From an uncultured Deferribacteraceae bacterium (GTDB lineage: Bacteria > Chrysiogenota > Deferribacteres > Deferribacterales > Mucispirillaceae): a stretch of 43,865 nucleotides of DNA. Position numbers and translations under genes: made by a program. The notes beneath the pieces are model-generated. The model was not told where the DNA came from, made no database searches, and saw only the letters and a program-made list of their open reading frames with translations. The stretch spans positions 1 through 43,865 of the forward strand of contig CAMRDM010000006.1 of the NCBI GenBank assembly GCA_947041225.1, given 5' to 3'. Position 1 is the first letter of the stretch; each line of letters opens with the position of its first letter. Positions 1 through 43,865 of this stretch are shown here, piece by piece.

Positions 1-64
1 CTCTTACTTTTCCTCTTCCTAGAAGCTTAAGTTCAGACAAGTTCGTTTCTAATATTGCAGACAT
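1..64 (-). CDS. purC: SAICAR synthetase, N-terminal fragment
   Basis: Only the first 21 codons are present, running off the left edge. The ATG is at 64-62 on the minus strand, preceded by a good ribosome site (GGTGG, complement of 74-78) about eight bases upstream. The peptide starts MSAILETNL and continues ELKLLGRGKVR. The L-x-L-L-x-R-G-K-V-R pattern is the nucleotide-binding start of phosphoribosylaminoimidazole-succinocarboxamide synthase, the purine-pathway enzyme joining aspartate to CAIR. The call rests on this short but characteristic stretch. It is divergent from the Lrp-type regulator at 312, with a 247-base shared upstream region. Confidence 0.75.
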   Translation of the reverse strand, partial: MSAILETNLSELKLLGRGKVR

Positions 65-311
65 AATATTTCACCACCTATATATTTAGATAACGATTTT
101 AATTTATAAAACATAAAATAGCAATTATAAATCTTTTAACTCGATAATTTAAATAAATGTGATAACTTTTAATTATAAAATTAAATAAATATTGCAATTA
201 AACTAAATAGATAATATCTTAGATATATAAGTTATATATTTTTTTTTAAATATGTGTATTATAGAGTGTTAAATTACGATTTGCTAAATAGCTAAGTATG
301 GGAGGAGCAGT
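65..311. promoter_or_regulatory. Divergent upstream region of purC and the Lrp-type gene
   Basis: This AT-rich 247-base gap separates two divergent genes and must hold both promoters. It includes a T-tract at about 240-246 and a TATTATAG-like -10 candidate at about 257-264 on the plus strand. No convincing -35 box or operator palindrome was found. Lrp/AsnC proteins often bind their own upstream region, so autoregulation is possible but unsupported here. Confidence 0.3.
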
Positions 312-758
312 ATGGGTTTGGACGCTGTTGATGTAAAAATTATTAATATGTTAATTGATAATGGTCGTGTGTCATACACGGATATATCTAAAGAGGTGGG
401 CATGAAGCTTCCATCAATTATAGATAGAATTAAAAGATTAGAGAGTAACGGTATAATTACTGGATACTCAACTAAGATTAATCATCGTAAATTAGATTAC
501 GATATATCTGCTTTTATAGGTGTGAGTATTGATAATCCTATGCATCTTGAAGATTTTAATAATGAAGTTTCGTTAATTGATGATGTGATTGAATGTTATC
601 ATATTACGGGTGAGTATTCGCTTTTAGTGAAAATCATTGCTAAGAACACAACTGAACTTGCTGTAATTATTAAAAGAATAAGAGCATTAACTGGTGTTGT
701 AAATACAAATACTATGTTAGTTTTCTCAACGCTACTTGATAGAGAACATAGAGTTTAA
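312..758 (+). CDS. Lrp/AsnC family transcriptional regulator
   Basis: The 148-residue protein has the usual Lrp/AsnC length and layout. A winged helix-turn-helix spans about residues 4-50 (DISKEVGMKLPSIIDRIKRL is the recognition region). A RAM ligand-binding and oligomerisation domain spans about 66-143, with the typical TGEYSLLVKI strand near 99-108. The start is well fixed by GGGAGGAG seven bases upstream of the ATG. Members are DNA-binding octamers that sense amino acids. The effector cannot be read from sequence. It is a single gene, divergent from purC, with an inverted repeat overlapping its stop codon that may end transcription. Confidence 0.88.
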   Translation: MGLDAVDVKIINMLIDNGRVSYTDISKEVGMKLPSIIDRIKRLESNGIITGYSTKINHRKLDYDISAFIGVSIDNPMHLEDFNNEVSLIDDVIECYHITGEYSLLVKIIAKNTTELAVIIKRIRALTGVVNTNTMLVFSTLLDREHRV

Positions 759-778
759 TTATAATCTCTATGTTTTCA
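745..778 (+). terminator. Candidate intrinsic terminator of the Lrp-type gene
   Basis: AACATAGAG (745-753) pairs perfectly with CTCTATGTT (766-774) around a 12-base loop and is followed by TTTTC. The stem overlaps the stop codon of the regulator. The U-run is short, so termination may be weak. Confidence 0.5.
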
Positions 779-819
779 AAGTATGGTTAGATTACAATAA
801 TTAATATAAAAAGTGTGTA

Positions 820-1578
820 ATGTCATTATCCGTTATTATTCCGATTTATAATCGTAGATATCAATTACGAGATGCTATTGACTCTGTGTTATCACAGAGA
901 TGCGTTCATGAAATTATTATAGTTGATGATTTTTCAGATGATCTTTCATATAGAGATATTAAACAATATTTACCATTTGTTAGATATTTTAGAACAGATA
1001 TAAATAGTGGTGTATCGTCTGCAAGGAATATCGGTGTATCATTAGCTAAATCAGAGTATGTTGCATTTCTTGATTCAGATGATATCTATCTTCCTTTAAA
1101 ATGTTCTAAACAGTATCAATTTATGTTAGATAATGAATTTCAAATATCTCATACCGATGAGTTTTGGTATAGAGAGAATAGGTTTATCAATCAAAACAAA
1201 GATATGGTTAGATATGGTGGAGAGATTTTCTCTAAAATATTAGATAAATGTAGAGTTTCACCATCAACGATTATGATAGAGAAAAAACTATTTGAAACAG
1301 TAAGAGGTTTCGATGAGACTTTAAGAGTTTGCGAAGATTACGAACTTCTACTTAGATTATCAATGAATAATCTTGTTGGGTATATTGAAGATAGATTAAC
1401 GATTAAAAGATCTATAACAGATGATCAGTTATCTAAATCTATACAACATATTGAATCTGTACGGTTAGATATTTTAGAGAAGTTTAAAGCTGAATATTTT
1501 GATAGTTTAAAATCAGCAGATAAGATTGCGTTAAATTTAGAGATTGAAAGAAAATCTAATATAGTTATCAAAACCTAA
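820..1578 (+). CDS. Family 2 glycosyltransferase
   Basis: This 252-residue protein has a GT-A fold N-terminus. SVIIPIYN at residues 4-11 is the nucleotide-sugar-binding strand, VDDFSDD is at 35-41, and the metal-binding DSDD lies at 85-88. An acceptor-side ED pair (CEDYELLLRL, 171-180) supplies the likely catalytic base. There is no membrane segment, so it probably works on the cytoplasmic face on a lipid- or protein-linked acceptor. The donor and acceptor sugars cannot be read. The ribosome site is weak (AAGTGTG). It ends two bases before the convergent hypothetical gene at 1580 with no room for a terminator. Confidence 0.85.
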   Translation: MSLSVIIPIYNRRYQLRDAIDSVLSQRCVHEIIIVDDFSDDLSYRDIKQYLPFVRYFRTDINSGVSSARNIGVSLAKSEYVAFLDSDDIYLPLKCSKQYQFMLDNEFQISHTDEFWYRENRFINQNKDMVRYGGEIFSKILDKCRVSPSTIMIEKKLFETVRGFDETLRVCEDYELLLRLSMNNLVGYIEDRLTIKRSITDDQLSKSIQHIESVRLDILEKFKAEYFDSLKSADKIALNLEIERKSNIVIKT

Positions 1579-1579
1579 A

Positions 1580-1951
1580 CTACTGTCTTGCAGCTTCTCT
1601 TGCTTTTTTTGCTTCAACTTCTTTATCGGCTTTACTTTTATATCTTTCAATATCTCTTTTATATTTTGGTGGATCAACAGGAAGTTTGCATATCTCCATT
1701 GATGCTGGATCGTATGTACATGTGAAGATTTCACACTGTTCAAGATTGAACGAACGCTTATTCATAATATTGAGTATTACATTTGTATCACCACTTTTAA
1801 CAAGAGTCCAATATCTTACAACATCTTCTGTTATACCATCATCTCTCGTGCATATAAGTATAGATGATCCGTAACGCATAGCATCGATCGTTGAAATAGC
1901 AGTGAGAAACGGTATAGATAAGATTATTATTGCCAATTTTAGAATAAACAT
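1580..1951 (-). CDS. Small exported protein of unknown function
   Basis: I do not recognise this 123-residue protein. The open frame extends to a TTG at 1999, but the ATG at 1951 gives a cleaner signal peptide or single membrane helix (FILKLAIIILSIPFLTAIS). Neither start has a clear ribosome site. The rest holds four cysteines (LIC; EQCEIFTC; EIC) and a charged tail rich in Lys, Glu and Ala, helical in character. It is convergent with the glycosyltransferase at 820 and divergent from another small exported cysteine protein at 2028. Both could be periplasmic partners, but only their adjacency suggests this. Codon use matches the neighbours. Confidence 0.6.
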   Translation of the reverse strand: MFILKLAIIILSIPFLTAISTIDAMRYGSSILICTRDDGITEDVVRYWTLVKSGDTNVILNIMNKRSFNLEQCEIFTCTYDPASMEICKLPVDPPKYKRDIERYKSKADKEVEAKKAREAARQ

Positions 1952-2027
1952 ATATAAAGTATAGAAGTTATTAATGGTAGATGTCAAGAGGATATCCAAT
2001 ATTAAAAAGAATAATTAGTAGGTTAAA

Positions 2028-2477
2028 ATGAGTAGATTATTTTCATTAAATTTATATATAATTTTTATACTACTATTTTGTACGATAGGTTTGTATGCTC
2101 AAAAGATCGAACAGAAATATATATCATCAGAACCGAAATTAACTGAACCAGCTGATAAAGTTGTTAAAGATATAGATGAGCCTGCTGAACCACATATGGG
2201 TAGCGCTCAGATAGATACTTTAGAAGTTCCTGAACCTGTTAATATTGAAGAGGAAGATCCACAGAAATATTTAGGCGAATTTTATGATGATCATCTATTA
2301 GCAGAAGAACCACCTGAGATTAACCTTAGAGAGTCATATATAGGCGATGGTTGTCCTGTTGGAGTATATTGTGCTGATGAGTACGAAAACCTCATGATCG
2401 AGCCTCCCTATGTCCCAGGAGAGCTGTATACACCGCAACCTGTATCAGCATGCCCACCAAATATCAAATGTAATTAG
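2028..2477 (+). CDS. Small secreted Pro/Glu-rich protein with two CP-x4-C motifs
   Basis: I do not recognise this 149-residue protein. Residues 1-24 form a signal peptide (hydrophobic YIIFILLFCTIGLYA, likely cleaved before Q25). The mature part is acidic and proline-rich (repeated EPxE-like spacing), so probably extended. Near the end are two matching motifs, CPVGVYC (109-115) and CPPNIKC (142-148), each C-P-x4-C and suited to disulfide formation outside the cytoplasm. The ribosome site is weak (TAGGTTAAA). It is divergent from the small exported protein at 1951 across a 76-base gap. Confidence 0.65.
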   Translation: MSRLFSLNLYIIFILLFCTIGLYAQKIEQKYISSEPKLTEPADKVVKDIDEPAEPHMGSAQIDTLEVPEPVNIEEEDPQKYLGEFYDDHLLAEEPPEINLRESYIGDGCPVGVYCADEYENLMIEPPYVPGELYTPQPVSACPPNIKCN

Positions 2478-2789
2478 GTTTTGTAGCTACTTATTAAACA
2501 TAAATGATCTAAAACCAAGTAAGTTATGTTGTAAAATAGTAGCTGTAAGTAACTAAAAGCGTAATCTAGCAAGTAGTTTGATGAAATAGTAGCTGTAAGT
2601 AACTAAAATCGTAACAGATATGAGTATGTCCATTAAATCATAGATCAAACCATTCTAATTACAACAGATTAAACAGTGCTGTTGATAAGTTTTATTATAT
2701 GAACAATATCCATAAATGCGTTTTCGCCTTCTTTCCAATCTCAACTATTCAACTACCCAAACTATCCCAACTGTCTATAATAAAAGTTA
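2478..2789. other. Gene-free stretch with a two-copy direct repeat
   Basis: No coding frame of interest was seen on either strand. The stretch holds the two-copy 31-base repeat at 2534-2614 and otherwise AT-rich unique sequence. No convincing terminator was found for either convergent neighbour, the secreted protein on the plus strand or marC on the minus strand. Confidence 0.6.
2534..2614 (+). repeat. Two 31-bp direct repeats, period 50
   Basis: Copies at 2534-2564 and 2584-2614 share the core TAGTAGCTGTAAGTAACTAA and differ at one position out of 31. The 19-base interval between them is unrelated. With only two copies and such a short interval this is not a CRISPR array. It may be a local duplication or a dispersed repeat family. 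Confidence 0.8.
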
Positions 2790-3413
2790 TCAAAGCGTTA
2801 ATACAATCGCCTTATAAGTTCCAACAATTCCAGATACTAATATTTTCACACCTATTGCAACAATAAACACCTGCATTATTCTTGATATAACAAGTAGAAT
2901 AAGTTTCCCAGCTATAAGCTCAATAAGGTTTGAAAAGTAGAATAGAAAGAACATTAATATAAATGCAATAACAGAAGAAAGCACAGTTATATACATGCCA
3001 ACATCGTTCGTCATAACCATAATAGTTGATAGCGTCCCAGGTCCAACCATCATAGGAAATGCCATAGGAATGATAGCTTTCTTTATTATATCGTTATCGG
3101 AATCGGTAGGGTTTAGGTTCATAGTTACATTAGCTGGGAACATCAGTTTCTTTAAACCCATAGCGATAAGGATTATCCCACCTGCAACACGCAGATGATA
3201 AAATTCTATATTGAAGAAGTAGTGCATAGTAAACCCACCTGTTAAGGTGAAGAATAAAACTATTATAAATGAAACTAATATAACTGCTGAGAACACTTTT
3301 TTTCTAGTTTTTTTAGCAAGCCCTTCCGTCATTAATAAACATTGTGGAAGACTGTTAAACGGGTTAATTAGTGCAAAGATTGATGATATAGCTATAATAA
3401 ATTCGTTCTGCAT
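2790..3413 (-). CDS. MarC family integral membrane protein
   Basis: The 207-residue protein has about six membrane helices and the MarC/YchE signature: the opening FIIAISSIFALINPFNSLP, the GGIILIAMGLKKL helix, and PMAFPMMVGPGTLSTIM at the fourth helix. The open frame continues to 3479, but AGGAGA (complement of 3419-3424) sits just before the ATG at 3413 and the conserved N-terminus begins there, so the shorter start is chosen. MarC proteins are inner-membrane proteins whose substrate is not established; the name comes from a withdrawn link to multiple antibiotic resistance. It is divergent from ridA, with a gap of about 110 bases. Confidence 0.85.
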   Translation of the reverse strand: MQNEFIIAISSIFALINPFNSLPQCLLMTEGLAKKTRKKVFSAVILVSFIIVLFFTLTGGFTMHYFFNIEFYHLRVAGGIILIAMGLKKLMFPANVTMNLNPTDSDNDIIKKAIIPMAFPMMVGPGTLSTIMVMTNDVGMYITVLSSVIAFILMFFLFYFSNLIELIAGKLILLVISRIMQVFIVAIGVKILVSGIVGTYKAIVLTL

Positions 3414-3472
3414 TCGAATCTCCTGTAATTTGATAACATATACCGTTTTTTTTAAAATGCAAGTTAAATTAG

Positions 3473-3501
3473 TTGACATACATTTCTAATTAGCGTTTGA
3501 T
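3473..3501 (+). promoter_or_regulatory. Candidate sigma-70 promoter of ridA
   Basis: A perfect TTGACA (3473-3478) is followed after 17 bases by TTTGAT (3496-3501), four of six matches to TATAAT. Transcription would begin near 3508, leaving a very short leader before the AAAGGAG ribosome site of ridA. Confidence 0.4.
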
Positions 3502-3524
3502 AGATAGAAGAAAGGAGAATTATA

Positions 3525-3911
3525 ATGAAGAAGATATTAGATAGTAGCAATGCTCCAAGACCACTGGGACATTATTCTCAAGCTATAGAAATAAATAACA
3601 CCATCTATTTATCAGGACAGATAGGGCTTAATCCAGAAACAAATTCTTTAGCGAAAAACCTTGCATCTGAGGCGGAACAGGTAATGAGTAATATAAAAGC
3701 TGTATTACAATCAGCTAATTTATCACTTGATAATATTGTTAAAGTAACAATTTACCTTAAAAGCATGGATTTCTTTCAAAAGTTTAACGATGTCTATACG
3801 AACGTTATGAAGGATAATCGTCCTGCGAGAAGTTGTATTGCAGTCGCTGAGTTACCTAAAGATGCTAATATAGAAGTTGATGTTATAGCTGTAAGGTTTG
3901 ATGATAACTAA
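3525..3911 (+). CDS. ridA: RidA family reactive enamine/imine deaminase
   Basis: The 128-residue protein matches the full length of the RidA/YjgF/UK114 family. It has the N-terminal APRPLGHYSQA segment with Tyr17, the YLSGQIGLNPET strand (28-39), and the signature NRPARSCIAVAELPKDANIE (98-117). The signature contains the substrate-carboxylate-binding Arg102 and Glu117. RidA trimers hydrolyse reactive 2-aminoacrylate and related enamines released by PLP enzymes such as threonine or serine dehydratase. AAGGAGA precedes the ATG at good spacing. All key residues are present, so an active deaminase is likely. It appears to be a single gene. Confidence 0.93.
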   Translation: MKKILDSSNAPRPLGHYSQAIEINNTIYLSGQIGLNPETNSLAKNLASEAEQVMSNIKAVLQSANLSLDNIVKVTIYLKSMDFFQKFNDVYTNVMKDNRPARSCIAVAELPKDANIEVDVIAVRFDDN

Positions 3912-3948
3912 ATTTAGAATTTAAGATGATTATGTAATAACTTATACT

Positions 3949-5547
3949 TTATATATCAGGTTCGTAGATTTGAATAATTTTATCTGTAGTTTTTTTACCT
4001 AGATATGTTAAGTAAGATGAATTAATTATCAGATTGGTATACATTAATTTAGATAGCTTTAATGTAAAAAATATTATTGATATCTCGTAAGTTAGATCGG
4101 TATCAAGCCCTTTAGTATCGTTAAAAGCTTTTTTAGAGAATAGTATAAATTTATTAGAGATGGCATCAACTTTATGCGTATATCGATTGATAGGATCGGT
4201 AATTTTTATATAATTAAAATGATCACCTCTACAGTTATATGTTGCGATATGCTCTTTAACCGATAAACCTAAAGTATATATTTTATTGTTACTATATAGC
4301 ATGGGAAGAGTAACAGAGCCGACATTATCAAGAGTTGAGTAACCTAATAAATTATCGAGTGAAAAGGTTTCGTTTAATCTTATATCGGCATCAATCAATA
4401 GTATATACTCTGAATTTAAATCAGTTATAATTGTATTTAACTTGTTAAGAGTTTCGGTATCATCTAAGTTAGTTGAAGAGGTTTTTGATTGAGATTTTGA
4501 AAACTCTATAATTTCATAGTTATCATAATTTATATTCTGTTTAATATTATCTATAACATTTTTATCGCTATCTTTTCTATTAGTAACAATGATTGAAACT
4601 TTAGGTTTTATGGTATTACGATATACTACATTAAATCTATTAATTTCATTGCTCTCAACATTTGCGTTAATATTATTACGTTTAAGATGTGCAGTTAATG
4701 CTTTAATAGATGCTTCAGTTGTGTATGATTTCGATGAGGCGTCAAGAGATGTAGACTCAGCATGCGCTCTCCAAAAATATAATATTTTAGGTATATGATA
4801 AATTTTACTACTGTTATCAACAACTCGTAAAAACAGATCGTAATCTTGAGAACCGTTATAATTACTATCAAAATGACCGATTTTATCTAATAAATCTTTT
4901 TTGATTACGGATAGATGAGTTATATAATTTAATGATCTTAGATAGAAGATATCAAAATCAGGTTTAGTTAGAGGAGCGACTAAATTATGTGGATAAGTTA
5001 AGGCTTCATCGCTATATATAAAATCAGGATCGTATTTATTTATAGCTTCAACAACTTCAAAAAGTGCAGATGTATGGAGAGTATCATCGTGATCTAATAA
5101 GGCAACATACTCACCTTTAGCGATCTTTAAAGCTTCATTACTATTATCAGATATACCTTTATTTTCATCAAGTTTTTTATACACAATTCTACTATCATTT
5201 AATTGATACTCTTTACATATAGCTTCAACCGTAGTGATAGTTGATCCATCAGCTAAAACAAGTTCAAAGTTTTTATATGTTTGATTAATAGAAGAGTTAA
5301 GCATCTCTTTTAGAAAAAGTTCAGGTGTGTTATATAGAGGAACGATTATACTTATAAGTGGAGTGATATTAAATTGATACTCCTCTTCATATTTTTTTCT
5401 TTCATCAGATATGTTATTATATATATCAGTTGATCTGTTAGTGAATTGAACTTTAATTTTATGAAAGGTAAGTAGCAGAGTATTGTAGACTCCGATCTCT
5501 TTCATTTTTTTATATATTCTAATAAGAACAATTTTGAAAAATTTCAT
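3949..5547 (-). CDS. Two-domain family 2 glycosyltransferase
   Basis: The 532-residue protein carries a full GT2 domain at about 64-260 (ISIIVPLYNTP; LLDHDD with the metal-binding DHDD at 152-155; GSQDYDLFLRV holding the QD acceptor motif). A second, diverged GT2-like domain begins at about 316 (VSIIVTNRK) with a DAD motif at 386-388. This layout is known from processive or bifunctional transferases for O-antigen, rhamnan and other surface glycans. Its start overlaps the end of the formyltransferase by 4 bases, which implies translational coupling. It is the last gene of the colinear run that begins with flgI, so a flagellar glycan is a possible product. The second domain lacks some usual motifs and may be non-catalytic. 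Confidence 0.82.
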   Translation of the reverse strand: MKFFKIVLIRIYKKMKEIGVYNTLLLTFHKIKVQFTNRSTDIYNNISDERKKYEEEYQFNITPLISIIVPLYNTPELFLKEMLNSSINQTYKNFELVLADGSTITTVEAICKEYQLNDSRIVYKKLDENKGISDNSNEALKIAKGEYVALLDHDDTLHTSALFEVVEAINKYDPDFIYSDEALTYPHNLVAPLTKPDFDIFYLRSLNYITHLSVIKKDLLDKIGHFDSNYNGSQDYDLFLRVVDNSSKIYHIPKILYFWRAHAESTSLDASSKSYTTEASIKALTAHLKRNNINANVESNEINRFNVVYRNTIKPKVSIIVTNRKDSDKNVIDNIKQNINYDNYEIIEFSKSQSKTSSTNLDDTETLNKLNTIITDLNSEYILLIDADIRLNETFSLDNLLGYSTLDNVGSVTLPMLYSNNKIYTLGLSVKEHIATYNCRGDHFNYIKITDPINRYTHKVDAISNKFILFSKKAFNDTKGLDTDLTYEISIIFFTLKLSKLMYTNLIINSSYLTYLGKKTTDKIIQIYEPDI

Positions 5548-6434
5548 AATCTATCTCCGACTGTAAATAAAGTATTAAGAGAAGTGATTTTAGCATCATC
5601 AGAATTTATATCAACTATAAGTATAGTACCACTTCCGAGTGCTACTTCTATATACTCTTTATCGGTGGATATGATCTCTCCAACTTCACCATATTTACCG
5701 TACCATTTATCTAGGTGTGCTGATACGATATAATATTTACAATCTTTATAATAGAAGAATGAGTTTTTATATGGATACCCGAATGAACGTATAAAATTGT
5801 ATACATATATAGCAGATTGACTAAAATCAACTAGATGATCTTGATCTCTAATTCTTGATGTATATGATGCTAATTTATACTCTTGTATTCTCGGTGTAAA
5901 TTCTGCAATAGTATTTATGTTATATAAGAAATTGACAATTTCATCACTCACTTTTTTCATGAATGTTGCAGGTATATCATCATGTTCTATCGGTATATTA
6001 TTTTGATATATAATATCTCCAGCATCAATTTCGTCTGATTCTTTATAGATAGTTAATCCTGATATTTCTACACCTTTCTGTATCTGTTCGGTGATAGCAG
6101 AGTAGCCTCTATATTTTGGTAGAAGTGATGGATGAGTATGATATATAGGTATAGAGAGGTTATTCTCTAAATCTTTAAAAAATGATTTAGGCCAATCGAT
6201 AGTTAATATGAAATCGTACTTAGAAAGGTTTTGAACTGATAGTAGAGTGTCTTTATTAGCGGTATCTATTATAGATATATTAATAAGATTAGAGTATGCA
6301 GAAATATCACCAGTATCTCTTTTCCTAAGTGAGTTTTTACGATTAGTTACAATATCAAAGTTAAGATTTTTACTGATCAGTTCTATTAGAGTGAGTTCCC
6401 CTAAGAGTCCAGATAGAAAGATAATCGGTTTCAT
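5544..6434 (-). CDS. Formyltransferase-family protein (sugar- or Fmt-like)
   Basis: The 296-residue protein has the 10-formyl-tetrahydrofolate-dependent formyltransferase fold. The catalytic loop is HPSLLPKYRG (101-110), with the catalytic His101 and the downstream Asp in EIDAGDII (135-142). A C-terminal Fmt-like OB domain covers about 195-296. The Asn normally two residues before the catalytic His is replaced by His99, an unusual change in the N-x-H catalytic set. The lineage also needs a housekeeping methionyl-tRNA formyltransferase. This copy sits between an exonuclease and a glycosyltransferase with 4-base overlaps on both sides, so formylation of an amino sugar for a surface or flagellar glycan is more likely. 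Methionyl-tRNA formylation cannot be excluded. Confidence 0.72.
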   Translation of the reverse strand: MKPIIFLSGLLGELTLIELISKNLNFDIVTNRKNSLRKRDTGDISAYSNLINISIIDTANKDTLLSVQNLSKYDFILTIDWPKSFFKDLENNLSIPIYHTHPSLLPKYRGYSAITEQIQKGVEISGLTIYKESDEIDAGDIIYQNNIPIEHDDIPATFMKKVSDEIVNFLYNINTIAEFTPRIQEYKLASYTSRIRDQDHLVDFSQSAIYVYNFIRSFGYPYKNSFFYYKDCKYYIVSAHLDKWYGKYGEVGEIISTDKEYIEVALGSGTILIVDINSDDAKITSLNTLFTVGDRL

Positions 6435-7066
6435 AAACCAAGATAGTTGGTATTATCATTAAGTAGTTCAGAATATAGAGGTATCATACTCCAAGCATCA
6501 ACTGCAGCGTATTGTATCTGTTTATCTGTTAATGTTTTCTTAGCCCAATTAGTTATTTGAGAACTTTTAAGTAGTTTTTTATTAAGATATCTAGCAACAA
6601 GTGATCTTGCATTACTTTTCTTAAATCCTTTAGATTTTGCTATCACCGATAGATCTGCGAAGTTTTTAGGTTCAATTTTTCTAGACAGTTCTTTAAGTTT
6701 TTTAATATCAGTTGTAAGTCCAAGTCCTATTTTTAATATAGAGTTACTATTAAGTATCTCAATTAAACCAGGATGGATCTTGCTTTTTTTGATTCTAAAT
6801 AAGTAAACATTATCTTTAGTTGCTATTTGTACTAAAGCTATCGGAAAAGTTTGTCCTTTAATAAATGCAGGTCTTGATTCAGTATCAAAACCAACTTTTT
6901 CAGCAAGTTTTATCTCTTCGATATGTTGATCTATATCAGGATCATCAGCATCTAAGAGGTGTATATTTCCATCAAATGCAAGAGGTTCGAGTTCGTTAAT
7001 GATATCATTAGATATATCCTCAAGATATCGCAGTTTGTTCTCAGAATCAGAGAAGCTTTTTGTCAT
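6431..7066 (-). CDS. RNase D-like DEDDy 3'-5' exonuclease
   Basis: This 211-residue single-domain protein contains all three exonuclease motifs: FDTES with Asp61 and Glu63, [10 protein letters not shown] with Asp120, and YAAVDAWSM with Tyr186 and Asp190. These are the metal-binding residues of the DEDDy class. It lacks the HRDC domains of full RNase D, so it resembles the short stand-alone 3'-5' exonucleases acting on RNA ends. Its ATG overlaps the csrA stop as ATGA, so it should be translated with csrA. It also overlaps the formyltransferase start by 4 bases. The link to csrA suggests RNA turnover in the motility programme, but that is inference. Confidence 0.83.
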
Positions 7067-7296
7067 GGCTTATTCCTATCGTTAAATAGCTGAAATAATG
7101 ATATTACATTATCTTTAGATATCGCACGAATATTTTCATTTTTAATCGCTTCATAGATCTCTTTTCTATGTACAAAGATATCTCTTGGCGCATTGATCCC
7201 TAGTTTAACAGTTTTTCCGACAACATCAACAACAATGATTTCAATTTCATCACCGATCATTATACTTTCGTTATTTTTTCTAGATAGTATTAACAT
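7063..7296 (-). CDS. csrA: Carbon storage regulator, translational repressor
   Basis: The 77-residue protein has the CsrA pattern [18 protein letters not shown] at the N-terminus, [18 protein letters not shown] in the core (Arg at the RNA-binding GVxAPxxxxVHR site) and a longer C-terminal tail than the 61-residue E. coli form. Long tails are typical of flagellum-linked CsrA. A TTG six bases upstream opens the frame. It lies two bases from AGGAG, whereas the ATG at 7296 lies eight bases from it, so the ATG is chosen. The ribosome site is built from the end of fliW (TAGGAG), coupling the two genes. CsrA binds GGA in mRNA leaders, and FliW relieves it. Confidence 0.95.
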
Positions 7297-7307
7297 AATC
7301 AATACTC

Positions 7308-7745
7308 CTATGTAGCAGCAAAGAGAGATCTCTTTATCGGAAAAACATCATTATCAAGTATAATTTGTTTAGCAATTTTTTTATCTAAATTTATGATAAG
7401 AGGAGCTCTTAAATTTGCTGTAGATTTGGTTGGATCTTCAGGAATAACGACAATAGAAAAGATTTTCATATTTTCTATATCCTCAATGCTTAACACTTTC
7501 ATTTCACGTTTAGGAATAGTTGGTTCATAATCTGTGAAAAATTTTGTAGCCTCTACAAGAATAAAACAGATGTCATTATTTTCTACGGACTGAAACCATA
7601 TAAATGGATACGATGATTCATTAGAAATCAATAGAAATTCATTTAATTCATTAAAACCTAGTAGCGGAGAACAAAGAGTTACCACATCGTTCTCACTATA
7701 CTCTATCTCTCCCAACTTAGCAGAGTTTATCTTTAGGATAGACAT
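7308..7745 (-). CDS. fliW: Flagellar assembly factor FliW
   Basis: The 145-residue protein has the FliW fold and motifs: an early LGEIEY strand, the [13 protein letters not shown] segment, [10 protein letters not shown] near the middle, and the late [20 protein letters not shown] block that in this family contacts CsrA and flagellin. The frame opens at a GTG at 7751, but that codon overlaps the ribosome site GAGGTG; the ATG at 7745 is correctly spaced. FliW binds unexported flagellin or CsrA, so flagellin build-up frees CsrA to repress flagellin translation. It directly precedes csrA with an 11-base gap, the classical arrangement. Confidence 0.93.
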
Positions 7746-7809
7746 ACACACCTCATAAAAAAATTGTTAATTCGCACATTTTACTGCTCTTCTATACAAA
7801 AAAGTTAAG

Positions 7810-10800
7810 TTACCTTAAAAAATCTATTAATGATATTTGGAACATTTTACTAGTGATCATTAAAGCTGTCTCATAAGCAGACTTAGCAAGTGCTTGATCA
7901 GTCATCGCAGCTGCAAGATCTTGTGGAGTTGATCCAAGGTAAGTTGATTTAGTTGTTTCATTTGCAGCAATCACAGTAGTATGGAAATTAGTTACAGACT
8001 CAGCTTTAGATAACTTACTACCAATTGCAGCTTCAGCTTTCAAGAGTTGTTTCTCTATTTGATCAAGATAGTCTATCTGTTCATCTATACCTGTTCCAAC
8101 AGCTACATCGAAAGTATTTGTTGCGTTTAATGTTCCTTTGTTGAAACTTAGATATAAACCATCAGCAACATATGTAGATTCACCAGCAGTCCTTACGGTA
8201 ACTTCTTGAATAGTTCCACCATTTTCTGATGCAACACGTATTTTTACCTCATCACCAGCTTTAGGAAAACCTAACGTACCATCATGATCGCTCTCAACAG
8301 ATAAACTACTCATCATAGTAGGATCGGTTGTAAATGCTAGTTTTCCTTGATTATCAAGTTTTGCATCAAGCCCTGCAAGATCAGGATCTAATGCTATTAA
8401 TCTATTGATCTCAGCAGTGAGAGCATCTTTAGTAGCATAATCTTTTTTATCCAACAGAATAGATTTGCTTCGTTGAGTACCATTTGAATCGATATAATTA
8501 AAAGTTAATGTTCTAGCTGCATCAGTTTTATCTGAAAGATCAGTATCAGGATTTTCAGAAGATGTAGCAGCTATCATAGTACCTGTATCAGAAGTTGTAA
8601 TTCCTAACTCTCTATTACCGTATGATTCAGCAAGCGAACCTTTAGTTGCACCATTATAGTTATTGAATATTAATGCACCCGTATCTGGATCTAATTCAGC
8701 TTTAACTCTCCCTGCTGTAGAAGTAGTCAACTCTGCGTTAACAGCAGTTAGTAGCTCCTCTTTCGTAGCATATGTTGCAGGAGCAGGTAAAGTAATCCTT
8801 TTAGATGGGTTTGCAGGATCTCCTATATCAGTTATATAGAAATCTGTATCAGTTAACGTTAACGGATAACTGGTATCTGGTAACGGCTGATTTCTTAACG
8901 GCTCAAAACCCATGATGAAATTGCTTAAAACATTTTTATTTGCATTAGCTGGAAGTGCACCGAGGTTTTCTGTAAATGAGACTATTTTTGTTCCATCATT
9001 AGAATCCATCTTTATCTTTCCATTTTCAGAAATGAAGGTAATACCTTGATCTTTAAGTGCTGGATTATTATTTAGTTCTTTAACTATATATGCGTTAGTT
9101 GATGCAGCATCAGTTAATGGAGGAGAAGCTTGTGATAGATCTAGATCTATATTTACAGTTGAGCTTTTACCAGTAATATTATCATACATATTAACGCCGA
9201 ACGATATTTCACTACCTAAATCATTAATTAGATTTTGATCGAAAGCTGTTGTACCAGATATTGAGTAAGACTCATTTTGTATATAGAAATCATCTTTAGT
9301 ACCGTTTTGTAATGTTTCAAATGTCCAGTTATCGTTATAATTACCTTTATAAATTCCATCAAAGTATGGACTAGCAGTTGATCCAAGTGATGAGTTTGCC
9401 CAAGGATTATCTTTATTAAATAGAGTGAAACCATTTTCTGTAATATTATATTTTAAGGCATGTTCTAAATTCGTTAATACTCTAAATAAGTTATCGTTAC
9501 TTCCATCATCAGAAACTTTCATTACACCAAACGATACTTTAGTATCATCAATAAGATCTATCTTAAATGATGTTGTTAAGGTTGTTTCAGGAGGTGTTGG
9601 AAATTGGTTATCATTAGGAGTAATTGTAACACCACTCGGTAAAGTTATCTCTCCACCAAGATAGTTATTAACTTTTTGGTTGTATACTTCAACGCCATTA
9701 ATATCTTTAATAGAGATATGGACATTTTTAGTACCATCAACACCCACAGAGGTGGTCATATCAACACCCCAAGTAACATCCCCTTGTCCACGGTATTTTC
9801 CACCAATTACAAGATCGTTATCGATATTAGATTGAAGTCCAGACTCTGTTGAGTTTTGAAAGAAAGTTAATTTACTGTTTTCACCACTACGAAGATCTTT
9901 TACCTCTATCTTACCATTAACCAATGAAACTTTTGCAGTGTCACCGTATAGATCATTTAAGAACTTTATATAGTCGCCCATAGTAGTATTGTTATGTCCG
10001 GGAGTTTGTTTAATAGTTGGTATATCCGTCTGCATATCTTTAAAAGGTGGAACAGCATTATTATCGATATAAACGGTATTGATCTGAGTTGAGTCGTTAA
10101 TATTGTTATTAACAACAGCAAATGATATATCAAATTTACCAAGATCGTTAGGATCAGAGCTATTTACAGAATTTAATGATGAAGATATATCACCTTTAAA
10201 TCCAGCTGAATTAAGTGCAGATTGCAGTTCAAACTCTATGTCTTTCTTAGTAGGAGCAGTAGCACTATTAAGATTAACAGTGTATACTCCACCAGTTTGA
10301 GATAATGATACAGAGTTACTTCCACCAAATCCAGAATCTATAAGTTTTTGATTTATTATTTTTTCTTGTTCGGCAACTGTTTTACCGTTAAGTTCAGCAG
10401 AAGGAACTACAATATTTTTACCACCTATTGTGATATTGAAATCGTTTGTTCCGTTATATCCAGTAGTCGCTGAAACATCTGTAGTAGTTATAGGCCCTCT
10501 TGCAGGAAGATTTACAGAAACGGGTTTACCGTTAATAAAGAAATCAAACTTTCCACCAGCAGAGAAATCTACATTAGAGTGAGTAGTGCTAATATTTTCT
10601 ATACCACTATTATTATATGTTGTTCCGAAGTCAAATTGAGTATCTTTACCTTCTGCAACTGTTACTCCACTTGTAAAACCTAAACTCATTCCTCCAGATC
10701 CTGATACAGCAAGTTGAACATTATCTCCTGCTTTGTTTGTGTAGAAAGATAATCTATCGCCATCAGAAGTAACTGTAACATCTTGTGAAAGATCTACTGT

Positions 10801-12156
10801 TTTTTTCTCTTCATCCCCAGTTGCTGGAGTAAAGTAACCACTATCAATCTGTTGTTCAATTGAGTTTTTAAAATCATTAAGTTCATCATATCCTTCAGCA
10901 GGAACATTTATAGAACCGATATATTCAGCGTTTTTTAACTGTTCTTGTACAGCTTCGGCTAATTTTTCAGCTGACTGATAATCTCCTTGAGGGATAACAA
11001 CTTGATACATCTTATTACCGTATGCAACTTTTAAAGTTCTCTCTTCGTCACTTGTTTGTGTATGATCTAGTTTAGGATTAACAGGAGATACGATATTTGC
11101 AGAACCTATAGGTCTACCTTGACTATCTGTTCCAGAGACGTTCATAGAGTCGCCAGTAGCAAATTTATTTCCATCAAGATCAGCTAGCAGAGTTGAAAGA
11201 TTAACTAATGAACCGTTAGCAGTTAACACTTTTGTTGATAGCAATGTCTTAAACGATTGCATAAAAATATCAGCACCAGGAGTGTTGATTGCAAGGTTTT
11301 GATCGTATCCTATCTGTGCTAATATAGATCCCATATCGCCAGCATAACTAACTTCAGATCCAGCTTTATAATTAAATCCAACAGTCATTTGAGTGTTTAC
11401 ATGTTCTTCATCAGGCATTTGAATTGAGAAACCTAAGCCAGTATTTACAACTTTACCTGGTTCATACTTAAAAGATAATGTAGTAGATGTAGCGTTACCT
11501 TTCTGGTTTGCTTCATCAGATCCATTAGAATCAAGAACAACTGGTTTCCCGTTAGAATCAACTATACTTACAGTTGCGATACCGTTAACAACACTTATAT
11601 TAGTTTTATAAGTTCCAGAGGCTAGCTCTCCCATATCTGAAAACACAGGTTTAGTAGCTATACCGTTAGAGTCAAGCGAACTTGTTGATACATTCGATAT
11701 CACGCTTCCACCACCTGAAAATGGAGGTACATCTGTTTGAAATCCACCAAATACATATCTACCAAGATAGCTATTATTAGCGTGTGCCATAAGACCATCC
11801 ATTATCGATGCGACTTCTTTTGCCATAGCAGCTCTTGCATCTGCATCATTTGTTGCATTTGCACCACCAATTGCAAAATCAGCTTTAACTTGTTTAATTT
11901 TCTCTAAAGCATCTTTCAAAATTGTATCACTATTTGCGATCCAACCAGTTGCAGACTCACCATTCTCTTTAAACTGGTTAAGCTCATCAATCGTTCTTTG
12001 TATGTTATAAGCAGAAACATATCCCGATGCATTGTTTTCAGGCTTCAACAGATCTTGTTGAGCGTTAACTCTGTCCCCAGCTTCAAGCATACGAGCCAAT
12101 GAGTTACCTATTGAGCTATTGTACTTCATCGACATCATGTTAAATGTAATTCTCAT
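7810..12156 (-). CDS. flgL: Giant hook-associated protein 3 (hook-filament junction)
   Basis: The protein is 1448 residues, against about 300-400 for usual FlgL. The conserved ends are normal. The N-terminus starts MRITFNMMSMKYN, includes the helix NIQRTIDELNQFKENGESA and extends to SYLGRYVFGGFQTD near 140. The C-terminus (about 1340-1448) holds the IDYLDQIEKQLLKAE and STPQDLAAAMTDQ helices, ending IDFLR. Between them are about 1200 residues of Gly/Ser/Thr/Asn/Asp-rich beta modules. At least two resemble each other: YATKEELLTAVN at 1129 and YATKDALTAEIN at 1240, with a looser relative YQSAEKLAEAVQ near 393, like flagellin IN-type modules. The frame is uninterrupted. AAAGG lies nine bases before the ATG. 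It follows flgK, and its insertion would lie on the surface of the junction. Confidence 0.93.
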   Translation of the reverse strand: MRITFNMMSMKYNSSIGNSLARMLEAGDRVNAQQDLLKPENNASGYVSAYNIQRTIDELNQFKENGESATGWIANSDTILKDALEKIKQVKADFAIGGANATNDADARAAMAKEVASIMDGLMAHANNSYLGRYVFGGFQTDVPPFSGGGSVISNVSTSSLDSNGIATKPVFSDMGELASGTYKTNISVVNGIATVSIVDSNGKPVVLDSNGSDEANQKGNATSTTLSFKYEPGKVVNTGLGFSIQMPDEEHVNTQMTVGFNYKAGSEVSYAGDMGSILAQIGYDQNLAINTPGADIFMQSFKTLLSTKVLTANGSLVNLSTLLADLDGNKFATGDSMNVSGTDSQGRPIGSANIVSPVNPKLDHTQTSDEERTLKVAYGNKMYQVVIPQGDYQSAEKLAEAVQEQLKNAEYIGSINVPAEGYDELNDFKNSIEQQIDSGYFTPATGDEEKKTVDLSQDVTVTSDGDRLSFYTNKAGDNVQLAVSGSGGMSLGFTSGVTVAEGKDTQFDFGTTYNNSGIENISTTHSNVDFSAGGKFDFFINGKPVSVNLPARGPITTTDVSATTGYNGTNDFNITIGGKNIVVPSAELNGKTVAEQEKIINQKLIDSGFGGSNSVSLSQTGGVYTVNLNSATAPTKKDIEFELQSALNSAGFKGDISSSLNSVNSSDPNDLGKFDISFAVVNNNINDSTQINTVYIDNNAVPPFKDMQTDIPTIKQTPGHNNTTMGDYIKFLNDLYGDTAKVSLVNGKIEVKDLRSGENSKLTFFQNSTESGLQSNIDNDLVIGGKYRGQGDVTWGVDMTTSVGVDGTKNVHISIKDINGVEVYNQKVNNYLGGEITLPSGVTITPNDNQFPTPPETTLTTSFKIDLIDDTKVSFGVMKVSDDGSNDNLFRVLTNLEHALKYNITENGFTLFNKDNPWANSSLGSTASPYFDGIYKGNYNDNWTFETLQNGTKDDFYIQNESYSISGTTAFDQNLINDLGSEISFGVNMYDNITGKSSTVNIDLDLSQASPPLTDAASTNAYIVKELNNNPALKDQGITFISENGKIKMDSNDGTKIVSFTENLGALPANANKNVLSNFIMGFEPLRNQPLPDTSYPLTLTDTDFYITDIGDPANPSKRITLPAPATYATKEELLTAVNAELTTSTAGRVKAELDPDTGALIFNNYNGATKGSLAESYGNRELGITTSDTGTMIAATSSENPDTDLSDKTDAARTLTFNYIDSNGTQRSKSILLDKKDYATKDALTAEINRLIALDPDLAGLDAKLDNQGKLAFTTDPTMMSSLSVESDHDGTLGFPKAGDEVKIRVASENGGTIQEVTVRTAGESTYVADGLYLSFNKGTLNATNTFDVAVGTGIDEQIDYLDQIEKQLLKAEAAIGSKLSKAESVTNFHTTVIAANETTKSTYLGSTPQDLAAAMTDQALAKSAYETALMITSKMFQISLIDFLR

Positions 12157-12250
12157 ATTTTATACCTTTATACCTTTATGTATTAATTTATTACTTTATT
12201 ATTTATCCCTATTCATTAGCAGTTTATTAATCCATTATTAATAAACTAGT

Positions 12251-13999
12251 TTAAGCACCTAAACCGTTTACGACAGTATTAATCATCTCATCAATAACAT
12301 TTATATATCTTGAATTTGCTTCAAAAGTTCTTTGAAATAGAGTCATGTTGGTTAATTCTTCAAACTCACTTACACCTCTAACACTTTCATTTCTCATAAC
12401 ACTTTGCTGATATGATAACTCTTTAGTTTTCGTAAAAGTGTCAATTTGTGATTTATCAGAGGCTAGTACACCTATAAAGAAACCGTAAGCCTCACCAAGT
12501 GTTCTACCAGATGTTCCATCTAAAGATTTGAATTGTAGTCCTGCGATAGCTTTTGCAATACTATTATCACCTGGTGCACCTGATGAACCTGTTGCTATAT
12601 ATTCTGGATCATTTTGTATCAATGCAGATATATCGATATCTTTTGCCGATGTACCTGAAAAGAATGCATTTAGTCCAGCTGCTGCTAAAAAGCCTGATGT
12701 ATCTGCTGAGAAACCGAATGTGTTTCCTGATGTAGAAAATATATCTATTCCATTATCTTCATTGATAGTAGATCCTAACATACCACCTGATGCTGTATTT
12801 ATTTTACTAGATATCGAAGCTAATGTATCTGATGCAGGATCAACATCAATAGTTACAGTATTTATAACTGCACCTGAGTTATCGTAAACATCGATTGAAA
12901 ACGATCCTTTAGAAATATCAAACGGTAGCTTTCCAGCTACATTATCGAATGGTAATATAGAGTTACCGACAGAGTTAGAACTTGTTATTTGATCGAAACG
13001 TAGTAATCCTTGTCCTACTGCATGTACTTTATTTGTTTCACTTATAAGTGCTCTTGCAAGAACATCAAGTTCTCCAAGATATCCTTCTAAAAGTTCATCT
13101 CTAGTTTTGATATCTCCAGCCATAGATCCACCGATTAGACTATCAGTAATATTAGTCGGTTCGGCATTACTTATAGTACCTACTCCTAAAACAGGCTTGA
13201 AGTATATATCAATTGATCCATCTTTGTCAGGATTAGGTTTAGCTTCAAGCAGATGAGATGTATCTCTATCAACAACAACTTGTCCACCTATAAATACAGT
13301 TACCTGTCCGTTTTCGCTTTCATTAGTAGTAACTGTTGCAAATGTTGAAAGTTGATCTAGGAGAAGATCCCTTTGATCTCTTAAATCATTTGCGGAGCCA
13401 CCACCTATTTCAGATGTCATAATAGATGCGTTTAATATCGCTATGTTAGCGGTGATATCATTGATCTGTTTAACATTACTGACAAGTCTTATATCTATGT
13501 TATTTTGTACTGCTTCTATTGATCCGTATCCTTCTCTTAACTGTCTTGCAAGAGTTTCAGATTGCTCTAATAGAGCATATCGTTTTACGGCAGCTTCATC
13601 GGTATTATCAGGAGATGTTGAAGAAAGTTCTTGCCAAGCCCCAAAAAATTTTTTCAATGGATCACCTAAACCAGCACCAGGTTCTAACTCGTTAAAGTAT
13701 AACATTGCTTCGCCTAAACTATTTTGCATAGAACCAAAATAATTATAAGAAGAACTTTCTCTTCTTACAGCTTTAGCTAATAGATCGTTATGTGCTCTTT
13801 CAATACCAGTTACTTCAACACCAGTTCCCATAGGTCCATAGACTGTAGGGCGTGGTTGTTTTGATTGGATACTAACCATTTGTCTAGAATATCCAGGTGT
13901 TCTCAAGTTATTTAAGTTATTACCAACGACATCCATAGCAACTTGAGAAGCCATGATACCAGACACGCCAGTGTATAACATTCCAAAAAGATTACTCAT
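12251..13999 (-). CDS. flgK: Hook-associated protein 1
   Basis: The 582-residue protein is of ordinary FlgK length. It opens with LYTGVSGIMASQVAMDVVGN and NLNNLRTPGYSRQMV (the rod/hook family signature with N-x-x-TPGYSR). Next come long coiled segments (EAVQNNIDIRLVSNVKQIN), GGSANDLRDQRDLLLDQL near 200-217, and a central beta domain. The C-terminal helix block is SEFEELTNMTLFQRTFEANSRYINVIDEM. FlgK forms the first hook-filament junction ring. AAGGAGT lies nine bases upstream. It lies 31 bases after its chaperone gene flgN and precedes flgL. Unlike FlgL, it has no giant insertion. Confidence 0.96.
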   Translation of the reverse strand: MSNLFGMLYTGVSGIMASQVAMDVVGNNLNNLRTPGYSRQMVSIQSKQPRPTVYGPMGTGVEVTGIERAHNDLLAKAVRRESSSYNYFGSMQNSLGEAMLYFNELEPGAGLGDPLKKFFGAWQELSSTSPDNTDEAAVKRYALLEQSETLARQLREGYGSIEAVQNNIDIRLVSNVKQINDITANIAILNASIMTSEIGGGSANDLRDQRDLLLDQLSTFATVTTNESENGQVTVFIGGQVVVDRDTSHLLEAKPNPDKDGSIDIYFKPVLGVGTISNAEPTNITDSLIGGSMAGDIKTRDELLEGYLGELDVLARALISETNKVHAVGQGLLRFDQITSSNSVGNSILPFDNVAGKLPFDISKGSFSIDVYDNSGAVINTVTIDVDPASDTLASISSKINTASGGMLGSTINEDNGIDIFSTSGNTFGFSADTSGFLAAAGLNAFFSGTSAKDIDISALIQNDPEYIATGSSGAPGDNSIAKAIAGLQFKSLDGTSGRTLGEAYGFFIGVLASDKSQIDTFTKTKELSYQQSVMRNESVRGVSEFEELTNMTLFQRTFEANSRYINVIDEMINTVVNGLGA

Positions 14000-14030
14000 A
14001 ATAAAAGACTCCTTACACTATAAATTCACA

Positions 14031-14504
14031 TCAGCCCATTATATGGACAGAAGATGCAGAGTTGTTTGACTTTTTTTTATCATAAGTGTTGCTAGAAAGT
14101 ATACCTAGCTGTGTGTATAGATCATTCATAACTTTTATATTTGTTGAATAAAGAATTTTTAACGCGATAGATTCGTTATTAATTCCAACGACTATCTTGT
14201 CGAACTGTTTTTTAATATCAATTAGTTCATCTTTATCTTCTTCAGGAGCAACCTTTATAATAGCAGACAGAGTATTATCATGAGCATTTAATTCAGTTTT
14301 CACTCTCTCGGCTAGAGATTTTCTAGCTTCCTCTAATACCCTTTCTTTATTGATAAGTTTCTCTTTTTTTGCTAAAAGGCTGTTTGTTTCAGTAAAATTC
14401 CATGAGACTATCGCATCTTTCTCTTTAGCTAACACGTCAATGATATCTGTGTATAAAGAAATTTGCGATCTGAGTAACTCTTTTAGAGTATTGATTGATG
14501 CCAT
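14031..14504 (-). CDS. flgN: Flagellar export chaperone FlgN
   Basis: The 157-residue, almost all-helical, charged protein has the FlgN pattern: an N-terminal LKELLRSQISLYTDIIDVLAKEKDAIV helix, then LLAKKEKLINKERVLEEARK, and a C-terminal coiled helix (IKVMNDLYTQLGIL) that in other species binds FlgK and FlgL tails. The last residues are disordered and basic. The ribosome site is very strong (GAGGAGGT). Placement between flgM and flgK is the standard order and supports the call, as FlgN sequences are weakly conserved. Here its cargo would include the giant FlgL. Confidence 0.85.
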   Translation of the reverse strand: MASINTLKELLRSQISLYTDIIDVLAKEKDAIVSWNFTETNSLLAKKEKLINKERVLEEARKSLAERVKTELNAHDNTLSAIIKVAPEEDKDELIDIKKQFDKIVVGINNESIALKILYSTNIKVMNDLYTQLGILSSNTYDKKKSNNSASSVHIMG

Positions 14505-14590
14505 AATTCAGTACCTCCTCTATAATGATAGAAAAGACTCTGGATTTAAATGACCATAAATAAGTAGAAATATTTTAGATAAAGTTTAAT

Positions 14591-14911
14591 TTAATAATCG
14601 TTCAAAGAAACTTTATTTACAATACTCTCAGCGATATTTTTACTAGAAACATTATATGTTCCGTTAGCAACGCTCGTACGTAACTCATCAATAAGCGCTT
14701 TGCGTGGATCGGGCATATCTTTAAGTTGCTGTACCATATCTTTGAGAAGTTTGCTGTTAGCTGAGAGCTGTACCGTATCTGTCGTAGTTGCTTGTGTAGC
14801 TGGTTTTGACTCAGCAGTACTGTAAGCGTTGCTATTTTTAGACGATACATTTTTAGAAGATGAGTTAGCGGTATCTTTACGTATAAAAGGCAGGTTGTTG
14901 TTAATCTTCAT
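14591..14911 (-). CDS. flgM: Anti-sigma-28 factor FlgM
   Basis: The 106-residue protein has a disordered Ser/Asn/Thr-rich N-terminal half, used for export. The C-terminal FlgM domain (about 45-106) includes DTVQLSANSKLLKDMVQQLK and RKALIDELRTSVANGTYNVS, then KNIAESIVNK. FlgM binds sigma-28 (FliA) until the hook is finished, then is secreted through it. GAGAGGA lies about ten bases upstream of the ATG. A 168-base gap separates it from flgJ and holds a candidate promoter, so it may also be transcribed separately. Its presence implies a sigma-28 regulon outside this window. Confidence 0.9.
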   Translation of the reverse strand: MKINNNLPFIRKDTANSSSKNVSSKNSNAYSTAESKPATQATTTDTVQLSANSKLLKDMVQQLKDMPDPRKALIDELRTSVANGTYNVSSKNIAESIVNKVSLNDY

Positions 14912-14970
14912 ATCTACTAAATCCTCTCTAAAATAATCTCTACAAACATTTGTGAATAGAGTGTAAGTAT

Positions 14971-14999
14971 ATTATAATTTCAAAATCTTATCAATTAAA
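14971..14999 (-). promoter_or_regulatory. Candidate sigma-70 promoter of flgM
   Basis: On the minus strand TTTAAT (complement of 14994-14999) and a perfect TATAAT (complement of 14971-14976) are 17 bases apart, about 60 bases before flgM. The region is AT-rich, so chance matches are likely. No sigma-28 or sigma-54 pattern was seen in this gap. Confidence 0.35.
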
Positions 15000-15079
15000 A
15001 TATCTTGCATACTATCAACAAAAATTACTAACACGTTTAACTTATTTATAATCATAACCATTTTCTTTTCTGGTCATAT

Positions 15080-15544
15080 TTACTTAATACTATATTTTAA
15101 ATTCAATAATGAGTCTTCTGCTTTCAAGGACTCCATTTCTTTTAATTTATTAACTGATTGACGGTTATCTTGAGTAATATCCTTACCGATATCTTTGCTA
15201 TTAGGTTCTCTAAGTCCACTATATTCATCTGTTGTATCGACAAGGTATTGATATAATGAGTTACCAAGTCCAGTATCAGGTGATTTAGTGATAAGATCTA
15301 CATATTCGTTATCTAACATTTCAGTAAATATATCTTCAGCATTACTTTTTTTAACTAGCGTTGATTCAAACGATTCAGATGCTTTTCTCATTGTTTTCAT
15401 CATCATAGATAGAAACATACCTTCAAATGCAGCAGTTGCTTCTTTAAGTTCGCTCTGTTTTTTCTGATCGTTAACACTCATTGCTTTATCTGTACTATTG
15501 CTACCTAAATCTAATAAATTTTTATTGTTCCCATTAATAACCAT
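15080..15544 (-). CDS. flgJ: FlgJ-type rod-binding protein without muramidase domain
   Basis: The 154-residue protein contains the rod-binding domain alone. KEATAAFEGMFLSMMMKTMRKA at about 34-55 is the conserved FEslflxxmlKxMR motif. The segment about 68-98 matches the second half: IFTEMLDNEYVDLITK, then GLGNSLYQYL. The C-terminal 45 residues are charged and likely disordered. The peptidoglycan hydrolase half of enterobacterial FlgJ is absent, as in many other phyla. It acts as a rod cap or scaffold in the periplasm. Its ATG overlaps the flgI stop (TAATG), and its ribosome site GGAGG lies inside the last flgI codons, so translation is coupled. Confidence 0.88.
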   Translation of the reverse strand: MVINGNNKNLLDLGSNSTDKAMSVNDQKKQSELKEATAAFEGMFLSMMMKTMRKASESFESTLVKKSNAEDIFTEMLDNEYVDLITKSPDTGLGNSLYQYLVDTTDEYSGLREPNSKDIGKDITQDNRQSVNKLKEMESLKAEDSLLNLKYSIK

Positions 15545-16635
15545 TACATAACCTCCAGATCGGCATACAGTGCACCAGCAGATTTAACTGCTTGCAATAT
15601 TGATATCAAGTTTCTAGGAGAAACTCCTAACGCATTTAATGTTTTAACAAGATCAGATATCGTTACAGCTTCAGGCATCATCATTACTCTAACCTGCTCA
15701 GTTGCAGGATTAGGATTATCAGGCTGAGGCTGTAAAGGTTGATCTATATCAGCAGTTGGAGCTTTTCTAATATCTAACTGATCAGATATTGTTATACTAA
15801 GGTTACCGTGTGAAATAGCTATTGCACTTATCTTCACATCAGAACCCATAACAACAGTTCCAGTTCTTTCATCTATAATAACTTTTGCAAACGCTTCAGG
15901 TTGAATTTCAATATTTAGCAATGAACTCATGAAGTCGTAATATCTAGGCTCAAACTCTGCTGGTATAGCGATTTTTATAGTTGATGGATTTTCTATTCTT
16001 GCAATATCCACACCTATAAAACTATTAATAGCAGATTTAGCTTGTACAACATCTGCAATACCTCTTCCAGAGAAAGAGATGCTTATAAAAGATGTATCCA
16101 TAACGAATTCAACTTCTTTCTCCACAGTAGCTCCACCTGGGATTACTCCAACAGTAGGATGATTTTCAACACCATCTTCACTCGTACTGTTTAATCCACC
16201 TATAGATAAAGGCCCTTGTGCAACTGCATAGACTTGTCCGTTAGCAGCAGCTAAAGGAGTTAGAAGCAATGTCCCACCCTCTAATGATGATGAATCGCCA
16301 ACTGATGATATCGTAACATCTATAAGTGAGCCTGTTTTAGCAAACGGAGGAAGTTTAGCTGTAACCATAACAGCTGCAACGTTTTTAACACGTACATCGT
16401 TTTGAGGAACAGTAATTCCTAATCTATCTAACATATTCACTAATGATTGAATAGTGAATTCAGTACCTTGTTTATCACCAGTACCGTTAAGACCTGCAAC
16501 AAGACCGTAACCAAACAATTGGTTATTTCTTATGCCTTCAACCGATGCGATATCTCTAAGCTTAACTCCAGCTGAGGATTGAACAAAGGAAATAACAATA
16601 ATAATAAAGGTAAAAGCTATCAATCTTTTAAACAT
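15544..16635 (-). CDS. flgI: Flagellar P-ring protein
   Basis: The 363-residue protein has a signal peptide (1-23, RLIAFTFIIIVISFVQSSA) and the P-ring signature VKLRDIASVEGIRNNQLFGY followed by GLVAGLNGTGD. Other conserved stretches are VAAVMVTAKLPPF, VDVTISSVGD-like LIDVTISSVGDSSSLEGG, and VVMGSDVKISAIAISHGNL. It ends with TISDLVKTLNALGVSPRNLISILQ. FlgI forms the bushing in the peptidoglycan layer, showing a Gram-negative envelope. FlgH and flgA, which often precede it, are not beside it. It is the first gene of the minus-strand flagellar run, with a sigma-54-like element just upstream. The ribosome site is weak (CGGATG). Confidence 0.96.
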   Translation of the reverse strand: MFKRLIAFTFIIIVISFVQSSAGVKLRDIASVEGIRNNQLFGYGLVAGLNGTGDKQGTEFTIQSLVNMLDRLGITVPQNDVRVKNVAAVMVTAKLPPFAKTGSLIDVTISSVGDSSSLEGGTLLLTPLAAANGQVYAVAQGPLSIGGLNSTSEDGVENHPTVGVIPGGATVEKEVEFVMDTSFISISFSGRGIADVVQAKSAINSFIGVDIARIENPSTIKIAIPAEFEPRYYDFMSSLLNIEIQPEAFAKVIIDERTGTVVMGSDVKISAIAISHGNLSITISDQLDIRKAPTADIDQPLQPQPDNPNPATEQVRVMMMPEAVTISDLVKTLNALGVSPRNLISILQAVKSAGALYADLEVM

Positions 16636-16668
16636 TGCACATCCGTTATAAAATAATATGGATTAGCA

Positions 16669-16684
16669 AGCAATTATTATGCCA
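16669..16684 (-). promoter_or_regulatory. Sigma-54 (-24/-12) promoter element of flgI
   Basis: On the minus strand the sequence reads TGGCAT-N5-TTGCT, matching the RpoN consensus TGGCAC-N5-TTGCW at all but one defined position and with exact spacing (GG and GC separated by ten bases). It lies about 35-50 bases before the flgI ATG, giving a leader of roughly 24 bases. Sigma-54 control of ring, hook and rod genes is common in flagellar hierarchies. No rpoN or activator gene is in the window. Confidence 0.6.
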
Positions 16685-17040
16685 TAGGGTTTAAAAATAG
16701 CAATTAGAGAAAGATACAATTAGCTGTTTTAATAGATATAAGTCGATAGGATAGATAAAATATTGAACTATTCTATATTAAGGAGAAGAACGAACTGTAG
16801 TGTCCTAGATAGTTTAAATATAGTAATAGTTAGAGTGATGTTGATGATATAATAGTGAAAAGATTGAGTATTATATATATAAATATGAATGAAGTTGATG
16901 ATTTTTAACATTAAACATTGTATGAGTAGTGATAAATATATTGCACAGATAAAAAAAATATATAACGATTATAAAGTTATTTAAAGCTTAATATTATAGA
17001 GTAATTAAATTGAATGGAGTTTAAATATTTGAGAATTTAC

Positions 17041-17076
17041 ATAAAGTTACCTTTATTATGGTACAGATAACTTTAT
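17041..17076 (-). terminator. Inverted repeat downstream of iclR
   Basis: ATAAAGTTA (17041-17049) is perfectly complementary to TAACTTTAT (17068-17076), with a second short pairing (TACC/GGTA) inside. It lies about 30 bases past the iclR stop. There is no clear U-run on the minus strand, so it may serve as an mRNA end structure rather than a strong terminator. Confidence 0.3.
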
Positions 17077-17107
17077 ATAATAATTTTAAATCTATACAAG
17101 TTACAAA

Positions 17108-17911
17108 TTATTCAGATTCACTGTATCCGAATTTAAACGATAGTTGCATAGCTGTTTTTATAAGTAGAGGAGCGATTTCGTTAACTATACGTTCATTACT
17201 CATTCTAACTTTAGGAGCAGAGACTCCGATACCAGCAGTTGCTTTGCCCATAAAATCCATTACAGGAACGGCAACGCAGACAACATCTTTTTCGAACTCT
17301 TCGTTATCAATAGCGTAACCACTGTCTCTTATGACATCTAATGCTTTTATAAGATCGGTGATTGAATTAACGGTATTTTCAGTAACGGATTGAAATCCAT
17401 CTCTAAACAGAATTTCTATCTCTTGATTATCTAACTTAGATAGCTGTGCTTTACCGATAGCTGTTGCATAAGCGTGTCCTATATGTCCAACACGAGGTTT
17501 AAGTCTAATAGGTTTAGATGTGTCTACCATGTTTAGATAAACAACTGTACCGTTATCAACTATACCAACGTAAGAGGACTCATCAAGAATATCAGTAATC
17601 TCTTTAAGATAAGGGTAGCTAATTTCAGCTATGCTTAATTTTTTGATATATGTTTGAGCTATTTGAAAAGTTTTAACACCTAATGTAAAACTACCATTAT
17701 TTTTATTGTACTCAACATAGTCAAACTGCTCAAGCGTAGCTAGTAGCTTAGATGTGTTACTTTTAGTTAGTGCTAATCTGTCGCTTATTTCAGAGAGTGT
17801 GAGTTCATGCTCAAACTCTCCCAGTAATTCTAAAATAGCGATAGTGTTACTTACAGCAAAAACTTTGTAATCTGTTTTAGCTCTTTTAATGCCATTTGAA
17901 TCTTTTATCAT
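17108..17911 (-). CDS. IclR family transcriptional regulator
   Basis: The 267-residue protein has the IclR layout. A winged helix-turn-helix covers about 18-78 (ELTLSEISDRLALTKSNTSKLL). A GAF-like effector domain covers about 90-260, with VVYLNMVDTSKPIRLKPRVG, GHAYATAIGKAQLS, and the closing ring FEKDVVCVAVPVMD followed by GIGVSAPKVRMS. Family members sense small acids or aromatic compounds and usually repress neighbouring catabolic genes. It is divergent from the DUF362 ferredoxin-like gene at 18088 across about 176 bases, so that gene is the most likely target. The effector cannot be read. AGAGAG lies rather far (about 13 bases) from the ATG, so the start is somewhat uncertain. Confidence 0.88.
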   Translation of the reverse strand: MIKDSNGIKRAKTDYKVFAVSNTIAILELLGEFEHELTLSEISDRLALTKSNTSKLLATLEQFDYVEYNKNNGSFTLGVKTFQIAQTYIKKLSIAEISYPYLKEITDILDESSYVGIVDNGTVVYLNMVDTSKPIRLKPRVGHIGHAYATAIGKAQLSKLDNQEIEILFRDGFQSVTENTVNSITDLIKALDVIRDSGYAIDNEEFEKDVVCVAVPVMDFMGKATAGIGVSAPKVRMSNERIVNEIAPLLIKTAMQLSFKFGYSESE

Positions 17912-18087
17912 ATTATTTTATTGCTCTCTTTTTAAAACGCTGTAATATTTTTATCATTAATACTATTCTTCTGTCAACAATAATTTAGATTGTATTCATA
18001 TTATAGTTGTTATTATCGAGAAGAAAACCTATAATACCATCGTAGTTATCTAAATATAGTTGAAATAAATTGTTATGAGGGTTAAAA

Positions 18088-19158
18088 ATGAGTTCAGTGG
18101 TATATTTTTCTTCTATGAAAAGCAAAAATCATAAATCTCCATTAAATAAGATCAAAAAATTAGCAAATAGAGCTGGAATAACAGATCTATATGAAAAAGA
18201 TGAGATAGTAGCTCTTAAAGTTCATTTTGGAGAGTTAGGTAACACAGCTTTTTTACGTCCGATATTTTTACGTCCTATTTTAGAGACGTTAAATAGAATT
18301 AAAGCGAAACCGTTTTTAACAGATACGAATACATTATATACAGGTATGCGTACAAACTCAGTAGATCATCTTCATAACGCTATGCTTAACGGATTTAATT
18401 ACTCTACATTACAAGTTCCAGTTATAATTGCAGATGGATTAAGGGGTGAGAATAGTATTAATCTACCTATTCCAAACGCTATGGTATGTACAGATGCGAA
18501 GATCGCAACAGATATTGCAAACGCAGATAAATTATTTGTAGTCTCACACTTTAAAGGACATGAGATGACAGGTTTCGGTGGAGCTTTAAAAAACCTTGCG
18601 ATGGGTTGTGCATCAAGAGAGGGTAAGATGGATATGCACTCAGATGTAAGACCGTCTGTTAATCCTCATAAATGTACAGCTTGTGGTAGATGTAAGATTG
18701 TTTGTAATTGGGGAGCTATTAAGATATCTAAGACAGCGACGATTGATGATAACTGTACAGGTTGTGCTAAATGTATAGCTACTTGTCCTGAGACGGCTAT
18801 TCAATCTGATTTTGATGTATCGTGTGATAAGCTTCAGCAGAGAATAGTTGAGTACGCAGCAGCCGTTCATAACCATTATAAAAAACCTCCTATTTACATA
18901 AATCTATTAACATCTATCGTTCCAGCGTGCGACTGTCATGATGGCAACGATGCTCCTATGATCCACGATATAGGATTTATGTCATCGACCGATCCAGTAG
19001 CGATAGATAAAGCATCGTATGATATTATAAATCAAACAGCGGGCAAAGATTTATTTCAAGAGGCGTGGCCTCATCTTGATCCAACAGATCAGTTCACACA
19101 CGCTGAAAGAATTAAGTTCGGAAGTTTAGAGTATAAATTAGTTGATATTGATAAGTAA
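18088..19158 (+). CDS. DUF362 protein with two 4Fe-4S clusters
   Basis: The 356-residue protein has a DUF362 domain split around a bacterial ferredoxin insert. Motifs include ALKVHFGELGNTAFLRP near 42-58, FVVSHFKGHEMTGFGGALKN near 150-169, and near the end SSTDPVAIDKASYDII. The insert carries CTACGRCKIVC (Cys 196, 199, 202, 206) and CTGCAKCIATCP (Cys 223, 226, 229, 233), two complete 4Fe-4S ligand sets. No signal peptide is seen, so it is likely cytoplasmic. The reaction of DUF362 proteins is not established; an electron-transfer or metallocluster-related role is plausible. GAGGG lies six bases before the ATG. It is divergent from an IclR-type regulator. Confidence 0.88.
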   Translation: MSSVVYFSSMKSKNHKSPLNKIKKLANRAGITDLYEKDEIVALKVHFGELGNTAFLRPIFLRPILETLNRIKAKPFLTDTNTLYTGMRTNSVDHLHNAMLNGFNYSTLQVPVIIADGLRGENSINLPIPNAMVCTDAKIATDIANADKLFVVSHFKGHEMTGFGGALKNLAMGCASREGKMDMHSDVRPSVNPHKCTACGRCKIVCNWGAIKISKTATIDDNCTGCAKCIATCPETAIQSDFDVSCDKLQQRIVEYAAAVHNHYKKPPIYINLLTSIVPACDCHDGNDAPMIHDIGFMSSTDPVAIDKASYDIINQTAGKDLFQEAWPHLDPTDQFTHAERIKFGSLEYKLVDIDK

Positions 19159-19270
19159 TAGTTATAGAATGGATCTGTAACAAAGTTTTGTGATTATAAA
19201 GTTATATTATCTAGCAGTAGTATCTACTAGAAAGTTTATATATTTTAAAGAGCTGAGTAAGACCAGTTCA

Positions 19271-19297
19271 AAGTATCTAAAAACTATTTAGGTACTT
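19271..19297 (+). terminator. Hairpin downstream of the DUF362 gene
   Basis: AAGTATCTAAA (19271-19281) pairs with TTTAGGTACTT (19287-19297) over 11 bases with one G-U pair and a five-base loop. The following ATTTG is a poor U-run. It may be an extra terminator or an mRNA-stabilising hairpin before the stronger one at 19325. Confidence 0.4.
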
Positions 19298-19324
19298 ATT
19301 TGTAGTGTACATGTTTTCCCAAAT

Positions 19325-19363
19325 AAATATCCCTCACGAGTTAGCTACTCATGAGGGATATTT
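19325..19363. terminator. Bidirectional terminator between convergent genes
   Basis: AAATATCCCTCA (19325-19336) is perfectly complementary to TGAGGGATATTT (19352-19363), and the interior can add GAGT/ACTC pairs. The stem is flanked by A/T-rich ends on both sides. Its position between the convergent DUF362 gene and the antiporter-like gene suits termination from both directions. Confidence 0.75.
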
Positions 19364-19415
19364 ATATTAAGATTAAATATTTATAATCTTATAGTCATAA
19401 AATAGAACGATTAAA

Positions 19416-20903
19416 CTAGTCGATAAATATAAACCCTACAATTAAGAATAGAGGTATAAGTATCGCTATCGACCATACCATATATCCAAAGAATGAAGGC
19501 ATTTTAACACCTTGATTTTCAGCTATTGATCTAACCATAAAGTTTGGAGCGTTACCGATATAAGTGTTAGCACCCATAAATACCGCACCCATGCTTATAG
19601 CAAGAAGTGTAGATGATTTCTCTGTCATAAGCATCTGAATATTTGCAGGATTTGCAACATCTCCTGCAGCTGTTGTAAAGAAAACTAAGTATGTAGGAGC
19701 GTTATCAAGGAAACTTGAAAGTATACCTGTTATCCAAAAATACATTAGATTAACTGGATTACCGTTCTCATCACTTATCATAGATACAACGCTTGCTAAA
19801 CCACCGCTCTCACCAGCTTGTAATATTTTAAGTGCTGGGATCATAGTTATAAATATACCGAAGAACAGTTTTCCAACTTCAAGAATAGGTTCCCAGTTAA
19901 ATCCGTTTAATTCTCTACTCTCTTTTCTAGTAAGTTTAAGAGATAGCGATGCAAGAATTAGTAATAGAACTAATCTTGTCAACTCATTTAAATACATAGG
20001 CACATGATAGATAGAGAAAGCGATCGGCGCATTATCAAAAATAGATGCATCAATCGGTGCAGACGGATCTGGTTTCCATACACCACTTATAACAACTGCA
20101 AAGATAACTCCAGCTATCAGAAGAAAGTTGATTGAACCTTCAAGTCCAAGTTTCTCATCGCCACTACTTTCTGCAACGGGTTTACCTTCTTTTTTGTATA
20201 AAATTGTATCCATGATAAAATATACTATAAACAATATTATAAGAGTAAACAGCATAGGTAGGAACATATGTTTTAATGTCCAGAAGAAATCTACACCTTT
20301 AAGGAAACCAAGAAACAGTGGAGGATCACCAACAGGTGTTAATGAACCACCGATATTTGCAACAGTGAATATAAAGAATACAACTGTATGCACTTTATAT
20401 TTACGATGAGCATTAGCTCTAAGTAACGGTCTAATAAGCAGCATAGCTGCTCCAGTTGTTCCCATCCAACTTGCAAGCACTGCTCCGATCACAAGGATTA
20501 GAGTATTTACAATAGGTGATCCAGATAGAGAACCTTTAAGTCTAATTCCACCAGATATAACAAATAGTGAGAATAATAGAATAAGGAACGGAACATAATC
20601 TATAAGTAGAATATGTATAACTTCGTACGCAGTTATAGAAATACCGTGTACAGCAGTAAACGGAACGATAAAGATAGCTGCCCATGCAACAGATATTTTT
20701 CCATAGTTATGGTGCCAGAATTTAGCAAAAAGTATAGGACCTAAAGCGATTGATAGAAGCATACCAACGAATGGGATAATCCATAAGCTAGAGAGATCTG
20801 CTCCACCAATATACCATGCATCACCTACTGCTGAGGCTGCAAACGACATTTTCGGAATGAATGCTAATAATGATACGAATATTAGAAATTGAATTTTACG
20901 CAA
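19416..20903 (-). CDS. Putative Na+/H+ antiporter (NhaD / CitMHS_2-like)
   Basis: The 495-residue protein has a signal-like first helix and about 11-12 membrane segments. Two matching inverted-repeat motifs of the ion-transporter superfamily stand out. ANIGGSLTPVGDPPLFLGFL lies in the first half, and SSFLDNAPTYLVFF with ANTYIGNAPNFMVRS in the second half. These are typical of NhaD-type antiporters and the related putative citrate transporters. The start is TTG at 20903. A perfect AGGAGG lies five bases upstream and no ATG occurs before residue 19, so TTG is convincing. Exchange of sodium for protons is the likelier role; an organic-acid substrate is the alternative. Confidence 0.8.
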   Translation of the reverse strand: MRKIQFLIFVSLLAFIPKMSFAASAVGDAWYIGGADLSSLWIIPFVGMLLSIALGPILFAKFWHHNYGKISVAWAAIFIVPFTAVHGISITAYEVIHILLIDYVPFLILLFSLFVISGGIRLKGSLSGSPIVNTLILVIGAVLASWMGTTGAAMLLIRPLLRANAHRKYKVHTVVFFIFTVANIGGSLTPVGDPPLFLGFLKGVDFFWTLKHMFLPMLFTLIILFIVYFIMDTILYKKEGKPVAESSGDEKLGLEGSINFLLIAGVIFAVVISGVWKPDPSAPIDASIFDNAPIAFSIYHVPMYLNELTRLVLLLILASLSLKLTRKESRELNGFNWEPILEVGKLFFGIFITMIPALKILQAGESGGLASVVSMISDENGNPVNLMYFWITGILSSFLDNAPTYLVFFTTAAGDVANPANIQMLMTEKSSTLLAISMGAVFMGANTYIGNAPNFMVRSIAENQGVKMPSFFGYMVWSIAILIPLFLIVGFIFID

Positions 20904-21178
20904 AATATCCTCCTGAGATAGTTTTTTGTTTGTTTTGTTTTTGTTATTACATATAAAAATCAGTTAAATAAAATAAATAAACGGTTTTTTATAATAGTTA
21001 TGTATCTTATTTAATTTATAACTTAGTTTCTTTATTTTAGGTTTAACTTGAAGATATCAATATTTACATATATATAGAACATAAGGTGCTATACATACAT
21101 ATGGAAATATTACTTTAAGAGATCATTTTCACCATATATTATAATCGACTAAAACAGAAATATATTAATAGCTAAGTA

Positions 21179-21961
21179 TCAAATTATCGAGTATCTTTCT
21201 TTCTGTTTAGCGACAGTTGTAACTACATTAAAGTTCTGAAAACAGCTCTCTGCGTATTTTTGTACAATTTCGTAGCTGTTACAATTTTCAGAAACGTGTA
21301 CAAGTACAGCTTCTTTCAATTTTTTCATACTCAACTTACAAATAAGGTTATGAGCATCTTCATTTGATAGATGTCCAAAACTTGATGCAATTCTTGTTTT
21401 CAAGAAATTAGGATACTCAGAATTTTTCAATAATTCAGGATCATAGTTTGATTCAAGTATAATCATTTCAGTTTCTTCTACGGCCTTGTATATATAGTCA
21501 GATATAATTCCGACATCGGTTAAATAGCTTATATCGACATCATCAAACTTAAATCTATATCCGAAAGGTTCGACGGCATCATGTTTAATTCTAAAAGGTT
21601 TAACTGAGAAGTCGTTAAATGTTACTTCAACATCTGCATCCATTGCATAGAAGAGATCTTCATCGAATCCATTTTTTATAAGTCTTTCAACAGTTTTTGT
21701 TGATGAGTATATTTTAGGAGAGTATCTGCTTAAAAACGGTTTCATTCCAGCGATATGATCGCTATGTTCGTGAGTTACGAATAGTATAATTTCATCGATA
21801 TCAAGCTGAGAAAATCCAGCCTCATCGATATTATCATCGATAAATTGTTGTATCTGATTAAGTGGCAGTCCCATATCAACAAATATAAGCTTCTTGCCTA
21901 ACCTAAAAACAGATGAGTTTCCAGAACTTCCTGATGAGATTATATCGTACTTTAAATTCAT
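21179..21961 (-). CDS. YycJ-like metallo-beta-lactamase-fold hydrolase
   Basis: The 260-residue protein opens with ISSGSSGNSSVFRL and carries the metal-binding HEHSDH (His64, His66, Asp68, His69). Other likely ligands are His127, Asp149 and His197. ILESNYDPELL and the late FGHLSNEDAHNL match the YycJ/WalJ subgroup of small cytoplasmic MBL-fold proteins. YycJ-type proteins are reported or proposed as exonucleases linked to DNA repair or cell-wall control, so a nuclease is plausible here. All metal ligands appear intact. The ribosome site is weak (AAAGATAAAA). It is 275 bases upstream of the antiporter-like gene and probably transcribed separately. Confidence 0.82.
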   Translation of the reverse strand: MNLKYDIISSGSSGNSSVFRLGKKLIFVDMGLPLNQIQQFIDDNIDEAGFSQLDIDEIILFVTHEHSDHIAGMKPFLSRYSPKIYSSTKTVERLIKNGFDEDLFYAMDADVEVTFNDFSVKPFRIKHDAVEPFGYRFKFDDVDISYLTDVGIISDYIYKAVEETEMIILESNYDPELLKNSEYPNFLKTRIASSFGHLSNEDAHNLICKLSMKKLKEAVLVHVSENCNSYEIVQKYAESCFQNFNVVTTVAKQKERYSII

Positions 21962-22246
21962 ATTATTTTATCTTTAACTTTTATCTATCTTTATATTTAA
22001 CAACTTTATAATTAGTAGAGCATTACTGCGATACATTTCAGTTGTTGAGATTAACGGATAGTATTGACATTATGAGTTAAATAGTCAAGTTATAATAATT
22101 ATACAGTTAAATAATAGAATTAGATTAGGTTAATAACTATAAAGTTTTTGCTAGGTTTTATACTTTTAATATTAATAAAGATAGTGATAATGATTGGTGT
22201 TGTGATCATAAATTTGGTTACGATAATAAAACAGCTCATTCTTTTC

Positions 22247-22389
22247 TTGACAGATGTGCTATTTTTTGAGAAAATCACAGTGAATAACTATTGAACGGTT
22301 ATTTTGTTACTGCTATAGAAGTATGTTATGTGCACGATATGCTTCTATGATACGGTAGTGTTTCGACGACTATCTACTGTATCGGTTTT
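22247..22389 (+). ncRNA. Candidate small structured RNA with own promoter and terminator
   Basis: TTGACA (22247-22252) and GAAAAT (22270-22275) are 17 bases apart. Three stem-loops follow: AATAAC/GTTATT (22283-22303) within CAGT/ACTG (22278-22312); ATAGAAGTAT with ATGCTTCTAT (22315-22348); and GATACGGTAG with CTACTGTATC (22349-22383), the last followed by GGTTTTT. No family is recognised; known riboswitch consensus sequences and tmRNA, SRP and RNase P signatures did not match by eye. It might be a small RNA or a leader element. Confidence 0.4.
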
Positions 22390-22405
22390 TATTTGCTATT
22401 CTTTA

Positions 22406-22552
22406 GACTATTTTTATGGAAAACTTACGGATAGTCGTTTTAGGGATAATTTTTGCATTTAGGTGCAACGCTAACCAGAAGGGTAGGCTTTTACACGAGT
22501 AGCGTTATAGATAATAAATATCGTAAGGTAAAGACTTAGCAGTTTTTTTTTT
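22406..22552 (+). ncRNA. Candidate leader RNA of flaG with alternative pairings
   Basis: Pairings seen are GACTAT/ATAGTC (22406-22436), TTGCA/TGCAA (22453-22468), AACGCTA with TAGCGTT (22467-22506), and an inner CTAACC-AGAA-GGGTAG hairpin. The same GCTAA (22470-22474) can instead pair with TTAGC (22536-22540), which sits directly before ten T residues (22543-22552). Mutually exclusive stems next to a U-run are the usual form of a transcription-attenuating leader. No ligand class is recognised. Confidence 0.35.
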
Positions 22553-22601
22553 GACAATTCGATCTTATTAATAGCAAAACATTTGCGTTGAGGGTGATTA
22601 A

Positions 22602-22955
22602 TTGAATACTGTAAACAAATATTGTGATAACTCTATGGTTAGTAGGGTTACACACAACGGACAGAATTTATCAAACGATGGTAAAAACCTTCTAGCTCGT
22701 AATGAGAGTGTGGTTGATGATAGCAAAAAAGTTAATATGACTGTCAAGACTCCTGTTCAGAAAGCAGTAGAAGAAGTTTATGATAGATATGACACATCTG
22801 GTTTTTATAATAAAATCAAGTACAACAAAGACTTGAATATATATATCAAGTATAAGGTAGATATATCAAGTAATCAGAAGGTATCACAATTTCCAACAGA
22901 GCAACAGATAAACCTTATGCAAGTTAAGAAAAACATTATGAACATCTACCTTTAG
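22602..22955 (+). CDS. flaG: FlaG family flagellar protein
   Basis: The 117-residue protein has a disordered N-terminal half and a C-terminal FlaG-like domain: VQKAVEEVYDRYDTSGFYN, a strand pair (NIYIKYKVDI) and SSNQKVSQFPTEQQINLM. The last parallels the family pattern of V-D-x-x-T-G-E-V-I-R-Q-I-P. FlaG affects filament length or assembly in several species. The start is TTG, with GAGGGTGA about seven bases upstream; the first ATG (residue 12) has no ribosome site and would leave less of the N-terminus. It stands alone, away from the flagellins, with a structured upstream region. Sequence conservation is modest. Confidence 0.7.
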   Translation: MNTVNKYCDNSMVSRVTHNGQNLSNDGKNLLARNESVVDDSKKVNMTVKTPVQKAVEEVYDRYDTSGFYNKIKYNKDLNIYIKYKVDISSNQKVSQFPTEQQINLMQVKKNIMNIYL

Positions 22956-23281
22956 AAGTTGGACTATTCAAGTGAGGCGTTAAAGTTGGATATTAGAAGT
23001 TAATCTGTTAAGTTAGACGTTAGAAACTAAGCATTAGAAGTTAATCTGCTAAATTAGACGTTAGAAATTACAGCCATATAACATAATTGTTACGTTTATG
23101 ATTATTACGGTGTTAAAATATTAATAATGTTCAGCTCAATTCAATTGATATAAATATATAACTAAACACTAATACACTTATCTTGAAATTATCTATATAA
23201 TTTATGAGTGATTATAATATAAATCTATACTACTCTAATTTTCCTTCTCTAAAACTTTCTTTCTATGTATCTATTTATCCA
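22956..23281. other. Gene-free convergent region with tandem repeat
   Basis: This region lies between flaG (plus) and the subtilisin-like gene (minus), which converge. It holds the 41-base tandem repeat at 22992-23070. I saw no strong terminator and no coding frame. Confidence 0.55.
22992..23070 (+). repeat. Two 38-bp tandem repeats, period 41
   Basis: Copies at 22992-23029 and 23033-23070 share ATTAGAAGTTAATCTG and TTAGACGTTAGAAA and differ at three positions. Related fragments (AGTTGGA, TTAGAAGTT) lie just upstream near 22952-22990, suggesting an older, decayed array. Confidence 0.8.
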
Positions 23282-25480
23282 TTAACCTTTTCTACTAAAA
23301 TATGCAAGTTTGATCGATCTTAAAATCAGCATAAGAATAAACATCACTATAAAATAATCGCCAGTTGAACCGATCATACAACCGAAATATGCAACAACAG
23401 GAGATTTTATTTCAGGCTCGCTAATAGCGTTATTTCCGTATGCGTCATCGAACTCGGTTTGTGCTTCTACAGCAGTTGCTCCTCTACCAGTGAGCGTTAC
23501 ACGATGAGTGGTTCTAGTATTATTTAAATGAGTTATATTAAACGCACTGTTGTAATCCATATAATTTGTAGGTGTAAATATAAAGGCTAAATTACAACTC
23601 TCACCTTGTTGAAGTATAGTTGATGAACTACAACTTGTATGAGTTTGATTAAGTGAAAATATTTCATTATCGTTAAATGTATGATTAAACATCAAACTTC
23701 CACCACCTGCGTTTCTAATATTCACTTTAACTATGTTAGAGATTGTAGAGGCTTCAGTTTTATTAAAATTAATATTATCTTTATGAACAATCATTTTTCC
23801 AGGAGATGTATCGTTGAATACCGTTTTATCAGCTACAGTATTGTATCTAACAATATTTACATTATTATCATTTTTATTAGGATTAGCTAATACAGTGTAT
23901 TCTGGTATAAGTCCACGTCCACCGTATGCAAACCCTCTATGGAACTGTACAAACGGAGTGTATATTGAGTTTTTAACACCTCTAATTCTATAGTATTGAT
24001 ATGTGTATCTAGTAGCATTAGGAATTTTATCGTAATATGTGTTAACTCCAGCAGGCAATCTATCAAGTAATCTAAAATCATCAGAGTGTTTAGATTTAGC
24101 CCATATCTCTGTTTGAGCAGTTTCATCTATATTCCAGCTTAATCTAACTGAAGCGTTTGTTTTATCAACTTTATCAACTTTAAAATTTGATGGAGAAGCG
24201 TAGAGTGCATTTGTGTTAAACGTTAATAATTTATTTAGATCAAGTACACCGTTCGCCATAGAGAACAGTTCTTGTTCGCTAGATACAGCAACAGTTGCAG
24301 AGTTCACAATAATCTGTTCAATTTGAGCAGGTGTAAGGTAAGGTTTTAGCGATAGAAGTAAAGCAACCGATCCAGCAACTATAGGTGTCGCCATTGAAGT
24401 TCCAGATTTAAAGTTATATGAATTAGACTCGCTAGATGAATTATGACTTTTAACTGTGCTTATGATACCACTTCCAGGTGCAAAAATATGTACAGATGTT
24501 TTGCCGTATGATGAGGCAGCCGAACCATCAACACTCCATACAGATCTTTTAGAACTACTATTAGATGCACCAACAGAGATCAATCCTCTAAGAGGATACG
24601 CAGTAGGGTATGATGGTTGCCAGTCGTTATTACTATTCTCATTTCCAGCGGCAGCAATAACAACAATCCCGTGATCGATAGCTTTTTTTACAGCATCGTA
24701 TTCAGCTTGAGACGCATGATTTATATCTCCACCTAGTGATGCGTTAATAACTCGAACGCCTCTATATATAGCGTAATCTATCGCTTGTATAATGTTAGAT
24801 ATATTACCTGTACCTGTACTATCTAACGCCTTAGCAGAGAGTAGTCGTACACTCCAAGCAACTCCAGTTGATCCGATACCGTTATCACCTTCAGCACCGA
24901 TAATCCCACCAACATGAGTTCCATGTCCATGATCGTCGTAACCCATGTTAATACCTGTTCTTTGATTGATTGTATCTGTTCCGTTATTGTAAATATTAAA
25001 CCTAAGATCTTCATGTCTAAAGTCCATTCCAGTATCCATAACAGCAACGGTAACATCAGGAGCAGTTGAGATTATATCCCATGCTTTTTCAGCATTAATA
25101 CCTCCATTTTGTTTAAACTGATAGTTTGTTATAGATTGATTAGTTCTATAGTAGTAATCGTTAGGTAGAGTTTCCATTGTTCGAACAACATAATCTGGGT
25201 GTATGTACTCTACATTATCGTTTGATCTCAATAGATCTATCACTTGATCGCTACTTTCAACATTGATAAGAAATGTATTATCTGTTAAATATATGGGTAT
25301 AGCTAGAGTACTAGTTGATACAAGTTTATTATTAATATCTAATATTGATGCCATCGCTGCGACGCCATTTTTATATTTTACTATTAGCTGTTCGCCACTA
25401 TTTTTAGCGTACGCATTTTTAATTACTAGCACATTTATAGTTAATATTATAATCACAATACTTACTGTTATTTTTTTCAT
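23282..25480 (-). CDS. Secreted subtilisin-like (S8) protease with C-terminal anchor
   Basis: The 732-residue protein has a signal peptide (1-25), an inhibitor-like propeptide to about 110 (LIVKYKNGV; VEYIHPDYVV), and a complete S8 domain. The catalytic Asp149 is in AVMDTGMD, His186 in DDHGHGTHVGG, the oxyanion Asn280 in AAAGNEN, and Ser362 in SGTSMATPIVAG. A fibronectin-like region (about 430-530) and a choice-of-anchor D-like beta domain (about 585-690, with CSSSTILQQGESCNLAF) follow. The C-terminus is GCMIGSTGDY, a hydrophobic helix and a basic tail ending SRKG, resembling a C-terminal sorting or anchor signal. It is probably exported and held at the surface. AAGGTG lies four bases before the ATG. 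Confidence 0.92.
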   Translation of the reverse strand: MKKITVSIVIIILTINVLVIKNAYAKNSGEQLIVKYKNGVAAMASILDINNKLVSTSTLAIPIYLTDNTFLINVESSDQVIDLLRSNDNVEYIHPDYVVRTMETLPNDYYYRTNQSITNYQFKQNGGINAEKAWDIISTAPDVTVAVMDTGMDFRHEDLRFNIYNNGTDTINQRTGINMGYDDHGHGTHVGGIIGAEGDNGIGSTGVAWSVRLLSAKALDSTGTGNISNIIQAIDYAIYRGVRVINASLGGDINHASQAEYDAVKKAIDHGIVVIAAAGNENSNNDWQPSYPTAYPLRGLISVGASNSSSKRSVWSVDGSAASSYGKTSVHIFAPGSGIISTVKSHNSSSESNSYNFKSGTSMATPIVAGSVALLLSLKPYLTPAQIEQIIVNSATVAVSSEQELFSMANGVLDLNKLLTFNTNALYASPSNFKVDKVDKTNASVRLSWNIDETAQTEIWAKSKHSDDFRLLDRLPAGVNTYYDKIPNATRYTYQYYRIRGVKNSIYTPFVQFHRGFAYGGRGLIPEYTVLANPNKNDNNVNIVRYNTVADKTVFNDTSPGKMIVHKDNINFNKTEASTISNIVKVNIRNAGGGSLMFNHTFNDNEIFSLNQTHTSCSSSTILQQGESCNLAFIFTPTNYMDYNSAFNITHLNNTRTTHRVTLTGRGATAVEAQTEFDDAYGNNAISEPEIKSPVVAYFGCMIGSTGDYFIVMFILMLILRSIKLAYFSRKG

Positions 25481-25586
25481 AAAACACCTTATTGTAACTA
25501 AACTAACCGTTAGATTAGCTCAGAGCATTGATATAATTAAAATGAAAACCTACTATTTTAATTATAAATTTAATTAAGATGATTTT

Positions 25587-25763
25587 ATGAAGTTGTTTAA
25601 GTATCGAAAGATTGTAGATATAATTAGATATGCAATATTCTTGTTGGGTAAGGCGATTATGTGCCTTACCTTGATAAAGTGTATTCTTAACTTTATAGAT
25701 AGTTTAAATCCACTATCACAGTTATATAATTTAATCGAAAATTATATAATTAAAGTCCACTAG
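25587..25763 (+). CDS. Possible small membrane peptide (58 aa)
   Basis: An ATG at 25587 opens a 58-residue frame ending at TAG 25763. The peptide is basic at the start (MKLFKYRK) with a hydrophobic centre (YAIFLLGKAIMCLTLIKCIL), compatible with one membrane helix. No good ribosome site precedes it. Leu codons are mostly TTG and CTT rather than the TTA favoured elsewhere, which argues against it. It may be a chance frame; there is no homologue I recognise. Confidence 0.25.
   Translation: MKLFKYRKIVDIIRYAIFLLGKAIMCLTLIKCILNFIDSLNPLSQLYNLIENYIIKVH
25647..25670. other. GC-richer hairpin in the protease-tgt intergenic region
   Basis: GGTAAGGC (25647-25654) is perfectly complementary to GCCTTACC (25663-25670) around an eight-base loop. 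It stands out in very AT-rich sequence. There is no U-run after it, so an operator or RNA element is as likely as a terminator. Confidence 0.5.
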
Positions 25764-25992
25764 CTAAATATTCTATATTTATTTTAAACCTAAACTTACA
25801 AAACAAATCTATATTAATTTACTACCCAGACACAATGTTTAATTACAATTATCACATATATGCTGGATATTAAAAGTTAATCACCATAACTAATAATTGG
25901 ATGATATAGCATTTTTATATATCAACAATAAAAAAAATATGGTAAATAAGATTTTGATATTAGTTAATAGATAGATAAGGTGGTAGGTATAA

Positions 25993-27102
25993 ATGTTTTC
26001 TTTTAAATTAGATAAAGAGGATAAAAATAGTTCAGCTCGAGCAGGCACAATAACGACTCCACATGGAGAAGTTCATACTCCGATGTTTATGCCCGTAGGT
26101 ACAGTCGGATCGGTTAAAGGTATAGCACCAGATGATCTAAATGCTATCGGTGCAGAGATAATTTTAGGTAACACATATCACCTTCATTTGCGTCCTGGCG
26201 AAGATACTGTTGCATCGTTTGGAGGGTTAGCTAAGTTTAATTCATGGAATAAACCTACATTAACAGATAGTGGAGGGTTTCAAGTATTTTCCCTTGCGAA
26301 ACTTAACTCTATAAAAGAAGAGGGAGTTTCCTTTAGATCACATCTTGATGGTAGTAAATTATTTTTATCTCCAGAAACATCAATCGGTATACAAGAGAAG
26401 ATCGGTGCAGATATAATGATGGCGTTTGATGAGTGTCCACCGTATCCATCAGAGCATAGCTATATGAAGAGTTCTGTTGAGCGAACAACAAGATGGGCTA
26501 AACGATGTTTAGATGCAAAGACAAGAGATGATCAAGCACTTTTCGGAATTGTTCAAGGTGGTATATATGATGATCTTCGTACGCAGTCAGCGTCGGATTT
26601 GTTATCTATGGATTTCAACGGTTACGCAGTAGGTGGAGTTGCAGTTGGAGAACCAGTTGAGGAGATATATAGACAAACAGAGTTTACAGCAGGATTGCTA
26701 CCTAAAGATAAACCTAGATATTTAATGGGTGTCGGCACACCAGAGAATATTATTAATTGTATCTCACACGGCATAGATATGTTTGATTGCGTAATGCCTA
26801 CAAGAAATGCAAGAAACGGTATGTTATTTACATCAAGTGGTAGAGTTAATATAAAGCGATTAGAGTTTAAATTGTCTGATGATAAGATTGATGATGAGTG
26901 TGATTGTTATACATGTAGAACTTTTAGCAGGGGCTATTTAAGACATCTATTTACGGCAAAAGAGATCCTTGCGTATAGATTAAATAGTATCCATAATTTA
27001 CATTATTACATTTCTCTTGTAAAAAAATTAAGATATGCTATACTAAGTGGCGATTTTATTAATCTAAAACGCGAGATTTTATCTAAGTATAATAACAAAT
27101 AG
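25993..27102 (+). CDS. tgt: tRNA-guanine(34) transglycosylase
   Basis: The 369-residue bacterial-type enzyme exchanges guanine for preQ1 at the wobble position of GUN-anticodon tRNAs, a step in queuosine synthesis. It shows [15 protein letters not shown] near 29-43, the base-binding Asp92 in [18 protein letters not shown] (185-190), [11 protein letters not shown], and the nucleophile Asp265 in [14 protein letters not shown]. The zinc site is Cys303, Cys305, Cys308 and His334 in the usual C-x-C-x2-C-x25-H spacing. AAGGTGG is upstream of the ATG. It leads the tgt-yajC-secD-secF cluster, a widely conserved gene order. Confidence 0.97.
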
Positions 27103-27117
27103 CGAGGTATAGATATT

Positions 27118-27528
27118 ATGTTTTTTGATACAGTGGCATATGCACAAGAGGTAGCACCAGCGGCTTCAAAAGCTAGCTTATTCAGTTCTTTCCTTCCTTT
27201 GATACTAATATTTTTTGTATTTTATTTTTTCATCATTAGACCTCAACAGAAGAGACAGAAAACTTTAGTTGCGATGATCGATGCTTTAAAAGCAGGAGAT
27301 GAAGTTTTAACAACATCTGGTATTTATGGAACGATCTCATCAATAGTAGATACAAATACATTTTTATTAGAGATAGCGCCTAACGTAAAAGTTAAGATGG
27401 CAAAAGGAAGTATCGGTTCTAAAGTTAATCAAGATATTGGTACAGGCGATCAATCTACTATAGCTACACCTAAAAGCTCTAAAGATAAACCTTCATCAGT
27501 AATCTCAAAAAAAAGCAGTAAGTTGTAG
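27118..27528 (+). CDS. yajC: Preprotein translocase subunit YajC
   Basis: The 136-residue protein has a single membrane helix (about 21-40, ending FVFYFFIIRPQQKRQK, the YajC hallmark), then a small cytoplasmic domain with LKAGDEVLTTSGIYGTI. The Ser/Lys-rich tail after about residue 105 is longer than usual. YajC joins SecD and SecF in the accessory complex of SecYEG. It lies 15 bases after tgt and six bases before secD. GCGAGGT precedes the ATG. Confidence 0.95.
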   Translation: MFFDTVAYAQEVAPAASKASLFSSFLPLILIFFVFYFFIIRPQQKRQKTLVAMIDALKAGDEVLTTSGIYGTISSIVDTNTFLLEIAPNVKVKMAKGSIGSKVNQDIGTGDQSTIATPKSSKDKPSSVISKKSSKL

Positions 27529-27534
27529 GCTATT

Positions 27535-29085
27535 ATGAACCTTAAATTTCGTTGGATGTTAATAATATTAGTTGTTGTTGTTTCTATGGTTGCAATATAC
27601 CCTATATCAAGCAAGATAAAGTTAGGGCTTGATCTTCAAGGTGGAATGCATGTAGTTTTAGGTGTAGATACGGAAAAAGCTTTAGAAGCAAGAGTAGATC
27701 TTATAACTAGACAGCTTCGTTCAGAGTTTAAAGATGAGGCGATCGGTTTCGCTTATGTTCAAAAAAGTGGCAAAGATGCGATTGCAGTATCATTAGATAA
27801 CGGTGCAGATAGAGATAAGACAGAAGAGTTTATGGGTCTAAACTATCCATCTTTCACAGATGTATCATTTAATCAAACAGGTAATGTGTTAACGTTTAAA
27901 ATGAGTTCAGATGAGATCAAGCAGGTCAAACTTTTAGCAGTCGATCAATCTATAGAGGTTGTTAGAAATAGAATAGATCAGTTTGGTGTATCAGAACCGT
28001 TAATTCAACGTCAAGGTGATAACCATATATTAGTTCAACTTCCAGGTATAACAGATGCTGAAAGAGCGATTAATCTTATCGGTCAAACAGCACAACTTAA
28101 ATTTCATTTAGTTAACGATCAGGTTGATCCAGCTACAGTTGAAATCTCTGATCTTGGGTTTGATGATGTTATAATGTACTCTAAACATTTAGAGAAAGGA
28201 ACTGGTAAAGTATTGTCAACAGAACCTTATGTTATAAAAAGTGAAGCGATCTTAACAGGTGATTATCTTATAGATGCTGAAGTTAGAATATCTCCAGAAT
28301 TTAACACTCCATATGTATGGATTAAGTTTAATCCTACGGGATCAAAATTATTTGAAGAGATCACAGGCAGTAATGTAGGTAAAAGATTAGCTATCGTTTT
28401 AGATGACAATATCTATTCAGCACCGAACTTAAAAGAGAAGATAGCAGGTGGAGAGGCAAGTATAGATGGTTACTTTACCTTAGAAACAGCAAGAGATTTA
28501 GCGATTGTACTTCGTGCAGGATCACTACCAGCTCCAGTTACGATATTAGAGAATAGAACTGTTGGTCCATCACTTGGTGCAGATTCTATTCAAGCAGGTT
28601 TAAGAGCTTGTTTTATCGGTTTAATAGCAGTAATGCTTTTTGTTGGTATATATTATAGATGGTCAGGCGTTGTAGCAAATATAGCTTTACTATTTAATCT
28701 ACTTATATTATTAGGCGTGCTAGCGTTGTTTCAAGCGACATTAACACTTCCAGGGATCGCAGGAATTCTATTAACATTAGGGCTAGCAGTTGATGCGAAC
28801 GTTCTTATATTTGAAAGAATACGAGAAGAGATGAGACAAGGCAGAACAGCACTTAACGCGTTAGAGATCGGATATGAGAAAGCGTTTTGGACGATCGTTG
28901 ATGCGAATGTAACATCATTAATAGCAGCTGTTGTTCTGTTTCAATTTGGAACAGGTCCAGTTAAAGGGTTTGCCATAACGTTAACAGTAGGATTATTAGC
29001 ATCTATGTTTACGGCGATATTTGTAACAAGAACAATTCTTACAGAGTTTGTAATAAAAAGAAAAGTTAAAACTTTATCTATCTAA
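27535..29085 (+). CDS. secD: Protein translocase subunit SecD
   Basis: The 516-residue protein has the N-terminal helix followed by LGLDLQGGMHVVLGV (the D1 motif), the large periplasmic P1 region with VVRNRIDQFGVSEPLIQRQG, and five C-terminal membrane helices starting after VGPSLGADSI (343-352). The DANVLIFERIREEM motif begins at residue 420; its Asp lies in the proton-conducting part of the channel. With SecF it uses the proton gradient to pull exported proteins through SecYEG. Separate from secF, not fused. It is closely spaced with its neighbours. Confidence 0.97.
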   Translation: MNLKFRWMLIILVVVVSMVAIYPISSKIKLGLDLQGGMHVVLGVDTEKALEARVDLITRQLRSEFKDEAIGFAYVQKSGKDAIAVSLDNGADRDKTEEFMGLNYPSFTDVSFNQTGNVLTFKMSSDEIKQVKLLAVDQSIEVVRNRIDQFGVSEPLIQRQGDNHILVQLPGITDAERAINLIGQTAQLKFHLVNDQVDPATVEISDLGFDDVIMYSKHLEKGTGKVLSTEPYVIKSEAILTGDYLIDAEVRISPEFNTPYVWIKFNPTGSKLFEEITGSNVGKRLAIVLDDNIYSAPNLKEKIAGGEASIDGYFTLETARDLAIVLRAGSLPAPVTILENRTVGPSLGADSIQAGLRACFIGLIAVMLFVGIYYRWSGVVANIALLFNLLILLGVLALFQATLTLPGIAGILLTLGLAVDANVLIFERIREEMRQGRTALNALEIGYEKAFWTIVDANVTSLIAAVVLFQFGTGPVKGFAITLTVGLLASMFTAIFVTRTILTEFVIKRKVKTLSI

Positions 29086-29116
29086 TTTATTGGATAGTTT
29101 AGGAGAGCATAATAGA

Positions 29117-30052
29117 ATGTTTGAGATAGTTAAACGAAATACGAAAATAGATTTCATGGGATACACAAAGTTTTACTTTATTTTTTCAGGTATCTTAATA
29201 TTGGGTACGATAGCCCTTTTTTTTGCAAAGGGTTTTAATTACGGTGTTGATTTTTCAGGTGGAACGGTAGTACAGGTAAGATTTTCTAATCCTCCATCAG
29301 TAGATCAGATGCGAACGGTACTTGATAAATCAATTGCTGGACAGGTGAGTATCCAGAATTTTGGCGAAACAACAGATTTTCTAATAAAGGTTGAAAATAC
29401 TGATGAGGCACTTCAAGTTGTTTCAGATAAAATTCAAACTATATTAATAACATCATTTGAAGAGTCAGGCACGGTAGAAATTCAAAGAGTTGAACAGGTA
29501 GGTCCACAAGTTGGTAAGCAGTTAAAACAGCAGGCGGTTTTTGCGGTTATCTATGCTATCATAGGGATACTATTATATGTTGCTTTCAGATTTGAGTTTC
29601 TATATGCGTTCGGATCGATCATAGCATTAGTACACGATATAGTTTTAACGATTGGTTTAATTATTATAACAAACACAACATTTGATCTAACTGTTCTAGC
29701 GGCTATATTAACAGTTATCGGTTACTCGTTGAACGATAAGATCGTTATATTTGATAGAATAAGAGAGAAACATAAATTAATTAAAGGTGAGTCGTTAAGA
29801 GATGTAATGAATTTAAGTCTTAATGAGACTTTATCAAGAACATTATTAACATCAGTTTCAACATTAATTGCAGTGTTAGCGTTATATTTATTTGGTGGCG
29901 AAGTAATACGAGGATTTGCGTTAGTAATGTTTGTTGGAGTAATTATCGGAACATACTCTTCAATAGGTATATCATCAGCAACTGTTTGTAAGTTAAGAGA
30001 TATATTTCCAGCTAAAGAAGTTTCAAAGAAAGATGCAAAAAAGAGTAGTTAG
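29117..30052 (+). CDS. secF: Protein translocase subunit SecF
   Basis: The 311-residue protein has six helices, GFNYGVDFSGGTVVQVRF in the short periplasmic domain, VGPQVGKQLKQQ, and the NDKIVIFDRIRE motif. The open frame begins with TTG at 29090, but AGGAGAG (29101-29107) lies nine bases before the ATG at 29117, and the conserved sequence begins after it, so 29117 is chosen. It works in complex with SecD, whose stop is 31 bases upstream. The C-terminal tail is Lys-rich and cytoplasmic. Confidence 0.95.
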   Translation: MFEIVKRNTKIDFMGYTKFYFIFSGILILGTIALFFAKGFNYGVDFSGGTVVQVRFSNPPSVDQMRTVLDKSIAGQVSIQNFGETTDFLIKVENTDEALQVVSDKIQTILITSFEESGTVEIQRVEQVGPQVGKQLKQQAVFAVIYAIIGILLYVAFRFEFLYAFGSIIALVHDIVLTIGLIIITNTTFDLTVLAAILTVIGYSLNDKIVIFDRIREKHKLIKGESLRDVMNLSLNETLSRTLLTSVSTLIAVLALYLFGGEVIRGFALVMFVGVIIGTYSSIGISSATVCKLRDIFPAKEVSKKDAKKSS

Positions 30053-30057
30053 TATAT

Positions 30058-31764
30058 ATGAAATTATCTAATTACTTTATTGATACATTGAGAGAAGACC
30101 CTTCAGATGCAGAGGTTATCTCTCAAAAACTGATGTTGCGTGCATCAATGATAAAGAAGCTAGCATCAGGAATTTATACATATCTTCCACTAGGTCTAAG
30201 GGTTCTTAGAAAAGTGGAGAAGATTGTTAGAGAGAGTATGAATAAAGCAGGTGGTATTGAACTATTAATGCCAGCTGTTCAACCAGCCGAGTTATGGCAA
30301 GAATCAGGCAGATGGGATTTTTACGGTAAAGAGCTTTTGAGATTAAAAGATCGCCATAATAGAGATTTTTGTATAGGTCCAACTCATGAAGAGATTATTA
30401 CAGATATAGTTCGTACATCAATTCGTTCATATAAACAACTTCCGTTAACATTCTACCAGATACAGACAAAGTTTAGAGATGAGGTTCGTCCTCGTTTCGG
30501 AATAATGCGTGCAAGAGAGTTCATCATGAAAGATGCTTACTCATTTGATGTATCAGATGAAGCAGCAGAGATATCATACCGTAAGATGGATAAAGCTTAT
30601 AGAGAGATTTTTGAAAGATGTGGCTTAACGTATAAAGTTGTAGATGCAGACTCAGGAGCGATCGGTGGATCGTTCTCACATGAATTTATGGTAACGGCAG
30701 AGACTGGAGAAGATGAAATAGTATCATGTAACAGTTGTGATTATTCAGCTAATATTGAGAAAGCTACAGTTATATATAATGCTAATCCAAGTGAAAATGT
30801 TAAAGGAAAGTTAGAAAAAGTTTTAACACCTAAATCACATACAGTTGAAGAAGTTAGAAAATTTTTATCATTAAAGACAGAAGATATCGTTAAGAGTATG
30901 TTAGTTAGATGTGATGATAAATTCTATATTATATTAATCAGAGGCGACAGAGAGCTTAATTTAGCAAAATTTAAAAACATGATAAATTCAGCAACTTGCG
31001 AACTTGCAACAGCGAAAGAGGTTGTTGAAGTTACAAAAGGTGATTTAGGTTTTACAGGTCCAATAGGAATTGATACTCCTATTTATGCTGATAACGAAAT
31101 CAAAGATATGATAAATTTTGTTACAGGTGCTAATGAAAAAGATATGCATTATATTAATGTTAATATCGATATAGATTTTAAAGTTGAAAGTTATGGAGAT
31201 TTTAGAAACGCATCGGAATTAGATATTTGTCCTAAATGTGGTGGAAAATATGTTATAACACGAGGAATTGAAGTTGGACATATATTCAAATTAGGTACAA
31301 AATATTCTGAAAAGATGAAAGCGCATTTTATAGATAACGGTGGTAAAGGTAGTAAAATCGTTATGGGTTGTTACGGTATAGGTGTTGGACGAGTGGCAGC
31401 AGCAGCTGTTGAGCAGTGTTACGATGATAAAGGTATATTATGGCCGAAAGCTATAGCACCGTTTGAGATTGTAATTGTTCCTATGAGTAATGATGATGAA
31501 GAAGTGAACAATTTATCTAATAAGTTATACGAAGATTTATTAGAAAAAGGTATAGATGTCCTCTTAGATGATAGAGATGAGCGTGGTGGCGTAAAATTAA
31601 AAGACGCTGAGTTAATTGGTTATCCGATCTATATAACAGTTGGTAAAAAGTCTGTTGCAGAAGGATATTTTGAATTAACTGTTAGAAAGGAATTAATCAA
31701 ACATAAGATTGAAATCAGTAAAGCTGTAAATAAAACAGTAGAAATACTTGATTTTATAGGATAG
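30058..31764 (+). CDS. proS: Prolyl-tRNA synthetase (bacterial type with editing domain)
   Basis: The 568-residue class II synthetase has LMLRASMIKKLASGIYTYLP near the start and GPTHEE from about 106. Motif 2 is FRDEVRPRFGIMRAREF from 139, with KDAYSFD after it. The YbaK-like editing insertion covers about 225-385 (FLSLKTEDIVKSMLV). Motif 3 is GCYGIGVGRVAAAAVEQ near 437-453, and an anticodon-binding domain covers about 470-568. It charges tRNA-Pro and clears mischarged alanine. It starts six bases after secF, so it is likely transcribed with it. The ribosome site is weak. Confidence 0.97.
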   Translation: MKLSNYFIDTLREDPSDAEVISQKLMLRASMIKKLASGIYTYLPLGLRVLRKVEKIVRESMNKAGGIELLMPAVQPAELWQESGRWDFYGKELLRLKDRHNRDFCIGPTHEEIITDIVRTSIRSYKQLPLTFYQIQTKFRDEVRPRFGIMRAREFIMKDAYSFDVSDEAAEISYRKMDKAYREIFERCGLTYKVVDADSGAIGGSFSHEFMVTAETGEDEIVSCNSCDYSANIEKATVIYNANPSENVKGKLEKVLTPKSHTVEEVRKFLSLKTEDIVKSMLVRCDDKFYIILIRGDRELNLAKFKNMINSATCELATAKEVVEVTKGDLGFTGPIGIDTPIYADNEIKDMINFVTGANEKDMHYINVNIDIDFKVESYGDFRNASELDICPKCGGKYVITRGIEVGHIFKLGTKYSEKMKAHFIDNGGKGSKIVMGCYGIGVGRVAAAAVEQCYDDKGILWPKAIAPFEIVIVPMSNDDEEVNNLSNKLYEDLLEKGIDVLLDDRDERGGVKLKDAELIGYPIYITVGKKSVAEGYFELTVRKELIKHKIEISKAVNKTVEILDFIG

Positions 31765-31848
31765 AATTACTATATTTATATAACGGCTGATATAAAGTTC
31801 ACTTTTAGGCTGTGATTATTTTGGTTATTTTAGAATACGGGGTAGTTT

Positions 31849-32769
31849 ATGTCTAAAAAGTTTACAATAATATTTTATGAGTCATCAAATTTTGGTAAGA
31901 CAAAGACATTGATGTTGTCTAAAAATTTAATAATAGGTATTTTTATTCTTTTAGCATTTGTTTTTATGAGTTCTATAGTTCTATTCACATTAAATCATAA
32001 ATATAGTAAAGAGATCGCATCGTTAAAACTTTTAACGGGTGAGAATATAGATTTAATGAATCAGATATCGAATTACTACGATCAGTTAGATAAATTAAAT
32101 TTAAAATTGGCATCATTAGATAAGTTAGAGTATAAAGTTAGAGATTTTATATCAGAGAGTAAAGATGAAAATATTCTTCGTCCAGTATCAGTAGGTAGTC
32201 AAGAGATTGATACGATGCGAGATTACTACGCTGTATCAGATAGACGAGAGAAAGAATTTTTCAGTAATCTAAGTAGTTCATTAGATAAGATAGATGAAAG
32301 AATTGATGCACATACAGATTCTTTAACAGAGCTTACACAATATTTAGAAGAGAAGAATTTCATCATGTTATCAACACCAACAATATGGCCAACGCGAGGT
32401 TGGGTATCATCTAAGTTTGGATTTAGAACTTCTCCGTTTTCAGGTAGAAGGGTATTTCATGAAGGTTTAGATATAGCTGCAAGATATGGAATTGATGTTA
32501 GAGCTACTGCAAAAGGTGTGGTTGTTTTTTCAGGTACACGAACAGGATACGGATATATTGTAACGATAGATCACGGATACGGATATTTAACACGCTACGC
32601 ACATAACAGTGAGTTACTGGTTAAAGTTGGTGATAAAGTTGAAAAAGGAACACCGATTGCGAAGATTGGATCATCTGGAAACAGTACAGGCCCTCATGTA
32701 CATTACGAGGTTTTATCGAACGGTATTCCAGTCAATCCTATCAAGTATATAATTGAAGAAGGGTATTAA
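31849..32769 (+). CDS. M23 family (LytM-type) cell-wall metallopeptidase
   Basis: The 306-residue protein has a cytoplasmic N-terminus, one membrane helix (about 27-48), a coiled coil (about 55-170) and a C-terminal M23 domain. The metal and catalytic residues are intact: His204 and Asp208 in FHEGLDIA, His252 in RYAHNSE, His283 and His285 in GPHVHYEV. It is therefore probably an active endopeptidase on peptidoglycan cross-links, unlike EnvC/NlpD-type activators that have lost these residues. GGGGTAG precedes the ATG. A strong terminator follows, which makes it the last gene of the tgt-proS group. Confidence 0.93.
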   Translation: MSKKFTIIFYESSNFGKTKTLMLSKNLIIGIFILLAFVFMSSIVLFTLNHKYSKEIASLKLLTGENIDLMNQISNYYDQLDKLNLKLASLDKLEYKVRDFISESKDENILRPVSVGSQEIDTMRDYYAVSDRREKEFFSNLSSSLDKIDERIDAHTDSLTELTQYLEEKNFIMLSTPTIWPTRGWVSSKFGFRTSPFSGRRVFHEGLDIAARYGIDVRATAKGVVVFSGTRTGYGYIVTIDHGYGYLTRYAHNSELLVKVGDKVEKGTPIAKIGSSGNSTGPHVHYEVLSNGIPVNPIKYIIEEGY

Positions 32770-32811
32770 TTAGATATAGATAAAATATTTAATCTTATAT
32801 ATTAAATAAAT

Positions 32812-32858
32812 AGCGTTTCAAGAATTATTCTGTTATAATTTTTGAGGCGCTTTTTTTT
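32812..32858 (+). terminator. Strong intrinsic terminator after the M23 gene
   Basis: A 17-base stem forms between 32812-32828 (AGCGTTTCAAGAATTAT) and 32835-32851 (ATAATTTTTGAGGCGCT), with three G-U pairs and a six-base loop. Eight T residues follow. It lies 43 bases past the stop codon and separates the secDF-proS group from glmU. Confidence 0.9.
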
Positions 32859-33001
32859 ATGGTATTATAATAAGAGTGTATATTTATGGTTTGAGATAGT
32901 CAATATATTAATATATGTATAGTGTATATGTAGTTAATATATTACAGTATGTGTGTATTAGCTTTAATTTATTTATAATTTTAGATAAGGAAAGATATAT
33001 T

Positions 33002-34360
33002 ATGTTAACAGTAGTAATATTAGCAGCAGGTAAAGGAACAAGAATGGTATCATCGAAACCGAAAGTTCTTTTCGATCTTGCAGGCAAGAAGATGATAGAT
33101 TATCCGATATCGGTAGCGTTATCATTAAAACCTAAAAAAGTGATAGTTGTGCTAGGTGATAAGTCGGAAGAAGTTGAGGAGTATATATCGAAATATAAGG
33201 TTGATATAGTTATTCAGAAATCTCAGTTAGGTACAGCTGATGCTGTAAAAACTGCATTACCTAAAATTGTTACGGGTAGTAAAGTTCTAATTTTATCTGG
33301 TGATATGCCTCTAATCGATAAAGATTTATTAACAACTTTTATAGATGAGACAACGAATGATGTATCGTTTATATCGACAAAAGTAGATAATCCAGATTGT
33401 TACGGTAGAGTTCTTAGAGACTCAAAAAAAGATGTTATAAGGATCGTTGAAGAGAAAGATTGTAATGAGAACGAGAAGAATATAAAAGAGATTAATTCAG
33501 GTATATATCTATCAACACTTTCAAAATTGAAAGAATTAGTAAAAGGTATCAAACCTAACAACTCACAGAAAGAGTATTATCTGACTGATATTATTACACA
33601 CGGATCGGGATCGTTTATATCTAAAGAGAGTGAAAAATTTTTAGGTGTGAACACAAGAGAGCAGTTATCAGTTGTGTCTAAAAAATTGTGGTTAATGAGA
33701 GCGAAATATCATCTTAATAACGGTGTTGGTATTATTGATCCAACTAACTGCTACTTAGATGACGATATTGAGATCGGATCAGATACAGTAATTTATCCTA
33801 ATGTAGCGATTAAATCTGGGAGTAAGATCGGTAAGAGTTGTAAGATATTTAACAACACGATTATAGAGAGTTCAATCATTGCAGATGATGTTGAGATTAA
33901 GTACGGATCGGTTATTGAAAGTTCAAAAATCGGTAGTAAGTCAGCTGTAGGACCGATGGCTAGATTGCGTCCAGGCTCAGTATTAAAAGGATCGAATAAG
34001 ATCGGTAATTTTGTAGAGATTAAAGAGAGTGAATTCGGTATTGGATCACAAGCATCACATCTTTCATATATAGGAGATGCAACGATCGGTAAAGATGTAA
34101 ATATCGGTTGTGGATTTATAACTTGTAATTATGATGGTATAAATAAACATAAAACTATAGTTGGCAATAATGTTTTTATAGGATCAGATGTTCAATTAAT
34201 TGCTCCTATCAAAGTTGGTAATGATGTTCTAATCGGTGCAGGCTCAACAATTGTGAATGATATAAATTCTACTGATTTAGCAGTATCAAGATCAGAGCAG
34301 AAGAATTTAAAAGGTGTAGGACTTAAATACTTTTCAAAAACTAAAAAGAAGAAAAAATAA
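33002..34360 (+). CDS. glmU: Bifunctional GlcN-1-P acetyltransferase / GlcNAc-1-P uridyltransferase
   Basis: The 452-residue length is normal once the start is placed at the ATG 33002, in front of MLTVVILAAGKGTRM. The longer frame from 32915 adds 29 non-conserved residues and lacks a ribosome site, while AAGGAAAGA precedes 33002. The uridyltransferase domain (1-230) has LAAGKGTRM, QLGTADAV and LSGDMPLI. The left-handed beta helix (about 245-430) carries RLRPGS, GNFVEIKESE, the catalytic His353 in SHLSYIGDA, and TCNYDGINKHKT. It makes UDP-GlcNAc for peptidoglycan and lipid A. The lysine run at the C-terminus is notable but probably harmless. Confidence 0.96.
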   Translation: MLTVVILAAGKGTRMVSSKPKVLFDLAGKKMIDYPISVALSLKPKKVIVVLGDKSEEVEEYISKYKVDIVIQKSQLGTADAVKTALPKIVTGSKVLILSGDMPLIDKDLLTTFIDETTNDVSFISTKVDNPDCYGRVLRDSKKDVIRIVEEKDCNENEKNIKEINSGIYLSTLSKLKELVKGIKPNNSQKEYYLTDIITHGSGSFISKESEKFLGVNTREQLSVVSKKLWLMRAKYHLNNGVGIIDPTNCYLDDDIEIGSDTVIYPNVAIKSGSKIGKSCKIFNNTIIESSIIADDVEIKYGSVIESSKIGSKSAVGPMARLRPGSVLKGSNKIGNFVEIKESEFGIGSQASHLSYIGDATIGKDVNIGCGFITCNYDGINKHKTIVGNNVFIGSDVQLIAPIKVGNDVLIGAGSTIVNDINSTDLAVSRSEQKNLKGVGLKYFSKTKKKKK

Positions 34361-34364
34361 TATT

Positions 34365-36116
34365 ATGTTAAGCGAAATTAGAAATCTAGTAAATAGATTA
34401 ATTTTTAAGAATGAAGATTTAGTTATGATAACTGTAGCTGTAACAATAGGTGTTACGGTTGGTTGTGCTAATATCATTTTCAGAGAGCTTATAATTTTTG
34501 TTCAGTTACTATCATTTGGCACAGAGTCAGAGGTTATTCTGTATAATCTTCAAACAACACCTGTTTGGAAGATACTATTGATACCGACTCTTGGTGGCTT
34601 AATCGTTGGTATAATAAGCAGGATATTTAAATCATCAGCAGGGCGTAGCGTTCCAGATGTTATTAAAGCAGTATCGTTAAATAAAATTATTCCATCATTC
34701 ACTCCTATCATAAAGATAATTACATCATCGATAACATTAGGTACAGGTGGATCAGCAGGTCGAGAAGGCCCGATCGTTGTAATCGGAGCAGGTGTTGGAT
34801 CATCAGTTGCTAGGTTATTTAAATTTTCATCAACACGTGTTGCAACATCGGCAGCAGCAGGAGCAGCGGGTGGAATTGCAGCAACCTTTAATGCGCCTCT
34901 TGGTGGAGCGATGTTTGCAGCAGAGGTTTTAGTAGGAGAATTTTCACTTAAAACATTTACATCAATAATAATATCAGCTGTAACAGCAACGGCGGTGAGC
35001 AGATCATATTTCGGAGATGAGTTAACAATTCATGCACCTAACTACTCATTGAACAGTTTTTTTGAGCTTCCGTTATATGCGATAATGGGTGTTTTTATAG
35101 CTGTTATATCGGTTATATTTATTCGTTTTTACTATAGGGTTTCAGAAAATTTTCAGATGCTAAAGATTCCATCATTTATTAAACCAGCGATCGGTGGATT
35201 ATTAATGGGTATCGTTGCTCTGTACAGCAGAAACATAATGGGTGTCGGTTACGGAACGATCTTAGAGGTGTTGAATGGAGAGATCATCGGCTACACATTA
35301 TTTCTATTAATATTTCTAAAGATAATCGCAACATCGTTAACGTTAGGATCAGGTGGATCAGGTGGACAGTTCGTACCGACATTATTTATAGGTGCAATGA
35401 CAGGTGGATTTTTCGGATATATAGCACATATATTTTTTCCAGAGATCGCAGGAACTTCAGGAACATATGCTTTAGTAGGTATGGGAGCGATGTTAGCAGC
35501 TGTTATCAGAGCGCCTATAACATCTATATTTATTATATTTGAGATTACACAAAATTATCAGATTATTTTACCACTTATGATATCTGTTATAATCGCTAAT
35601 TTAATATCGTATAGGATGGAGAAAGATTCAATTTTCACATGGGTATTATCAAGAGAGGGTTTCAACTTAGGTAAAGGAGTTGAACAAAATATCTTATCGA
35701 TGATCTATGTAAAAGATATAATGATGACGGATATAATTGTTTTTGAAGAGAGTACACCGTTATCAGAAATCCGTGAATCTATAGTTCGCAAACCACATGC
35801 TTATTTTCCAGTAGTAGATAAGAACGGTTGTTTATCAGGAATGATATCATTGAATGATCTAAAGAATATCATCTTTAAAAAAGGTGATAACGATAAAATT
35901 ACTGCAGGCGAGATAGGAATTAGAAGTAATATAATTACAGTTAGAGAAGATGAGAGTTTATTAGAATCGTTAGCAGATTTCGGTATAAAAGATGTTGGAG
36001 ATTTACCAGTTGTAGAGGACTCAGAACATGGATTAAAGTTGATCGGTTTATTAAGAAGATCGGATATAATAATAGCATACAATAAGATGTTAGTTGATTA
36101 TGTTCCAAATAATTAA
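34365..36116 (+). CDS. ClC chloride channel/transporter with tandem CBS domains
   Basis: The 583-residue protein has a ClC membrane domain (about 15-430) and two CBS domains (about 445-570: VKDIMMTDIIVFEES; HAYFPVVDKNG; GDLPVVED). The pore motifs include GTGGSAGREGPIV with the gating Glu134, and GSGGSGGQFVPTLFIG. The first selectivity loop reads SSAGRSVPDVI instead of the classic GSGIP, as in many CBS-bearing bacterial members. GREGP rather than a fluoride-type motif favours chloride. It could be a channel or a Cl-/H+ exchanger; E187 lies near the internal glutamate position. It begins four bases after glmU. Confidence 0.92.
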   Translation: MLSEIRNLVNRLIFKNEDLVMITVAVTIGVTVGCANIIFRELIIFVQLLSFGTESEVILYNLQTTPVWKILLIPTLGGLIVGIISRIFKSSAGRSVPDVIKAVSLNKIIPSFTPIIKIITSSITLGTGGSAGREGPIVVIGAGVGSSVARLFKFSSTRVATSAAAGAAGGIAATFNAPLGGAMFAAEVLVGEFSLKTFTSIIISAVTATAVSRSYFGDELTIHAPNYSLNSFFELPLYAIMGVFIAVISVIFIRFYYRVSENFQMLKIPSFIKPAIGGLLMGIVALYSRNIMGVGYGTILEVLNGEIIGYTLFLLIFLKIIATSLTLGSGGSGGQFVPTLFIGAMTGGFFGYIAHIFFPEIAGTSGTYALVGMGAMLAAVIRAPITSIFIIFEITQNYQIILPLMISVIIANLISYRMEKDSIFTWVLSREGFNLGKGVEQNILSMIYVKDIMMTDIIVFEESTPLSEIRESIVRKPHAYFPVVDKNGCLSGMISLNDLKNIIFKKGDNDKITAGEIGIRSNIITVREDESLLESLADFGIKDVGDLPVVEDSEHGLKLIGLLRRSDIIIAYNKMLVDYVPNN

Positions 36117-36138
36117 GGTATAATTATTAAGGTTAAAG

Positions 36139-38322
36139 ATGTTAGATAATTTAGAAGAAGAGTTAAATAAAGAGCAGTATGACGCAGTTGTATCTAAGAA
36201 TAGATCACTTCTAATAATTGCAGGTGCAGGTACAGGTAAGACAAGAGTTATCACATATAGGATAGCGTATCTTATAAAAAAGTACGATGTTAGACCTGGC
36301 AATATTTTAGCAGTAACATTCACAAATAAGGCAGCATCAGAGATGAAGTCGAGATTGTATTCACTAATAGGTGGACTTTCAACAGCGTTGCATATAGGTA
36401 CGTTCCACTCAATTTGTCTAAATATTTTAAAGACAGATGGACATTTTATAGGTATGGATGATAGTTATTCAGTTATCGATCAAGATGATAGACTGGTTAT
36501 TATTAAACGTATAGTTAAAGATTTAGGGATAGATGATAAACGTTATCCACCTCGTAAATATCTTCATAGTATAAGTGAGTTTAAGAATACGATAGGGTAT
36601 GTTAATTATAATAAACCAAGTGAGACGATGTTAAAATTATCGTTGGTGTTTGATAGATATCAAGAACAACTTAACTCATCACGCTTTATAGATTTCGATG
36701 ATATGTTATCGTTAGTTGTACGAATGTTTTATAAAGATAGTTCGGTACTTGAAAAGTATAGAGAGATTTATAAACATATATTAGTAGATGAGTATCAAGA
36801 TACTAATAAAATTCAATCAACGTTTCTATCGCTTATCGGTAACGGTAATAATATCTGTGTGGTTGGCGATGATGATCAATCAATATACGGTTGGCGTGGA
36901 GCTGAAATTGCGAACATATTAAACTTTGATAAAGAGTACGAAGATGTTAAAGAAATCAAGCTTGTAGAGAACTATCGAGCAGGTCAAAAAATATTAGACA
37001 TTGCAAATAATGTGATAGAGTACAATATTAATAGAAGAGGCAAAAAATTAGTTTCTGCAAAAGAGATAGAGGCTGAGATAAGATATGAAACATTATCGAA
37101 TGAATCGTTAGAAAGCAATTTTATTATAGAAGAGATCAAGTCGATTATATCAAAAGATAGAGACGATGTTGATATAGCTATATTATATAGAAAGAACTCT
37201 CAATCGAGAAATTTTGAGATATCGTTAAATAGAGCAGGAATTCAACATAAGGTAATCGGAGCGACATCTTTTTATCAACGTAAAGAGGTTAAGGATATAT
37301 TATCGTACCTTCGTGTATATGAGAATAGGTTTGATATATTATCTTTTAGAAGAAGTTTGAAAATACCAACACGAGGGATAGGTGATGGTACGATAGATAA
37401 AGTGATATTATATTCACAAACAAACGGAGTGGATCTATTGCACTCATTAGTAGATAGTGGTTTTGTGAGTAAGAAGCAACAGGTAGAAATTGATAAATAC
37501 TTGCAACTTTTTATAAAACTTGATAGTATAGTGTCAATAAGAGATAAGATTAACTATATAGTTGAAAATATTGATTATCTTTTATATCTAAGACAATATG
37601 ATGATATTGATACGGCGAATAAGCGTGTTGATAATATAGCAGAGTTATATTCAGCGGCTGTAGCATTTGAAGAGAGTGTTGAAGGTGTAAATTTACGAGA
37701 CTTTTTATCATCAACATCATTAACAAGTTCAGCAACAGAAGCAGAGGATTTTACAAATACAGTTAAGTTGATGACGATCCATGCGTCTAAAGGATTAGAG
37801 TTTGATACAGTATTTGTAACAGGATTAGAAGAAGGTTTATTTCCATCATCTCAAAGTAGCGACGATGGTGATATAGAGGAAGAGCGTCGTTTATGTTATG
37901 TTGCATTAACGAGGGCTAAGCGTAGATTATATTTAACATCAGCTAGAGAGAGATTGACATACGGTAAAAGAAGTAGATCCCCTTCATCGATTTTTTTAAG
38001 AGAGATGGGTATGGTATCCTCAAAATCTATCGATAAGTCGTATAGATTACGATCGGATAATTATAGCGATGATGGTGATGGTTCAAGTTCGAATAGTTAT
38101 GGCAGTTACGGTTCACAATCTGGAAGTTTTTTAGGTTCAGATAGTTTATTATCGAAATCGGTAAGCGACAGTTTTTCAGTAGCGGACAAAGTTTCACATA
38201 CAGTATTTGGAGATGGAGTAGTTTTATCAATAGATAGATCAGGAGAGTCTGAAAAGATATTAGTACATTTCAAGAGTTCTGGTCAGAAAAAGATTCTCTC
38301 TTCATTTCTTGATAGAAGATAA
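36139..38322 (+). CDS. uvrD: UvrD/PcrA/Rep family ATP-dependent DNA helicase
   Basis: The 727-residue superfamily 1A helicase shows all motifs in order: the Q motif LNKEQYDAV; Walker A GAGTGKT (29-35); VTFTNKAASEMKSRL; GTFHSICL; Walker B DEYQDT from 217; DDDQSIYGWRGAE; LVENYRAGQKIL; MTIHASKGLEFD from 545; and CYVALTRAKRRLYL. The C-terminal KVSHTVFGDGVVLSID is the Tudor-like RNA-polymerase-binding fold of UvrD/PcrA. It unwinds DNA in repair and clears stalled polymerases. A Ser/Gly-rich linker precedes the C-terminal fold. AAGG lies close to the ATG, 22 bases after the ClC gene. Confidence 0.95.
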   Translation: MLDNLEEELNKEQYDAVVSKNRSLLIIAGAGTGKTRVITYRIAYLIKKYDVRPGNILAVTFTNKAASEMKSRLYSLIGGLSTALHIGTFHSICLNILKTDGHFIGMDDSYSVIDQDDRLVIIKRIVKDLGIDDKRYPPRKYLHSISEFKNTIGYVNYNKPSETMLKLSLVFDRYQEQLNSSRFIDFDDMLSLVVRMFYKDSSVLEKYREIYKHILVDEYQDTNKIQSTFLSLIGNGNNICVVGDDDQSIYGWRGAEIANILNFDKEYEDVKEIKLVENYRAGQKILDIANNVIEYNINRRGKKLVSAKEIEAEIRYETLSNESLESNFIIEEIKSIISKDRDDVDIAILYRKNSQSRNFEISLNRAGIQHKVIGATSFYQRKEVKDILSYLRVYENRFDILSFRRSLKIPTRGIGDGTIDKVILYSQTNGVDLLHSLVDSGFVSKKQQVEIDKYLQLFIKLDSIVSIRDKINYIVENIDYLLYLRQYDDIDTANKRVDNIAELYSAAVAFEESVEGVNLRDFLSSTSLTSSATEAEDFTNTVKLMTIHASKGLEFDTVFVTGLEEGLFPSSQSSDDGDIEEERRLCYVALTRAKRRLYLTSARERLTYGKRSRSPSSIFLREMGMVSSKSIDKSYRLRSDNYSDDGDGSSSNSYGSYGSQSGSFLGSDSLLSKSVSDSFSVADKVSHTVFGDGVVLSIDRSGESEKILVHFKSSGQKKILSSFLDRR

Positions 38323-38355
38323 GTATATAGTGTTAATTTTAACGGAGGCGAATTT

Positions 38356-38760
38356 ATGTTTAAAAAGATCGATCATCTAGGTATAGCGGTAAAAAGTATA
38401 GATGAAGCTATGAAGTTTTACACTTCACTAGGTATGACAGTAGATCATATTGAAGAAGTTGCAGCACAAAAAGTTAGAGTAGCAATGATAAATGTTGGTG
38501 GCGTTAATGTTGAGTTGTTAGAGCCAACAAGTCCAGACAGTCCGATAGCGAAAGCTATTGAGAAGAAAGGAGAGGGACTTCATCACATTGCATATAGTGT
38601 AGATGATATCAAGGCAGCGTTAGCGAAATTGAAAGCCGAAGGCGTTCCGTTAGTTAATGAAGAGCCGATGGTAGGAGCACATAATAAGTTAATAGCCTTT
38701 GTTCATCCAAAGGGAGTGAACGGCGTTTTAACAGAGTTATCACAAGATCAGGATCATTAG
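38356..38760 (+). CDS. mce: Methylmalonyl-CoA epimerase
   Basis: The 134-residue vicinal-oxygen-chelate protein has two repeats of the glyoxalase fold. Likely metal ligands are His7 (IDHLGIAVKS), Glu53 (VNVELLEPTSPDSP), His77 (GLHHIAYSVDDI) and Glu127 (VLTELSQ). ELLEP followed by SPIAKAIEKKGEG is characteristic of the epimerase that converts (S)- and (R)-methylmalonyl-CoA between succinyl-CoA and propionyl-CoA metabolism. GGAGG precedes the ATG. The mutase and decarboxylase genes are not in the window. Tandem terminators follow about 150 bases downstream. Confidence 0.93.
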   Translation: MFKKIDHLGIAVKSIDEAMKFYTSLGMTVDHIEEVAAQKVRVAMINVGGVNVELLEPTSPDSPIAKAIEKKGEGLHHIAYSVDDIKAALAKLKAEGVPLVNEEPMVGAHNKLIAFVHPKGVNGVLTELSQDQDH

Positions 38761-38894
38761 TACAGAGATTATATAGTTGATTTTCGTGTTTGTTTTGCAG
38801 TAATTTAGAATTATTTAATTATAATGCTAAAGTTATTAGAATTACAAGCCGATATGTTTTTTATAGAAAAAGAATAGATTTAATTATCTACACA

Positions 38895-38994
38895 GGTATT
38901 GATATAATCAAGCCGGTATTTCATAGGATATTCCTATGATGTATCGGCTTTTTTTTATTTAAATTTAAGAAGTTGGTATTGATAAAATCAGGCC
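38895..38994 (+). repeat. Duplicated 20-bp terminator prefix, period 80
   Basis: Positions 38895-38914 and 38975-38994 match at 18 of 20 bases (GGTATTGATAWAATCARGCC). Each copy runs straight into a terminator stem, so the repeated unit is prefix plus terminator. The stems differ in sequence while keeping the same two-stage layout. Confidence 0.8.
38910..38956 (+). terminator. First tandem terminator after mce
   Basis: AAGCCG (38910-38915) pairs with CGGCTT (38945-38950), and inside it TCATAGGA (38921-38928) pairs with TCCTATGA (38932-38939). The two stems are separated by symmetrical GTAT segments. A run of eight T follows. The AAGCC start provides A residues for some termination on the reverse strand. 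Confidence 0.9.
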
Positions 38995-39033
38995 ACTATC
39001 ACCTATTGCAATAGGTTGATGTGGTCTTTTTTT
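38991..39033 (+). terminator. Second tandem terminator before the flagellins
   Basis: GGCCAC (38991-38996) pairs with GTGGTC (39021-39026) with one G-U pair, and ACCTATT (39001-39007) pairs with AATAGGT (39010-39016). TATC and TGAT separate the stems. A T-run at 39025-39033 follows. It insulates the flagellin genes from mce transcription together with the first terminator. Confidence 0.85.
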
Positions 39034-39042
39034 ATATGTTTT

Positions 39043-39098
39043 GAGCGAATGTTTTGAGCGATTTTTTTGAGCGGAAGAGGAGCGAATGTGAGGAGCGA
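39043..39098 (+). repeat. Five GAGCGA/GAGCGG motifs at about 13-bp spacing
   Basis: GAGCGA occurs at 39043, 39056, 39080 and 39093, and GAGCGG at 39069. Steps are 13, 13, 11 and 13 bases, and the first three copies share a TTTT(T)GAGCG context. The block lies about 200 bases before flagellin 1. It may be a simple tandem duplication or a binding array. Confidence 0.75.
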
Positions 39099-39238
39099 GT
39101 ATATTTTTAAGTAGTCCAGTGCCATTATTGCCTTTTGACATTGGATTGCACAATTTTTTTTAAAATATTATTGGTCTTAAGCCAGTTTTATAGTAGCGAG
39201 TATCAAGAATAGTGTTAACGGAATAACATTAATTTTGG

Positions 39239-39265
39239 TGAAACACCGTGACTATGAAGCGATTT
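39239..39265 (+). promoter_or_regulatory. Candidate sigma-28 promoter of flagellin 1
   Basis: TGAA (39239-39242), 15 bases, then AGCGATTT (39258-39265) match the FliA pattern TAAA-N15-GCCGATAA in spacing and in the CGAT core, but with several mismatches. The leader would be about 25 bases. FlgM in the window implies that sigma-28 promoters exist in this genome. Confidence 0.35.
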
Positions 39266-39279
39266 TAAAACATTTTATC

Positions 39280-39289
39280 ATGGAGGATA
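39280..39289 (+). promoter_or_regulatory. Flagellin 1 ribosome site and putative CsrA site
   Basis: The leader reads ATGGAGGATA, seven bases before the start codon. GGAGGA is a full Shine-Dalgarno site and holds two overlapping GGA cores, the CsrA recognition element. The same ten bases occur before flagellin 2. Confidence 0.5.
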
Positions 39290-39296
39290 AAAGATT

Positions 39297-42008
39297 ATGG
39301 CATTCACACTAGTATCTAACCCGACAGCGATTTCGGGCCAGGGAGCAATACGCTCTGCAAACAACAATTTAACAACAACAATCAAACAATTATCAACGGG
39401 TCTTAGGATTAATTCAGCGGCAGATGACGCATCGGGTCTTGCTGTATCGGAGAAATTAAGAGGTCAGATTTCAGGATTAACAGTAGCATCACGAAACGCA
39501 CAAGATGCAATATCTTATCTCCAAACGGCGGAAGCTGCTATGGGAACTATGATTAGTATGGTTCAAAGGGTAAGGGAGTTAGGTGTACAAGCTGGAGATC
39601 CTGCATACACAGTAAACGATAGAGTTATCCTTCAAACAGAAGTAAACGAGCTTTTAGATGAAATTAATAGAGTGTCAGATTCAGCGGAGTTTAATACAAA
39701 GAAGTTATTAAATGGTGATGCTGCAGCATTGTGGTCAGCAACACAAGGAATTGAGGCATTAGTTCATGGCTCTACAGTAAATGGAAACTATAATATTGAA
39801 ACTACAATGAATCCTGGCAAGAATAATATTTATAAAACAAATATTATGACAGTTGGAGCAGGTAATATATCATTTGATATGGATAATGCTGTAGGCATAA
39901 ATAGATTAGATGATATTAAAGGCGTGCTAACAGATGCCAATAAAGATATTAATATTATTGTAGGAAAGGGTAGTGCTGCTGCAACAGTGGGAGTAGCTTC
40001 AACAACAGTTGCTGCTGGTAGCAATGTAGCAGTTGCAGGTGCAACAGAAACAGCAGTAGCTAATATTGTTGTAGATGGTTCATTTCAAATGGAGATGGAA
40101 GTAGTCAAAGATGTTGCAGATACAAATGGAGTGAACGTAGTTGATGGTGCAATAAGATTTAGGATTACTAATTTAGCAACAGGCGAAGTAGGCGAGTGGA
40201 TGAACATGAAAGTTTTTGATGGTACTGGAGCTACTGATTTAACCATCTCTGCTGATGCGACTACAATGTCGAAAGCGTTTGCTTCAGCAGGACTAGTTAC
40301 TACAAGCCCATTTACCTTAGCATCAGGTGGAGGAGTTACGATAGGTGAGGAATCTACAATTACTAGAATATTAGCAACGGATTCGTATATTAGTAACACA
40401 GGTATAACAACAATAGGTAACTTTGGAGATATGTCAGCTGGTGTTGCAGGTATGAATGGTGCAGGTACTTCTATTTTAGGAGGCTCGATAGTCTTTGAGA
40501 TGGAGGCAATGAGCGATAAAGTAACTGCGGGTTCAGGTTCATTTAAATACCGTATAACAAACATGGAAACGGGCATTCAAAGTGGTTGGTATGAAAGTAT
40601 TTCACTTAATGCGAATGGTCAGGTTGTTGTATCAGCAGGTGGATCATTTGGATCAGCTGCTTTAAATGATGTAGGTTTATCAGGATCGATATTTCAATCT
40701 GGTGCTACAACTTTAACATCACCAGCGTTTGGTCAGGGAGATAAAATTTTATTTGGTATTGGCGGCAAGAGTCTTGTTAATGGACTTCCTACTGATCTTA
40801 CAGATTATGCGACAGTTAAGTTTGGCGATGGTCCAGGAGTTGTATTGAAAGATCCAGTATCAGATAAAGAGGATAAACCAAATAAGATTTATACAGCACA
40901 AATGGATGCTTCAGGCAAAGTTTATTACGGTTCAATGGATTTAACATTTTCTAAAGGATCTGTAATTACTACTGGAGTAACAACAGTAAATTTATTAGGT
41001 GAAGGTGATGCGGCCTCACTGTATACAGAACTTCGTCAGATAGCAAGTTTTACCAATGCAGATGGCAGAATGTTATTAGATAATACTAGAGACCTTACAA
41101 TATATGGTAACAATACTAAGACAGATATTAGTCTAGAAGGCACTGATACGATAAAGGATCTTGAAACTAAGTTTAGTGATGCGATTATTGAGGCGCTAGG
41201 TTTAGGTTCAACGGGTCCAGGCGTAAACCATAATTTAGTTAAGTTTATCGGTAAAGATGAGGCAGTAGCTGGTTCAGATAGAGCAGTAAACGGAACATTT
41301 GTTATTCAAGGTGCAGCGATAGGTAAAGAGTCTGAATTATTTTTCTCATCAGATCAGGCTATTTTATCAGCACTAGGAATGGCTAAGATACAAGAAGGTA
41401 TAGGTTCAGAAATTACAGCGACTGTTAGGGATGCACACACGAATGAATTTATAGGTCAAGACACGATTACCGATGGTATTCTACGAGGCATTATCGAAAA
41501 TGTAGATGTTAAGTTAGATCAAACAATAGGATCTACGACAGTATGGGATGATGTATTAAAGAAGTTGAAATTTGAACCAAATGGGGTATCGATATCTACA
41601 CTTCACTTAGTAAACAATCCTACGATAGCAGCAATTGGAGCAAATGAGGGTCAGTTATTAGATATATCAATAGGTAGACTTGACACAACGACATTGAATT
41701 TAAATAATCTATCAGTGATTAGTATAGAGGATTCTCAGAAAGCAATTACGAAGGCAGATCAAGCGTTAGATAGTATAAATCAGACAAGAGCGGTATTAGG
41801 AGCTCAGATGAATAGGTTAGATTATACGATTTCGAATTTAGATGTAGCAAGAGAGAACATGGCGATAGCCGATTCACGCATGAGAGAGTTAGATATAGCA
41901 GAAGCGTCAACACGCCTAGCATCACAGCAGACGATTTTACAAGCAGCGTCAGCGATGTTAGCACAAGCGAACCAGTTACCTAGCTATGCAATGCAGTTAT
42001 TACAATAA
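39297..42008 (+). CDS. fliC: Large flagellin 1 (903 aa)
   Basis: The conserved flagellin ends are intact. The N-terminus (1-140) has LSTGLRINSAADDASGLAVS, NAQDAISYLQTAEAAMG, and the D1 motif MVQRVRELGVQAGD. The C-terminus (about 812-903) has AVLGAQMNRLDYTISNLDVA, then ENMAIADSRMRELDIAEAST, and ends SYAMQLLQ. The 670-residue middle is a long surface domain, against about 200-300 residues in ordinary flagellins. It contains a duplicated module: GSFQMEMEV...FRITNLATGEVGEW from 261 and GSIVFEMEA...YRITNMETGIQSGW from 396. No cysteine is present, as usual for export. The filament would be thick or decorated. It is secreted by the flagellar type III system and probably regulated by FliW-CsrA and sigma-28. 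Confidence 0.96.
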   Translation: MAFTLVSNPTAISGQGAIRSANNNLTTTIKQLSTGLRINSAADDASGLAVSEKLRGQISGLTVASRNAQDAISYLQTAEAAMGTMISMVQRVRELGVQAGDPAYTVNDRVILQTEVNELLDEINRVSDSAEFNTKKLLNGDAAALWSATQGIEALVHGSTVNGNYNIETTMNPGKNNIYKTNIMTVGAGNISFDMDNAVGINRLDDIKGVLTDANKDINIIVGKGSAAATVGVASTTVAAGSNVAVAGATETAVANIVVDGSFQMEMEVVKDVADTNGVNVVDGAIRFRITNLATGEVGEWMNMKVFDGTGATDLTISADATTMSKAFASAGLVTTSPFTLASGGGVTIGEESTITRILATDSYISNTGITTIGNFGDMSAGVAGMNGAGTSILGGSIVFEMEAMSDKVTAGSGSFKYRITNMETGIQSGWYESISLNANGQVVVSAGGSFGSAALNDVGLSGSIFQSGATTLTSPAFGQGDKILFGIGGKSLVNGLPTDLTDYATVKFGDGPGVVLKDPVSDKEDKPNKIYTAQMDASGKVYYGSMDLTFSKGSVITTGVTTVNLLGEGDAASLYTELRQIASFTNADGRMLLDNTRDLTIYGNNTKTDISLEGTDTIKDLETKFSDAIIEALGLGSTGPGVNHNLVKFIGKDEAVAGSDRAVNGTFVIQGAAIGKESELFFSSDQAILSALGMAKIQEGIGSEITATVRDAHTNEFIGQDTITDGILRGIIENVDVKLDQTIGSTTVWDDVLKKLKFEPNGVSISTLHLVNNPTIAAIGANEGQLLDISIGRLDTTTLNLNNLSVISIEDSQKAITKADQALDSINQTRAVLGAQMNRLDYTISNLDVARENMAIADSRMRELDIAEASTRLASQQTILQAASAMLAQANQLPSYAMQLLQ

Positions 42009-42114
42009 CTACTAGTATAGTTTGCATTAAGGTTTTTGGGTGATAAGTAGTACTAGAAGATAATGTATTGCTTAGGTTGTTGATTAATTACTTAATAAAA
42101 GTGAGGGTTCTGTT

Positions 42115-42306
42115 ATGGAAAGATCTATAGATAAAAGGTTAGAGAGTTTAGAAGATAAGATAGAAATAATGAGATCAGATATGGAGCGATTAGGAATAGG
42201 ATCTCGTGTAGATAAGAAGTTTTATATAAGGGTAGCGTCGGAAGAATTGAATAGATGTTCGACGTTATTCACAATGGATGCTTTAGCGCAATTATGTAGA
42301 AACTAG
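42115..42306 (+). CDS. Small coiled-coil protein between flagellins
   Basis: I do not recognise this 63-residue protein. It begins MERSIDKRLESLEDKIEIMR, a heptad-like helix, continues DMERLGIG and ends in EELNRCSTLF and DALAQLCRN with two cysteines. GTGAGGG lies about eight bases before the ATG, and the codon use fits the neighbours. No terminator is visible between flagellin 1 and this frame, so co-transcription is possible. A role with flagellin (chaperone or regulator) is suggested only by location. Confidence 0.5.
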   Translation: MERSIDKRLESLEDKIEIMRSDMERLGIGSRVDKKFYIRVASEELNRCSTLFTMDALAQLCRN

Positions 42307-42593
42307 GAGGATAAAATTTAGAAAAACAATTTAACAGATGGTTTGAAATTTAAATTACAATTTGGTTATTTTGGTGCAAAAACAGTATTAAAATATATTT
42401 TGAAACCCATATTTTCGAAGTATATCGCTGAAGTCATTTTTTGCTCAAGGGTACAGGTTTTTGATTAATAATAATTATCTAGGATTAATATAAATATATC
42501 CCTAGTGTTGTTGGTTGGTCAGTATTTTTGAGATGTATAAAGCTTCATGGAATTAATATGTATACATTCTAGTTTTGACAAAGGGAAGGACTC

Positions 42594-42621
42594 CCAAGTT
42601 TAGGATTAGAGTATCGTATAA
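42594..42621 (+). promoter_or_regulatory. Candidate sigma-28 promoter of flagellin 2
   Basis: CCAAGTTT (42594-42601) matches six of eight bases of the -35 TAAAGTTT. After 12 bases, TCGTATAA (42614-42621) matches five of eight of GCCGATAA. It lies about 26 bases before the ATG, similar to the position of the candidate before flagellin 1. Spacing is one base longer than the consensus. Confidence 0.35.
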
Positions 42622-42632
42622 ATGAATTATTC

Positions 42633-42642
42633 ATGGAGGATA
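42633..42642 (+). promoter_or_regulatory. Flagellin 2 ribosome site and putative CsrA site
   Basis: ATGGAGGATA precedes the ATG by five bases and is identical to the block before flagellin 1. Just upstream, ATGAATTATTCAT (42622-42634) is a palindrome that could form a small hairpin next to the GGA motifs. Confidence 0.5.
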
Positions 42643-42647
42643 TTATT

Positions 42648-43865
42648 ATGGCATTGTCAATTATCACAAACCCAACAGCATTAGTTGGACAAAGTGCGAC
42701 AAATCGAGCGAATAACAGCCTATCGAAAACGATAGGACAGTTATCAACAGGACTTAGAATTAACTCATCAGCAGATGACGCATCAGGATTAGCGGTTGCA
42801 GATAAGTTAGCAGGACAGATTTCAGGATTAGCAGTAGCAGCAAGAAACGCACAAGATGGTTTATCGTATCTCCAAACAGCAGAGGCTGCAATGGGAACGA
42901 TGACGAGCATGGTACAACGTATCAGAGAGTTAGCAGTTCAGGCAGGCGATCCTGCATATACTACGAATGATAGAGTTGTACTACAAACAGAGGTTGATCA
43001 GTTAATAGAAGAGATTGATAGAGTATCATCATCAGCCGAGTTTAACACAAAGAAGTTACTAAACGGAGACGCTTCGGCGTTATGGACAGCAACAGAAGGC
43101 ATTGAAGCGCTAGTAAGTGGTGCTGCAATAAGTGGTAACTATAATATTGAGACTAATATGAACCCAGGAAGTAACTATGTTTATAAGTCAAACATTATGG
43201 CAGTAGGTGCAGGCAAAACATCGTTTGATATGATTAGTGGTTCAGGTATAACTCGTCTAGATAATATAGAGGGCGTATTAACTGATTCTACAAAAGATAT
43301 CGGTATTGAGGTTGCAAATGCAACAGTAACAGCAGGAGGTGGTGGTGTAGATCTTTCTGGTAATACTTTAGCAAGCGCTGGGATAACAGGTGCTGCAGTA
43401 ACTGGCATGGTTGGAAGTGGTTCGTTTTCAGTAGAAGTGGAAGTATTGATGGATGTGGCAGATGCTGGTGGTACAGCAGCAGGCCCTAATACATCTGACG
43501 CTGCTAGATTTAGAATCACAAACCTTATAACAGGTGAAGTTGGTGAGTGGCAAATGATGGGGACCACGGATGCTGCTACTGCTACTGATTTAACCATATC
43601 TGCTACCTCTGCCGTAGTAAGTGCTGCATTTCAGTCAGCAGGGCTTGATAGTACGGGAAAATTTGAACTCGTTGTCAGTGCTGGAATGACAGTTGGTCAA
43701 GGTTTTACAGCTACAGTGATTTCTGCTGATGATAAAGTTATTAGTAATACTGGAAATTCTACTATCGGTTCATTTGGTAGTATGGCAACAACATCAGCTC
43801 TCCTAACTGGTCTAGGTAGTAATGTCATCGGTGGTTCAATAACGATGGAAATGGAAGCAACAGGT
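42648..43865 (+). CDS. fliC: Large flagellin 2, 3' end outside window
   Basis: An open frame of 406 codons runs from ATG 42648 to the window edge with no stop. It is a paralogue of flagellin 1. The N-terminus starts MALSIITNPTALVGQSATN and has LSTGLRINSSADDASGLAVA, then LSYLQTAEAAMGTMTSMVQR and IRELAVQAGDPAY. The variable part repeats the same module: GSFSVEVEV...FRITNLITGEVGEW from about 260, with the next copy beginning GGSITMEMEA just before the edge. It will therefore also exceed 800 residues if it follows flagellin 1. The ribosome site and leader match those of flagellin 1. The conserved N-terminal part is closer to flagellin 1 than the insertion is. Confidence 0.95.
   Translation, partial: MALSIITNPTALVGQSATNRANNSLSKTIGQLSTGLRINSSADDASGLAVADKLAGQISGLAVAARNAQDGLSYLQTAEAAMGTMTSMVQRIRELAVQAGDPAYTTNDRVVLQTEVDQLIEEIDRVSSSAEFNTKKLLNGDASALWTATEGIEALVSGAAISGNYNIETNMNPGSNYVYKSNIMAVGAGKTSFDMISGSGITRLDNIEGVLTDSTKDIGIEVANATVTAGGGGVDLSGNTLASAGITGAAVTGMVGSGSFSVEVEVLMDVADAGGTAAGPNTSDAARFRITNLITGEVGEWQMMGTTDAATATDLTISATSAVVSAAFQSAGLDSTGKFELVVSAGMTVGQGFTATVISADDKVISNTGNSTIGSFGSMATTSALLTGLGSNVIGGSITMEMEATG

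Follow-up and report, generated by a model that had tools for sequence, protein, structure and literature searches.

FlgL, the hook-filament junction protein, is enlarged to 1448 amino acids in an uncultured Deferribacteraceae bacterium—almost four times the usual FlgL length—and, after correction for the tree, its length within the phylum follows that of the hook protein FlgE but not that of FlgK, FliD or flagellin. We lean towards the view that its insert of about 1200 residues forms a thick collar, bracing the junction against a hook of unusual thickness.

The gene occupies positions 7810–12156 on the minus strand of the window, i.e., the whole stretch of 43,865 nucleotides that was analyzed, as a single frame of 1448 codons with no internal stops. 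Judged by protein families, gene order and core fold, its product is FlgL. Residues 1–145 (11722–12156, minus strand) constitute the N-terminal D0/D1 part, which aligns to residues 1–148 of Salmonella FlgL and matches both Flagellin_N (residues 4–140) and TIGR02550. The latter was the best family for the protein (E = 4.7e-35, three stretches), with 121.7 bits just missing the curated cut-off of 127.2—a cut-off passed by four of six relatives and missed by the other two. All seven families matched in the NCBIfam search were FlgL/HAP3 or hook-associated, with no flagellin family among them, and Flagellin_C was unmatched in the 1448-aa protein at E values up to 1; this family was passed by the FlgL of one relative, Deferribacter desulfuricans (P0149). 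The C-terminal D1/D0 part, residues 1343–1448 (7813–8130, minus strand), is encoded by every one of the 31 full-length genes read out, our own included, and is helical in the predicted model of a relative (P0127). Moreover, a test of the protein core returned an FlgL-type fold. The outline given by an earlier sequence-only reading, in which ordinary FlgL ends surround some 1200 inserted residues, is borne out, the insert spanning residues 146–1342 (8131–11721, minus strand) of one uninterrupted frame.

The gene order at this locus is flgI, flgJ, flgM-like, flgN, flgK, flgL and fliW, where FlgK, FlgN and FliW were named by family search, and flgI, flgJ and flgM by eye from the translations. Directly upstream of flgL lies flgK (12251–13999; 582 aa, an ordinary size; TIGR02492, E = 2.4e-87), followed by flgN, encoding the export chaperone of FlgK/FlgL (14031–14504; PF05130, E = 4.4e-13), and fliW is located directly downstream (7308–7751; PF02623, E = 1.8e-36)—all three on the minus strand. 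Across the 31 loci inspected, our own included, flgK was upstream of flgL in every case and fliW downstream in 28. The possibility of an assembly error joining separate genes was ruled out by full-length relatives with 78–81% identity in other assemblies, together with the upstream flgK of these 31 loci. Elsewhere in the window, positions 23282–25480 (minus strand) encode a protein of 732 aa in which catalytic motifs of the subtilisin type were recognized by eye and whose C-terminal end is hydrophobic.

To place the protein in a wider context, 384 genomes were searched in all. Enlarged FlgL was found in 47 of the 50 genomes of the phylum, our own included; a trait unique to the source genome was thereby ruled out. 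Named relatives carrying this FlgL are uncultured Deferribacteraceae, Seleniivibrio, Calditerrivibrio, with an FlgL of 1141 residues, and Deferribacter; going by these names, we take the phylum as Deferribacterota. The comparison of FlgL length among related genomes, which the sequence-only reading had proposed as a check, confirmed the enlargement, with 1138–1532 aa in the 31 complete genes read out (our own included); one relative's frame of 3226 codons was dropped as an artefact, the stretch reading N. Two of the three phylum genomes with no FlgL match also had no match to the flagellin, FliD, FlgE-type and FlgK families, and the third is a 73% complete assembly. In family f5, G015 and G017, two of the three genomes of one genus, gave no flagellin, FliD, FlgE-type or FlgK match, while G016 keeps them; from these sequence searches, flagella seem to have been lost in G015 and G017. 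Additionally, public databases label the FlgLs of Deferribacter and Seleniivibrio as flagellin or as hypothetical protein. Judging by sequence, some family entries named flagellin (Deferribacter) look like junction proteins rather, and some such FlgLs could be among the giant flagellins listed for Deferribacteres in the literature.

Outside the phylum, 138 of 334 genomes gave an FlgL match, 121 of them with a listed best frame; these 121 frames—taken as found, some possibly contig-cut or flagellin-like—had a median of 381 aa and a maximum of 1228, with 15 of at least 700, four of at least 1000 and one of at least 1142 aa. Published lengths are 317 residues in Salmonella and 750–950 in Campylobacter and relatives, as given in PMC5691160. 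Protein searches of 5.8 billion database sequences, which scored the candidates sharing most words with the query at 0.55–1.75 of its length and may miss distant relatives, listed no FlgL from beyond this family that matched across the insert (120 of 131 matches being listed in one search). This suggests that the large FlgLs elsewhere probably grew independently; one distant FlgL of 888 aa, again among the matches listed, matched over 10% of the query.

The insert itself contains repeats. The motifs YATKEELL at residue 1129, YATKDALT at 1240 and their relative DYQSAEKL at 392 (placed at 393 by the sequence-only reading, which had correctly recognized repeated modules here) mark three copies of one module of roughly 95 residues. 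Module A (residues ~360–498, with an inner extension; 10663–11079), module B (~1105–1190; 8587–8844) and module C (~1202–1301; 8254–8553), all on the minus strand, align profile-to-profile with a probability of 96–99% (98.9% for A against C in hhalign), and the repeats therefore exceed chance. A suspected fourth copy at residues 520–640 was rejected, as its profile alignment probability was just 3.7%. Structure prediction of the insert, another of the checks proposed, yielded outer domains of mixed beta/alpha type arranged in a chain (AlphaFold2 model of residues 146–1342; mean pLDDT of 74.4, pTM of 0.49). Its predicted fold is one of beta-rich domains strung one after another, several of which resemble flagellar outer domains. 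The predicted fold of module C resembles the outer domain found in flagellins of Vibrio cholerae, and the best Foldseek match of the model of relative P0127 was the Geovibrio thiophilus flagellum, a PDB entry (E = 1.6e-14). A literature search on this Geovibrio structure found no paper.

These predictions bear on the proposal that the insert is a surface adhesin, binding host mucus or surfaces, or a shield hiding the joint from phages or antibodies. No adhesin family scored above cut-off in Pfam scans of the 1448-aa FlgL, its four pieces and five relatives, although the fold may be an unlisted one, and the strongest fold-search rows, for predicted models, were flagellar proteins. Flagellin_IN (PF07196) gave a split answer: its gathering score was not reached by the 1448-aa FlgL or its four pieces and was passed by two of the five relatives scanned (P0155, 43.4 bits; P0120, 24.8 bits). 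DUF3244 (PF11589, cut-off of 25) scored 27.5 bits in P0120, 24.4 in P0106 and 18.1 in the 1448-aa FlgL, and appears in the precomputed annotation of many relatives. Furthermore, only about 11 FlgL copies are expected per flagellum, Calditerrivibrio and Deferribacter are among the named relatives that also have the enlarged protein, and adhesion or shielding would leave the link between FlgL and FlgE lengths, described below, unexplained. Little of what was found speaks for an adhesive role of the insert, and we regard a role as adhesin or shield as unlikely.

The evidence carrying our preferred reading, a collar bracing the joint, comes from the open-frame lengths of FlgK, FliD, FlgE and flagellin measured in the same phylum. 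Length tests used 41 of the 47 genomes with an FlgL match, the other six being cut by contig ends or unread sequence; FlgE had a full frame in at least 38 genomes, 36 of them overlapping with FlgL. Of the 16 genera in which FlgE was measured, 14 have FlgL as the longest of their five measured axial proteins, and FlgK length was steady at 574–628 codons in 42 genomes. At genus level, FlgL correlated with FlgE at a Spearman coefficient of 0.89 (n = 16), compared with 0.61 for flagellin, 0.57 for FliD and 0.10 for FlgK. Independent contrasts on a tree built from the FlgL ends (31 genomes, 26 with FlgE) retained the link to FlgE (r = 0.63, p = 6e-4, 25 contrasts) and gave none to FlgK (0.06), FliD (0.09) or flagellin (0.09 for the median and 0.14 for the maximum, with frames of at least 750 entered as a rule among the matches listed, shorter ones left out—a single choice of threshold). 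A tree of FlgK, leaving out four of 31 rows under 400 aa, gave r = 0.71 (p = 2.4e-4, 21 contrasts), and r = 0.75 (p = 0.002) when each genus was represented by a single genome, the chosen genome of genus g3 being absent from these runs. When seven families were left out one at a time (f3, f5 and f8 staying in throughout), r remained between 0.65 and 0.83 on both trees; the link also survives correction for five comparisons. Outside the phylum, where 132 genomes were searched for FlgE and 124 matched, there is a weak link (Spearman 0.32, n = 116 genomes with both proteins), with clear exceptions.

The same numbers weigh on the idea that the insert is fitted to the filament's outer domains and evens out the transition to a thick or sheath-like filament. 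The Geovibrio match, the large flagellins of the source genome (its three complete ones have 793, 799 and 903 aa) and the genus-level correlation before tree correction all agree with it. However, the sequence-only reading's suggestion that FlgL matches the enlarged flagellins loses its footing on the tree, where the two lengths are unlinked, and the partial rank correlation between FlgL and flagellin given FlgE is 0.35 (p = 0.18); filament matching seems rather unlikely to us. Within the window, a complete flagellin gene lies at 39297–42008, and a second one starts on the plus strand (about 42660–43865), where the contig end cuts it. The filament cap protein FliD is enlarged in family f9 (G004:C40 and G005:C24), with frames of 1336 and 1349, others reaching at most 1020 among the matches listed.

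We also asked where the extra length sits. Compared with relative P0127, our FlgL carries extra stretches at residues 411–454, 554–635, 1007–1020 and 1086–1193, the last containing module B. Among 31 proteins, the module B site spans ~95–126 aa in families f1, f6, f7 and f9, 174–190 aa in part of f1 and f7, and merely 3–23 aa in f2–f5 and f10; f10 and f4 in turn hold 160–190 aa at 457–550, against about 90 in most. Separate lineages carry their extra FlgL length at different insertion points, in a comparison that has no root and so does not separate gain from loss. Such a pattern could reflect neutral growth, in which flagellar outer domains duplicate and drift, and hook and junction proteins share the history of a permissive lineage. 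Module B as a copy of module C that is missing from the shortest forms, the differing sites, and variable blocks only 2–24% identical between families would fit this account; much of the middle is nevertheless conserved (31–49% identity over 145–384 and 28–42% in several later blocks), and FlgK and flagellin of the same cells do not vary with FlgL on the tree. We consider neutral growth unlikely.

The hook protein of the source genome is itself large, with an FlgE of 1438 aa (contig C83, L060:5281–9594); the 865-aa FlgE of Campylobacter is called one of the longest in PMC5069557. In our FlgE, residues 421–720 have almost no counterpart in the 12 relatives compared (occupancy of 4–12%) and residues 721–1020 are present in a quarter to two fifths of them; by eye, part of this sequence consists of Gly/Pro/Thr-rich short repeats with a beta-helix or beta-roll look. 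An exchange of modules between FlgL and FlgE is unproven: BLAST of our FlgL against FlgE, FliD, FlgK and flagellins of the same genome revealed no shared modules below E = 0.2, and profile comparison of FlgL pieces with FlgE reached a probability of 38% at most.

Returning to the collar, eleven FlgL copies would, by homology, lie with the FlgK ring on one side and the filament on the other, their helical ends building the core and the insert standing outside it. By arithmetic, the insert amounts to about 128 kDa per copy and 1.4 MDa per ring of eleven. Since FlgL and FlgE are long or short together while FlgK stays constant, we infer a contact between FlgL and the hook past FlgK: the outer FlgL domains would meet the outer hook layers beyond the slim FlgK ring and would pass torque on without tearing. 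The ring position, the contacts and the step from co-variation to physical bracing are all ours to infer, and three observations count against bracing—the unchanged FlgK between FlgE and FlgL, genera that are not in lockstep for the two lengths, and the weak link outside the phylum. A more daring version, which we offer tentatively, is a megadalton flange at the joint, with FlgL outer domains reaching past FlgK and locked onto the outer shell of the giant hook, hook and junction sizes matched by selection for a torque-bearing seal, and separate lineages arriving at this result by module additions at different sites. The sequence-only interpretation is partly supported: the enlarged FlgL stands and its collar is favoured as likely, whereas adhesin or shield and flagellin matching are less favoured. 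The bracing reading bears on the question of what sets the outer-domain size of hook and junction proteins, and makes a prediction that can be measured, namely that junction width should go with hook width from species to species; the FlgL series from 1138 to 1532 residues provides a natural test of the reinforcement of a joint that links a flexible tube to a stiff one.

Known systems offer both likenesses and differences. The Salmonella junction consists of two layers, built from 11 FlgK and 11 FlgL subunits whose D2 domains lie on the outside, and a role as a stress buffer has been proposed for it (PMC12221982). Among FlgL (HAP3) proteins of Salmonella, Legionella, Xanthomonas and Bacillus, that of Bacillus has no D2 and that of Xanthomonas one, according to PMC6155364, against an insert of ~1200 residues here. 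Giant flagellins, with Deferribacteres listed among the carriers in PMC6248924, are likewise axial proteins enlarged in their outer domains; they are filament proteins in thousands of copies, whereas FlgL is a separate protein whose size does not track flagellin on the tree. In Campylobacter, FlgK is thought to diverge to fit the hook and FlgL has a bulky D2 (PMC12221982, PMC5691160, PMC5097172). The C. jejuni FlgL (750 aa), which we take chains A/B of 9gsx to be, though the entry's molecule name is flagellin, has about half the length of FlgL here; three stretches pass in the sequence profile, best at residues 1–188, and an rmsd of 19.7 points to domains placed differently. Campylobacter FlgE has additional D3/D4 domains that reportedly give the hook its robustness (PMC5097172); they are similar in being outer domains added to an axial protein, the difference being that there the hook itself carries them. 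By analogy, the phylum looks like the extreme of the Campylobacter design—a giant hook protein, an ordinary FlgK and a giant FlgL.
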